DNA of 64,000 nt from Liolophura sinensis (taxonomy: Eukaryota > Mollusca > Polyplacophora > Chitonida > Chitonidae): positions 868,001 to 932,000 of the forward strand of contig NC_088300.1 of assembly GCF_032854445.1 (NCBI RefSeq), given 5' to 3'. A program made the translations under genes and the position numbers. A model generated the notes under the pieces. That model had not been told where the DNA came from and made no database searches. It saw only the letters and a program-made list of their open reading frames with translations. Numbering within the stretch: position 1 is the stretch's first letter; every line of letters begins with the position of its first letter. This document shows positions 1-64,000 of this stretch, piece after piece.

Positions 1-470
1 CACACAAACTTCTACAGCTCTACACTCACAGACCAATCACACAAACTTCTACAGCTCTACACTCACAGCCCAACCACACAAACTTCTACAGCTCTACACT
101 CACGGACCAATCACACAAACTTCTACAGCTCTACACTCAGGGTCTGAGCGAGCAGACAGCTGAACACAGTAACGCAGCCCAATCACACAAACTTCTACAG
201 CTCTACACTCACAGCCCAATCACACAAACTTCTACAGCTCTACACTCAGGGTCTGAGCGAGCAGACGGCTGAAAACAGTAACACAGCCCAATCACACAAA
301 CTTCTACAGCTCTAAACTCACAGCCCAATCACACAAACTTCTACAGCTCTACACTCACAGCCCAATCACACAGACTTCTACAGCTCTACACTCACGGTCT
401 GAGCGAGTAGACAGCTGAAAACAGTAACGCAGACCAATCACACAAACTTCTACAGCTCTACACCGACAGT
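1..470. repeat. 37-bp array at the left edge with a longer variant unit
   Basis: The unit is cacacaaacttctacagctc followed by tacactcacagcccaat. Every few units an extended form inserts gtctgagcgagcagacagct. The array is cut by the window start and lies in the WDHD1 intron after exon 20. Confidence 0.92.
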
Positions 471-707
471 CTGCAGCAAGAATTTTACTGTAATCATCAG
501 CCAGTTATTTATTTCAATATTAATATAATTAACGTTTGAATCACTACAATTTGAACACAATCTTCTACACTTTGCTACACTTTAAGCATAATGTGCTACA
601 CTTTGAGCACAACCTGCCAGATTGTTTCACTACCAGAATTAGAAAAGACCACAGTCAAGTACAGCTTTTTTCCCACATGGATTGATAACCATAAAAATAC
701 ATCTTAC

Positions 708-3700
708 TGCAAACAATTTCATCAGAGCTTCCTGAGCTGGTTTCAGCATTTCAATCTTAACACTGTCATCCACTTCATACCCCTGGGTTTCCAGTACACT
801 GAGATGGTTTGAGAGAAGCCGACTCCGGAGCAGTGTCTCCTGAAAAGAGGAAGGAGAAGAAGAAATGACGGATTGTATCAAACGCATCACAACATTCATA
901 ACAGTCATCTGAATGGGACGAAATTGGTCTGTCCATTGAAATAAAAACTCAATTTCTGCTTATATTTATTGAATTTGTGTTTAAATGAAATATTTAGAAT
1001 TATACAAAACCTCAATTTGGACATCTATATAATCCAACAAAGCAATCTGTGCAAATTTTGGCTATTTATTACATCTGTATCGTCTAGTCTAACAAATCTC
1101 TGTCAGTTGTAAAAACATTATCTTTTACCCTATCCAAAGTGGACAAAAAATGATGTTTATGTATACTGTATCAGTGTATTTGTGTATTGGTCAAAACAAC
1201 CTTCAGTGCATGTTCATCTTTACAGAGGTACTTTTCAACCAAGTCAGTATTTGCCTCTATTAAACAGACAAGCTGTGGTCTTGTCTATATCACAACAGAT
1301 TCTTCTGGAGTATAGTGTAATCTTACACCAATAACAGACCAGACTATCTGTCATGTAATGTCACCAAAATAAAACAAATAACTATGGTAAAGGCCTTCAC
1401 CAGGTCATCAAATGAACACGTGTATTGATAAAGGGAGGTAATCTCACCTCGTACTGACTCTTCTCCGTGCTGAGTTCACACAGAGGCAGCTGGTAAGGCA
1501 GTACTGACACCATGGGGCGGGGTAAGGTCGGGGGGAACTTGGAACCCTTACACATGATACACCTGTACACAAAACACAGGATATTTTAGAGGCAACTCCT
1601 GGTAATTTACCAACCATAGAGAAACAGAGGAAACAACAAGGAATATCCAATGTTCTTCATCTCAAACAATTTAATCTTTACAATGAATTCTAAAATTTAA
1701 GTTCAGTGCCTCATTTTATTTTCTATCTTGTGACTCAAAATTTGCATTGATCAGAATAAAGAAAAATGTTGCAAGGAATGATATTCTTTAAGGCTTGATT
1801 TACATGTAACTGGGAGGACCAGCAGCATCAACAAAAACTACCAGAGCAGGGATATGAAACGGAAAGATTTCCCACATAGAACTCCTTACCCTTATCCCTC
1901 CAGCACTGCTCAGTACGTTAACAGCAACCTTACACCACAACATTGTTGTCTGTTGTCACCACAACATTGTTGTCTGTTGTCACCACAACATTGTTGTCTG
2001 TTGCTACTACCTGTGTGGTACAGATCTAAAATTACCACACAATAAATTAAACATACCTCAACTGTTGTGGATTTTCATGAACTCCAACAATCCAGTAATG
2101 ATCAGACTTTCCTCTTGCCTGTGAGTGGGAATGTTCAATCAGCTTTCAGATATAACTCTTATTTACAACACAGTCACAAACAGCCCAAACACCCAGGTGA
2201 AGCATAAAAAGAATGGTCAATCAAATATGCACATTTAGTTTTTTATTTGATTGTTCTTTTATGAAAACTCACGATCATCCGCAAGTTGCTGAGAGGTCTT
2301 CCTACTGTGCACACTTAAGACAAACTTGAGAATAAATGGCAACAATAACAAATGTATGTCATGGTACACATTTCTGATAAGTAAGAGCTAAAATACAAGT
2401 TGACTTGTATTTTAAGTTTACTTGTATTTTAGGCAATGTTTAAAACCAAAAACCTTGATTTTTTTTTAAACCTTGGGTTATTTAAGTCAAAACAGACACT
2501 AAGCTGGTGTAAGGACAGAAACTATTCACCTGACAACAAGCCACTTTCCAAAATAACTAAATTCAGCCGCAGTGTAAACATGTAGCCTCTACTCACATGA
2601 TGGTTTGTGTTACAGACTTGAATCCATGTGTTCCCCAGGCTGCGATTCAGCAATCTGACAACTCCAGAGGAATCCACCAGGCCTGGGGTTCCTTCTGCAG
2701 AAAACCTGCAACATGCCATCAAAACATCTGTAACATGCCACCAAAACATCTGTAACACGCCACCAAAACATCTGTAACATGCCACCAAAACATCTGCAAC
2801 ACACCACCAAAACATCTGCAACACGTCACCAAAATGTCAGTAGTCACTGACATATCTCACTACTATAAGTCACTGTCATCCAATACGGAACATAAAAAGC
2901 TGGAATTAGAATTCAGAATACTAACAATTGTTCTTTACTTTCACCTTTTGAAGAGATTACTGTGAACCTTGTAGAACATACCTAAAGAACCTGACCCTGA
3001 CCCTAACCTCAGTAACATGTTTTAGCAGAGCTCAGATGATTCTTATTTTACCCATCACCCCGGGGAGAGTTTGTGCTAAACATCATAATGCTTACCCCAG
3101 CCAGTTCAGAGTAGAACGAGGGCTCAGAGGAACAGACTCTCCACCAAGCAGGGATTTCCGTCTTGATCCAACATGTAGGAGAATACATCCCAAGCACTGA
3201 TCACCAGGTACACCTGTGGTTACATTTACAGGCAATGCAACAATACCAGTAACAGTTCTCTGCTGCTCAATCCAAGATCAGAATCATTTTTGCTCCAATG
3301 CAACATTTGAATATTGATTTATTATGCTCACTCTGCTATTATTGTGCTGAAGACATTTTGGTACTGAAGCATTCAAGTTTGCTTCAACAAGCCATATTAA
3401 GGTTTTCTTTATCTGGTTCCCATCAACACTTCACAATGTAACCATTGCTACGTGTAGTTGATATCAACACTTCACAATGTAACCATTACTACGTGTAGTT
3501 GCCATCAACACTTCACAATGTAACCATTACTACGTGTAGTTGCCATCAACACTTCACAATGTAACCATTACTACGTGTGATTGCCATCAACACTTCACAA
3601 TGTAACCATTACTACATGTAGTTGCCATCAACACTTCACAATGTAACCATTACTACGTGTGATTGCCATCAACACTTCACAATGTAACCATTACTACGTG

Positions 3701-6207
3701 TGATTGCCATCAACACTTCACAATGTAACCATTACTACATGTGATTGCCATCAACACTTCACAATGTAACCATTACTACGTGTAGTTGCCATCAACACTT
3801 CACAATGTAACCATTACTACGTGTGATTGCCATCAACACTTCACAATGTAACCATTACTACGTGTGATTGCCATCAACACTTCACAATGTAACCATTACT
3901 ATGTGTAGTTGCCATCAACACTTCACAATGTAACCATTACTATGTGTAGTTGCCATCAACACTTCACAATGTAACCATTGCTACATGTGGTTGCCATCAA
4001 CACTTCACAATGTAACCACTGCTACATGTGGTTGCCATCAACACTTCACAATGTAACCATTACTACGTGTAAATATCCATGATGCATGTGCTAGATTTTT
4101 GGTACTTCCCTTTTCAGTTTGTCATCATTGTATGTTAGTTTACTCTGTTATTCAGGTAACTTTTATCCTCCATCAAAAAATGTATTTTAAGTGTGTCTTA
4201 CATTCAAAAAGTGCTTTGCCAAATATTTCTTCTGTCCCTTAAAATAACTTAATGAATCAGTGTCATCACTGTTTATATAACCGCTTCTTCAGGATGTGGC
4301 CAAGTGTAACAGCAGGGATCTGACCCAGCCATATGATGATCTAACATAGCAGAGGGATAACAACCGCATACTAGATATTATACCATAATATGGCTGCATT
4401 TCACGTACACCAGACTCGCGCTTAAGCCTAGCCTTCAGTCTGGACTTGGAAAGGTGCTTAGGTATGTCAGTTTCCTCCACCTATAAGCCTAAATGTCTTC
4501 ATACATTACAACTGTATTATTATGAAGTATGAATTGAGAGAAAAATGTGGAAACAAACACCATCCAGCAGTCTAGAGCAGACTTACCTGTGCCCCTGTGG
4601 AAGACGACCAGAAGTTGATCATGATGTCCAGCGAGGCTGACCACTGGGCCAGGAATGGAGAACAACTCCCTTTGGACACCTCCTACAGATAACAGCCGGA
4701 CATTGCGCTGGTCAGTGGCCACAGCTATCCAACCACCCCCTAAACACAATGCCTGCAAAACGAAACAACCAAACAGTCAATAACTATTTTGCAAGGGGAC
4801 AAATTACTGAGAAATCACACCCAGGTGCCATAAATGCAAGACACTTCCACTAAAACTGACCTGTTAGGAAAGCGACACTTTTCTGCTTTTGCTCAATTAC
4901 ACTAAAGCTATCATACTATGTATGATAGCGAATACCGCGCATTCCACCAAGCAGTCAACCAGAGAGTGGAATCAGAGAATCCCACCAGCTGGCCAGCTAT
5001 AGCAGTCAACTAGTCACTGGAATCAGAGAATCCCACCAGCTGGCCTGCTATGGCAGTCAACTAGACAGTGAAATCAGAGTATCCCACCAGCTGGCCTGCT
5101 ATAGCAGTCAACTAGACAGTGGAATCAGAGAATCCCACCAGGTGGCCAGCTATAGCAGTCAACTAGACAGTGGAATCAGAGAATCCCACCAGCTGGCCTG
5201 CTATAGCAGTCAACTAGACAGTGGAATCAGAGAATCCCACCAGCTGGCCTGCTATAGCAGTCAACTAGACACTGGAATCAGAGTCAACTAGACAATGGAA
5301 TCAACGAAACCCACCAGCTCACGAACAAAACAGGAAAAGGATAAAATCACCAGAGGAACCCAATACTCTTCTTCTTCTCCTACATGTAGGTAGAAATGTG
5401 CATAAATAATGTAGCCCTATATGAAACTTTTCTTGATTACAAAAATGGTAAATCTGGCAAAGCCCATAAATCTTAAAAATCTTAACCTTTAATCCATGTG
5501 TGATGGTCCAATATACAAGAGCTAAACAAAACACCAACACAGACACTCCAAACCCCTCCCCCCACCCGCTCACAATACCTTGCCTTACTCCGTACAGGTG
5601 AGCTAAAAAGGGAATATTTAATTCAGTGTTATGTTTCTGTTAGCCTGGTGAACGGGTGTACACAGACTTACCTCAATGTTCTCCCCATCTGGCATTGTCA
5701 CAGACCAGTCCTTAGAGTTATCCCATGATGCAAAGTGCATACAGAACAACTTACTAAAAAATAAAAGTAGACATTCATACAACTATGTTGACATATTTGA
5801 GACAGGCTAGGTTGATTAACAAGGAATTATACAGGAGGGAAATGAGCAAATACAGGCAAATCAGACAGAATATTTGTTACACTGATCATTTTTTTTAAGT
5901 TTAGTTAGTTGTCACATCATCAAGCTATTTTTAAGAGAGCTTGCAATGAGTTTTAACATTTGCCATGCATCACTATCAGGCCTTTTCAGGTTTTCCTTTA
6001 TTCCAACATTAATCAGACGGACCTTGGAACGCTGTCATCAGCCTCTGCTGCCAGCACTACTGCCTCTGTTGACACATCAGCTAGTGTGTAGCCACTGTCG
6101 TTGTTGAAGTGCATGGCATGGTGAATTGCTGTGTCATGGAACTCCACGTCAATAGAGTTCTCCTCATCCGAGCTGTACTGACGAATGATTCCAACGGAAT
6201 TCCATTT
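708..6207 (-). CDS. WDHD1: WDHD1 exons 13-20: SepB/Ctf4 C-terminal domain, incomplete
   Basis: Exons 13-20 encode about residues 426-748. Exon 13 opens with KWNSVGIIRQYSSDEENSID. Exon 15 carries ALCLGGGWIAVATDQRNVRL and SIPGPVVSLAGHHDQLLVVF. Exon 17 carries NRSLGNTWIQVC. Exon 18 has DHYWIVGVHENPQQL. Exon 19 has CKGSKFPPTLPRPMVSVLPY. Exon 20 has HLSVLETQGYEVDDSVKIEM. In this family the region forms the second propeller and helical bundle that trimerise and bind GINS and polymerase alpha. Exon 20 ends at a good donor (gtaaga) at 707, so the transcript continues leftwards out of the window. Exon 18 is only 62 nt. Confidence 0.94.
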
Positions 6208-9200
6208 CTGTGAACCATAACAATTATACAAATATGTCAAAAGTCACTCAACTTGCTCAATAAGAGATGAGCTAAAATGGCAGAACACCTTGCTCACTAA
6301 CAGATGAGCTAAAATGGCAGAACACCTTTACTAACAGACCAAAACTGTGTGTATGAAGAAAACATGCAACATTGTTGTCCAGTTTGTAATGGTGAGAATC
6401 TAGCAACCTATCTAAATTGCAGGGGGCTGGTTAACAAATACAAACTCCTAACTTGTCGTGTCCTCAAACCCATGGCTGTTTAGCGTATTACATTAGCATG
6501 GTGTGTTAAAGAACTTTTCCCACAAAACAAGGACTAAAAAGAAACCGCACACGATGCAGGTGATGCAGTAAAAGTAAAAAACTATTGGCACATTCAAAAA
6601 TGCTGAGTGGAAATCTGTAGCGTAACCAGTCCTCCAGGTTGTCTGATAAGGTGAGGGGTGCCACACATGGAGTTCAGCACACCTGTTTCACAAAGACGAA
6701 GAAAGAGGTGTTTCAGAGGCATGACTCAGGAGGTGAGGGTACTGACCATAAACCTGGCACTGAGGTGCTCTGGGGTAGAGCCAGACTGGAAGGCTTTCTG
6801 TAAGGGGGTAGGTTTAGGCCCGAGAGTGGGGGCAGCACTGGTCCTGGGGGCACCCGCCGTACTGTCAGCACCATCTAGGTCTGACATCACAGACGTTACA
6901 TCATCTATAACATGGGATCATCAGGCATAACGAGGAATAATATAGAAGCATAAATGAAATAACCGTAGAAGTGAACTATTTTCAAGTACAGTGTAAAACA
7001 CAAATCAAATAAATCAAACTGTATTCTACATTAAACTGACTACATCAAGTATACCAAAGCAACAAGCCCCCCCTCCCTCTCCCCCTCCCCCACAAGAGAG
7101 GAAAGCTATGAAACTGACTACACCAAGTACATCAAAGCTACAAGTCCCCCTCCCTCTCCCCTGCTCACAAGAGGATAGCTATGAAACTGACTACACCAAG
7201 TACATCAAAGCTACAAGTGCCCCCTCCCTCTCCCCCTGCTCACAAGAGAGGATAGCTATGAAACTGAGTACATCAAGTACATCAAAGCTACAAGTGCCCC
7301 CTCCCTCTCCCCCTGCTCACAAGAGAGGATAGCTATGAAACTAACTACACCAAGTACATCAAAGCTACAAGTCCCCCTCCCTCTCCCCCTGCTCACAAGA
7401 GAGGATAGCTATGAAACTGAGTACATCAAGTACATCAAAGCTACAAGTCCCCCTCCCTCTCCCCCTGCTCACAAGAGAGGATAGCTATGAAACTGACTTC
7501 ACCAAGTACACCAAAGCTACAAGTGCCCCCTCCCTCTCCCCCTGCTTACAAGAGAGGATAGACACATGATCACACGAAAGGAGAATTCATAAATTTTCAA
7601 ATAGTACATATTTTAAGAGAGATATTGAGAATCTGACAGTATCAAGGAATTTTACCATTAGATTGCAGGTCATCGAGGACTCCAGGTTTCTTGATGGGTA
7701 AATTGAATGGATCATCATCCTGGTCAGAGTCGGGGTTATCTCCCCCTGGGATGCCATCATCACCGGTGGCTCGTAGCAAGAAGTCATCATCATCATCAAA
7801 CACTCCCTCTGTAGGATCCATGGCTCCATCAACTGGGTCCTGAAGAAAACAGATACGCCACTTACACGCTACTTCTTTTTCCAGCATAAAGCATTTCTGT
7901 TTTGACAAAATGAACAAGGTCTTTACAACAAATCAGACATTTCACTTTCAGGCCTGAATAACTCATCACTGCCTAAAGTATCCTGTCATGGGTGGACATT
8001 CAGCGGACAACAGGTCACTGAATGTGAAAATAACATACCGTACCTTCTCTGAACGCGGGGAGACAAAATATTCAATATGTATATGGATTACAAAAATCAA
8101 GACCCCATGCACAACATCTGCTACAAGTACTGGTTTTACAAATTCAAACTCACCACAAAAAGCAGGATTAAAATACTATAGAAATTCACAGCTTGTATGT
8201 ATCCCGCTGATAATATATTTTTAAGGAGCTTTCCCAAATCACTGGTGGGCTTACGGGTACATAAAATGGCTAATGAATGAATAATTACCTACTGTGAAAA
8301 AACTTTTGAACCAGGTTTTATTTTTAATGTGGCAATAAAAGCCACACAATACAGGATTAACCAAGTGCACACGGTAGGCTAAAAGCCTCCACAACTGCCC
8401 AAGCCTGGTACGTCTGGAAACACACTACTTACCGTACTCACGCATGCCTACATGCACAAAGTATGTCACACCACGTATCAAAGCCGATATTATGGGCTTG
8501 AGAATATCGTGAAATAAGTAAGTAGCTGTGTATATGTGTCAAACTGTGCCAAACTTAGATTTTCTTTAAGAAAGGTTTGTATCGAGTCGTTTCACTGTTG
8601 TTGTCCTTTCTCCAGAATCATTTCACATTCTCGCCATGTTATTATTATTTCTAGCGTGTGCTCGTATAGTGTTTTACTGCCAGCTGGTTTTAACTTCATT
8701 TTTTTGGATAGTCTTCGTGTAAGTTGTAAATACCACTAGTTATGAATGACAAATAATTTGCTTTCAAATTTCGAGAACCACATATTTTGACAACATGTCA
8801 TGTATATCCAATGAGAGAGTCTATTGGCCGACGTTCAGATCAGCGCAGCAAATCAATACATAAGTAACAAATGCAATGTATCGACATGTTACAAACGAAA
8901 ATTCAGGAAACGTCTGTTCTGAAATTTGATAGATAATATAGGTCTACCAATGTATGACATTGGCATGATTGAAAATCAGCCATCCAATCACACAGAAAGT
9001 TTAATCATTTCAAAACCTGGCAGTGTCTCTCCCCATCTTGCCAAGCTGGCGAGGCACACTCAGGTGTGATGGAGATGTGAACTACTGTCCATGATCGACT
9101 ACCGGTAACACTCTATTCCCCCCAGAGAGTGTACGAATCTGATTAAATTTTGGCCCTCTACCTTTCTTGTCAACCGCCGATCCCTTGCCAGGTGATGCTG

Positions 9201-12200
9201 GATACCTGCCAGGATTATGTGTTGAAAAGCCCTACTAATCAGTGCTGAATCCATGCATTAGACCTACACACTGGGTGCTTTTCCAGAATTACTCAGGGTA
9301 TGACTTAATCTATAATTATCCCTACGTGTACACCTCTTAATTAGCATCCTGAAAATCATATAAGTAAAACTGTTTTGCAACAAATATTTTAAAAAAACAC
9401 CGGAGTTGTTTTTAGATCCTTGAAAAGCATGTACAGCATAGTGACTGTGCGTTATGATGACAGAATTTCGCTGACAAACAGGACACTGTAGATGACGCAA
9501 ACATGCTCCCGCCTGGTTTGTCTGCTACAAATTGGACACGGTTGTACTCATGGAGAATATGGCATCGTTTCACAGTCCACAGTCTATAAATTTTTACAGC
9601 CAAGTCAAGCAATACCGGCGCGACACAAGAATCTATGCTGTCGGGCCAGAGGATTGGAAGTTGTAGTGACGAGCTAGAAAAGTCTGTACATCAACACCGG
9701 GGAAAATAACAATCAAGCTCATTTTTTATTATGTTTAATTTTTAAAAAGTATCCCCGGCAAAAATAAATAAGGCTTGAATTATATTGAATAGAAACAGTG
9801 ATTGGTTAGACATCTAAATGCCAATTTTGAGCCCTGTTACGGTCATCGAGGTGTGGCATGTTGTGAGGTATCACGCGCCCGCTGTGCTCGGTGTGAACAG
9901 GATGGCCGCCCTGTAGCCGCCTAAACATCGAAGAGCAAAGACTCCCTACAGTTCGTGACACAGCCTGCTGTTTCAAACAAGCAAGTACTTAAACAACTTC
10001 TGCATTCAGGGGAATGAAAATCCCAACTTATTTTCTTTTTCATTATGGGGGGACATATGCCTCGTCTTTCTGCCTTTTCTTTCAACATAGGCATGATTGA
10101 ATTAGTCTCATACATGTACGGCTACAATCGATCCGGTCCTCCACAATCAAAGGCTGTTTACGATGAGATATCTGGTACATATTCTCTCAATCTGTCGCAT
10201 TTTTTGGCCATGTATGTAACTGTATAGTGTGTGTTACTGCTGTCACAAGCCACACTTGGGCATGGTATAGTTTCAAAATTAGTTATAAGTCTAGGAATTG
10301 TCTCCTGTATTGTGTGTTGTACACAGAGAAGCCCGCATGCCTGCCAGCGAATGTACCACCGTGACATCACAAGGTCAAGGTCAAGGTCAAGGATGGCTCG
10401 ACCATAGTCGGGTACATTTTCTGATGTTTCATCACCAAATTCTACGCTTTTTCCTCCCTTTTCTATGTTTTAATCCATTAAAATGGTTTCTATATGCAGT
10501 TTGGAAGGTCCAACATGCCACACAAGAACCTGTATTGTACTTCATTTACACGCAGACTGAGAGGCAGGTTTATTAATGTTTGGTCACAACTAAAACAAAG
10601 ATACATGATTAAGATGGATGACAACCATACCTGTTCAGGGGCATCAGCAGAGACAACAGCTTCAATGAGCCCAAGTTGACCCTAGGGGAAAGTTTCAAAT
10701 GAGAACATGATCAGCACAACAGGTCAGGGTCATGAAGCAACTCGTAACAGAGCAGACTATCTAAATCAGAGAATTCATAGCTCAATGATTTTAAATCCAC
10801 TGCTGGATTAACATTACGGAATCTAATCCTTGTCATACATTTACAGGGATAGTATAAGGCTAAAACATAGAGCTGATCCCTGTACACTTAAGTTTAATAA
10901 TTTTGTATCAGTGAAGCTGATCACAAGAATTGACATCTAACCTGGTTATCACAATACGCCATCTCATTGTTTCCTTTAGGGTTCCACGCCAAAGCTGTGA
11001 TCATCAGATTCTTGTCATGTTTGGTTCTGTCAGAAAGAGGAGGGTAAAGGAATTATGGATGTGTTTGGTTCTGTCAGAAAGAGGAGGGTAAAGAAATTAT
11101 GGCATGTTTGGTTCTGTCAGAAAGAGGAGGGTAAAGAAATTATGGACATGTTTGGTTCTGTCAGAAAGAGGAGGGTAAAGAAATTATGGACATGTTTGGT
11201 TCTGTCAGAAAGAGGAGGGTAAAGAAATTATGGATGTGTTTGGTTCTGTCAGAAAGAGGAGGGTAAAGAAATTATGGACATGTTTGGTTCTGTCAGAAAG
11301 AGGAGGGTAAAGAAATTATGGACATGTTTGGTTCTGTCAGAAAGAGGAGGGTAAAGAAATTATGGAAGTGTTTGGTTCTGTCAGAAAGAGGAGGGTAAAG
11401 AAATTATGGATGTGTTTGGTTCTGTCAGAAAGAGGAGGGTAAAGGAATTATGGATGTGTTTGGTTCTGTCAGAAAGAGGAGGGTAAAGAAATTATGGACA
11501 TGTTTGGTTCTGTCAGAAAGAGGAGGGTAAAGAAATTATGGAAGTGTTTGGTTCTGTCAGAAAGAGGAGGGTAAAGAAATTATGGAGGTGTTTGGTTCTG
11601 TCAGAAAGAGGAGGGTAAAGGAATTATGGAAGTGTCTGGTTCTGTCAGAAAGAGGAGGGTAAAGAAATTATGGACATGTTTGGTTCTGTCAGAAAGAGGA
11701 GGGTAAAGAAATTATGGACATGTTTGGTTCTGTCAGAAAGAGGAGGGTAAAGAAAATATGGACGTGTTTAGTTCTGTCAGAAAGAGGAGGGTAACGAAAT
11801 TATTGATGTGTTTGGTTCTGTCAGAAAGAGGAGGTTAAAGAAATTATGGACATGTTTGGTTCTGTCAGAAAGAGGAGGGTAAAGAAATTATGGACGTGTT
11901 TGGTTCTGTCAGAAAGAGGAGGGTAAAGAAAATATGGACTTGTTTAGTTGTCAGAAAGAGGAGGGTAACGAAATTATGGACATGTTTGGTTCTGTCAGAA
12001 AGACAGAGGAGGGTAACGAAATTATGGCATGTTTGGTTCTGTCAGAAAGACAGAGGAGGGTAACGAAATTATGGCATGTTTGGTTCTGTCAGAAAGACAG
12101 ATGAGGGTAACAAAATTATGGACGTGTTTGGTTCTGTCAGAAAGAGGAGAGTAAAGAAATTATGAATGTGTCTGGTTCTGTCAGAAAGAGATCCATAACC

Positions 12201-15200
12201 AGGCTATGGTCAACTTCAAGCCTAGCTTTAAGTCAGTATTTTGAAAAGGTGCTGCTGTTTCTCAGTTTCCTCCATCCAAAAACCTAAATGCCTTCATACA
12301 TTACAGAAAGAAATTCGTAATAAGACTATGGTCATGTTGGGCTCTGCCAGAAAGACCACAGCACATTCTGGACATGTCTGGTCCATTCCTGCTGATTACA
12401 GTTGTGTATCACTCTGAAACATTACCAGTTCACCAGTTTGGTAGCTTGAAAGAGACATCTAACAAAACTGGTCACGTTTGGTTCTAATTAGAAAGAGATA
12501 AAACCATTTACAGAAACCAGGATGCCTGAATTATATTTACAACGTTTAAGTGACATACCTTGAGACACATTTCTTGGTCTTCCAGTCCCAAACACAAACA
12601 ACACCATCAACACAGGAAGCAGCCAGATAGTTTCCACATGGCGAGAATGTGACAATTGACACCAGCTGTGAACACACGAACACAAATAACACCATTAACA
12701 CAGGAAGCAGCCAGATAGTTTCCACATGGTAAAGAAGGTGATGACTGACACCAGCTGAGAACACACAAATAACACCACCAACACAGGAAGTATCCAGACA
12801 GTTTCCACATGGTGAAGAAGGTGACGAATGACACCAGCTGAGAACACACAAATAACACCACCAACACAGGAAGTATCCAGACAGTTTCCACATGGTGAAG
12901 AAGGTGATGACTGACACCAGCTGAGAACACACAAATAACACCACCAACACAGGAAGTAGCCAGACCACTCCACATGGTGAAGAAGGTGATGACTGACACC
13001 AGCTGAGAACACACAAATAACACCACCAACACAGGAAGCATCCAGACAGTTTCCACATGGTGAAGAAGGTGACGAATGACACCACCACACAACCACCACT
13101 AACTCACCACCATTAACATGACAAATGTAATGTACTGTTTTACTGAAGGATTTCTATGTAAATCTCCATGAATAATGATCTGACCATCAGGCATTAGCAT
13201 TTTCCCATTTCTAACAGTAGAGAAACATAAAATTATATGTGATTTGCAAATAACACAGGTACGATAGTTATTTGTTTATTTATCTATTTATTGGTGTTAA
13301 TCACAATACTCCACACTTTTTTTTAAAAAACTCTTACAGTACTAGTCGTCACTTTTATGTGTGGAGAAGATGTACAGAGTAAACCATTTGTCAAGCCATT
13401 GTCAAGCAACTGAGTGGCACAGCTTTCCTTAGTGTTAGTGTGACGCACAAACCTTCATCTGCATGGTGAGCTTATGGTGTATGTTATATTCATGGAAGGC
13501 AAACAAACTTCATGGTCAGATCAGCTTTGTACGGTTTCTTGCCATCAATGTTCCAATCTTCGTTGATAACCCAAGAGGATATACCAAAGATATTTGTCAA
13601 AAAATTGATCAGTGCAAATCTAATCAAATTTTTTCTGTTTCAGAATAGTCCAAACTTTAGTACTGTTTTAACACTATAAATAGTACAGGTACAAGTCTGA
13701 AAGGCAATAATTTATGTTAATTTCGGTAAAGACAGAAAACGTATTGATTAGCGAATATGGGGTTGTTGCCAAAAACCTATGGTAGAGATTCTTTAATGGA
13801 TTAGTATACTAACATGACAACAAATCAATTTATTATTAACAAACAATTGTAAATACCTCTTTGATGGAGCCATCAGTCAATGAGTGGACTTTCTTCCATG
13901 AATCTCTTTCATACACGTGCACTTCTTTCTCCACTGGGACGACAAGATTCTAACACAAAAGAGATAAAAAGTAGAGAAACATAAAAATGTTAACGTCATA
14001 GCAAAAGGAAGAAACTACAATGGAGTCCTCTGTGGTTAGCATGCCAGCACAGCTCAATGGCCCAAGAGCCTCACACCAATGCATTCGCAGTGAGCTCAAG
14101 TCCAGCTCATGCTGGCTTCTTCTCTGGCCGTAAGTGGAAAGGTTTGGCAACAACCTGCGGATGGTCGTGGGTTTCCCCCGGGTTCTGCCAGGTTTCCTCC
14201 CACCATAATGCTGGCTGCCGTCATATAGCTGATATATTCTTGAGCATGGTGTAAAACACCAATCAAATAAATAAATAAATAAATAAATAAAACTACAATG
14301 CACTCATGCAAACATCTGATCTGACTTTATTGGTCTTTTCACTACAAAAGTCAGCATACATGTGCATTTAGCTAGTGTAACATAGTGAGACTGATATTCT
14401 AAAACCTCTGCCCTTGGTGTGTGTCACTGCTTACCTTCCCAGTCTGTGGTTCCCAGCAGAGGCGACATAATGTCTTGGACAGGCTGTCAAAGAGTGTTTG
14501 AAATGTATAAGTTAGCCTGGATCAACAGCAACCTCACAAATAAATAAACCATTAAATAATTCAAAAATTTGGGTTAAATTTTAATTCAAATGACTTTATG
14601 CTAATTATTTTTTTTCCACTGTCCATGTGATTCCCAGAAAATATGCTGCAAATGTCATGTATGGTCAGGTATAAAAATTAAATACCCTTAATCTTTATCC
14701 AAGTCATCGGAGGAGACCTCAATCCTGAAGATCTGCATGACTTTGCAGCAAAACAATATGACAGTAAGAGCTGATAATTCACATATTCCTAAAGAGGAAT
14801 CAAAGAAACAGTTGTTTAAAATTTTAAGCAGGAGCAGTCAATAAAACCTTGTTTAATATATAAGAGTATGTGAACAGCAGTATTGCATTTGTTGGATATA
14901 CAAGGGTATGTGAACAGCAGTATTGCACTTGTTTGATATATAAGGGTATGTGAACAGCAGTATTGTGCTTGATTGATGTGTAAGGGTATGTGAACAGCAG
15001 TATTGTGCTTGATTGATATGTAAGGGTATGTGAACAGCAGTATTGTGCTTGATTGATATGTAAGGGTATGTGAACAGCAGTATTGTGCTTGATTGATATG
15101 TAAGGGTATGTGAACAGCAGTATTGCCCTTGATTGATATATAAGGGCATGAGCTCAGCAATATTGCACTTTTTTGATACATATATAGAAAGGGCATGTGC

Positions 15201-18200
15201 TCAGCAATATTAAACTTGTTGGATATACAAGGGTATGTGCTCAGCAATACTGCACTTGTTTGATATACAAGGGCATGTGTTCAGCAATACTGCACTTGTT
15301 TGATATACAAGGGCATGTGCTCAGCAATACTGCACTTGTTTGATATACAAGGGCATGTGTTCAGCAATACTGCACTTGTTGGATATACAAGGGCATGTGC
15401 TCAGCAATACTGCACTTGTTTGATATACAAGGGCATGTGCTCAGCAATACTGCACTTGTTTGATATACAAGGGCATGTGCTCAGCAATATTGCACTTGCA
15501 TGATATACAAGGGTATGTGCTCAGCAATATGGCCCTTGTTTGATATATAAGGGCATGTGCTCAGTAGCATGGCTTTGTGTACTTGCAGTCCTGCAGTTGT
15601 GGAGATGCTCTGAGGATTGTACTAGCCGGCTACCCTTACAGACAACCTAACAAGCCTGTGAGACAACCCTAAAGACCCAGGGATAACACATGGCTGCCTT
15701 GGTGGTTACCTGACATCGTTAGACTTGGGGACAACTTTCCAGGACTGTACAGTCTTCTGATCAACGATACTCCACACTCGTACTGTACCATCACAACTTG
15801 ACGACGCCTAAATTACAGAAAAAACACAAATTTTACCTCAAGCTAAGCATTTTGCAAGTGACACCTTCTGCCGCAGAGCAATTGCTATGCACGTAGTCTT
15901 GATTTTTGTGAGTTTGTTATCTGGTAATAATTTCTGTAGCCAGTACCTATAGCAAATGCTCTACATGTAGTCTTGATTTTTGTAATCCATTTGCCAGTTG
16001 CATATTTTGTTTCTCCGATGTTCAATTGAAGAGTTTGTCAAGATACTTCAGTTTAATTGAGATCGGAATGAACTGAGTGAGGTTTCCAAAGACTGGATGT
16101 TGACGTATTTGGTAAAATATTTACTGAGACCATATCATACCGTGCATCAAAACTTTTGAGTATACCTTTAAAATGATTAATAGATAAATACACCAGGGGT
16201 TCACAGATGTCAAAATGTTAACTACTCTATTTCAAGGTTGTTTTAAATTATTTTCAGATGTAACTGCCCTGTAATGGTGTCATACTGAGTTCTTTTAAAT
16301 ATGTAACTACCCCATACAATTAAAGACAAAGTAATATTAATTTCTATGTTTTTCAGGTTCTGAAATATCAAAATGAAAATATCTCATACATTCATCCTAA
16401 CTGGTCGATACCCTAAACTATGTAAACACGAATTCTCCATCACCATGCAAACTCCAGGAGAACAATAATTTCACATGTTGGTAAGTACAGTGTGCTTTCA
16501 GTTGGTCGCTATATTCATTTTGAATACAAGAAAATCCGCCTTCGGCGTTTGTGCCAGTTTAAGCAAAAAATGACTGACCATCGACGACGGTAACTGACAG
16601 GAAAATGGCTGCTTGCATCAGTGAGTGTAGACTACTATTTAATGTGACGAGATTGGCTCAATGAAATGTCTTGTTTTATAATCCCAAATAAAAGCTCCTG
16701 TCCACACCACTGAAGAGCTTGTGCACACACATGGTATGAAAAGTGAGCTTGATGGCGGAAACCGTTCATGAAAAACCCCTTCCCATACGTCCACTGAAAG
16801 ATAAGTTAATCATTCTGAGCTCTGATAGCGGCAGTTATAGACCTGATTGTACGGGCTGAAGCCTGTCGTCAAAATGTGGAGGATGTTGCACTTGATGAGA
16901 TGCAGTCAACTATGTATATGAGTGATGTAATACACGAACAAAAAATATCAAATGTAATCAAATGTACTTTAATGATTAATATTTTAATTAAGTTAAAATT
17001 ATTATTTCCAAGTTAAAATCAATCAAACAGTATTATTAAAAACAGTACACACATATGACAATTCTCTGTATGAATTTTTCCTTCAAATGGGATAAAACCT
17101 ACTTTTAAAACGAAAAAAACACATGGCTTGTAAAATGTTAGAGCCCTCTATCTCTACACAGATTGTGGATGTATGTACAGAGAGTAAACCACATAGGAGT
17201 ATACTAATCAGCAATCAGATGGTGAAGATAATACATGCGTTTGAGGATTCTATTCTATAGGGTGGCATGCCCCAGACTACAGAGAAGTAAGAAGAAATCT
17301 ATAGCTGAATTACAATAGGTAGTAGAGATTATCATGGGACGATTGTCACATGGGGGGAACTGCATGGTTTTTAATTTTTTTTTTAAAAATTCTGTATTCA
17401 GTATTTTGAATCTTTTAACTACTGTTTAACGGTAGTTCAGGTGGACATCTATGAACTGCTGTACACATGATAATTTGGCAATTCTTCTCTTCACATTAGA
17501 CATTTATCAGGACACATAACACACACATATATATATATATACATGGTCTTGAATATGGAAATGACTTTTCAGAGCCTCCCATGTCCCAGACCTGCAGGTG
17601 TCAGATAAAATCTACATGGTTTGTACTCTTGTCGGAGAACTGGGCTATCAGGCCTTTCATCCTTTCAGTTAGATCTAACCACTTGAACTTTGTTTTCTGG
17701 GCAAACATTGTTTATATTCTTTCTGTTAAATTAGCGATGCCTTTCATAACAACATGTAATAAAAGTATAAAGCCAAGTTCAGCTAATTTAATGACATATG
17801 TACATGAATGTACATGTACTACTGACTTTTCCTTGAAATACCTGTGGTATAACGTTACAAACTATCTTTTTAAAATTAATCTACAAAGGGTGTAGCCCTC
17901 GCCCCTCCCCCTCCTCACTTAACGTTTCGCGGGAGACTTCAATGTTCTAACCGCTTACTTCCAGTAAGTATCAATTAGCGAGGGTCTGTAATTATTCAGT
18001 GGGTAAGGTGATCTCTTAAGGGTATCAGAAATACTTTAGCCCTTTCATGAAAAGCATATTTTAAGGCCTTTCTGTGATTCATAAAAGTGCATTTTTACCG
18101 CCCAAACATTAGGTGAATCCTGCGGTATGTTTATACACTGTGTAGTAAGTATGTTCCATCATGTTCTGGTTAATACTCACTAGAATCTAAAACATTATAC

Positions 18201-21200
18201 AGCCTCGTATATTTCTACATTTTTCTACATTTTACTGATATCCAATAATGTACTCACATCTATCAAAAAATATGCATGTCACTGCAGTCAGCTGAGTGCT
18301 GACTGCAACAAGGTTTGGAGATGGTCCAAATATGGGAATATCTTCACACGCACCAAACCAGGACAACTTTCCTACATTGAGCCTCACATAAGCCAAGTAT
18401 GAACTCAGTCAGACCTGATACCTGTATGAAGCCAGACCTGCATGAAGCCAGACCTGTATGAAGCCAGACCTGCATGAAGCTAGACCTGCATGAAGCCAGA
18501 CCTGCATGAAGCCAGACCTGCATGAAGCCAGACCTGTATGAAGCCACACCTGCATGAAGCCACACCTGTATGAAGCCACACCTGCATGAAGCCACACCTG
18601 TATAAGTCAGCGACTAAACATGCCAGACAGGTATTCTCTACAGCAATAGTAACTGAAGACGACTAAAATGCATCAAACTAAACAAATCTTCCAGGAGGAT
18701 ATTTATTATTCCCAAAATATCAAAACTGGATATTACTGAACTCCTTCACTATGAAGATGTTACAAATTGCTATATGTACGTGTAATCAAAACAGGGAGAT
18801 AACTCACCACCATGTCCTCGTTTGGGTGAAGTGCCACACTGAGAACTGGGGCTTCATGGCCAGACAGGGCTCTGAATTCACAACTTTCCACATCCACAAC
18901 TTTTATACTAAAATCACTGAAAATTGTATAAGACATCAAGTTTAGCTGAAAATCCATAACACACCAATTTAGTTCACAGTTACATAATCAATGCTCATCT
19001 TTTCAACACATGTACTTCAAATATTGCAGCAGGCAGGTGTAGAAGGCAGTAACATAAACAAGTCATAGCAGGCTTTTTGAAAGGAGGAAAAATTGGCAGA
19101 CAATAATGTTTTGACTATCTTGAATACTATTGAGTAACAAGCAACTTTTGTATGCCCAACACAATTAAGATATATCTGTGACAATTTGTGTACAAACCTA
19201 GCACCAGCTACAAGTGTACTACCAGATGAGTTCAGGCACATGTGAGTCACAGGGGAGGTAAATCTGGTGATGATCCCATCTGGAGCTCCATCAGGGAAAG
19301 TGTAGGCTTGGACAGAGTTTGAGTCAGATGCAGTAAAAAACCTGTCGTTCTGAAATTTTAAAAGTATCCAATTAATGAAAATTAGTGTGTTAACTAGAAG
19401 GAGTGGCTTTCACTCAGAAGATTTCATCACTTTGACATGTTAGCACTTCCTTCTGATAGGAGAACCAAACCCAGAATCACATGAATGGTGGTGGAACATT
19501 CTGGAAACATGCAGTTGAGTTAGGCTGAATAAGGCTGTCAGGCCATTTGGAAACGTGCAGTTGAGTTAGGCTGAATAAGGCTGTGAGGTGATTTGGAAAC
19601 ATGCAGTTGAGTTAGGCTGAAAAAGGCTGTCAGGTCATTTGGAAACGTGCAGTTGAGGTAGGCTGAATAAGGCTGTCGGGTCATTTGGAAACATGCAGTT
19701 GAGTTAGGCTGAATAGGGCTGTCAGGTCATCTGGAGACATGCAGTTGAGGTAGGCTGAATAAGGCTGTCAGGTCATTTGGAAACATGCAGTTGAGGTAGG
19801 TTGAATAGGGCTGTCAGGTCATTTGGAAATGTGCAGTTGAGGTAGGCTGAATAGGGCTGTCAGGTCATTTGGAAACATGCAGTTGAGTTAGGCTGAATAA
19901 GGCTGTCAGGTCATTTGGAAACATGCAGTTGAGATAGGCTGAATAGGGCTGTCAGGTCATCTGGAGACATGCAGTTGAGATAGGCTGAATAGGGCTGTCA
20001 GGTCATCCGGAGATAAGCAGTTGAGGTAGGCTGAATAGGGCTGTCAGGTCATTTGGAAACATGCAGTTGAGGTAGGCTGAACAAGGCTGTCAGGTCATCC
20101 GGAGATATGCAGTTGAGGTAGGCTGAATAGGGCTGTCAGGTCATTTGGAAACATGCAGTTGAGGTAGGTTGAATAGGGCTGTCAGGTCATTTGGAAACAT
20201 GCAGTTGAGTTAGGCTGAAGAGGGCTGTCAAGTCATTTGGAAACATGCAGTTGAGGTAGGTTGAATAGGGCTGTGAGGTCATCTGGAAACATGCAGTTGA
20301 GTTAGGCTGAATAGGGCTGTCAGGTCATTTGGAAACATGCAGTTGAGTTAGGCTGAATAAGGCTGTCAGATCATTTGGAAATATGCAGTTGAGGTAGGCT
20401 GAATAGGGCTGTCAGGTCATCTGGAAACATGCAGTTGAGGTAGGCTGAATAGGGCTGTCAGGTCATCTGGAAAGATGCAGTTGAGGTAGGCTGAATAGGG
20501 CTGTCAGGTCATCTGGAGACATGCAGTTGAGATAGGCTGAATAGGGCTGTCAGGTCATTTGGAAACATGCAGTTGAGTTAGGCTGAATAAGGTTGTCAGT
20601 CATTTGGAGACATGCAGTTGAGGTAGGTTGAATAGGGCTGTCAGGTCATTTGGAAACATGCAGTTGAGTTAGGCTGAATAAGGTTGTCGGGTCATTTGGA
20701 AACATGCAGTTGAGGTAGGCTGAATGGGGCTGTCAGGTCATCTGGAGACATGCAGTTGAGGTAGGTTGAACAAGGCTGTCAGGTCATCCGGAGATATGCA
20801 GTTGAGATAGGCTGAATAAGGCTGTCAGGTCATTTGGAAACATGCAGTTGAGTTAGGCTGAAAAAGGCTGTCAGGTCATTTGGAAACGTGCAGTTGAGGT
20901 ATGCTGAAAAAGGCTGTCAGGTCATTTGGAAACATGCAGTTGAGTTAGGCTGAATAAGGTTGTTGGGTCATTTGGAAATATGCAGTTGAGTTAGGCTGAA
21001 TAGGGCTGTCAGGTCATATGGAAACATGCAGTTGAGGTAGGCTGAATAGGGCTGTCAGGTCATTTGGAAACATGCAGTTGAGGTAGGCTGAATAGGGCTG
21101 TCAGGTCATTTGGAAACATGCAGTTGAGGTAGGCTGAATAAGGTTGTCGGTCATTTGGAGACATGCAGTTGAGGTAGGTTGAATAGGGCTGTCAGGTCAT

Positions 21201-24200
21201 TTGGAAACATGCAGTTGAGTTAGGCTGAATAAGGTTGTCGGGTCATTTGGAAATATGCAGTTGAGGTAGGCTGAATAAGGTTGTCGGGTCATTTGGAAAC
21301 ATGCAGTTGAGGTAGGCTGAATAAGGTTGTCGGTCATTTGGAGACATGCAGTTGAGGTAGGCTGAATAGGGCTGTCAGGTCATCCGGAAACATGCAGTTG
21401 AGTTAGGCTGAATAGGGCTGTCAGGTCATCCGGAAACATGCAGTTGAGGTAGGCTGAATAGGGCTGTCAGGTCATTTGGAAACATGCAGTTGAGTTAGGC
21501 TGAATAAGGTTGTCGGTCATTTGGAGACATGCAGTTGAGGTAGGTTGAATAGGGCTGTCAGGTCATTTGGAAACATGCAGTTGAGTTAGGCTGAATAAGG
21601 TTGTCGGGTCATTTGGAAATATGCAGTTGAGGTAGGCTGAATAAGGCTGTCAGGTCATCCGGAGATATGCAGTTGAGGTTGGCTGAATAAGGCTGTCAGG
21701 TCATAACTATAATACCACAGTTACTGTATTGGACTAGATTTAGTATCTTAGGTAGATAACCAATGCTGGCAAAGCCTCATTCACTCCACTCATAAACTTC
21801 ATCACTGCTGTTTCTGTGTAAAATTAATATGGCAATCTTATCATTCAAGGTAATGTTTTATACTGTAAATGTATTAATTCCAATAACAGTTCAGCCACAT
21901 TATTTGAGCTAGAGAAACGCTTAGTTGTGGAGTAACATTTATTGAGCAACGCAGTTGGAAGAGTTACGGAGAGAAACAGCCCTAAATGTGTTGGACTGAC
22001 GGTAAGCAACATTTACCGCTCTTCACAAGCGCATTAAATCTTCCCTAGCATAAACTGATGTCAGTCACATGTTACTACAAATAAACTAACCTCTTCTTAG
22101 GTTGGTCTAACCAAAAATAGTCCATAGCAATAACACAAATTGACAGAAAAGGACATTTTTAGGGGCTACCCTACTGCGGCCGCCATAATCTATAACTCCT
22201 GAACCGTTATGGTATAAGCTTGGAAAATGTAATTATTTTACATGAAGAGATTGAGGTGATTGTCACAGACCCTCAGTGAGTTTTACAACAGGTTAGTTAA
22301 TCACAGAGACAACATGGTTGCCATGGATATATTAGATTGGTTTGTGTGATTTGATGTTTTTGTCCTTGCAGTCAATCCCACACATTTAGGGCTGTTTCTC
22401 TCCATACCCTCAATCCCACACATTTAGAGCTGTTTCTCTCCTTACCCTCAATCCCACACATTTAGGGCTGTTTCTCTTCTTACCCTCAATCTAACACATT
22501 TAGGGCTGTTTCTCTCCTTACCCTCAATCGCACACATTTAGGGCTGTTTCTCTTCATACCCTCAATCCCACACATTTAGAGCTGTTTCTCTCCATACCCT
22601 CAATCCCACACATATTTAGAGCTGTTTCTCTCCTTACCCTCAATCCAACACATTTAGGGCTGTTTCTCTCCTTACCCTCAATCCAACACATTTAGGGCTG
22701 TTTCTCTCCTTAAAGTCAATCCAACACATTCAGGGCTGTTTCTCTCCATACCCTCAATCCAACACATTTAGGGCTGTTTCTCCCCATACCCTCTCCTTAC
22801 CCTCAATCCCACACATTTAGGGCTGTTTCTCTCCTTACCCTCAATCGCAAACATTTAGGGCTGTTTCTCTCCATACTCTCAATCGCAAACATTTAGGGCC
22901 TTGTCTCTCCATACCGTCAATCCCACACATTTAGAGCTGTTTCTCTCCATACCCTCAATCCAACACATTTAGGGCTGTTTCTCTCCTTACCCTCAATCCA
23001 ACACATTTAGGGCTGTTTCTCTCCATACCCTCAATCCCACACATTTAGAGCTGTTTCTCTCCATACCCTCAATCCCACACATATTTAGAGCTGTTTCTCT
23101 CCATACCCTCAATCCAACACATTTAGGGCTGTTTCTCTCCTTACTCTCAATCCCACACATTTAGGGCTGTTTCTCTCCGTACTGTCAATCCAAACATTTA
23201 GGGCTGTTTCTCTCCATACCCTCAATCCCACACATTTAGGGCCGTTTCTCTCCATACCCTCAATCCCACACATTTAGAGCTGTTTCTCTCCATACCCTCA
23301 ATCCAACACATTTAGGGCTGTTTCTCTCCTTAAAGTCAATCCAACACATTCAGGGCTGTTTTTCTCCATACCCTCAATCCAACACATTTAGGGCTGTTTC
23401 TCCCCATACCCTCTCCTTACCCTCAATCCCACACATTTAGGGCTGTTTCTCTCCTTACCCTCAATCCAACACATTTAGGGCTGTTTCTCTCCATACTCTC
23501 AATCGCACACATTTAGGGCCTTGTCTCTCCATACCGTCAATCCCACACATTTAGAGCTGTTTCTCTCCATACCCTCAATCCAACACATTTAGGGCTGTTT
23601 CTCTCCATACCCTCAATCCAACACATTTAGAGCTGTTTCTCTCCATACCCTCAATCCCACACATTTAGGGCTGTTTCTCTCCATACCCTCAATCCAACAC
23701 ATTTTGGGCTGTTTCTCTCCTTACCCTCAATCCAACACATTTTGGGCTGTTTCTCTCCATACCCTCAATCCCACACATTTAGAGCTGTTTCTCTCCATAC
23801 CCTCAATCCCACACATATTTAGAGCTGTTTCTCTCCATACCCTCAATCCAACACATTTAGGGCTGTTTCTCTCCTTACTCTCAATCCCACACATTTAGGG
23901 CTGTTTCTCTCCATACCCTCAATCCAACACATTTAGGGCTGTTTCTCTCCTTACTCTCAATCCCACACATTTAGGGCTGTTTCTCTCCATACCCTCAATC
24001 CAACACATTTAGGGCTGTTTCTCTCCTTAAAGTCAATCCAACACATTCAGGGCTGTTTCTCTCCATACTCTCAATCGCACACATTTAGGGCCTTGTCTCT
24101 CCATACCGTCAATCCCACACATTTAGAGCTGTTTCTCTCCATACCCTCAATCCAACACATTTAGGGCTGTTTCTCTCCTTACCCTCAATCCAACACATTT

Positions 24201-27200
24201 TGGGCTGTTTCTCTCCATACCCTCAATCCCACACATTTAGAGCTGTTTCTCTCCATACCCTCAATCCCACACATATTTAGAGCTGTTTCTCTCCATACCC
24301 TCAATCCAACACATTTAGGGCTGTTTCTCTCCTTACTCTCAATCCCACACATTTAGGGCTGTTTCTCTCCATACCCTCAATCCAACACATTTAGGGCTGT
24401 TTCTCTCCATACTGTCAATCCCACACATTTAGGGCCGTTTCTCTCCATACCCTCAATCCAACACATTTAGGGCTGTTTCTCTCCATACCCTCAATCCCAC
24501 ACATTTAGGGCTGTTTCTCTCCATACCCTCTCCTTACCCTCAATCCCACACATTTAGGGCTGTTTCTCTCCTTACCCCCAATCCAACACATTTAGGGCTG
24601 TTTCTCTCCATACTCTCAATCGCACACATTTAGGGCCTTGTCTCTCCATACCGTCAATCCCACACATTTAGAGCTGTTTCTCTCCATACCCTCAATCCCA
24701 CACATTTAGGGCTGTTTCGCTCCTTACCCTCAATCCAACACATTTAGAGCTGTTTCTCTCCATACCCTCAATCCCACACATTTAGGGCTGTTTCTCTCCA
24801 TACCCTCAATCCAACACATTTTGGGCTGTTTCTCTCCATACCCTCAATCGCACACATTTAGGGCCTTGTCTCTCCATACCGTCAATCCCACACATTTAGG
24901 GCTGTTTCTCCCCATACCCTCAATCCCACACATTTAGGGCTGTTTCTCCCCATACCGTCAATCCAACACATTTAGGGCTGTTTCTCTCCATACCCTCAAT
25001 CCCACACATTTAGGGCCGTTTCTCTCCATACCCTCAATCCCACACATTTAGAGCTGTTTCTCTCCATACCCTCAATCCAACACATTTAGGGCTGTTTCTC
25101 TCCTTAAAGTCAATCCAACACATTCAGGGCTGTTTCTCTCCATACCCTCAATCCAACACATTTAGGGCTGTTTCTCCCCATACCCTCTCCTTACCCTCAA
25201 TCCCACACATTTAGGGCTGTTTCTCTCCTTACCCTCAATCCAACACATTTAGGGCTGTTTCTCTCCATACTCTCAATCGCACACATTTAGGGCCTTGTCT
25301 CTCCATACCGTCAATCCCACACATTTAGAGCTGTTTCTCTCCATACCCTCAATCCCACACATTTAGGGCTGTTTCTCTCCTTACCCTCAATCCAACACAT
25401 TTAGAGCTGTTTCTCTCCATACCCTCAATCCCACACATTTAGGGCTGTTTCTCTCCATACCCTCAATCCAACACATTTTGGGCTGTTTCTCTCCATACCC
25501 TCAATCGCACACATTTAGGGCCTTGTCTCTCCATACCGTCAATCCCACACATTTAGAGCTGTTTCTCTCCATACCCTCAATCCAACACATTTAGGGCTGT
25601 TTCTCTCCTTACCCTCAATCCAACACATTTAGGGCTGTTTCTCTCCATACCCTCAATCCCACATATTTAGGGCTGTTTCTCTCCATACCCTCAATCCAAC
25701 ACATTTAGGGCTGTTTCTCTCCTTACCCTCAATCCAACACATTTAGGGCTGTTTCTCTCCATACCGTCAATCCACACATTTAGGGCTGTTTCTCTCCATA
25801 CCCTCAATCCAACACATTTAGGGCTGTTTCTCTCCATACCCTCAATCTCACACATTTAGGACTGTTTCTCCCCATACCCTCAATCCAACACATTCAGGGC
25901 TGTTTCTCTCCTTACCCTCAATCCAACACATTTAGGGCTGTTTCTCTCCTTACCCTCAATCCAACACATTTAGGGCTGTTTCTCTCCTTACCCTCAATCC
26001 CACACATTTAGGGCTGTTTCTCTCCGTAACTCTCACAGCTGTGTTGCTCGGTAAGAGTTACCCCACTCTACAGACCTTAAAACGAAAGGCGTGCGATCGC
26101 CCTCACTCCCTATTGCGCGCCCAAAATCTAAGGTCAGCCACTGTTTCACGGCACGCCTTTTGCTTCGGTCATGTATTTGTAAGTTCCATTACCTACTTCT
26201 CACATAGCAAGTTAGGTCAGCTGTAACAGCATGGGCAGTAACGTTTATTTACTGCGTGGCTGAAAGTGGAAGTCGCTAGCGCCCCCTATTAGAGGAGATA
26301 AACACTCAGGGCCGGTAACTAGCGCATGGTTAGGATCTTGACCGTGTGATAGCACGTGTACTATGGCATGCGAAACTCTGTGTGTGTGTCCAGAAAGGGA
26401 AGTTTTGTGAATCTTTCGACATTCTTGACCTGGAATGTATCCGCTGACACAGGGTACAGCATGGCCCATATTCTAGGTCAGGTCTGTGTGATGAAAGTTT
26501 ACTGCAAAATTTGCTCTAAATACACAGATAAAATCAAGTCAGATCGCCCAATTTGCAGTAAAGCCCACAGGAAACTCGAGACATATGTCAGAGGATCGGA
26601 ATGCGTGACAAAACATAATGTCACAAGACATTTGTCTTCTACAGTAAGTTAGACATAAATCAATTGATTTCTGTTTCTAAATGTCGCTAAGCTAACTCAT
26701 TTAGCTACCGATATGTGATGCCGAGGTTGAAAATTTAACTATTTAAGTGTATACTGGTTGCCTACGTCGCAGTTTCCTGTCAAGGGAGACAACTCAAGTT
26801 AAAATATTCAACGTAACATTAATTCTCGTCATCACAATTTATAGCTAAAGGGACATCAGGTACTGGTTGATAAGTCTTTAAAACCAATACTATGGTAAGT
26901 GCGTTAATAATAAATAGAAGATTGTCATAAATATATTATTATGAATACCAAACTGATACAAAATGTTAAAATTTACAAATAACACTTGTATTAAAAAGGG
27001 AAGCTTTTTCTCTATCATTCTTAGTAATTGTGTTAAGTTTTATAGTCAGAGACGTGTACATCAGCTGTGGGCGACTCCATTTTGCCTAAGAACTAATCCT
27101 GACGTCTTATGTGTTAGGAGGAGAATTGACTTCGGAAACCACCAAAGTGCAGTTCATACATTTCCGGCAGAACTGTTCTTCTCAGAAGGTATCGCACAGT

Positions 27201-30200
27201 ACAGTTTGTTTTCCGCTTGACGATCGGGAAACCGAAAAGTTGGACATAGGTTCCGAGTTCACACAAACAAGCCGGCAGTTTTAACGACTCTCACTGGCTG
27301 AGAGGCAACACACCCCCAGCATAAATTACAGGGTGTTAAAGATGGAGGACACGATGGACTCGGCATGTATTGTTTTGCACCATAATACCATACTGTTGCA
27401 GTATTTTGCTGAAGTTTGTTTTTCCAAACACTCCATGTGGGATTTACTGAATTACTGCATTGATCAGTAATTTGATTGGTTTTGTGAAACTGGACCATGT
27501 TTTGATTGCTGAATATCCTTTAATTGTCAATCAGACAGCCTAAATAGTACTTTTACAGTTTGAGTAAAATTAATAGTTGTCTGTCTGAAATGTATTTCTT
27601 TCTATAACTAAAATCCACTATTTTGTGACAAAGATTTAGTAGTGTACTGTGCATTTTTAGACAGATTTTACAATATTCTATATTACCTGTCTTTGTGTTT
27701 TCCATCTAGGGTCATGCAGTAGCCTTGGAGTACCAGGAAATATTGGGAAGTGAGGTAACACCAAAGCCTAACGATGCTGGTTATGCAGAAGGAAATTTAG
27801 CCCAACCCAGAATCCAAAGTTTTCTGCAAAAAAGTGCTGGTGAAGCCTACAGGAAATTGCTTCCAAATGCGTACTTACTTGCAGTTTCTGGACAGCCAAT
27901 GAGAAATTTCAAAACAATTGTAGATTCCCAGAAAGCCAATGGAGTTCATCTCAAGGAACAGCCTCTGGCTAACATGCCTGAGAATTCATCTCTCTTATTG
28001 CAGATTCAGTTAGGGATAAAATCCCTGAGACCTGAACAGCAAGCTCAGCGTCTTCTGTCTTAAGTGATAGTTCACAAGCCAGGAAAACAGGAAGTGAAAA
28101 GGAATTGGTCCTTGTGGGGATGGTCAAACATGGCGTACCTGTTTGTTTTACAACAGCGTTGATAAACATTAATGACCTAGGTGATGCAACAGCTGAAAAT
28201 CTGAAATCCGCAATAGACAATACCATCACTCATCTCTGCAACAGCAGACGGTATTGCCGTGAACACCGGCATATATAGTGGTCTTCTCACCAGATTCAAA
28301 AATGAATGCCCGTGGCTTGTAACTGTTCACTGTATTTCCCATAGATCTGAGCTTGCATTAAAGGACAGTATAATGAAGATCCAGAAAACTGCTGAAGTAA
28401 AGTATTTCTTAACAACAATATTTCTACTTGATGAAAAATCCTGGTAGATTTCTTCATCACTTTAAGTTGACTACCCAATCTCTTTGTGTGCATGTATACA
28501 AATTTCCGAAATAACATGGAGCCAGACTTGTTAGCCATCTTTGTAATGGTCTCCAGACACTGCTTCACAACTGGATTCCACTCGCAATAGCTATTGAAAA
28601 ATCGGTTGCAAACAGTTCGCGCCGGGCTTTTCAACTCTTGGAAATACTTAAACGATTAAAGGACTTGAAAATTATCAGGTATGTGTTGTTTGCTGAAGGC
28701 TGTATTAAATAAAGTGGCACAATTATCACTTAAATTTAAAAGTGGTTTATGTCTGTTTGAAGTTTTGCCGACAACTGAAAAGACCTAAGCAGAATTTGAA
28801 GGCCTGTGGTGTACAAAAAAGCCAATTCAGACTCTGATAGAAGAAGTATCTGGAATCAAAATCACATTCAACACACTTCAGGAAGGAGAGAACAGTCTGT
28901 TTGCCAACACCATGAAGTGACCGTGTTCCTTTTCAAAACCTGACCACGAAAAGCAAAACAGAGCAAACAGAGAGTATGTACTCGTCACCTACCTCTCCAG
29001 TGGTGGGTGTAGAAGTTGATCGGACACACCTTAATATTCAGATGAAACCTTAGAATGTGTTAAATCAGATGTAATTGAGTCCTTCATAATTTGTATAAAT
29101 ACTAGATTTCAGTCCCTATAGGATGAAATGTTCCAAAATATGATCTGGTTAGACCCAGGGAACTAGAGAACTGATTCATCTGAAAACTTGAAATGTGTTC
29201 ACTATCTCTCATCATATTTTGCTGTTCCTCTTGGAAACTGTAAATTTGATAAAAGTCATCTTAAACATGAGCTTCAAAACAGAAAAGAGCTCTGGAACAT
29301 CAGATTGTTAGCTGAAGTAATACTTTCCATTGGAATGAGTAATGCAACAGCTGAATCTTGAGGAACAGTTGTGATAGCAGTGATAGTTGGACACCATGTT
29401 GAATAGAATTGTGTTTAATTTGGAGTGTTCTATACATTTACAAATCATTCAAGTATATGTAAATGACTGAGTATGGTTTGTGTCACTTTATTTAGGTCGA
29501 ACATTTAAACAACTCTTGAGTATTTCTGTTTTTCATGTCATGAATGTGTCCAAAATACTTCATAAAAATGGTCTTAAATCACATTATTTCTTTAGCATGT
29601 TGGCTTCTTCCCTTTTACTTTTTAAAGTGGTTTTGAAGGTTTTTTTTTCCCATTCAGAATAATCGGTTGGAAAAGATTACAACTTCAGCCTGGAATGGAC
29701 AACTATTTTTGTTTTTGGAATGCTCAGCAGTTTATCTCCCAGCAGTCTTTTTGTTATTGACGAGATTGACCATGGTTGTTTCTCCATGTTCTAAGTCCTG
29801 TTAATAAACTGCCAATTCCCTGCTAATGATATCATGACCATGAGATACTGGTTTAATCCTGTCCTTGGACATGTCATTGCTACTCTCTCGCTGTTTGCAG
29901 GGGGTTTGGTGACAATAAGCTGTCGAGGGAGGGGTGGAGGCTCAAAGGGATGATTGTACAGTCTGACATTCGTTGAAGGCCACCTATATTCTAACAATAT
30001 GGTTTGGAAGTCTAACTTGCATGTAGCTTGCCAAAGGTGAGTGGTTTACCCAACATGCCCAAGGCAGGCTGAAATTCCCTGAATATGGAATGGCATTAAC
30101 CAACAACCAATCAATCGTTCAATCCTTTTAGAGAACTAATCCCTGAAATTGGGTAGCGCTCTCCTGGCATATGTACAGGGAACTGTTAATTGCTCCTTGC

Positions 30201-31398
30201 TTGTCTAGCTCAGAAATGTGAATGAACAATGAACGTAATTAATACCTGTATAAAACATTACCACAGCCCAAATGTGTAAGGTTTTACTGACACATAGTAG
30301 CAGAGATAATACAAGTAAAAAAGTAACACAATACCTTGAAAGCAATAGCATAGACCTTATCTCCAGCTCTGTGAGAAATAGCATCGTCATCCTCCACCCC
30401 ATCCCAGATCCGAGCATCTCCATCCAAACCACATGTTAACAAGTACCTTATTTGAACAAAAATCACAAACACATTAATAATAAGAACTTAGCCACTTCCA
30501 AATGTTTGAATTTATGTAGCAGTAAATAAATTTTCTAACTAAGGATGGCCTATATTCACTGATGTGTAGGGAGCTTATCCAAGAACATACTGTGTGGCAT
30601 TCTGTATGCTGAATGGACATTTATGATGTCATTGATGTGACAGTGCCAGTCAACTTGCGAGATTCCAGAAATGTTGATTAGGCACTGCCTGCACTGCACA
30701 GTGACCCCATTGAGATGGGCTGAATTTAGTGCCGCAGATGTTCGTATTGCTTATGGTAAAAAAAAAACAGATATGTGATGTTTCTCTTGATAAATCTAGA
30801 AGCCGATCCATTGCTAGAATGAGAGTTATCTCACCCAGATTCTACAACCAGCTGACACTGTCGTGATATCCCTTAACGTCATTTGATACCAAAATGATTT
30901 GAGAGAACGACCAAGTCGTCTGGCACCCTGGATCAAAGGATGTTAAAATTTGACTCATGGGCTGATGGACAGAGCTGAGAGTGACTTCGACTAGAGCACT
31001 GTTTGCCGCAGCCAAAGTATAACACAGCATCGTGGAACAGTCTAGATATAGTTTTTTTGGAGGAATTTTAAGGTTGGGGTTGGTGTCACATGGTAGAGTG
31101 ACATCAGCTCAATGAAGGACCAGGTTTTAACAATAAACATGTGGGAATGGGCTCACTGACGAACAAAAGGATCGACCTTGTCTTTACAGCTGGCTTCCTT
31201 TGAAGAAAGACGGCGGTCAGTTCGCGTCAACAATTTCACTTCACTCTTCAGTTTTAAGGATGGCAAATTCTTAACGTCACTCCGGAAAAAAAGAAAAGCA
31301 CGTTGATTCGTTTCATTTTACCTGCCAGATGTGTCGTAACACAAATCTGTGTGCCCATCACTATGAGCGTATCGTAAAGGTTTCTTGCTTGGTGCCAT
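708..31398 (-). CDS. WDHD1: WDHD1 (AND-1/Ctf4) replisome scaffold, 20 exons, 3' end outside window
   Basis: WDHD1 links the CMG helicase to DNA polymerase alpha-primase in the nucleus and supports replication and sister cohesion. Coding exons in transcript order: 31322-31398, 30335-30446, 19198-19349, 18808-18916, 15710-15807, 14435-14483, 13857-13949, 12559-12665, 10942-11026, 10631-10681, 7656-7839, 6747-6904, 6023-6207, 5672-5753, 4587-4752, 3096-3213, 2597-2705, 2057-2118, 1448-1562, 708-839. They total 2244 nt, exactly 748 codons, with matching phases and GT-AG at every junction. Recognisable stretches include LLTCGLDGDARIW, SIDVEFHDTAIHHAMHF and GTPGLVDSSGVVRLLNRSLG, which align along vertebrate WDHD1 in order. 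The start is ATG at 31398 (MAPSKKPLRYAHSDGHTDLC). The human protein is about 1129 residues, so roughly the last third, with the HMG box, is off the left edge. The gene is stretched by repeat-filled introns; intron 2 alone is 11 kb. Identity rests on remembered family sequence, but collinearity over 20 exons makes it very safe. Confidence 0.97.
1933..2006. repeat. 24-bp tandem array, 3 units
   Basis: The unit is accacaacattgttgtctgt plus tgtc. It contains the palindromic word acaacattgttgt. Located in WDHD1 intron 18, about 50 bp from the exon 18 donor. Confidence 0.85.
2705..2835. repeat. 22-bp array of WDHD1 exon 17 acceptor copies, 6 units
   Basis: On the minus strand the unit is atgttttggtggcatgttac plus ag, repeated about six times. 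The genuine acceptor reads atgttttgatggcatgttgc plus ag before exon 17, so it is the last member of the array. The frame is open through the repeats, which makes the exon appear artificially extended upstream. Confidence 0.88.
3418..4072. repeat. 41-bp tandem array, 16 units
   Basis: The unit is ttgccatcaacacttcacaa followed by tgtaaccattactacgtgta and g. Located in WDHD1 intron 15. Confidence 0.95.
4955..5300. repeat. 51-bp tandem array, about 6.5 units
   Basis: The unit is gcagtcaactagacagtgga followed by atcagagaatcccaccagct and ggcctgctata. Located in WDHD1 intron 14. Confidence 0.93.
6747..7839 (-). CDS. WDHD1: WDHD1 exons 11-12: acidic linker
   Basis: Exon 11 (7656-7839) encodes an Asp-rich segment with GVFDDDDDFLLRATGDDG and DQDDDPFNLPIKKPG. 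Exon 12 (6747-6904) encodes a Ser/Pro/Thr-rich stretch ending in KAFQSGSTPEHLSARFM. Together they cover about residues 312-425, matching the acidic, poorly ordered linker between the WD40 propeller and the SepB domain in animal WDHD1. The terminal QSGSTP...RFM motif is a conserved lead-in to the SepB domain. Phases 1 and 0 are consistent with the flanking exons. The 76-bp tandem array at 7040-7560 fills the intron between them. Confidence 0.94.
7040..7560. repeat. 76-bp tandem array, about 6.5 units
   Basis: The unit starts aaactgactacaccaagtac and includes a C-rich stretch (cccctccctctccccctgct). It fills most of WDHD1 intron 11 between exons 12 and 11. Confidence 0.94.
7840..10630 (-). other. 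WDHD1 intron 10
   Basis: This 2.8 kb intron has no tandem array and no recognised element. A GC-richer patch around 9840-9920 contains caggatggccgcc, a YY1-like word. Three overlapping caaggt units at 10370-10392 give TCAAGGTCA words. Open frames are short and none is recognisable. Confidence 0.6.
10631..31398 (-). CDS. WDHD1: WDHD1 exons 1-10: N-terminal WD40 beta-propeller
   Basis: Exons 1-10 encode about residues 1-311, the seven-bladed WD40 domain expected at the N terminus of WDHD1. Blade signatures are visible: GHTDLCYD with DGDARIW (exons 1-2), GHEAPVLSVALHP (exon 4), SSCDGTVRVW (exon 5), VTFSPCGNYLAASCVDG followed by VCVWDW (exon 8), and ITALAWNPKG (exon 9). Exon 6 is only 49 nt and exon 10 only 51 nt, so long-frame searches miss them. 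Exon 3 (NDRFFTASDSNSVQAYTFPD onward) matches the segment linking blades 1 and 2. Introns 2, 4, 5, 7 and 8 carry the bulk of the minisatellites. The acceptors of exons 8 and 9 are themselves members of tandem arrays, described separately. Confidence 0.95.
11015..12190. repeat. 44-bp array of WDHD1 exon 9 splice-acceptor copies, about 26 units
   Basis: The plus-strand unit is gtttggttctgtcagaaaga followed by ggagggtaaagaaattatggacat. On the transcribed strand each unit reads a pyrimidine tract (ctttaccctcctctttctg), acag, then AACCAAACAT, the first ten bases of exon 9. The true acceptor at 11027-11028 belongs to the unit next to the exon. The array fills most of intron 8. Some right-hand units carry an extra gaca insertion. 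It is clearly a duplication of the exon edge. Confidence 0.95.
12662..13090. repeat. 83-bp array derived from WDHD1 exon 8 and its acceptor, 5 units
   Basis: Beyond the genuine exon 8 acceptor (12666-12667) lie about five units of 82-89 bp. Each contains, on the minus strand, a ttctcag acceptor, CTGGTGTCA, and a sequence closely matching the first ~70 nt of exon 8 (ATGTGGAAACT...CTTCCTGTGTTG). A one-base insertion near the middle (TTCTTCACC for TTCTCGCC) puts the copies out of frame, so they are pseudo-exons rather than usable exons. Confidence 0.92.
13268..13312 (-). mobile_element. Possible SINE tail fragment
   Basis: The minus strand reads gagtattgtgattaacacca and then an (aataaata) tail, like the last ~45 bp of the SINE family found at 14.0 kb. 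It is very short and could be convergent A-rich sequence. Confidence 0.35.
14023..14289 (+). mobile_element. tRNA-derived SINE with 11-bp target-site duplication
   Basis: A tRNA-like head with a box A-like tggttagcatg and a degenerate box B (gagctcaagtccag) is followed by a conserved core (tttcctcccaccataatgct) and a tail of (aaat)n after acaccaatca. The insertion is flanked by a perfect aaactacaatg at 14012-14022 and 14290-14300. That marks a recent retrotransposition into WDHD1 intron 6. Confidence 0.88.
14850..15570. repeat. 40-bp array with two side-by-side subfamilies, about 18 units
   Basis: Left units (to about 15140) read gtatgtgaacagcagtattg and right units read gcatgtgctcagcaatactg within the same 40-bp frame. 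Located in WDHD1 intron 5, ending about 140 bp from the exon 5 donor. Confidence 0.94.
15808..18807 (-). other. WDHD1 intron 4
   Basis: This 3.0 kb intron contains the 16-bp array near its 5' end and a short (at)n tract near 17525-17541. A patch at 16550-16640 includes aaaatggctgcttgcatcag before gtgagtg, an ATG with a donor on the plus strand that leads to no recognisable exon. I see nothing else I can name. Confidence 0.6.
18415..18602. repeat. 16-bp tandem array, about 12 units
   Basis: The unit is gaagccagacctgcat with cat/tat and cag/cac variants. Located in WDHD1 intron 4, about 200 bp downstream of the exon 4 donor. Confidence 0.92.
19490..21705. repeat. 46-bp tandem array, about 48 units
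   Basis: The unit begins atgcagttgaggtaggctga and continues atagggctgtcaggtcattt, ggaaac. It starts about 140 bp upstream of the WDHD1 exon 3 acceptor, inside intron 2. Units vary by substitution (gttagg/gtaggc, aagg/aggg, cgg/tgg) with a few single-base deletions. No coding potential is seen. Confidence 0.95.
21927..26066. mobile_element. Inverted-repeat-bounded element filled with a 38-bp satellite
   Basis: About 80 bp at 21927-22006 is repeated in inverted orientation at 25985-26066. The shared core agttacggagagaaacagcc is identical, and I estimate about 83% identity overall by eye. The right inverted repeat contains one unit of the 38-bp satellite that fills 22370-26030; the left one holds the unit in opposite orientation. 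Between the left repeat and the array are about 360 bp of non-repetitive sequence. I found no transposase frame inside and no clear target-site duplication. It resembles a MITE or foldback element whose subterminal sequence amplified. Confidence 0.6.
22370..26030. repeat. 38-bp satellite, about 96 units
   Basis: The unit reads tcaatcccacacatttaggg followed by ctgtttctctccataccc. Variants differ at few positions (cca/aca, ggg/gag, cttacc/catacc, gggccttg). Rarer variants such as cttaaagtcaatcc recur at about 22.71, 23.33, 24.03 and 25.10 kb with the same neighbours, showing block duplication (higher-order repeats). The array is in WDHD1 intron 2. Confidence 0.95.
26070..26350. other. CpG-rich patch upstream of the hAT-like pseudogene
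   Basis: Several CpGs and GC-rich words (gtgcgatcgc, ttgcgcgccc) occur in an otherwise AT-rich intron. An inverted pair aaaggcgtgc / gcacgccttt lies at about 26085-26160. It may be the former promoter or terminal region of the decayed gene just downstream. Function is inferred. Confidence 0.35.
26502..29425 (+). pseudogene. Decayed hAT-like / ZNF862-like TTF zinc-finger gene
   Basis: The first part (26502-26643) encodes YCKICSKYTDKIK and TKHNVTRHLSST, a TTF-type zinc-finger layout. It stops at a gtaagt donor. An acceptor at 27708-27709 resumes in frame with GHAVALEYQEILG, then RIQSFLQKSAGEAYRKLLPN and GQPMRNFKTIVDSQKANGV. After a frameshift near 28000, recognisable pieces recur: ARKTGSEKELVLV, FTTALININDLGDATAENLK, AVNTGIYSGLLTRF and VHCISHRSELALKDSIMK. 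From 28448 on there are many stops. This order matches the ZNF862-like proteins of invertebrates, which derive from hAT-type transposases. It lies in WDHD1 intron 2 on the opposite strand. The intact intron argues against a processed copy. It is not functional as read. Confidence 0.7.
29426..31321 (-). other. WDHD1 intron 2 start and intron 1 (flanking exon 2)
   Basis: Apart from WDHD1 exon 2 (30335-30446), this stretch holds no recognised gene, array or SINE. It is ordinary AT-rich intron sequence with short unsupported open frames. Confidence 0.55.
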
Positions 31399-31824
31399 CT
31401 CTTAACCAACAGAGAAAATCGCGTTTACCGCCAAATTTCGGTTCTTGATCTACTTCCTGTCATTAACACCGCCAAAATAAATGCAAAAACCTTAACTTAT
31501 TCACGGATGGAATACGATATAAAGTTTTGGTGTGGTAAAACTAATATTACCGCCTTTAATCTCTACATGCCATGGAATGAGAAGTAAAACTTAAACAAAA
31601 ATATTTAAAATAATAATGGATATTCGACAGAAATTAATTCATTTTGGAGACTACCTGGCTGGAAATTACAGATGTCCCCTCAAGCGGATGTGACGTTTCT
31701 GATGACAGGAATAGTCAGCGCCACCTCAACGGGAAATAATTTATCGAGGATGGGAAGCTGGTGTTGTGTGAGACTTAAATCATGTGTAATTTCCGCGGAC
31801 GTGTAGTCTAAATCGTGTCTCAAG
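31399..31824. promoter_or_regulatory. Divergent WDHD1/SOCS promoter
   Basis: The WDHD1 ATG (31398, minus) and the SOCS ATG (31825, plus) are 426 bp apart with no other gene between, so both promoters must share this interval. Two E2F-like words, read on the minus strand as TTTGGCGG, occur at 31428-31435 and 31469-31477, close to WDHD1. That suits a replication gene driven at G1/S. An ETS-like core (acttcctg on the plus strand, near 31451) lies between them. No convincing TATA box is seen. The SOCS start has the context CAAGATGGC, similar to the YY1/TISU initiator. The motifs are visible; their function is inferred. Confidence 0.7.
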
Positions 31825-34800
31825 ATGGCCACCAGTAAGTATGTGTCTCTAAATACACGTTAATAACATTCAGCACATACCAGGAGATTCGTGGAAGATT
31901 TTCTTTGTCGGTTATTTTGGTATTGATGGACAGAGTACGTACATGTAGGTGGGTGAGTGCGATAGGCCTATCCCGTACACTCCCACGCATACCGGCGGGA
32001 GGCTGACATGAGGCTAACCTGGCTCACTATCGATCCGATTACAGGAATCGTGTTAGGGAGAAATGATTGTGTAACAGTATGAAGGCCGTCATTCCAGGTT
32101 TGAAAATATGATGAAGTCACGAAGCCCGGGAACTATGCCATAATAAAACCGTGCCAGCAACATGTAGATAGTAGACACACTTTCACTGTGCGCTCTGTCA
32201 AAGTGTCATGTCAACACGTTCTGGCATTATGCTGACGTGATTGACACACCAGGTCGTTGCCTCACAACAAGTTTTGCTTGTGGGCCCTATTGCCATTTAA
32301 TCGCATGGAATGCAAATAAAAGCTTATGACACCCTATTGCTTCCTTATCTAAATTTTTTGATGTAGACCTAGACAAGTGCCAATCCATAATAAGCTTATC
32401 CAACCTACCTGGTCTAGCCCCACCTGCTTCTGAAGCCAGGTGCCAAAGGCTCTACCTGTACCCGACCATGTGATCTTTTTCTTTGTTGTCGCTGGTTATG
32501 TAATAGCTTTCAGCCAGGTAAACACTCTCAAACCCATTCCAAATTGGTATCATTCAGAATAATATCTTGTGTAACTAGCTGCAACAACAACGTCAATCTA
32601 ATCTGATCTTTTTTAAGATTTAATCTGAATCACTCCTAGGTTATGACATACAGGACCGATCACAGTAAGAAAAATGATTTTCTATACCCCCAGCCATGTT
32701 CTCGGAATGTTTCTTCTATACCCCCAGCCATGTTCTCAGCATGTTTCTTCTATACCCCCAGCCATGTTCTCAGAATGTTTCTTCTATACCCCCAACCATG
32801 TTCTAGGAATGTTTCTTCTATACCCTCAGCCATGTTCTCAGGATGTTTCTTCTATACCCCTAGTCTTGTTCTCAGGATGTTTCTTCTATACCCCTAGCCT
32901 TGTTCTCAGGATGTTTTTTTACATCAGTAAAGGCTGTGTTTTTGTAGTTAGATTTGACATAGAGGCACTTGCATTCTGTGAAAAACAAAACATTATTTTT
33001 TTTTTTTCAATGTTTCTATATACGGCAGCAAGTTGCCTTAAGGATATTTACAAGAGCCTCATTTTTGGATCCTGGACTTCCCAACTATGGAAGTGCACTG
33101 AAAAACAGGAGATTTGACAAAGTTTATCCCAAATTTATGGTTACAGAGTGTGAATCTTAAGGGAAATGAACTGATAATTATGTGGTAAGTGCACTATTTT
33201 ACATATACAGACCATTGGTTTTTAATTTTGACTAGGTTTTTGTCACAAATGTACATTCTACCATAATAACAGTGTGCCCTACTAATACTAATAGCGCTAA
33301 TAGCAGTTCATTTAAATGTTCAGTACTGGCTATTTTTAAGGCTCAAGGGCTTTCAGAGTCTCCTGTTAAGAAGATCATAAAGCTCTTGAAGCACTCCATC
33401 AGAACCATGCTCTGAATGGTTCTACATGTATTCTTCGTAAAATCAACATATTGTTTGGTTGACATACCTTGTTAGAAAGAAAAAGGAAGATAAACATCAC
33501 CTTGTCATCATCATCTTGTTTTTATGGGCCCTAGCGATGCATGTTTCAGAATCAAGTTTCAAGGTGACTGACTCAGATGTTTTGTCTTTTAGTTTGAAGC
33601 CAGGTTATCTTGTGGAGGACCAGCATCTATAATGTGATGGTTCACGTTCGTTTTTGACAACTATAGGTTTTGTACTCTGATGATAAACATTGTCATAACG
33701 TTAAAATGATGGTTGAATTGAATCTGGTAAATATTTTTTTTTTTTGGTTTCTCTTCTGAATCTTCTTTAGGGTTACCTCCCTTGATGAAAATGTTGCACT
33801 CAGTGAACCAGAGGTAGAAAGCACTATGAATATGTTATTATTCATAGAGCCTCTTTAAGTTGTCTCGCCCATGATGTGGCTGAGATATTTGCTGATGTAG
33901 CGTTAAGGCATAGTCATTCATTCTTTCAGTAGTCAGCATTTTTATTTAAGCCTGTGCTAAAACGTTTTAGGATCAAGTCTTCGGCTGCGCTCTTGTTTAT
34001 TTATAATCAGCCTTTGTTATTTTTTTTTTTATATTCTTGCTTACATGAATGTTTTTTTAACTGTTAGCAGTTAGAAGAAGAGCAATAGACCCATTTTGCA
34101 GCCCTTGGGCTCTAGTTCATAAATACGAGACTGTTTTCTCAAAATATTGCGCATTGCAGCAGGTGCGTAATAGTAATTTAAGCCCATCAATTGCCTACAG
34201 GCATTTAATCATATGTTCCAGCGGACCTAAGTTTTCATTTTTTACCCCAAAAAAGTCCTGTTCTGAATTATAAATGCAGTGATTAAAAAAAAAAAATTAC
34301 AAATTTTCTTTCATAATTCGATGAAAAAAATCCAGTATGAAACATGTGAACTAAAATAGTTTTGGTCTGGCTAGTAGTAATTTGAACATTTATTCAGAAT
34401 GGGTATGGTAGCAGTACTTTACTGGAAACAGAACATTCATGTTGTTTTCTAGATGTAGCCCTGGAAAGGTCATCATTTTCTTACTGGAAGAGCATCTCTC
34501 AGGTGAAGAAGCTTACGTCTTCGTAGTTTGAAATGTTACATATTCACGTGTTTATTAACATCTAACACAAGTTTAACTCTCCAATTTGTCCAAAGAAGAA
34601 AAAAAAACAAACATTTTATTCAGGACCCATTAAATTTTCCGAGGACCCACTCAAAATGGCAACGTATGGTCGAGCGGACTTACTTCACTGAATATCTATC
34701 GACATCACTGATGATGGCTGCTGTAGGCATGTCAGTTTTAGAAATAAGGAGGATCAAAATCATGAGAACAATGCTGATAACAAAAAATGCGTTGATGGTT

Positions 34801-36579
34801 TTCTCTGTTCAGGCAGTACTCTTATGATATAAGCCAGTACTCCTATGATATAAGCCAGTACTCCTATGATATAAGCCAGTAACCCTATGATATAAGCCAG
34901 TACTCCTATGATATTAGCCAGTACTCCAATGCTAAAAATTGGAGGAGTACTCTACTGCCTCAAAAATATGTTTATCTGGAGTACTATAGGACCTTTGGTA
35001 TATATTTGTTTAATATTCTGTTCTGTCTCTTTTTTCCTTAGGTGTCTGTCAGGACAGTATTTGTGTGGAAGCAGAAGAGAGCAGCTCAGCTCCAGCGGTG
35101 AGCACACAAGATGATGAGGCCATGATTCTGCCAGCATCCAGTCGGCTGAGAATGCATCGGTCAGCTGTACGGCCATTCTTCTGCTGTGGGAGTGAGTTGT
35201 CTCTGGTCAGTATCACTGATCAGGATGAGCTCCCCTGTCAGGATAAACCCACAGTGAGCAGTAGCTGCCCAGAACCAGATCTACAGACTAATGGATTAAG
35301 CGCATGTGCAGAGGTTTTGCTGTCCAGTCACAGCGATGAAGGCAGTTTCCCTGAGGGCAAGTCAAGTAGGGACCGCTCCCTGCGGAAGAAATCTGTTGAA
35401 GGCTTCTCTCGAAAAATGGCTCGTAAGTCATGGGCAGTTAAACTGAGAGGGAAACTACCAAAACGCCTGAAGAATGGAGAGGACCACGGGAACTTAGCGG
35501 CATCCGGGTCAGGGATGGAAGTTAGCTGCACATGTACAGCGTACAGACAAACTGATGGACAACCAGTACTGTATTGTTACGGGGCAGCATCCTCAGATAA
35601 TGGACCTCTACCTATACCAACAACATTTGGAGGACTGGACACTGATCAACCCACAAAATCAAAAGGTACCAAAGGTAAAGGGCGGGCAAAGCCAAAGGCA
35701 CACAATGGTGCAGGTCAAACGGGCGTTTCCGCATCCACCATGTTTAAGGCTTGGATTGGCGTTGATACATCAGATGCTGAATCTGTGGATGACATGAGTC
35801 TTGTACAATGCAAAGAACAAGGTGCTGTGGATAAGTCACGCAGAGTAAGTCTGGACTCAAAAAACCTGCTTTATTCCTGCAACGGTGGGACGCTTTTCAC
35901 CCCTGCTTTTCAGAAACAATGTACAATATCTGGTCCATGGCCCCAGTCTGTGGGAGCTGGGGTAGGGGAGAGCAGCGTTGATGCCTCAGAGGAGGAGAAT
36001 CAGTATTCTGACGTGGCCAGTCTAGGTCCTCGTGCACCATATGTGTCTGTACACTCACAGGTGGACTATGTTCATTGTTTGGTTCCAGACTTGGCGTGTA
36101 TCACTAACTGTAGTTTTTACTGGGGTGTTATGGACAGATACGAGGCAGAAAAGCTGCTAGAGAACAAACCTGAGGGTACTTTTCTGCTGAGGGACAGCGC
36201 CCAGGATGAATTCCTCTTCTCTGTCAGCTTCCGGCGTTATGGTCGCTCGTTACATGCCCGGGTAGAACAGTTTAACCACAAGTTCAGTTTCGACTCACAT
36301 GACCCAGGTGTTTTTGCCACAGACACCGTTTGCGGTTTGATCGAACACTACAAGGACCCAAGCTGCTGCCTGTTCTTTGAACCCATGCTTACTCTGCCAC
36401 TGAACAGGTCCTTTCCCTTCAGCTTACAGCACTTGTGTCGATCTATTATCGTGAGTGCCAACACATATGACGGCATCACTCAGTTACCTTTACCTAATTC
36501 CCTACAGGGTTATCTACGGTATTATCATTACAAGCACAAGGTCCGGGTGCGAAGTCTGGAAACTCAGTGTTGTTGGTAA
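31825..36579 (+). CDS. SOCS5: SOCS4/SOCS5-type suppressor of cytokine signalling
   Basis: Proteins of this class bind phosphotyrosine on receptors such as EGFR or on JAKs and recruit an Elongin B/C-Cullin5 ubiquitin ligase in the cytoplasm. The coding sequence is 31825-31834 joined to 35042-36579 (1548 nt, 515 residues, stop TAA). The 10-nt first exon gives ATG GCC ACC A and a gtaagt donor; the acceptor is ttag at 35038-35041. No ATG exists at the start of the long frame, so the small exon is needed. The first ~350 residues are Ser-rich with basic patches ([20 protein letters not shown]). The [10 protein letters not shown] motif precedes an SH2 domain at about 363-455, with the phosphotyrosine-binding Arg387 in FLLRDSAQ. 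The SOCS box at about 461-505 has a BC box (LQHLCRSII) and a Cul5 box (LPLP). SOCS4 and SOCS5 arose in vertebrates, so this is probably their single pro-orthologue; the symbol is a family label. Its neighbour WDHD1 matches the human SOCS4 neighbour. Confidence 0.93.
32680..32910. repeat. 35-bp tandem array, about 6.5 units
   Basis: The unit is cagccatgttctcagaatgt followed by ttcttctataccccc. Located in the SOCS intron. Confidence 0.92.
34815..34930. repeat. 21-bp tandem array, 5 units
   Basis: The unit is cctatgatataagccagtac plus t. It lies about 110 bp upstream of the SOCS exon 2 acceptor. Confidence 0.9.
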
Positions 36580-37164
36580 CCCACAGTGTTGTCATTGATG
36601 GTAGCTTTCTCCAGGGACCAAGTCTGACATCAACATATCTTCATGCTTTCAGATCACACTAGTTCCTGAGAGTGGCAAACTTAAGGACACAAATGTGCAC
36701 TTATGAGGGTCTAGTACAAAACAAAGTTTCACTCCAGGTCTTTTTAGTAAGCATATATGCAAATTTTCACAAAAATTCCTGCTATAAGCTTTCAAAATTA
36801 ATGATTGAAATTCTTGTTAGGTACGAGATCTTGATCATTCATTCTCTAAGCAAGCAATTCCAGTGCAAATAGTCATAGAGTGCTATTATTTTTGTGACAG
36901 TTTTCATTTTATCATTTAAATTTAGTATATCTACTAGAAAAAAAGGTTTTTGTGGAGATTTTACTTTTAATTTAATTTTAAGCATATCTGTGCAAAAGTA
37001 CAAGGTTCAATATGCCCTTTGGTAGTCAGCATGAGTTTGGTTTATATATTTTAAATTATTTTTACTGTTATATATGTTCTTAATTGTCTGAATTGCTTGC
37101 CTACATTCTAAATTATAGCCCACTATTAAATCGACATTCAAATACAGCGCATCATTGTGTATAG

Positions 37165-37290
37165 TACATGTTTTTATTTATTTGGCTGGTGCTTTACACT
37201 GTACTCAAGAATATTTCACATCTGTGATGAGAACTAGCATTACTGTGGAAGGAAACCGAGCAGAGACTGAGGAAACCCGCAACAATGAGC
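37165..37290 (-). mobile_element. SINE 3' fragment
   Basis: On the minus strand the core and 3' end of the same SINE family are seen: taatgct, gaaatattcttgagtacagt, accagccaaataaataaa. The tRNA-like head is missing or too diverged. It lies in the presumed SOCS 3'UTR. Confidence 0.65.
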
Positions 37291-37595
37291 AGATGGATAG
37301 CAGACACTTGACCATTATGTGTGTTTATGTACTAGGCAAGAAGTAAGCGCCAGTAACCACTTAAATGTGATATCCAGTAACTTTGTGTTCAAATCTTAGA
37401 TTTGAGGACCTCTTACATCAGGTTGTGACATCTTACTTCATGTTTTTCTGTTGTTTAATACCATTATATATACAAGACAAAAACCATTAAAACATGGTTC
37501 ACAAGAAAAGTCTGTAGAAAGTACATGTACATGTACTAAGTACACAAAAAGGGTTTACAGGAAAAAAAATATCAATTTTGCAAGTAGTGGATGTG

Positions 37596-37601
37596 AATAA
37601 A
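37596..37601 (+). terminator. Candidate SOCS poly(A) signal
   Basis: A canonical AATAAA lies about 1.0 kb after the SOCS stop codon, on the sense strand. It is the first clear hexamer I found downstream. The intervening sequence is AT-rich and has no other gene, as expected for a long SOCS 3'UTR. A SINE fragment at 37165-37290 would then lie within the UTR. The site is inferred; no transcript evidence is available. Confidence 0.4.
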
Positions 37602-39010
37602 CGCACTCTTTGTCCTATTTTATGGCATTTATTTGAGTGTAAGTCTGATGAAGTAGATGGCTTGAAGTGTGGTACCTGTTTCAGGACTTATTGTATTTGG
37701 TAGGATCACGCTGATTTGATGTACCATACCTTTAAATATTGACTGAATAGTTTTTTTCCTTCTTTTCCTGTCTATGTATAATGTAAGTATCTTGTAAGGA
37801 TGTAAGGATTGTGCATAAATGTATATCACAAAAGGCTGATTGAAACAAAAAAGTCTGATGTGTGGCACAGGCAGTATACAATTGTGTTATGTCACAAAAC
37901 AGCTTGTGACTCAGTTTGTATTCAGAACCAAAGATAAAGCATGGGTTATGTCAACTTACCAGTATAGCAGGTCATTACTCCATGTAGACTAATTTCTCCA
38001 TGTAGCATTTCTCATCTTGTATTGACTCCATTTTCATATGCATGTATCAGTTTACTTTCTGTGGACATAAGGCATACATGGTGAGTGAGAGATTAGCATT
38101 GTCATACCGCTACTAGCAGTTGCAAATGGTTTTGTCAAAGTGAAAGCATGTTTTGTACATGTATTTATCATCATTTGCAAAGCACAGCCCGGCGATAACA
38201 GCATTGGAGTGAGTCTGCATGTGTCCACAGACTCACTACCACAGCTGTCTAATTATGGCTCATATTTTCTTGACAGTGTATTTACATGAGTCAGAGATTA
38301 TTGCAGCTTATGGTCACCTGTTACGTTGTATCTGACAAGTCCTAAAGTCACTGTGCATATTCCCAGCACTGAGTGCAAGGTGCTACTGTGTAGACGTCTA
38401 CAGAGGTTTTCTTGTGATATTATCCTGGTGTCAAAGTCACACAATTTAGTAGTAAAATTGATTGTCTCTTTCAGACTTGCTTGTTCCATTCGACAAGCTG
38501 TGTACCAGGACACTGTTTTGTATTATTTGGAAAGTCATGTTTATTCTGATAACCTGTCAAAACTATTTGTTTTTTGTTTGTCTGGGGTTGTCCCACTACT
38601 TGTTTGAATACATAGGTTTAACTGTAAATGTATTCTGTAGTTTAATGTCACCTGATTATGTGAGTATGTACGCATTGAATGCGTTCCACATTTAAGTGTA
38701 CTCAGCCAGAAACAAACTGTAGTTCAAGTCTAGTTGCACCTTCTGTAGGAAATTGGTTCTTTAAAATGTGGAACTCAATGAGAGAAGAAATCCAAGAGCA
38801 CACAACATAGCATAATCTTAAGATGGTATTTCACACAGTTGTCTCCCAAAAGAGGGTAAAATGGCCCTCATAAACATATTCTTCTCAGGCATGTGTCAGA
38901 CACAGCTAATGTTAGGTGTATCACCATGCATGTGAAAAGGCATCAGGTTGTAACATATCATCAGGCCTTGAGAAGGTCGGAACAGAACTCAACCAATCAG
39001 TGTACGGGTA

Positions 39011-39990
39011 CAGTGCCGGAACAAATATTGCACATGTGCATTTATACTGACAGAATGGAGAAGTAAGCCTATGTGCCAGTAACAGTATTGCACATGTGGA
39101 TTTATACTGACAGAATGGGGAAGTAAGCTTATGTGCCAGTACCAGTATTGCACATGTGTATTTATACTGGCAGAATGGGGAAGTAAGCTTATGCACCAGT
39201 ACCAGTATTGCACATGTGTATTTATACTGGCAGAATGGGGAAGTAAGCTTATGTGCCAGTACCAGTATTGCACATCTGTATTTATACTGACAGAATGGGG
39301 AAGTAAGCCTATGTGCCAGTACCAGTGTTGCACATGTGTATTTATACTGGCAGAATGGGGAAGTAAGCTTATGTGCCAGTACCAGTATTGCACATGTGCA
39401 TTTATACTGACAGAATGGGGAAGTAAGCCTATGTGCCAGTACCAGTGTTGCACATGTGTATTTATACTGACAGAATGGCGAAGTAAGCCTATGTGTCAGT
39501 ACCAGTGTTGCACATGTGTACTTGTACTGGCAGAATGGGGAAGTAAGCTTATGTGCCAGTACCAGTATTGCACATGTGTATTTATACTTGCAGAATGGGG
39601 AAGTAAGCCTATGTGCCAGTACCAGTATTGCACATGTGTATTTATACTGGCAGAATGGAGCAGTAAGCCTATGTGCCAGTACCAGTATTGCACATGTGTA
39701 TTTATACTGGCAGATTGGGGAAGTAAGCCTATGTGCCAGTAACAGTATTGCACATGTGCATTTATACTGGCAGAATGAAGAAGTAAGCCTATGTGCCAGT
39801 AACAGTATTGCACATGTGTATTTATACTGGCAGATTGGGGAAGTAAGCCTATGTGCCAGTAACAGTATTGCACATGTGTATTTATACTGGCAGAATGGGA
39901 AAGTAAGCTTATGCACCAGTACCAGTGTTACACATGTGTATTTATACTGACAGAATGGCGAAGTAAGCCTATGTGCCAGTAATAGTATAC
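39011..39990. repeat. 60-bp tandem array, 16 units
   Basis: The unit starts tgtgccagtaccagtattgc and includes acatgtgtatttatactggc and agaatggggaagtaagctta. The 60-bp period leaves long open frames in both directions (331 codons on the minus strand), but no start, splice or domain signal supports a gene. Confidence 0.95.
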
Positions 39991-41229
39991 GTGTGCTCGA
40001 GTATTCGGCAGCACAGGTAGCGCAAAGTGGTATTGCTTACAAAATAGACAAGGTGTGGAGTCTTGAAGCTGGCTATTGTGTTGTAATTTGAGTCTGTACT
40101 CAAACTGTTGTTAAATCAGGATTGGCTTGCGATAGGCGTTACTCAAATCATAATGGAATTTACATCTTTTTCTTGCATGTTTTGACCAAAATTATCTTGC
40201 AGACAAGTCAGTGCTAGAATACTTTGTGTTATTTATGAAGTATATTAAAGCTTGTTAAAACGTATGCTGAATTTTGTCTTGTTCACCATTGTGGCGGCAA
40301 CATCTCCCCTGCTCTGCGTGGATGCACACTGGACACGTTCAGACTGGTGGCTGTACCATATGGTAGACGGAAACTGAATATTTGATGGTATCCATCCCGG
40401 CTGTATGTCACCAGAATGTGAGAGCAGACCAACAGGATTTATGGATTTATAAATTGGATTGGTTTTTAATGTCATACACAGGGATTTTTCACTTATCCTA
40501 AATAACCCCAAATTTTGTCCACAAAAGTACATTTTCAGAGGCAAATAAATGTGAAAAAGATAACTTTTGGTGCTGAAACTGAGTTTTTCAGTAGAAAATT
40601 ATCCCATGGTCCAAGCAGACCTCAAAACACCTTTCTAAAATCATTAGAACTCGCACAATCAGGAAAAATGGGCAAGTTTATGGTCATTTAGGATTTGTGT
40701 GGGTGGAGGAAACCGGTGAAGTCTGAGCTTAGGCCAGATGATTACCAGTGGTCTTCAATACACCTACACAAAAGTGCTCTGGTGGTGTGTTCTGAGTCAC
40801 ATATTGTTTCATGCATTTTTTTTACACAAAGTAATGTGAAATTTTATGTGAGTTGTGTTAGGAAATAACTCATGATGGTCATGCCATCATCGATCTTCTC
40901 CATCTCCCTTTGCTTGCCTGTTGCAGGAAGGTGTGATGTTTGTCCAGCATAACCCTCATGTCAACATACTGTAGAGATGCCTCTGTAGTATTTACACTTG
41001 GTATAAGTCTAGTGTTACACTTTTTTCATAAAACTGGCTTTAGTACAATACTTTTGACCCAGATTTTTTACGCATTTTTATTAGAAGACTATTTCATAGG
41101 CATGTAGGTAGATTCATGAGTGATGAAAACCTAAAGGAGCCTGATAGGGAACCAACCAGCCTTCTACACTGTTTTGTACCTGTTCCTGACCAGATTGCCA
41201 TGTTATTGGTCTGTGGGCACTTGAACATG

Positions 41230-41755
41230 AAATAGCATTGGTCAGTGGGCACTGGCTATGAAAATGTCATGCCTTTGGTCAGTCAGTACTGGATCTGAAC
41301 CTGTGACATTATTGGTCAGTCAGTACTGGATCCGAACCTGTGACATCATTGGTCAGTCAGTACTGGATCTGAACCTGTGACATCATTGCTCAGTCAGTAC
41401 TGGATCTGAACCTGTGACATTGTTCAGTCAGTACTGGATCTGAACCTGTGACATCATTGCTCAGTCAGTACTGGATCTGAACCTGTGACATTGGTCAGTC
41501 AGTACTGGATCCGAACCTGTGACATTGGTCAGTCAGTACTGGATCTGAACCTGTGACATCATTGGTCAGTCAGTGCTGGATCTGAACCTGTGACATTGGT
41601 CAGTCAGTACTGGATCCGAACCTGTGACATCATTGGTCAGTCAGTGCTGGATCTGAACCTGTGACATTGGTCAGTCAGTACTGGATCTGAACCTGTGACA
41701 TCATTGGTCAGTCAGTACTGGATCTGAACCTGTGACATCATTGGTCATTGAGGAC
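41230..41755. repeat. 37/31-bp tandem array, about 13 units
   Basis: The unit tcagtcagtactggatctga plus acctgtgacatcattgg alternates with a shorter form lacking part of the end. Located in the SOCS-ALDH6A1 intergenic region. Confidence 0.92.
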
Positions 41756-43020
41756 TGGATTTGTACCAGTAATGTTAATGGTCTACACCAGCAAGAAACA
41801 GAAAAAAAAACAAAGACTTCACATGATATGCAAATATATTCACTTCAAAAATCAGTATAGTTCAGCCCTAAGTAACTGAAATATAACACCAAGAAATAGG
41901 ATATCTGGCTCTTCCTTCAGCACACACGACATACCCATTTTTTATGAATCATCTTTCGAATTCTGTCACACTGAAAATGGGTTGAACAAACAAAATCCAT
42001 AAAATATCAGTAATAAAATGAGAGACTCCAGGCCTATAAAATTTTCGACTAATATGACGCTCACAAGATGCTACTTTGACAGAACAACAAAAACGTCACA
42101 AAAAAAAAAAAAAGAAACACTGAGCACACAAATGCATGATTGGCTCTTTAGATATGACAATTGTATGTACCACAATATCCTATACTGTAATTCACCCTGA
42201 GTCTTATCTTTCACTAAAATCCATTCTGAAAACCATAGTCAATAAGAAACATTTAAGGAATTTAACTGCTCTTTTTACACATTCTTGATTATGAGAAGTA
42301 TTTGATCATCTTTCATAATATGATTGAATTTTAGCACTTTGCGTAAAAACAGCAATGAGCAACAAGCATTTATTAGACAAATAATTTCTGCAACAACAGG
42401 CCATGCACCATAATTTCACCAGTATTCAGGGCAGATCTAGAAGACACCGGGAATCTCAAATAGCAAAATCCAAATCTTCCCATTATTATGATTAAATGCT
42501 CATTCAGTGAACTTCAGGTAAGAACAAGTTAATGGAGCAATTTACGCTCAGGTAGAAATGCACAACCATGGCCATACTGAAGTACACCAGAACAATTTTG
42601 TACAAAAACCACTGAAATGCCAGTAGATAAACCACTGCAAGCTCCACAGGACTTACAGCTACAGAATTCTGTTTGCACCTTAATCATATAGCACTGAGAA
42701 AAGCATATCACAACTTACTCACCCCATGTATGAAAGGTTTCATACACAGCTATATCTACCACCATGATGATACTTATCTAAAATGGTGAACTTCATGCAG
42801 TATGAAAATGGGCTCTTTCTCATCAACATCTGAACATCAGACAAGTATATACCTTACTCTGCTCAATCACACAAAACATACATGTACTTCCACACATTAT
42901 TTTGTGTATAACCCTGAATTTTTGGTGACAGATTCTGAAGTAAGGGCAGGCGACTCTGGTCTCCAGAAGTGGCTTACATGGCCAGGTACATTGTTTCATG
43001 TGTCTGCCATTCAGCTCAGA

Positions 43021-43097
43021 TTTATTCTGTTATATCTCTTCACTGAGAAAATGAGGTTGACATACATGTACAAGTGTGTACAGCATAACAGTTTATT
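43021..43097 (-). terminator. ALDH6A1 poly(A) signals
   Basis: Two AATAAA hexamers on the minus strand, at 43092-43097 and 43021-43026, lie about 60 and 130 bp after the ALDH6A1 stop. Either would give a short 3'UTR. No other gene signal lies between them and the stop codon. Confidence 0.55.
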
Positions 43098-43155
43098 ATA
43101 TCAGATTTGTCCACATCACACATGTGCTGAACTGACACTATTATAAGTGTGAGAG

Positions 43156-46100
43156 TTAACGCATGACAGGCATGGCAGTGGCGGCCTTCCCACCTGTAGC
43201 ATCATCCGCTCTCCACATCTGGGTCACCGTCTTCACTTGGGTGTAGAAATTAAAACCCTACAAACAAATACAATTGATTTTTACAATTACAAACTTCTAT
43301 CCCAAGGTGCCAATTCACAAGTCTGTGGTCCTACTATAATTTACCATGCTGAAGGTTTTAGCAGATATCCCAAGACAGGAAAAGTATTTCAACATTATAC
43401 TATTACCTCATTATTGAAAAAATGATTACGGTTTAACGTCACATTGGCAATACTTTAGCCATATCGTGGCAACTATTTCCACAGCCATATGATGGCGACT
43501 ATTTCCACAGCCATATCGTTGCGACTATTTCCACAGCCATATCGTGGCGACTATTTCCACGGCCATATCATGGCGACTAATTCCACCGCCATATCATGGC
43601 GACTATTTCCACGACCATATCGTGGCTACTATTTCCACAACAATATCGTGGCGACTATTTCCACAAAGATATCGTGGCGACTATTTCCACAACGATATCG
43701 TGGCGACTATTTCCACAGCCATATCATGGCGACTATTTCCACGGCCACATTGTGGTGACCATTTCCACAACCATATCGTGGCGACTATTTCCACAGCCAT
43801 ATTGTGGTGCCTATTTAAACGGCCATATCGTGGTGACTATTTCCACTGCCATATCGTGGCGACTATTTCCACAACAACATCGTGGCGACTATTTTCACGG
43901 CGACATTGTGGCGACTATTTTCATGGCCATATCGTGGCGACTATTTCCACAACGATATCGTGGTGACTATTTTCACGGCCATATCATGGCTACTATTTCC
44001 ACGGCCATATCGTGGCGACTATTTCCACAACCATATCGTGGCGACTATTTCCACAGCCATATTGTGGCGACTATTTCCACAACGATATCGTGGAGACTAT
44101 TTCCACAGCCATATCGTGGCGACTATTTCCACGGCCATATTGTGGCGACTATTTCCACAACTATATTGTGGTGACTTGAAATATGAGGACAAAACGTTTG
44201 TCCACTTACTGCTTTTCCATAGAAGTTCTGATCTCCCCTGAAGGAAGCCCTTGAGCCTGTGAAGGAGAACATGGGTAGAGGGACGGGGATGGGTACATTC
44301 ACGCCCACCTGTCCCACATCAATTTCCATTGTGTACTTCCTGGCTGTAGCCCCGTTTGTGGTGAAGATGGCTGTGCCATTACCGTAAGGGTTGGCATTGA
44401 TGAGGTTGATGGCCTCGTCCAGGCTGTCCACAGCACAGCTGACCAGCACCGGCCCAAATATTTCCTCTTTGTAACATTTCATGTTAGGCTACAACAACAA
44501 CAGCACACATATCTGTGTTTACCTTCCGACATACTGCATGGGTCTGTTCTGTCGTCTTGAGTGTAATGTTAATCTTTCCTCAGATTCTAATTATTAAAAA
44601 CTGTTAAAACAACTGCACAACTGATTCATTTATATATCTGAATATGACTGTTAATTTTGTTCTAGGTGTAATACACACGGTCATAACATTACCCATTCTA
44701 AGGTTTATTTGTTTATTTACTTGATTTGTGCTCACGCCGTAGGCAAGGCTATTTCACTTACATGATGGCAGCCAGCATTATGGTGGGAGGAAAACGGGCA
44801 AAGCCTGTAGGAAATCCCACAATCCACAGGTTGCTGATAGCCCACATATGTCCGGAGAGGAAGCCAGCATGAGCTGGACTTGAGCTCACTGCGACCCCAT
44901 TGGTGAGAGGCTCCTGGGTTACTGTGCCGTACTGGCAGCTAACCACTAGGCTACACTGTCCATCTCTAAGGTTGGAGAAAAGCATCTGCCTTTCAGGTGC
45001 CTTTTAATTTGGCACAATTTACCAAAGGTAATACCTTGACTTTGTGCAGGACGGTCGGCCCCACAAAGTTGCCCTTTTCGTAACCCTTCACCACAACATC
45101 ACGGCCATCTAACAGGAGTTCTGCCCCCTCATCCACTCCAGACTGAACCAGGTCGAGCACCCTTTGCTTAGCCTGAGGAGAGATTAGAGGTCCCAGATCT
45201 GTGCCAGGTTCGTGACCTGCAGAACAAACAGCATTACATATTGATTATGAGGGTAATAGGCTACAAGCTGAATTGTACATCGGTCAGATCTGCAAACTGA
45301 AAATTCAGAAACCCCTAATAATCAATGCCCGTGGCAAATTTAGATGTAAATTAACAGAATGACTATCCTCCACTTCTACACTATCTACAGAAAGTTAATA
45401 TTTGACCTAAAACATCAAATATGATGCAATTTTGCACGATTCTGAAACAATGTATGTATGTAAGTTTGGTTTTTACCTAATATTTCCATCATATGACAAC
45501 ACAGAGTCATTATATACAGGTGTATGTACATATGTAATGTGTCTCCTTGTGGCAGGGCTGAAGACACGAGCCCGGACACCCCACCCAGTCATATAGGTTT
45601 AGAAATATGTTTTCCAGTTAGTTTGGAAGGTAGGATAATACTCCACTAGAAAATGTCACTTTCAGATGCTGAAGTCAAAGTTTATGGCTCTTTTTTGACC
45701 CTCAGATAAGCATGTTCCCCATGAAGTATACAATGATACTGTTATAGGATCAAAGCAAATTTACCCAGTTTCATGGCAGTAGATAAAACATCAATCAAAA
45801 AAAAAAAAATAGCAGGAAGATTAAATTAGACTTACACACCTGCATTGACCTTTAGCTTTTTGGCTTTCTCAACAAGGTCAGGGAGCCAATCTTGAGCCTC
45901 TCCCACAAAGAGGGCTGTGCTCAGCGCCATGCACCTCTGTCCTGCTGCTCCAAATGCTGCTCCCACCAACTGGGCATACAAAAATCGGAAGAAGAAGATT
46001 GAGTGATGATTAAAATTCCCACTAACTGAGATATAGTCGAGCTTGATTTATTTATTTATCTGATTGGTAATTTTTGTCATACTCAAGAATATTTCACATA

Positions 46101-49100
46101 TACAATGTCAATTATGGTGGAAAAAAAACCGAGCACTGCCCGGTGGAAATCCACAGCCATCTGCAGGTTGCTGACTGACCTTCCCTCATACGATCTTACT
46201 GTTCCACAGGCTGCTCCTTTGTGAACAGGTCACGGCAGAGCGATGTACAAAAACTAAGCTGTCATTTTTCATCACTTTATGCCATTCATGAATTTTTTCT
46301 TTCATATTGACCAATTATTATAGAGCCATGTAAAGCCACAGGCTTAGATTACAACACCATACATACATTGGTCACGATTAATTGCTGTTACTGAGGAGTG
46401 TCATATTCCTAGCTAAGCAGCGCTCCATCACCACTGACAAAACACAACGCTCATTTCCAGGATACAAATTACCACTGACCAAACACAACGCTCATTTCCA
46501 GGATACAAATCACCACTGACCAAACACAACGCTCATTTCCAGGATACAAATCACCACTGACAAAACACAACGCTCATTTCCAGGATACAAATTACCACTG
46601 ACAAAATACAACGCTCATTTCTAGGATACAAATTACCACTGACCAAACACAACGCTCATTTCCAGGATACAAATCACCACTGACAAAACACAACGCTCAT
46701 TTCTAGGATACAAATCACTACTGACAAAACACAATGCTCATTTCTAAGATACAAATCATCACTGACAAAACACAACGCTCATTTCTAGGATACAAATTAC
46801 CACGGTCAAACACAACCCTCATTTCTAGGATACAAATTACCACTGACAAAACACAACGCTCATTTCTAGGATACAAATGGCATAACATTTTTACAGTGTT
46901 TTATTTCCGAGAAATCACATCATTTGTATCTTACCCTAAAAAAGCTTAAATATGAAGTAAGGTTCTTCCTACAAGCAAATGAAAACTAGGCATACAAATA
47001 CTTTATTTTTATTTTTATACAAATACATTTATTTTTTCAGATTTTTAAAAGAGTGTTGAAATGCATTCAGATATCTGAACACTATGGTGGGCTTTCCGAG
47101 CCATACAGACAGTATCTAGGGACTCTAACAACAAGCCAACTATTTTTCCTGACGTTCACATCTTTCACTCATGAATAAAAAGAGTTATTCCAACAGTCAG
47201 TGTTGTGATTAGAGTTGAAAAAACTTCCCGTGATGTCAGAGGTCCTAACCTGTCAGAGGTCAGAGGTCCTAAACTGTCAGACAGTATGGTTCATCAAGCA
47301 CACCTTACAATTCAAATGTTTGAGCACCTTTAACTCTTTTCACAAAAATCTAAAAAAATAAATGAAAATATATTTACCAATACAGTTTTAAGTGGTGTTT
47401 TTAGTGATGCATACTTCGGTTTTTAGAGGTTTTGCCCGTAAATAAACAGTTCTTTCTTTAAATAGATTTACTTTCTTGAATAGTAGAAAACCATCAGCTA
47501 AAATAAAACCTGGAACACCCACCTGGTTGAGGGCTTGTTCTTTATTTGCATCCGGCATAACAACTCCATGATTCTTGGCTCCCTGAAGAGTTACAATGTA
47601 TATACAAAAGAGATCAGCTGGAATCCAAATACATTTAGTTTAACATTGTTTAATCAGTATATTTAATATATTTCCTTGAATTTTGTTTGATGTCACATTA
47701 AAGAATTTTTCACTAGAAAGGTTACAATCAGTTTCAAGGGTGGAGGAAACCGGAGTATGTAAGAAAACCACCTACATGTGCCACCTTCCTGAAAACCTTC
47801 CATACACAGGACATACTTACAGATAAGCATACCATGATACTGGAAGGCAAGTGGTCTTACAAAAACATAAATGACTGCACAAAAGAACCCCAAAAATGTT
47901 GTGAACTGAGGCTCGCCAATGGTGAAAGTGCCAGAGGATTAAAAGATATAGCAGGGGCCAAAAAGCCATTAGGCACCATCGTGTATGTCCAATTTCTAAC
48001 CCAGTACTAAACATGTTCAGATTTCTGTGGGTAAACTGTTTGTGACCAGTATTTCCTAGGCTCACAGAACCCTGAGGAATTCATCCATTACAAAACAAGC
48101 AGTCTACAGAGCTGTCAGAAAATCATTTCTTGTTTAATTTTCACCTGTTCTTAAAATTTTTGCAGTCTTCTTAAACCTTGACTCAAATATAACATTCAGA
48201 GCAGTCCCCTGGGCAGTACAACGCAGTAAAGTTACCATCAACCAAACAACTTACCATGTTTGACTGTACCCTCTTGCCATTCTTTGATCCTCTTTCATAA
48301 ATATACTGGCCCTAAAATATACACAAACAAAAAATTATTACAAGACAAGTGTAACATAGAACATAACAAGTGACATTATGCGATAAGACTCACAAACCCA
48401 TAGCCTACATTCATATCTATTCTTATGTAATTTACAGGGATGTTTGTGTTACCACCCCCCCAATACTCCTTAGATCATATTCATTACCACCCCCCAATAC
48501 TCCTTAAATCATATTCATTACCACCCCCCAATACTCCTTAAATCATATTCATTACCACCCACCAATACTCCTTAGATCATATTCATTACCACCCACCAAT
48601 ACTCCTTAAATCATATTCATTACCACCCCCCCAATACTCCTTAGATCATATTCATTACCACCCCCCAATACTCCTTAGATCGTATTCATTACCACCCACC
48701 AATACTCCTTAGATAGTATTCATTACCACTCACCAATGTTCCTTAGATTGTATTCATTACCACCCAATAATACTCCTTAGATCGTATTCATTACCACCCA
48801 CCAATACTCCTTAGATCGTATTCATTACCACCCAATAATACTCCTTAGATCGTATTCATTACCACCTAATAATACTCCTTAGATCGTATTCATTACCACC
48901 CAATAATACTCCTTAGAACGTATTCATTACCACCCACCAATACTCCTTAGATCGTATTCATTACCACTAGATCGATTCAATACTCCCTAAATCATATTCA
49001 TTACCACCCACCAATACTCTCCACATCGTATCCGTTATCACTCACCAATATTCCCTACATCATATCCATTACCACCCACCAATATTCCCTACATCATATC

Positions 49101-52100
49101 CATTACCACCCACCAATATTACCCCACTAATATTCCCTCATACTCACTGCCACCCAACAATATTATTCCCATTCCTTTGTGAGTGAGTGAGTGCTTGGGG
49201 TTTAACATGGTGCACACAAATTTTTCAGTCATATGACGACGACGACCCATTCCTTTGCACTCACTGTTACCCACCAATATTCACATTCCCTCATACTCAC
49301 TGCCACCCACCAATATTACCCCCATTCCCTCATACTCACTACCACCCACCAATGTTACCCCACTAATATTCCCTCATACTCACGGCCACCCACCAATGTT
49401 ACCCCCATTCCCTCATACTCACTGCCACCCACCAATATTACCCCCATTCCCTCATACTCACTGCCACCCACCAATATTACCCCCATTCCCTCATACTCAC
49501 TGCCACCCACCAATGTTACCCTCATTCCCTCATACTCACTGCCACCCACCAATGTTACCCCCATTCCCTCATACTCACTGCCACCCACCAATGTTACCCC
49601 CATTCCCTCATACTCACTGCCACCCACCAATGTTACCCCCATTCCCTCATACTCACTGCCACCCACCAATGTTACCCCCATTCCCTCATACTCACTGCCA
49701 CCCACCAATGTTACCCCCATTCCCTCATACTCACTGCCACCCACCAATATTACCCCAATTCCCTCGTACTCACTGCCACCCACCAATGTTACCCCCATTC
49801 CCTCATACTCACTGCCACCCACCAATGTTACCCCCATTCCCTCATACTCACTGCCAATTACTAATATCACCCCAATTCCCTTGTACTCACTGCCACCCAC
49901 CAATGTTACCCCCATTCCCTCATACTCACTGCCACCCACCAATGTTACCCCCATTCCCTCATACTCACTGCCACCCACCAATATTACCCCTATTCCCTCA
50001 TACTCACTGCCACCCACCAATGTTACCCCACTAATATTCCCTTACTCACGGCCACCCACCAATGTTACCCCCATTCCCTCATACTCACTGCCACCCACCA
50101 ATATTACCCCCATTCCCTCATACTCACTGCCAATTACTAATATCACCCCAATTCCCTCGTACTCACTGTCACCCAACACTAACCCTCTTCCCTGGTACTT
50201 ACTGCCTGGTCAGATCCAACGAATGAGATGGCCCGTATGTCAGGGTGATCACAGATAAAGTTCACAGCTAAAAACAAAATGGGAATAATTCACAAACACA
50301 ATCCAGAATGTTCCTTGCAAAATTTGGGCCAGATATTAGCATTGTTGAAAGTAGAATATTACATTTCTTTACCAACCTTTTGGAAAAGTAAAGATATGAG
50401 TACGTTGTTAACAAGATGGTCTAACCAAGTGAGAAAAAAAGAACCTCAATATTCCTGCTAGAATTACATCAAATTTGAGAAGAAATAGGGTACCTGTATA
50501 TATAGTGACACACAATAAATATTTATGTAAGTTCAGATACAGTCTGATGTTATTTTAAGGAATGCTGCATTTGATGCACTGCTTGAAAAGCTGGTGAACT
50601 GCCTTATCTCATGAAGTGTACCAGGCACAATATCTCAGTACACTGCTTGTCACAGTATTAATAATGTACATATGGATAGGCTATGTGACCCTTGTGAATC
50701 ATTCTGTCACGTTCACCACATTTCTTACTTTGATGTACTATCAATTAGCCAATGAGATCACATGGTGGACTGTTACCTGCAATTTGATTGGTTACCATTT
50801 GACTATGTCTTTCAACAAGATTTCGATACAAAGATATCATATTCTATATATGAGCAGCATTATCTATATTAACACATGCTGGTTACACCATGTAAGAGAC
50901 CTTATCCAGAAGCTGTAAATCCCAAAAAACTTAAGTTACTGTCACATACAGTCATGTTTGCCGTGTATGACGTTGACAACCCCATCAGGGACCCCAGCCT
51001 CCTGTAACAACTCCATCAGTATCATGGTGGCCCCAGGGTCCCTCTCTGATGGCTTCATCACACAGGTGTTACCACAGACAATCGCTGTAGGGAACATCTG
51101 CAAACAAATGTAAACCATTTTAAAAGCACACATACAAACATGCACTGTAATGCTGTTATTTTCAAACAATCCATAATTTTCTAAACCATATCTGTTTGTT
51201 ATAAATTGTAACAGTTTACCACACTGGTACTGTTGCCACAGCTACAAAACATGGAGCAAACAGTTCTTAATTATGTACCTTCATCTCGTACTATAAACTT
51301 GGACATTAAATACAATGGGAGTTTCTGCCAGATCAGTGGCACGTTTCATGTTTTGGACTGAAGTAAAAACCTGGGGTTGTTGTTACACACAGAAAACCAC
51401 AGATTACAGGCTCCTACACCTGGCTGATCAGGACCGTGACTTCAACAGGCCTTCATGTCCTGTATACAAGACGGCATTCTCTGGGGTTGTTGTTACACAC
51501 AGAAAACCACAGATTTCAGGCTCCTACACCTGGCTGATCAGGATCGTGACTTCACCAGGCCTTCATGTCCTGTATACAAGACGGCATTCTCTGGGGTTGT
51601 TGCTACACACAGAAAACCACAGATTACAGGCTCCTACACCTGGCTGATCAGGATCATGACTTCACCAGGCCTTCATGTCCTGTATACAAGACGGCATTCT
51701 CTGGGGTTGTTGTTACACACAGAAAACCACAGATTACAGGCTCCTACACCTGGCTGATCAGGATCGTGACTTCATCAGGCCTTCATGTCCTGTATACAAG
51801 ACGGCATTCTCTGGGGTTGTTGTTACACACAGAAAACCACAGATTACAGGCTCCTACACCTGGCTGATCAGGACCGTGACTTCACCAGGCTTTCATCTCC
51901 TGTATACAAGACGGCATTCTCTAGGGTTGTTGTTACACACAGAAAACCACAGATTACAGGCTCCTACACCTGGCTGATCAGGATCATGACTTCATCAGGC
52001 CTTCATGTCCTGTATACAAGACGGCATTCTCTGGGGTTGTTGTTACACACAGAAAACCACAGATTACAGGGTCCTACACCTGGCTGATCAGGACCGTGAC

Positions 52101-55100
52101 TTCAACAGGCCTTCATGTCCTGTATACAAGACGGCATTCTCTGGGGTTGTTGTTACACAAAGAAAACCACAGATTACAGGCTCCTACACCTGGCTGATCA
52201 GGACCGTGACTTCAACAGGCCTTCATGTCCTGTATACAAGACGGCATTCTCTGGGGTTGTTGTTACACACAGAAAACCACAGATTACAGGCTCCTACACC
52301 TGGCTGATCAGGATCGTGACTTCACCAGGCCTTCATGTACTGTATACAAGACGGCATTCTCTGGGGTTGTTGTTACACACGGAAAACCACAGATTACAGG
52401 GTCCTACACCTGGCTGATCAGGACCGTGACTTCACCAGGCCTTCATGTCCTGTATACAAGACGGCATTCTCTGGGGTTGTTGCTACACACAGAAAACCAC
52501 AGATTACAGGCTCCTACACCTGGCTGATCAGGATCGTGACTTCACCAGGCCTTCATGTACTGTATACAAGACGGCATTCTCTGGGGTTGTTGTTACACAC
52601 GGAAAACCACAGATTACAGGGTCCTACACCTGGCTGATCAGGACTGTGACTTCATCAGGCCTTCATGTCCTGTATACAAGACGGCATTCTCTGATTTGGC
52701 CTTGTACACATTCTTTTGTGTTATTTGGCATTGCATTTTCCCCATTTATGGTATTTCACTAGTGTGCGTACCAGCATATGTAAAGCGAAAGGCTTGCCAT
52801 ATTTAATGAGAGGAAGAATTGTTCAGCAGTTGGTTTGCAACAATTCTGTATAATATAAACTCTAAACTTCTTGCTGGAAAATTTCCACTATAGCTTCGTT
52901 TGAACTACATAAAAACACACAACTTTGAAATCAATAAATACCTGTTTCATTAGGCTTCCTAGCATCACTTGGAAGACTACTGTTCTTGCTACAGATTATT
53001 TTTCTTCTGCAAAAAAAACTGCGCGTCACAGCTGTTAACTTTCTACACATGTTCATTACCAAATCACTTCGGCTATCTGCTGGAGTATAAAACTTTACCC
53101 ACCTTTGACCCACTTTTCGGCCATATTGAAGAAGTACAGAAATCTAAAAAAAACGTCCCCAGAACCGCTGATCCGATAGCATTGAAAATTGACACGTATG
53201 TACCAGACTACTGGTCGAAAAATGTGGAAGCTCGCTATTAGTCGTTTTAGTCACATGATGACATGATGGTTGAATTTTGAAAAAACAAGATAGCAATTAG
53301 ATGTGGCTTGACCTGCTGAAGACAACCGTAGTTTTCGTTTTTTTTTTCTGCGATCTATAGTTTAACTTTAAATTGCTATTAAAGCCCATTTTACTGTCAC
53401 ATTTCAAATGTCACGTGACAGAACACCGTAATAGCTATGAAGCTGAAAATTAGTCAGTAGACAGATCAACTACAGATTTTCATTTTTGACTGGTAGGACC
53501 GAGGGGCTATGATGATAGTTTCGCCATTTGGAGATACAATATCTCCAAAACGAGTAAAGGTAGAAACAAAAAACTTGGCACTTTAAATAAGGAATATATG
53601 AAACAGCTTGTAATGTTTTTGGGCCAGTCACATGTATTAGCTGCTATTTTTAATTTTAGCAATAAGCTTAAACCATCTTTTTCCTTACAACAGCTAATGA
53701 TCTTTTGATGAAATTTCACTTGCAAGGTTAAGGTGGATCGCCGTAACTATATTGTAAAAAATCTTTTTGTTTTATATTCAAGATATGCTGTAACTGACCA
53801 ATGAAATTAGTTAAAAAGTAGGTCACAAGCCTAAAAACTGCTTGAAATGCTTAAATAAACACCCCGTCTAGTACTCCTTGACGTCAGGATTACAAATCTG
53901 TAAGAATCACTTTTGTACTTAGTATAGTTTTTCAGGTTATGACAAAAAAAAAAACATCAAAAATATGAAGTATAAAGCAAACCCCTTCAGCATACATACA
54001 AACCAAAATTGACACAACCTCCTGTTCAAATAACACGAGAGCTTCGTGCAAGACTGCATGAGACCTGTTCACTATAGAGTGCTGTCTACAGGGCCTGTAT
54101 TATAATTCTGTCTGGTGACAGGAGCAGCAGGTCAAAGGAACAATCTCTCTATACATGTGGCCCAGCACTGCTATTTGAGAGCAATGTTTGTTTTTCTTTT
54201 CACTGTCTTTCGCCATAGCCTCAATGAACATCACCCAAGCAGTCACCGGTTCAAATCCAGTTCATTCCTGCCAATCTTTGTTCTCTGCTTTTCTTCAATT
54301 ACCATGAAATTATTAGGCACCAGTCTACCAGTCCTAGCGGCCTGGGTTCAAATCCTTTACCATTCATACCAGATTCATTTCAGGTTTAAGTATGAACACT
54401 ATGGTTCATTTGTGGGAGATCGTGATGCCAGGTATAGCTGAAATAGTTTTTGTTTTTGTTGAAGATTTGGTTTTGACAAGGTACATGAAACTCACGGGGT
54501 TTATTGTGTAATATGGATTAGGTCTATGTTTTTGCTTGTAATAGACAAACCGTAGTTTTTTCAAAAGAGCAAAGATCTGATAGATTTGAATGGTCTGTTG
54601 AGGAGACAGTGGAAAGTTTCAGAAAGTGGACACTAAAGGCTGTGTGTACAGACTGCTTGGAAACACACTGCATGCAATTCTAGTTAAATCTGAAGTTTTA
54701 CTTGAATCTGAGCACTAGCTTGTGAAACCAAGTCTGGCTCACCAGCCTGAAGCCAACATGTAATTCTAGTTAAATCTGAAGTTTTACTTGAATCTGAGCA
54801 CTAGCTTGTGAAACCAAGTCTGGCTCACCAGCCTGACGCCAACATGTAATTCTAGTTAAATCTGAAGTTTTACTTGAATCTGAGCACTAGCTTGTGAAAC
54901 CAAGTCTGGCTCACCAGCCTGAAGCCAACATGTAATTCTAGTTAAATCTGAAGTTTTACTTGAATCTGAGCACTAGCTTGTGAAACCAAGTCTGGCTCAC
55001 CAGCCTGACGCCAACATGTAATTCTAGTTAAATCTGAAGTTTTACTTGAATCTGAGCACTAGCTTGTGAAACCAAGTCTTGGCTCACCAGCCTGAAGCCA

Positions 55101-58100
55101 ACATGTAATTCTAGTTAAATCTGAAGTTTTACTTGAATCTGAGCACTAGCTTGTGAAACCAAGTCTGGCTCACCAGCCTGACGCCAACATGTAATTCTAG
55201 TTAAATCTGAAGTTTTACTTGAATCTGAGCACTAGCTTGTGAAACCAAGTCTGGCTCACCAGCCTGAAGCCAACATGTAAAGAAATCTGTAAGGAGCTTA
55301 CCCACATGGGGATCATGGCCGGGAAGTTGAATGGCGTGATGCCCGCACCACACCCCCAGGGGGACACGGTAAGAGATGATGTCCATGTCCTTAGCTATCG
55401 TAGACATAGACTCCCCCAGCTGTAAGGACGGGATGCTACAACAGTGCTCTACTACCTCTGTTTGAAAAAGAAAAGCTAATTTGTTACATTCCACAACTGG
55501 CCCTCTTCTCACTGGTTGTTGTTTCCTTCTACTAGAATGGTTTGGATAAAAACATATCTATCATGCTGCCGCAATGTGCCAGAAACAGGCACCAGAAAGT
55601 GATGTTCATTCTCTATTATTACCCTTTTTGCCAAGTCTCACTAAGACATCTTTTTCTTAAAGCCTTGTCCCATGAATACGCCCTTATCACGCGGAGGATG
55701 CTTACAATAAAAGTACTGATAATACATCTACTTGTAGATTCTCCATTAATTTATGCCACAAAATATCACGAGAGAAAGGCTATTATAAAGAGTTAAAAAG
55801 TGGGAAATATCCTTATGCACTGAATATGAATGCTTGTAGTATGTAGATATGTGTGTAAGCCAGACACTCACGAAGGCCTCTTGTCACATCTCCCTCTGCA
55901 TCAACCAGCGTTTTTCCTTGCTCTAATGTAATGTTAGCAGCAAGTCGTTTCTACAAAACAGAAAGTTTAACAATGTTTAGCAGACCAGACTTACATGTAT
56001 AGGCCAAAAGAACTCCTTGGTAACAGGCAGGGGATATGATGCCTTACTCCTTAAAAACTTCAACCTCATGTTATGGTAATGCAGAGAAATCTATTGGATG
56101 CTTTCAGGTTGCTGACCGGTACATTTAACACTGTCCCTCCACAAAGTCAATATTTTTTTTCTGTAAATCCTAAATACACACTGCTCTATTAATGATTTGT
56201 GTCAGTGATTTTATTCTTAGTATTTCAAAGACAGTGAAAAAATGGAAAATGGGACAATTTGTTTTGTTCATTTATTTATTTGACTTCTGCTCTAAGTCAT
56301 ACTCCTGGAGTTGAGATCAGTTTTATGGAGGATGCCAGATTGCCCGGTTAAACCACAGACCTTTGGTAAGTTACTGATGAAGTTTTCCACGTGAAACATA
56401 GATATGCATACCATATTGGTGACAGACAGGTGTTCTCCCAACAACTGTCAGTTTAAACAAATGGCCACACAAGTGTCATCAACTGTTCTCTGTTACTAAG
56501 AGACCCTGATTGATAGAAAATGTGGTTACTGTGACTAAGTCACCCTGACTGATAGAAAATGTGGTTACTGTCAGAAAATGTGGTTACTATGACTAAGTGA
56601 CCCTGATTGATAGAAAATGTGGTGTTACTGTGACTAAATGACCATCACTGATAGAAAATGTGGTTACTGTGACTAAATGACCATCACTGATAGAAAATGT
56701 GGTTACTGTCACTAAGTGACCATCACTGATAGAAAATGTGGTTACTGTCACTAAGTGACCCTGATTGATAGAAAATGCAGTTAATGCCAGGATGACTAAC
56801 TATCTCACATGTTTTTTGCCACATTAGCAGTCCCTGTTTGTTCTATAACTAACCATATTTTCCTTGATGAGCTGCTGGAACCTAAACATGGTCTGTTGTC
56901 TGGTGAGGACTGTGGTTTGTGACCAGGACTCAAACGCCTGTTTGGCTGCGCTCACTGCCCCCCTCCATCTCCTCCCTTGTGGCTTCTGGCACCCGTGTCA
57001 CCACTTCATTGGTCGCCTGTCAAGGACAGGCAAAACTAAAGTTAAGAAAAACTTTCAGTTAACAAAATAAATATTTAAAAGTAAAAAGTGAACTATTTAA
57101 AAACTGTTTACTCTACACTTAATCAGAAGGAGCCTGTGTAGAATTAACGAGTTTCAAAATAAATATTAAAGTAAAATTTGAAACACATGTATTTCAAAAT
57201 GGCTTTCTCCATGATTTATTAGACGGTGCCAAAAAAAACAAAAAAATCAAAAAATTCATCGCGTTCAACTTAAAAAAAAAAATAAACTAAATAAAAATAA
57301 AAAAAAGCTAACTGTCTAAACATACATAATGTTTTTTCAGTTTGGAACCTCATGCTGAGCAATTAGGTCAATGATTCAAGCTGGATGTTATCTTCAAGTT
57401 AAATTTTAAGGGCTGCACACTTTCCTAGTAGTCTTACATATGTGTAACTGAAAAGTAAATGCTATGACTTCTACCTCTAAACATAAGAGAACCAGTCAGT
57501 GGTCATAAGACATGACACAGAAAGGAGTGACCCAATGACAGGTTATGCCAAAGGAAAACTTACAGGGTTGTGAACATCAATCCATTTGTCAGTTTTGGAA
57601 TCTACAAATTTGCCATTGATAAACAACTTTGTAGTGGGCTGAAAAAAAATGAAATACAGTTGAAGTAAGCCATATTGGTATTACAATCCACCCAGGTTAC
57701 ATAGGTTGATCAGACTGGGGCACATACATGTACAGTAGGTTGATCACACAGGGGCACATACATGTACAGTAGGTTGATCACACAAGGGCAACATACATGT
57801 ACAGTAGGTTGATCACACAGGGGCACATACATGTACAGTAGGTTGATCAACAGGGGCACATACATGTACAGTAGGTTGATCACACAGGGGCACATACATG
57901 TACAGTAGGTTGATCACACAGGGGCACATACATGTACAGTAGGTTGATCACACAGGGGCACATACATGTATAGTAGATTGATCACACAAGGGCACATACA
58001 TGTACATGTAGGTTGATCACACAGGGGCATCATACATGTACAGTAGGCTGATCACACAGGGGCACATAACATGTACAGTAGATTGATCACACAGGGGCAC

Positions 58101-61100
58101 ATACATGTACAGTAGGTTGATCACACAGGGGCACATACATGTACAGTAGGCTGATCACACAGGGGCACATACATGTACAGTAGGTTGATCACACAGGGGC
58201 ACATACATGTACAGTAGGTTGATCACACAGGGGCACATACATGTACAGTAGATTGATCACACAAGGGCACATACATGTACATGTAGGTTGATCACACAGG
58301 GGGCACATACATGTACAGTAGATTGATCACACAGGGGCACATACATGTACAGTAGGTTGATCACACAGGGGCACATAGATGTACAGTAGGTTGATCACAC
58401 AGGGGCACATACATGTACAGTAGGTTGATCACACAGGGGCACATACATGTACAGTAGGTTGATCACACAGGGGCACATACATGTACAGTAGGTTGATCAC
58501 AACAGGGGCACATAACATGTACAGTAGGTTGATCACACAGGGGCACATACATGTACAGTAGGTTGATCACACAGGGGCACATACATGTACAGTAGGTTGA
58601 TCACACAGGGGCACATACATGTACAGTAGGCTGATCACACAGGGGCACATACATGTACAGTAGGTTGATCACACAGGGGCACATACATGTACAGTAGGTT
58701 GATCAGACAAGGGCACATACATGTACAGTAGGTTGATCAGACAAGGGCACATACATGTACAGTAGGTTGATCACACAGGGGCACATAACATGTACAGTAG
58801 GCTTATCACACAGGGGCACATACATGTACAGTAGGTTGATCACACAGGGGCACATACATGTACAGTAGGTTGATCACACAGGGGCACATACATGTACAGT
58901 AGGTTGATCACACAGGGGCACATACATGTACAGTAGGTTGATCACACAGGGGCACATACATGTACAGTAGGTTGATCACACAGGGGCACATACATGTACA
59001 GTAGGTTGATCAGACAAGGGCACATACATGTACAGTAGGTTGATCACACAGGGGCACATACATGTACAGTAGGTTGATCACACAAGGGCACATACATGTA
59101 CAGTAGGCTGATCACACAGGGGCACATACATGTACAGTAGGTTGATCACACAGGGGCACATACATGTACAGTAGGTTGATCACACAAGGGCACATACATG
59201 TACAGTAGGTTGATCACACAGGGGCACATACATGTACAGTAGGTTGATCACACAGGGGCACATACATGTACAGTAGGTTGATCACACAGGGGCACATACA
59301 TGTACAGTAGGTTGATCAGACAGGGGCACATACATGTACAGTAGGCTGATCACACAGGGGCATATACAGTAGGTTGATGCTTTAATAGTTGCACCCTGAA
59401 CATTCTCCACCCACCTAAATAATAAGGCCCACGCTAACCATACCAGATGGAATCCTCCTGTTCAATAATTACTGTAAGAAATAATGAGTGTTCAAACGTT
59501 CAGCTCACACTTAAGGAGAGATATAGGGAATTGTTAACATTAAAATACAAAATGCCCCCTGATAATGTATTTAGACTGATCAAAAGGTAGAGAGGAACAA
59601 TACATTTTGACAACTTATCTGCACTATGCTTAAAGGCTTATTATGACGGACCACTGACAACTCACCACTGAAGCAGAACTGTAGAACCTGGGTACACCAC
59701 TGATCCAGAATTTCTGAAACATAGTTACAGCTTTATTACAATCAGTCTGATGCTGACATTTTGTAACCAGGTATCATTTATTACTTTGATCGGTGTCTTA
59801 ATTTTCCCTTCAGGGCAGAATCTCCATTGGGTAATTCTATTCTGCATGATGTTATCATTCACTGGTGAAGAAACAGCCAATCTTCACCGCCTGGCCCAGG
59901 TCAGTGAGCCTTGGCTAAAAAAACAAAACTGTTATTTGGACTGATTCCCTGAGTGGTTCAATACAGAGCTCAGGAATAAATCAATTATACCATGGCAACA
60001 GCCTATTTTGATCACTCACTACTATTACAAGGCATGCAACGGAGGCTGCTTTTCAACACCTGCATAATTTTATTGAGAAAGGAGGGCTATTTTGTTCATC
60101 ATTTTTTATGAAAATAAAATGGAAACAGGAAACTTGGGCCTCACATATATAAATTGGAGGCATGCAAAAAAGTTATATGTAGGTTTGTACTGCCACTTAT
60201 CAGTGAACAATCGATGCATTAGGTGTGCTGTGATCTTGTTTATCATGGTTTACATACTTCAATTGCTTCGCTTGTTTGCTAAAATAAGGGTGGGGACAGA
60301 TTTAACATCATATTTTAACATTACTTCCGTCATTTTCACTATTGTATCTCCTCACAGCAGATTGGTCCCGACGCTGCCACATTTACACAGCAGATCAGTC
60401 CCAATGCTGACATATATACACAGCGGATCAGTCCCAATGCTGACACATTTACATAGCAGATCAGTCCCAATGCTGACATATTTACACAGCAGACCAGTCC
60501 CAATGCTGACATATTTACACAGCACATCAGTCCCAATGCTGACATATTTACACAGCAGATCAGTACCAATGCTGACATATTTACACAGCAGATCAGTCCT
60601 AATGCTAACACATTTACACAGCAGATCAGTCCCAACGCTGACACATTTACACAGCAGATCAGTCCCAACGCTGACACATTTACACAGCAGATCAGTCCCA
60701 ATGCTGACACATTTACACAGCAGATCAGTCCCAATGCAAACACATTTACACAGCAGCATCACACTATCCGTTCAATCTTGAAGGTCAGTTGTTATTTGTT
60801 AGGGAGTGCATTAACTGTCATTCAAGCAATGTAGTTGTGAAAGTAACCCAGAGTTGTTAGGAATCAGGTGCTGTCATGTGGTATAGCAATGTCTGTTCAC
60901 TGAATGATAAGCTATACACAAAATTTTAACATATGAGAAGTGGGTGAATGACAAACGTGGCAAGCCCCAGATTCCTGGCCAAAGTCATAGAAATGGTAGA
61001 AATGGTAGACAGGCATGTAACATTGGCGCTGAACGTTAACTGGCACTACATATCCATGTAACATTGGTCCTGAACATTAACTGGCACTACAAATCCAAGT

Positions 61101-62368
61101 GCGTCAGGTGCAATTGATGACCCATGACTTCACCATGTTCGCATGAGGTCTCCCAGGGCTCTGGCAATTGCCTATCACTTCTTACAATTAAAAATTCCAC
61201 CAATTTAGCATCTTTCCATAAGGCGCTAAAGGGCTCCCTATTCCTGAGCCCATCAGTCAATACATATGTCTTTGGTGATCATTTCAAGACCTCTCATCAA
61301 CTGCTCTTTCTTTCAGGCAATTCTTTCACTATAATGCACTCAAATAAATGTAGCATTCACTCCATGCACATGTTGTTACCCATATCATTTTGTGAAACTG
61401 GGAATAGCTTCTGATGTAAACCTTAAACTTTTGTACAGTTTTTCTAATTTTTGCGCCATCAGATTAGGCGGTTACTTATATCACTACACCACTCGAGTTG
61501 ATGTGCTTGAGCATGATTTTCAGACGCGCACGCCTTTAAGACAAATGAACATGGTAAGGGTTGAACGTGCATGTCCGTGTGTCACAGCTTTTGTCACGCG
61601 AGCCACATCTGAAAGGGGTCTACTCCATATTTGGCCAGCCTCATTCAGCAAAGCATGAAGCTACAGGAACTACAGACGGTCTAACTGAAGTGCATTGTTG
61701 CACTCAGAGTAAAGTGCATTGTTGCACTAAGAGTAAAGCGCATTGTTGCACTCAGAGTAAAGTGCATTGTTGCACTCAGAGTAAAGTGCATTGTTGCACT
61801 CAGAGTAAAGTGCATTGTTGCACTCAGGATTTACTTCATATATCTTTTATAAGCACACATACAATTGTGACTTGATAAAGGAAAGAACAAATGAGATTTG
61901 GACCATCCTGATACAGACTGGAAGGAGTTTAACGAGTTCACCATTGACGTAAGTAGTGACACTGAAGGTTACACGTAAATGTAACCCCAAATTGTACAAC
62001 ATTCCAACATGGAACATTTCTCTCCGAGTCTAACTGCTAATTTTTGATTGTTTTATCACCATAAATCAGGTTTATACACATAGCTTTTCTCCCCATAAGT
62101 TCGTAATCTTGGTAACTACATTGCCTGAAGGGGAGCTGTCCCATGAACCGCCCACATGCACTCGAGGCCAGTGCTAGTAGTGTACATCACTACGCTTACT
62201 ACAGCTGGTTTTGGCTTGACCTTGCACCTTCATTTCTAATGCTAACAACAGCACCTTTCGTTTTAATGACGTGTCTGTATTTGTCTAGATTCTTCCGTGT
62301 CAGAGTCGTCATGGAGACTCAGTGTTCACCTGTTTCAGTGTCACTCGCAGCAAGAATTTCGATGCCAT
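43156..62368 (-). CDS. ALDH6A1: ALDH6A1, mitochondrial methylmalonate-semialdehyde dehydrogenase (two frameshifts)
   Basis: The enzyme converts methylmalonate and malonate semialdehydes to propionyl- and acetyl-CoA in the mitochondrial matrix (valine and pyrimidine catabolism), using NAD and CoA. Exons in transcript order: 62330-62368, 59666-59713, 57564-57638, 56854-57016, 55872-55950, 55302-55457, 50950-51097, 50203-50267, 48255-48311, 47523-47582, 45840-45969, 45035-45216, 44210-44488, 43156-43257. Without one extra base in each of exons 4 and 6, they total 1581 nt (526 residues; human 535). The start [13 protein letters not shown] is basic and amphipathic, and RFYSSAS follows, as expected for a presequence. 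Family hallmarks: [28 protein letters not shown], the catalytic Cys309 in [21 protein letters not shown], and the conserved [20 protein letters not shown]. Stop is TAA at 43156-43158. The frameshifts look more like sequencing errors or an allele than decay, because everything else, including all splice sites, is intact. Confidence 0.95.
43425..44175. repeat. 26-bp tandem array, about 28 units
   Basis: The unit is atttccacagccatatcgtg followed by gcgact. The array ends about 35 bp from the ALDH6A1 exon 13 donor in intron 13. Its right-most and left-most units are degenerate. The first unit follows ggtttaacgtcacattggca, which resembles the 3' part of a dispersed repeat, so the array may have grown from one. 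It is open in three plus frames because many units lack stops. Confidence 0.93.
44706..44964 (-). mobile_element. Second full-length SINE copy, 9-bp target-site duplication
   Basis: Read on the minus strand, this is the same family as the element at 14.0 kb: agtggttagctgcc head, gagctcaagtccagctcatg, tttcctcccaccataatgct core, and an (aaat)n tail. tctaaggtt flanks it at 44697-44705 and 44965-44973. It sits in ALDH6A1 intron 12. Confidence 0.85.
45840..45969 (-). CDS. ALDH6A1: ALDH6A1 exon 11: catalytic cysteine
   Basis: The exon encodes [20 protein letters not shown] then [20 protein letters not shown]. The Cys in GQRCMA is the nucleophile that forms the thioacyl intermediate in this family; it is about residue 309 when the two upstream frameshifts are ignored. 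The frame is intact and the splice sites are standard. Presence of an unaltered active site argues against old pseudogenisation. Confidence 0.93.
46041..46230 (-). mobile_element. Degraded SINE copy
   Basis: The minus strand carries the SINE core and tail (gtgaaatattcttgagtatg, then accaatcagataaataaata), with a decayed head. It lies in ALDH6A1 intron 10, close to the 40-bp array at 46.4 kb. Confidence 0.65.
46400..46880. repeat. 40-bp tandem array, 12 units
   Basis: The unit is aaacacaacgctcatttcca followed by ggatacaaatcaccactgac, with ccagg/ctagg variants. Located in ALDH6A1 intron 10. Confidence 0.95.
48450..49130. repeat. 34-bp tandem array, about 20 units
   Basis: The unit is ccttagatcatattcattac followed by caccccccaatact, with C-run length and tca/tcg variants. 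It lies in ALDH6A1 intron 8, next to the 40-bp array and separated from it by degenerate units and a mollusc-type repeat at 49179-49250. Confidence 0.92.
49179..49250 (+). mobile_element. Fragment of a mollusc-type dispersed repeat
   Basis: The words gagtgagtgcttggggttta, acatggtg, and tttttcagtcatatgacgac occur in the order I remember from a repeat common in bivalve and gastropod genomes. It lies between two minisatellites in ALDH6A1 intron 8. Assignment is from memory and should be compared with a repeat library. Confidence 0.5.
49250..50200. repeat. 40-bp array resembling the ALDH6A1 exon 8 donor, about 22 units
   Basis: The plus unit is cattccctcatactcactgc followed by cacccaccaatgttaccccc. 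On the minus strand each unit contains GGCAgtgagtatgaggga, close to the real exon 8 junction GGCAgtaagtaccaggga at 50203. The array begins a few bases into intron 8. It is open in several frames on both strands, giving false frames of up to 341 codons. Confidence 0.93.
51370..52690. repeat. 110-bp tandem array, 12 units
   Basis: The unit begins tctggggttgttgttacaca and includes ctcctacacctggctgatca and catgtcctgtatacaagacg. Units are nearly identical; period 110 is seen from repeated start words. It gives a ladder of 100-codon frames that are not genes. Located in ALDH6A1 intron 6, about 270 bp upstream of exon 7. Confidence 0.96.
52700..54660 (-). other. Middle of ALDH6A1 intron 6
   Basis: This stretch lies between the 110-bp and 86-bp arrays. 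It contains two box-B-like words (ggttcaaatcc) at about 54248 and 54345, suggesting old tRNA-derived SINE debris, but no full element can be outlined. The open frame at 52969-53241 has no recognisable domain. Confidence 0.5.
54665..55282. repeat. 86-bp tandem array with dimer structure, about 7 units
   Basis: The unit starts catgtaattctagttaaatc. Alternate units carry gaagcc and gacgcc at the same position, so the true period is a 172-bp dimer. The last unit ends about 20 bp from the ALDH6A1 exon 6 donor. Confidence 0.94.
55302..55457 (-). CDS. ALDH6A1: ALDH6A1 exon 6 with +1 frameshift before the PFNFP motif
   Basis: Exon 6 encodes [20 protein letters not shown], then [15 protein letters not shown], and should continue [16 protein letters not shown], which includes the conserved catalytic Asn of PFNFP. 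The exon is 156 nt instead of 155. The plus-strand word caccacac at about 55346-55353 has one extra C (at 55348/55349) relative to the expected cacacac, which shifts the frame just before the motif. The reading returns to the family sequence immediately if that base is ignored. Donor (gtaagc) and acceptor (acag) are good. Confidence 0.85.
56265..56400 (-). mobile_element. Highly degraded SINE copy
   Basis: A minus-strand tail (aaataaataaatg) follows a diverged version of the SINE 3' region (gagtatgacttagagcagaa). It lies in ALDH6A1 intron 4. Only the 3' part is recognisable. Confidence 0.4.
56470..56785. repeat. About 38-bp array, 8 units
   Basis: The unit is ctgatagaaaatgtggttac plus tgtgactaagtgaccctga with internal deletions. 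It lies in ALDH6A1 intron 4, about 70 bp downstream of the exon 4 donor. Confidence 0.88.
56854..57016 (-). CDS. ALDH6A1: ALDH6A1 exon 4 with +1 frameshift in a C6/G6 run
   Basis: Exon 4 should encode 54 residues from [17 protein letters not shown] to [10 protein letters not shown]. It is 163 nt, one more than 162. The run of six C on the plus strand (56958-56963) should be five: with six, the minus-strand frame breaks after EEMEG and meets TGA within nine codons. With five, it continues as [16 protein letters not shown], matching the family. Acceptor (cag) and donor (gttag) are intact. A homopolymer-length error or a null allele are the two explanations. Confidence 0.85.
57700..59375. repeat. 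34-bp tandem array, about 49 units
   Basis: The unit is acatacatgtacagtaggtt followed by gatcacacaggggc. It fills ALDH6A1 intron 2 and starts about 60 bp upstream of the exon 3 acceptor. It is very homogeneous; many of the differences are single-base insertions (cataacatg, gggggc, cacaacag), besides a few substitutions (ggctgat, cagacaag). Confidence 0.96.
60355..60760. repeat. 33-bp tandem array, 12 units
   Basis: The unit is cagcagatcagtcccaatgc followed by tgacatatttaca. A period divisible by three keeps frames open on both strands (up to 229 codons), which is an artefact. Located in ALDH6A1 intron 1. Confidence 0.94.
61688..61832. repeat. 24-bp tandem array, 6 units
   Basis: The unit is gtgcattgttgcactcagag followed by taaa. 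It contains an internal near-palindrome (tgcattgttgca). Located in ALDH6A1 intron 1. Confidence 0.9.
62330..62368 (-). CDS. ALDH6A1: ALDH6A1 exon 1: start codon and mitochondrial presequence
   Basis: This 39-nt exon encodes [13 protein letters not shown] and ends in CAG before gtgaac, phase 0. It joins in frame to exon 2 (59666-59713, [16 protein letters not shown]) across a 2.6 kb intron. The joined N terminus has Lys/Arg spaced among hydrophobic residues and no acidic residue in the first 29 positions, which is typical of a matrix-targeting peptide. Other minus-strand ATGs nearby are in the wrong phase, hit stops, or have poor donors. Exon 1 choice is therefore good but inferred without transcript data. 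Confidence 0.75.
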
Positions 62369-62687
62369 CCTGCGCTTCCCAGTAGACAATCTGAACTGTG
62401 CGCAAGCCGTGAACATCAAACGTGCCAGTTCCTACAAACCTGGACAAAATTCAACACTGGCCCATCAATGAAAACGGACTCCACAGTTTCCATTTAAATC
62501 TAAAGGTTACACTCTGTATTTAGTTTTGCGTTTGATAGTTTCTAATATGTTGAAAACTTCCAGCTTCTAAAATAGTCTGTGTGCTATTATTTGTGAGAAT
62601 GAAAAGATATCACCTTGTTTTAAAAGATATTGACCCAGGTAGCTTAATATGGAATTTTGTAACGACCCCTTAACTTCGGCTTTCAAG
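62369..62687. promoter_or_regulatory. Divergent promoter between ALDH6A1 and the candidate LIN52 exon
   Basis: The interval of 319 bp separates the ALDH6A1 ATG (minus) from a plus-strand ATG at 62688 with a donor behind it. I see no TATA box. Its size is close to the WDHD1/SOCS divergent promoter in this window. Whether it is bidirectional depends on the plus-strand exon being real. Confidence 0.4.
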
Positions 62688-62712
62688 ATGGTGTCCCCGA
62701 GTGGAAGTGCGG
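62688..62712 (+). CDS. LIN52: Candidate LIN52 first coding exon (partial gene)
   Basis: The plus strand reads CAAGATGG followed by codons for MVSPSGSA and one base, then a gtaatt donor at 62713. Human LIN52, a subunit of the DREAM/MuvB cell-cycle complex, contains an N-terminal MASPTDGTD and is transcribed divergently from ALDH6A1 (both from memory). The eight residues are too few to prove homology. The head-to-head position and splice phase (a G that would begin Asp or Glu) fit. I did not find a second exon before the window ends. It could equally be a chance ATG. Confidence 0.35.
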
Positions 62713-63754
62713 GTAATTTGTTTGTGGTGTAGACATGTTCCTGGAAGACGTTAACTGTAATTGTGTATATGATAGCAGATATATTTTACGTACGTGTTGT
62801 AATTTACGTGCACTGTTGAAATTGGTCCATATAGAATGCAGTTTTTGCGTTCAACTGACACTAATCATCAAGCTGAATTAGATATCAGTAATATCACACA
62901 AATTCCATGCAAGTGAAATTATTATTTTAAAAATGAAATGTCATAATTTTTTTCCACTGATAAAAGTGTTATTTCACATATAAGATACCAGTTTTGTTAT
63001 TACATTTTCATATTTCACATATCAAACACCTTTATAGACACCTTTCGATGTCAAAATCAAAACATTTTGTGTCCTGATGTTCCAATCCAAGCTCACAGAG
63101 ATGACATCATGTGAAACCAATTTGAGTCAACTATTAATATTCCCAACAAAACACTACATCATACAAGATGTCATGTTCGGCGTCATGATCAATATATACA
63201 AGTCTATGAAGGCCTGCAACTATAAACATTACATAAGATATTTAATTACACAAAATCATGATGTCAAAAATATAAATAAGAAATAGAATATTGCATGATG
63301 AATGTTGAACATCATAAATATTGAGCGAGAGGTAATGATAACCCGTGAGATGCTTTGTGTTGACTGTGTTGTCATTTCCAACACTTACTGACAATATATT
63401 TATGGTATTCAACGTTCTCTATGCAATATCCTGTATTCATATGTCCCATGTGGTTAGTAGTGAACATGCAACGCTGGTTTGAGTGATGAAACAGAGAGAG
63501 TTACAGCGCAAAACCATATCCAATGCATCAAAGTCTCTGGAAGATATTTTTTGCAATATTTTGAATAAATCAGCACCATCATCCACAACTATAACTATGA
63601 TGAGTTCCGTGGAAAACCTCATATTTTCAAGTTATCTCCTTCTTTGCACATGTGTTTTATACCACAGAACTGGTCTATACATCCATCGCAGAACAGTTCA
63701 TTTTTAATTTTCAGAGTTACATGTGTATTTTTGCAACTGACTGTGGTTAGATGT
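62713..63754 (+). other. Right-edge sequence after the candidate LIN52 exon
   Basis: AT-rich sequence with no array and no recognised exon. If the LIN52 exon is real this is its first intron. I searched for a Leu/Ser-rich segment like the expected second exon and did not find one. Confidence 0.5.
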
Positions 63755-64000
63755 CTTACAGTGCAATCCAGCTGGTGTATTGTGTGTAGACAAGTTACCT
63801 CAGGTGCTCCAATCCAGCTGGTGTATTGTGTGTAGTCTAACGAGCTCAGTGCTCCAATCCAGTTGGTGTATTGTGTGTAGATATCCAAGCTCAGGTGCTC
63901 CAATCCAGCTGGTGTATTGTGTGTAGTCTAACGAGCTCAGGTGCTCCAATCCAGCTGGTGTATTGTGTGTAGTCTAACGAGCTCAGGTGCTCCAATCCAG
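63755..64000. repeat. 46-bp array running off the right edge
   Basis: The unit is ctccaatccagctggtgtat followed by tgtgtgtagtctaacgagct and caggtg. About five copies are visible and the array is cut by the window end. Confidence 0.93.

Follow-up and report, generated by a model that had tools for sequence, protein, structure and literature searches.

Tandem arrays of splice acceptors at exon edges of WDHD1 in the chiton Liolophura sinensis

The WDHD1 gene and its acceptor arrays

The stretch of DNA analyzed here (hereafter the window; 64,000 nucleotides of contig NC_088300.1, positions 868,001 to 932,000) carries on its minus strand a gene for which an 18-exon model, running from 19349 down to 708, yields a single open frame of 685 residues. 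This frame aligns colinearly with residues 97-801 of human WDHD1 (E 7.9e-228) and is ungapped in that alignment at the C|D, D|E and L|M exon junctions, confirming the identity assigned to the gene in the original prediction (an earlier WDHD1 search had used 161 residues). The model covers the gene from the exon at 19349 onward, and the number 9 originally given to exon E is provisional. Three exons of the model lie at arrays of repeated splice acceptors, as follows:

10942-11026, minus strand: WDHD1 exon E, 85 nt, in an open frame colinear with human WDHD1; its 5' edge is the repeated piece, and the real acceptor lies just before 11026
11018-12190, minus strand: 44-bp acceptor array of exon E, in which the real acceptor and 25 decoys are intact (26 in all) and one copy is broken, from Tandem Repeats Finder (TRF) and unit-by-unit reading
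12559-12665, minus strand: WDHD1 exon D, 107 nt, in an open frame colinear with human WDHD1
12592-13084, minus strand: 83-bp acceptor array of exon D, its unit made of the first 75 nt of exon D and a few bases ending in CAG, with four intact decoy acceptors, from TRF and site scores
2597-2705, minus strand: WDHD1 exon M, 109 nt, in an open frame colinear with human WDHD1
2706-2834, minus strand: 22-bp acceptor array of exon M, 5.9 copies with five decoys, running up to the real acceptor, from TRF and site scores

The original prediction of about 26 tandem splice acceptors before exon E is borne out by the 26 intact copies on the minus strand and by the TRF assignment of 11018-12190 to 26.5 copies of a 44-bp unit with 93% matches. 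On the minus strand the unit reads ataatttctttaccctcctctttctgacag|AACCAAACA followed by variable bases, the acceptor being composed of a pyrimidine tract, CTGACAG and then AACCAAACA, with the junction CTGACAG|AAC present in all 26 intact copies. Successive acceptors are spaced 43-48 nt apart, except for one 86-nt step across a broken copy near 11949 that has lost its AG; 26 of the 27 units thus retain this dinucleotide, and splice signals are kept in many copies. The exon-nearest copy, which had been proposed as the real site, is by its homology to human WDHD1 the working acceptor (exon start 11026), and we saw no sign of a coding function for the array.

When the 21 regular units were compared column by column, positions +1 to +9 (AACCAAACA) matched the exon but for single changes at +4 and +6, and positions +10 and +11 (TG in exon E) were the most variable columns, in a manner that looks like CpG decay. 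Realignment thus upheld the presence of exon bases in the units, and of the composition originally given for them the pyrimidine tract and acag stand; the "first ten bases" of the exon were correct to within a base or two, since +1 to +9 match the exon while +10 and +11 vary. Furthermore, an acceptor core from -16 to +3, with a boundary picked after the data were seen, is invariant across the 21 regular units, compared to variation in 11 of the 25 other columns, and this might reflect constraint on the decoys.

The arrays of exons D and M share the essential arrangement of the E array, in that each of the three is built of a boundary-spanning unit that joins the end of an intron to the start of the next exon. 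The copy directly before the real D acceptor matches nucleotides 1-75 of exon D, with its last part identical at 45 of 47 positions, and the stretch preceding this acceptor is therefore itself derived from the exon. The unit of the M array shares few bases with its exon, in a match that requires a 2-base gap. Both arrays had been overlooked in the earlier reading, as had the donor arrays at other loci and the known amphioxus kind, both described below.

The presence of a complete 3' splice site in every unit would also be expected if the units were a dispersed mobile element bringing its own acceptor, in the manner of introners. A search of the 609-Mb assembly with the E unit, in which very common words are left out, returned 15 matches, and all 15 are confined to this one intron instead of lying at many unrelated loci. 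Together with the fact that the 3' part of the unit is exon E's own sequence, this result makes a mobile origin scarcely credible.

Beyond the array, two diverged and older copies of the exon E boundary were identified, one of them with a remnant acceptor at 12343:

12323-12355, minus strand: older diverged copy with the acceptor and 21 exon bases (alignment score 21; best of 500 shuffles 16)
12468-12497, minus strand: older diverged copy with the acceptor and 16 exon bases (alignment score 19; best of 500 shuffles 16)

None of the 500 shuffles matched the score of either copy; a third putative remnant at 12362-12382 (score 13) did not beat the shuffles and is not claimed. Moreover, the farther a unit lies from the exon, the less it resembles the E consensus (26 units; Spearman -0.61, p 0.001). 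The two older copies and this gradient agree with the original suggestion of growth from the exon edge, and an origin of the array from that edge in more than one round appears well supported on sequence grounds, the older and longer copies having come first and the 44-bp array afterwards.

Arrays at other loci and their expected frequency

To place the WDHD1 arrays in a genomic context, we analyzed 82 loci sampled by Pfam family: the best 30 of 81 myosin head matches, the best 25 of 132 kinesin matches and the best 27 of 57 UCH matches. These are the best-scoring matches of each family and not a random draw, and some of them overlap. The sample contains two acceptor arrays and five donor arrays:

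L041, kinesin: acceptor array, 64 bp, 11 decoys, 3 of them without AG (AG kept in 9 of 12 copies)
L087, UCH: acceptor array, 59 bp, 19 decoys
L023, myosin: donor array, 66 bp, 7 decoys
L031, myosin: donor array, 32 bp, the real donor scoring 6.4 and six nearby decoys likewise 6.4
L054, kinesin: donor array, 73 bp, 20 decoys, one of them GC
L085, UCH: donor array, 99 bp, 7 decoys, the unit including most of the exon's end
L083, UCH: donor array, 31 bp, with 6 further copies among those listed, one of them without GT

A second run of the 32-bp family is found 695-919 nt past the real donor of L031, where the listed copies have TT for GT; the nearer run keeps GT. At the acceptor edge of a further locus (L029), a single near-identical copy lies far upstream with a 41-bp minisatellite in between, and this locus is left out of the list of arrays.

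A uniform scan was run over 200 splice sites, 36 in WDHD1 and 164 in the 82 loci, to mark those with at least two near copies. It flagged 8 sites and none of the 200 shuffled controls, so that the E array exceeds what chance would produce. The 164 sites retain low-scoring predictions (73 of the 82 acceptors and 74 of the 82 donors pass the cut), and six of them were flagged, at L023, L031, L041, L054, L087 and L085, the last with its junction misassigned. Stricter scans flagged four of the 164 (L023, L041, L054 and L087); they flagged L085 at the wrong site, called as an acceptor though the unit junction is a donor, and the strict 44-nt scan missed L031. The uniform scan, like the scans based on match ends, missed the WDHD1 M array and L083, the latter having been spotted by eye and then confirmed.

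Of the sequence in the 82 loci, 12.7% lies in tandem arrays whose unit is 15 bp or longer and occurs in 2.8 or more copies. In the window, which is unusually rich in minisatellites with 27 non-redundant arrays (units of 15 bp or longer), the share is 31%. A seed unit put down blindly would have a probability of 1.04% in the 82 loci, and of 2.3% in the window, of covering any one junction with 5 nt to either side. Blind seeding thus predicts 1.7 flagged sites in 164, with P values of 0.09, 0.03 and 0.008 for at least 4, 5 and 6 sites; when ten internal sites and the L085 donor are added post hoc, the resulting 6 among 175 sites give P 0.011. In WDHD1, a gene chosen because of the finding, 3 of 36 sites lie in arrays compared to 0.83 expected (P 0.05). 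A null based on random intron positions, 95 of 436 of which fall within arrays, would on its own imply depletion at splice sites; such positions hit arrays more often because they are drawn from sequence that has already been amplified, and this null was dropped for over-counting it. Against the seed-based expectation there is no depletion. Splice sites are thus not avoided by arrays and, in this small sample, may be favored, and such boundary arrays are probably common in the chiton genome.

The counts leave room for seeding that was not blind, with splice boundaries serving as preferred starts of tandem duplication through, for instance, boundary sequence or transcription. Some preference is possible because four (strict scans) to six (relaxed scan, one misassigned) of the 164 sites were seen against 1.7 from blind seeding, and the WDHD1 excess, in a gene selected for it, points the same way. 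The sample is small, however, the scan threshold was set by us, loci overlap, the expectation varies with how arrays are counted, and most of the 61 arrays in the 82 loci touch no sampled splice site, so that we regard preferred seeding as a conceivable but doubtful explanation.

The recurrence of like arrays at other loci also bears on whether the E array was produced by misassembly, to which tandem repeats are often subject; in the present assembly, the mitochondrial contig resembles a concatemer. Errors of this type are nevertheless very improbable here: both substitutions and indels set the E units apart from one another, in a pattern graded along the array, and at 1.2 kb the array falls far below the mean HiFi read length, 8,347 bp according to the available parts of the L. 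japonica assembly paper (PMC11068029), if the present assembly is that one.

Choice among equivalent splice sites

The strength of real and decoy sites was assessed with a small matrix derived from 67 acceptors and 58 predicted donors, which scores the site alone. The 25 decoys of the E array score 6.7-8.6, compared to 8.2 for the real acceptor; the four intact D decoys score 6.9, compared to 5.6; and the five M decoys score 6.8-8.5, compared to 7.6. In each of the five acceptor arrays, in fact, the score of the real site is equaled or exceeded by at least one decoy, and every one of the five donor arrays has decoys that tie with the real donor, so that site strength as measured by this matrix was rejected as the selector. 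What the real sites of all ten arrays have in common is position: the site in keeping with the reading frame sits at the exon-side end of its array, being the 3'-most acceptor or the 5'-most donor.

Choice of the shortest intron or of the first-transcribed acceptor would pick a decoy, strength would not set the real site apart, and pairing across the exon would give the site to which the protein points; the positional pattern in these sequences therefore favors selection of the real site by exon definition over selection by strength, intron length or order of transcription, and repressors bound to the array may act as an alternative selector. The scheme that we propose starts with a seed unit lying across an intron-exon boundary, whose local amplification would generate the array of splice sites. 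The spliceosome would pair sites across the exon, and the site adjoining the exon body would for this reason win even though decoys are equally strong or stronger. Splicing to a decoy would introduce an early stop into the transcript, which nonsense-mediated decay should then eliminate.

Computed translation shows what decoy use would entail. Of the 26 E decoys, a total that counts the remnant beyond the array with the 25 inside it, 16 would shift the frame, in line with the original statement that use of distal sites usually does so, and this statement can be refined, as all 26 lead to a stop 37-124 nt beyond the end of the preceding exon and none preserves an open frame. Use of E decoys could thus presumably only lower output, via nonsense-mediated decay. 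Stops also follow from three of the four D decoys and four of the five M decoys; the remaining D decoy (-255) and M decoy (-66) keep the frame open.

These two open frames, the intactness and strength of the decoys, and the invariant core of the E units, which is what selection on decoys would give, are compatible with decoys being regulated alternative sites, serving as a brake through unproductive transcripts at E or yielding in-frame variants at D and M. Such a role is unlikely, given that nearly all decoys of the three arrays lead to stops, that AG has been lost in 3 of the 11 L041 decoys, and that unrelated genes carry arrays at a rate near that predicted from blind seeding or a few times higher.

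How the spliceosome chooses between a real site and an equal decoy is usually studied with built constructs. The value of the arrays lies in their being a natural experiment on this choice, with decoys that match the real site and differ in number and distance, at donors and acceptors alike; whether the site giving the shortest exon wins separates exon definition from strength, intron length and transcription order. Extrapolating further, it is plausible, if a little short of an even bet, that thousands of splice sites in this chiton lie among arrayed copies of themselves that match or exceed them in strength, and are chosen by their position beside the exon body alone. Were this true, the chiton genome would offer a test of exon definition already set up by nature, and boundary arrays would steadily drive the lengthening of introns.

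Relation to known boundary repeats

The original report of splice-site repeats termed mirages is reportedly that of Canestro 2002. According to the accessible portions of two later papers (PMC3087553, PMC3902484), amphioxus mirages are minisatellite-like tandem duplications over an intron-exon boundary, involving 5' or 3' splice sites, that occur in Adh3, the globins BflGb6 and BflGb9, TnC and PGBD5, retain AG or GT in many copies and are reported to be spliced normally. The chiton arrays, known from the genome sequence of one haplotype, share the boundary-spanning minisatellite and the kept splice signals; for undisturbed splicing of the chiton gene, the colinearity of the frame with human WDHD1 is support of an indirect kind only. 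On what those portions describe, they differ in having up to 20-26 copies, compared to 6 and 3 in the amphioxus globin clusters, in their mollusc host, in the occurrence of three arrays in one gene and in the first frequency estimate given here.

Taken together, these data suggest, with a probability of roughly 0.8, that the E array is a mirage, a minisatellite that arose locally from a seed unit lying across the intron-exon boundary; intronic minisatellites are abundant in this genome. The chiton arrays thus apparently represent a known kind of repeat in a new phylum. A literature search with thin coverage of subscription journals found mirages described only in amphioxus and no report of boundary arrays in molluscs, and the words "tandem" and "intron" have no occurrences in the main text of the L. 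japonica assembly paper (PMC11068029). The arrays would add a mollusc to the animals with mirages, together with a first rough estimate of how frequent they are, and their presence at a few percent of the sampled exon edges provides a natural test of site choice.

Two other known systems share features with these arrays. The tandem dual-specific splice sites of human UBC, and introns that lie within tandem repeats, likewise involve repeat units that each carry a splice site, and in the available part of the source (PMC10809524) one element acts as both donor and acceptor, within coding repeats, and gives rise to ladders of isoforms. Unlike that type as described there, with its AG|GT element, the chiton E units are intronic and read CAG|AAC, without GT at the junction. 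Internal gene duplication has reportedly been described as a source of new introns by Rogers, Zhuo 2007, and Gao and Lynch 2009, and shares with the chiton arrays a duplicated boundary as raw material for splice sites; the chiton array, in contrast, lengthens an existing intron, and no new intron is shown.

Several further observations were made in the course of this analysis. In the window, SH2 and SOCS-box domains are encoded in a run of 521 codons free of stops (35014-36579, plus strand), which marks a SOCS-like gene. Two window arrays, at 39026-39988 (60-bp units) and 60353-60761 (33-bp units), have units that are multiples of three and overlap long stop-free frames, and they are possibly coding repeats. 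Finally, the mitochondrial gene order fits the ancestral order of molluscs; the mitochondrial contig (C99) has seven COX1 matches about 15.5 kb apart, an arrangement that looks like a concatemer, and its translation alternates between Y and M over a long stretch near 12.3-12.8 kb, which points to a simple repeat.
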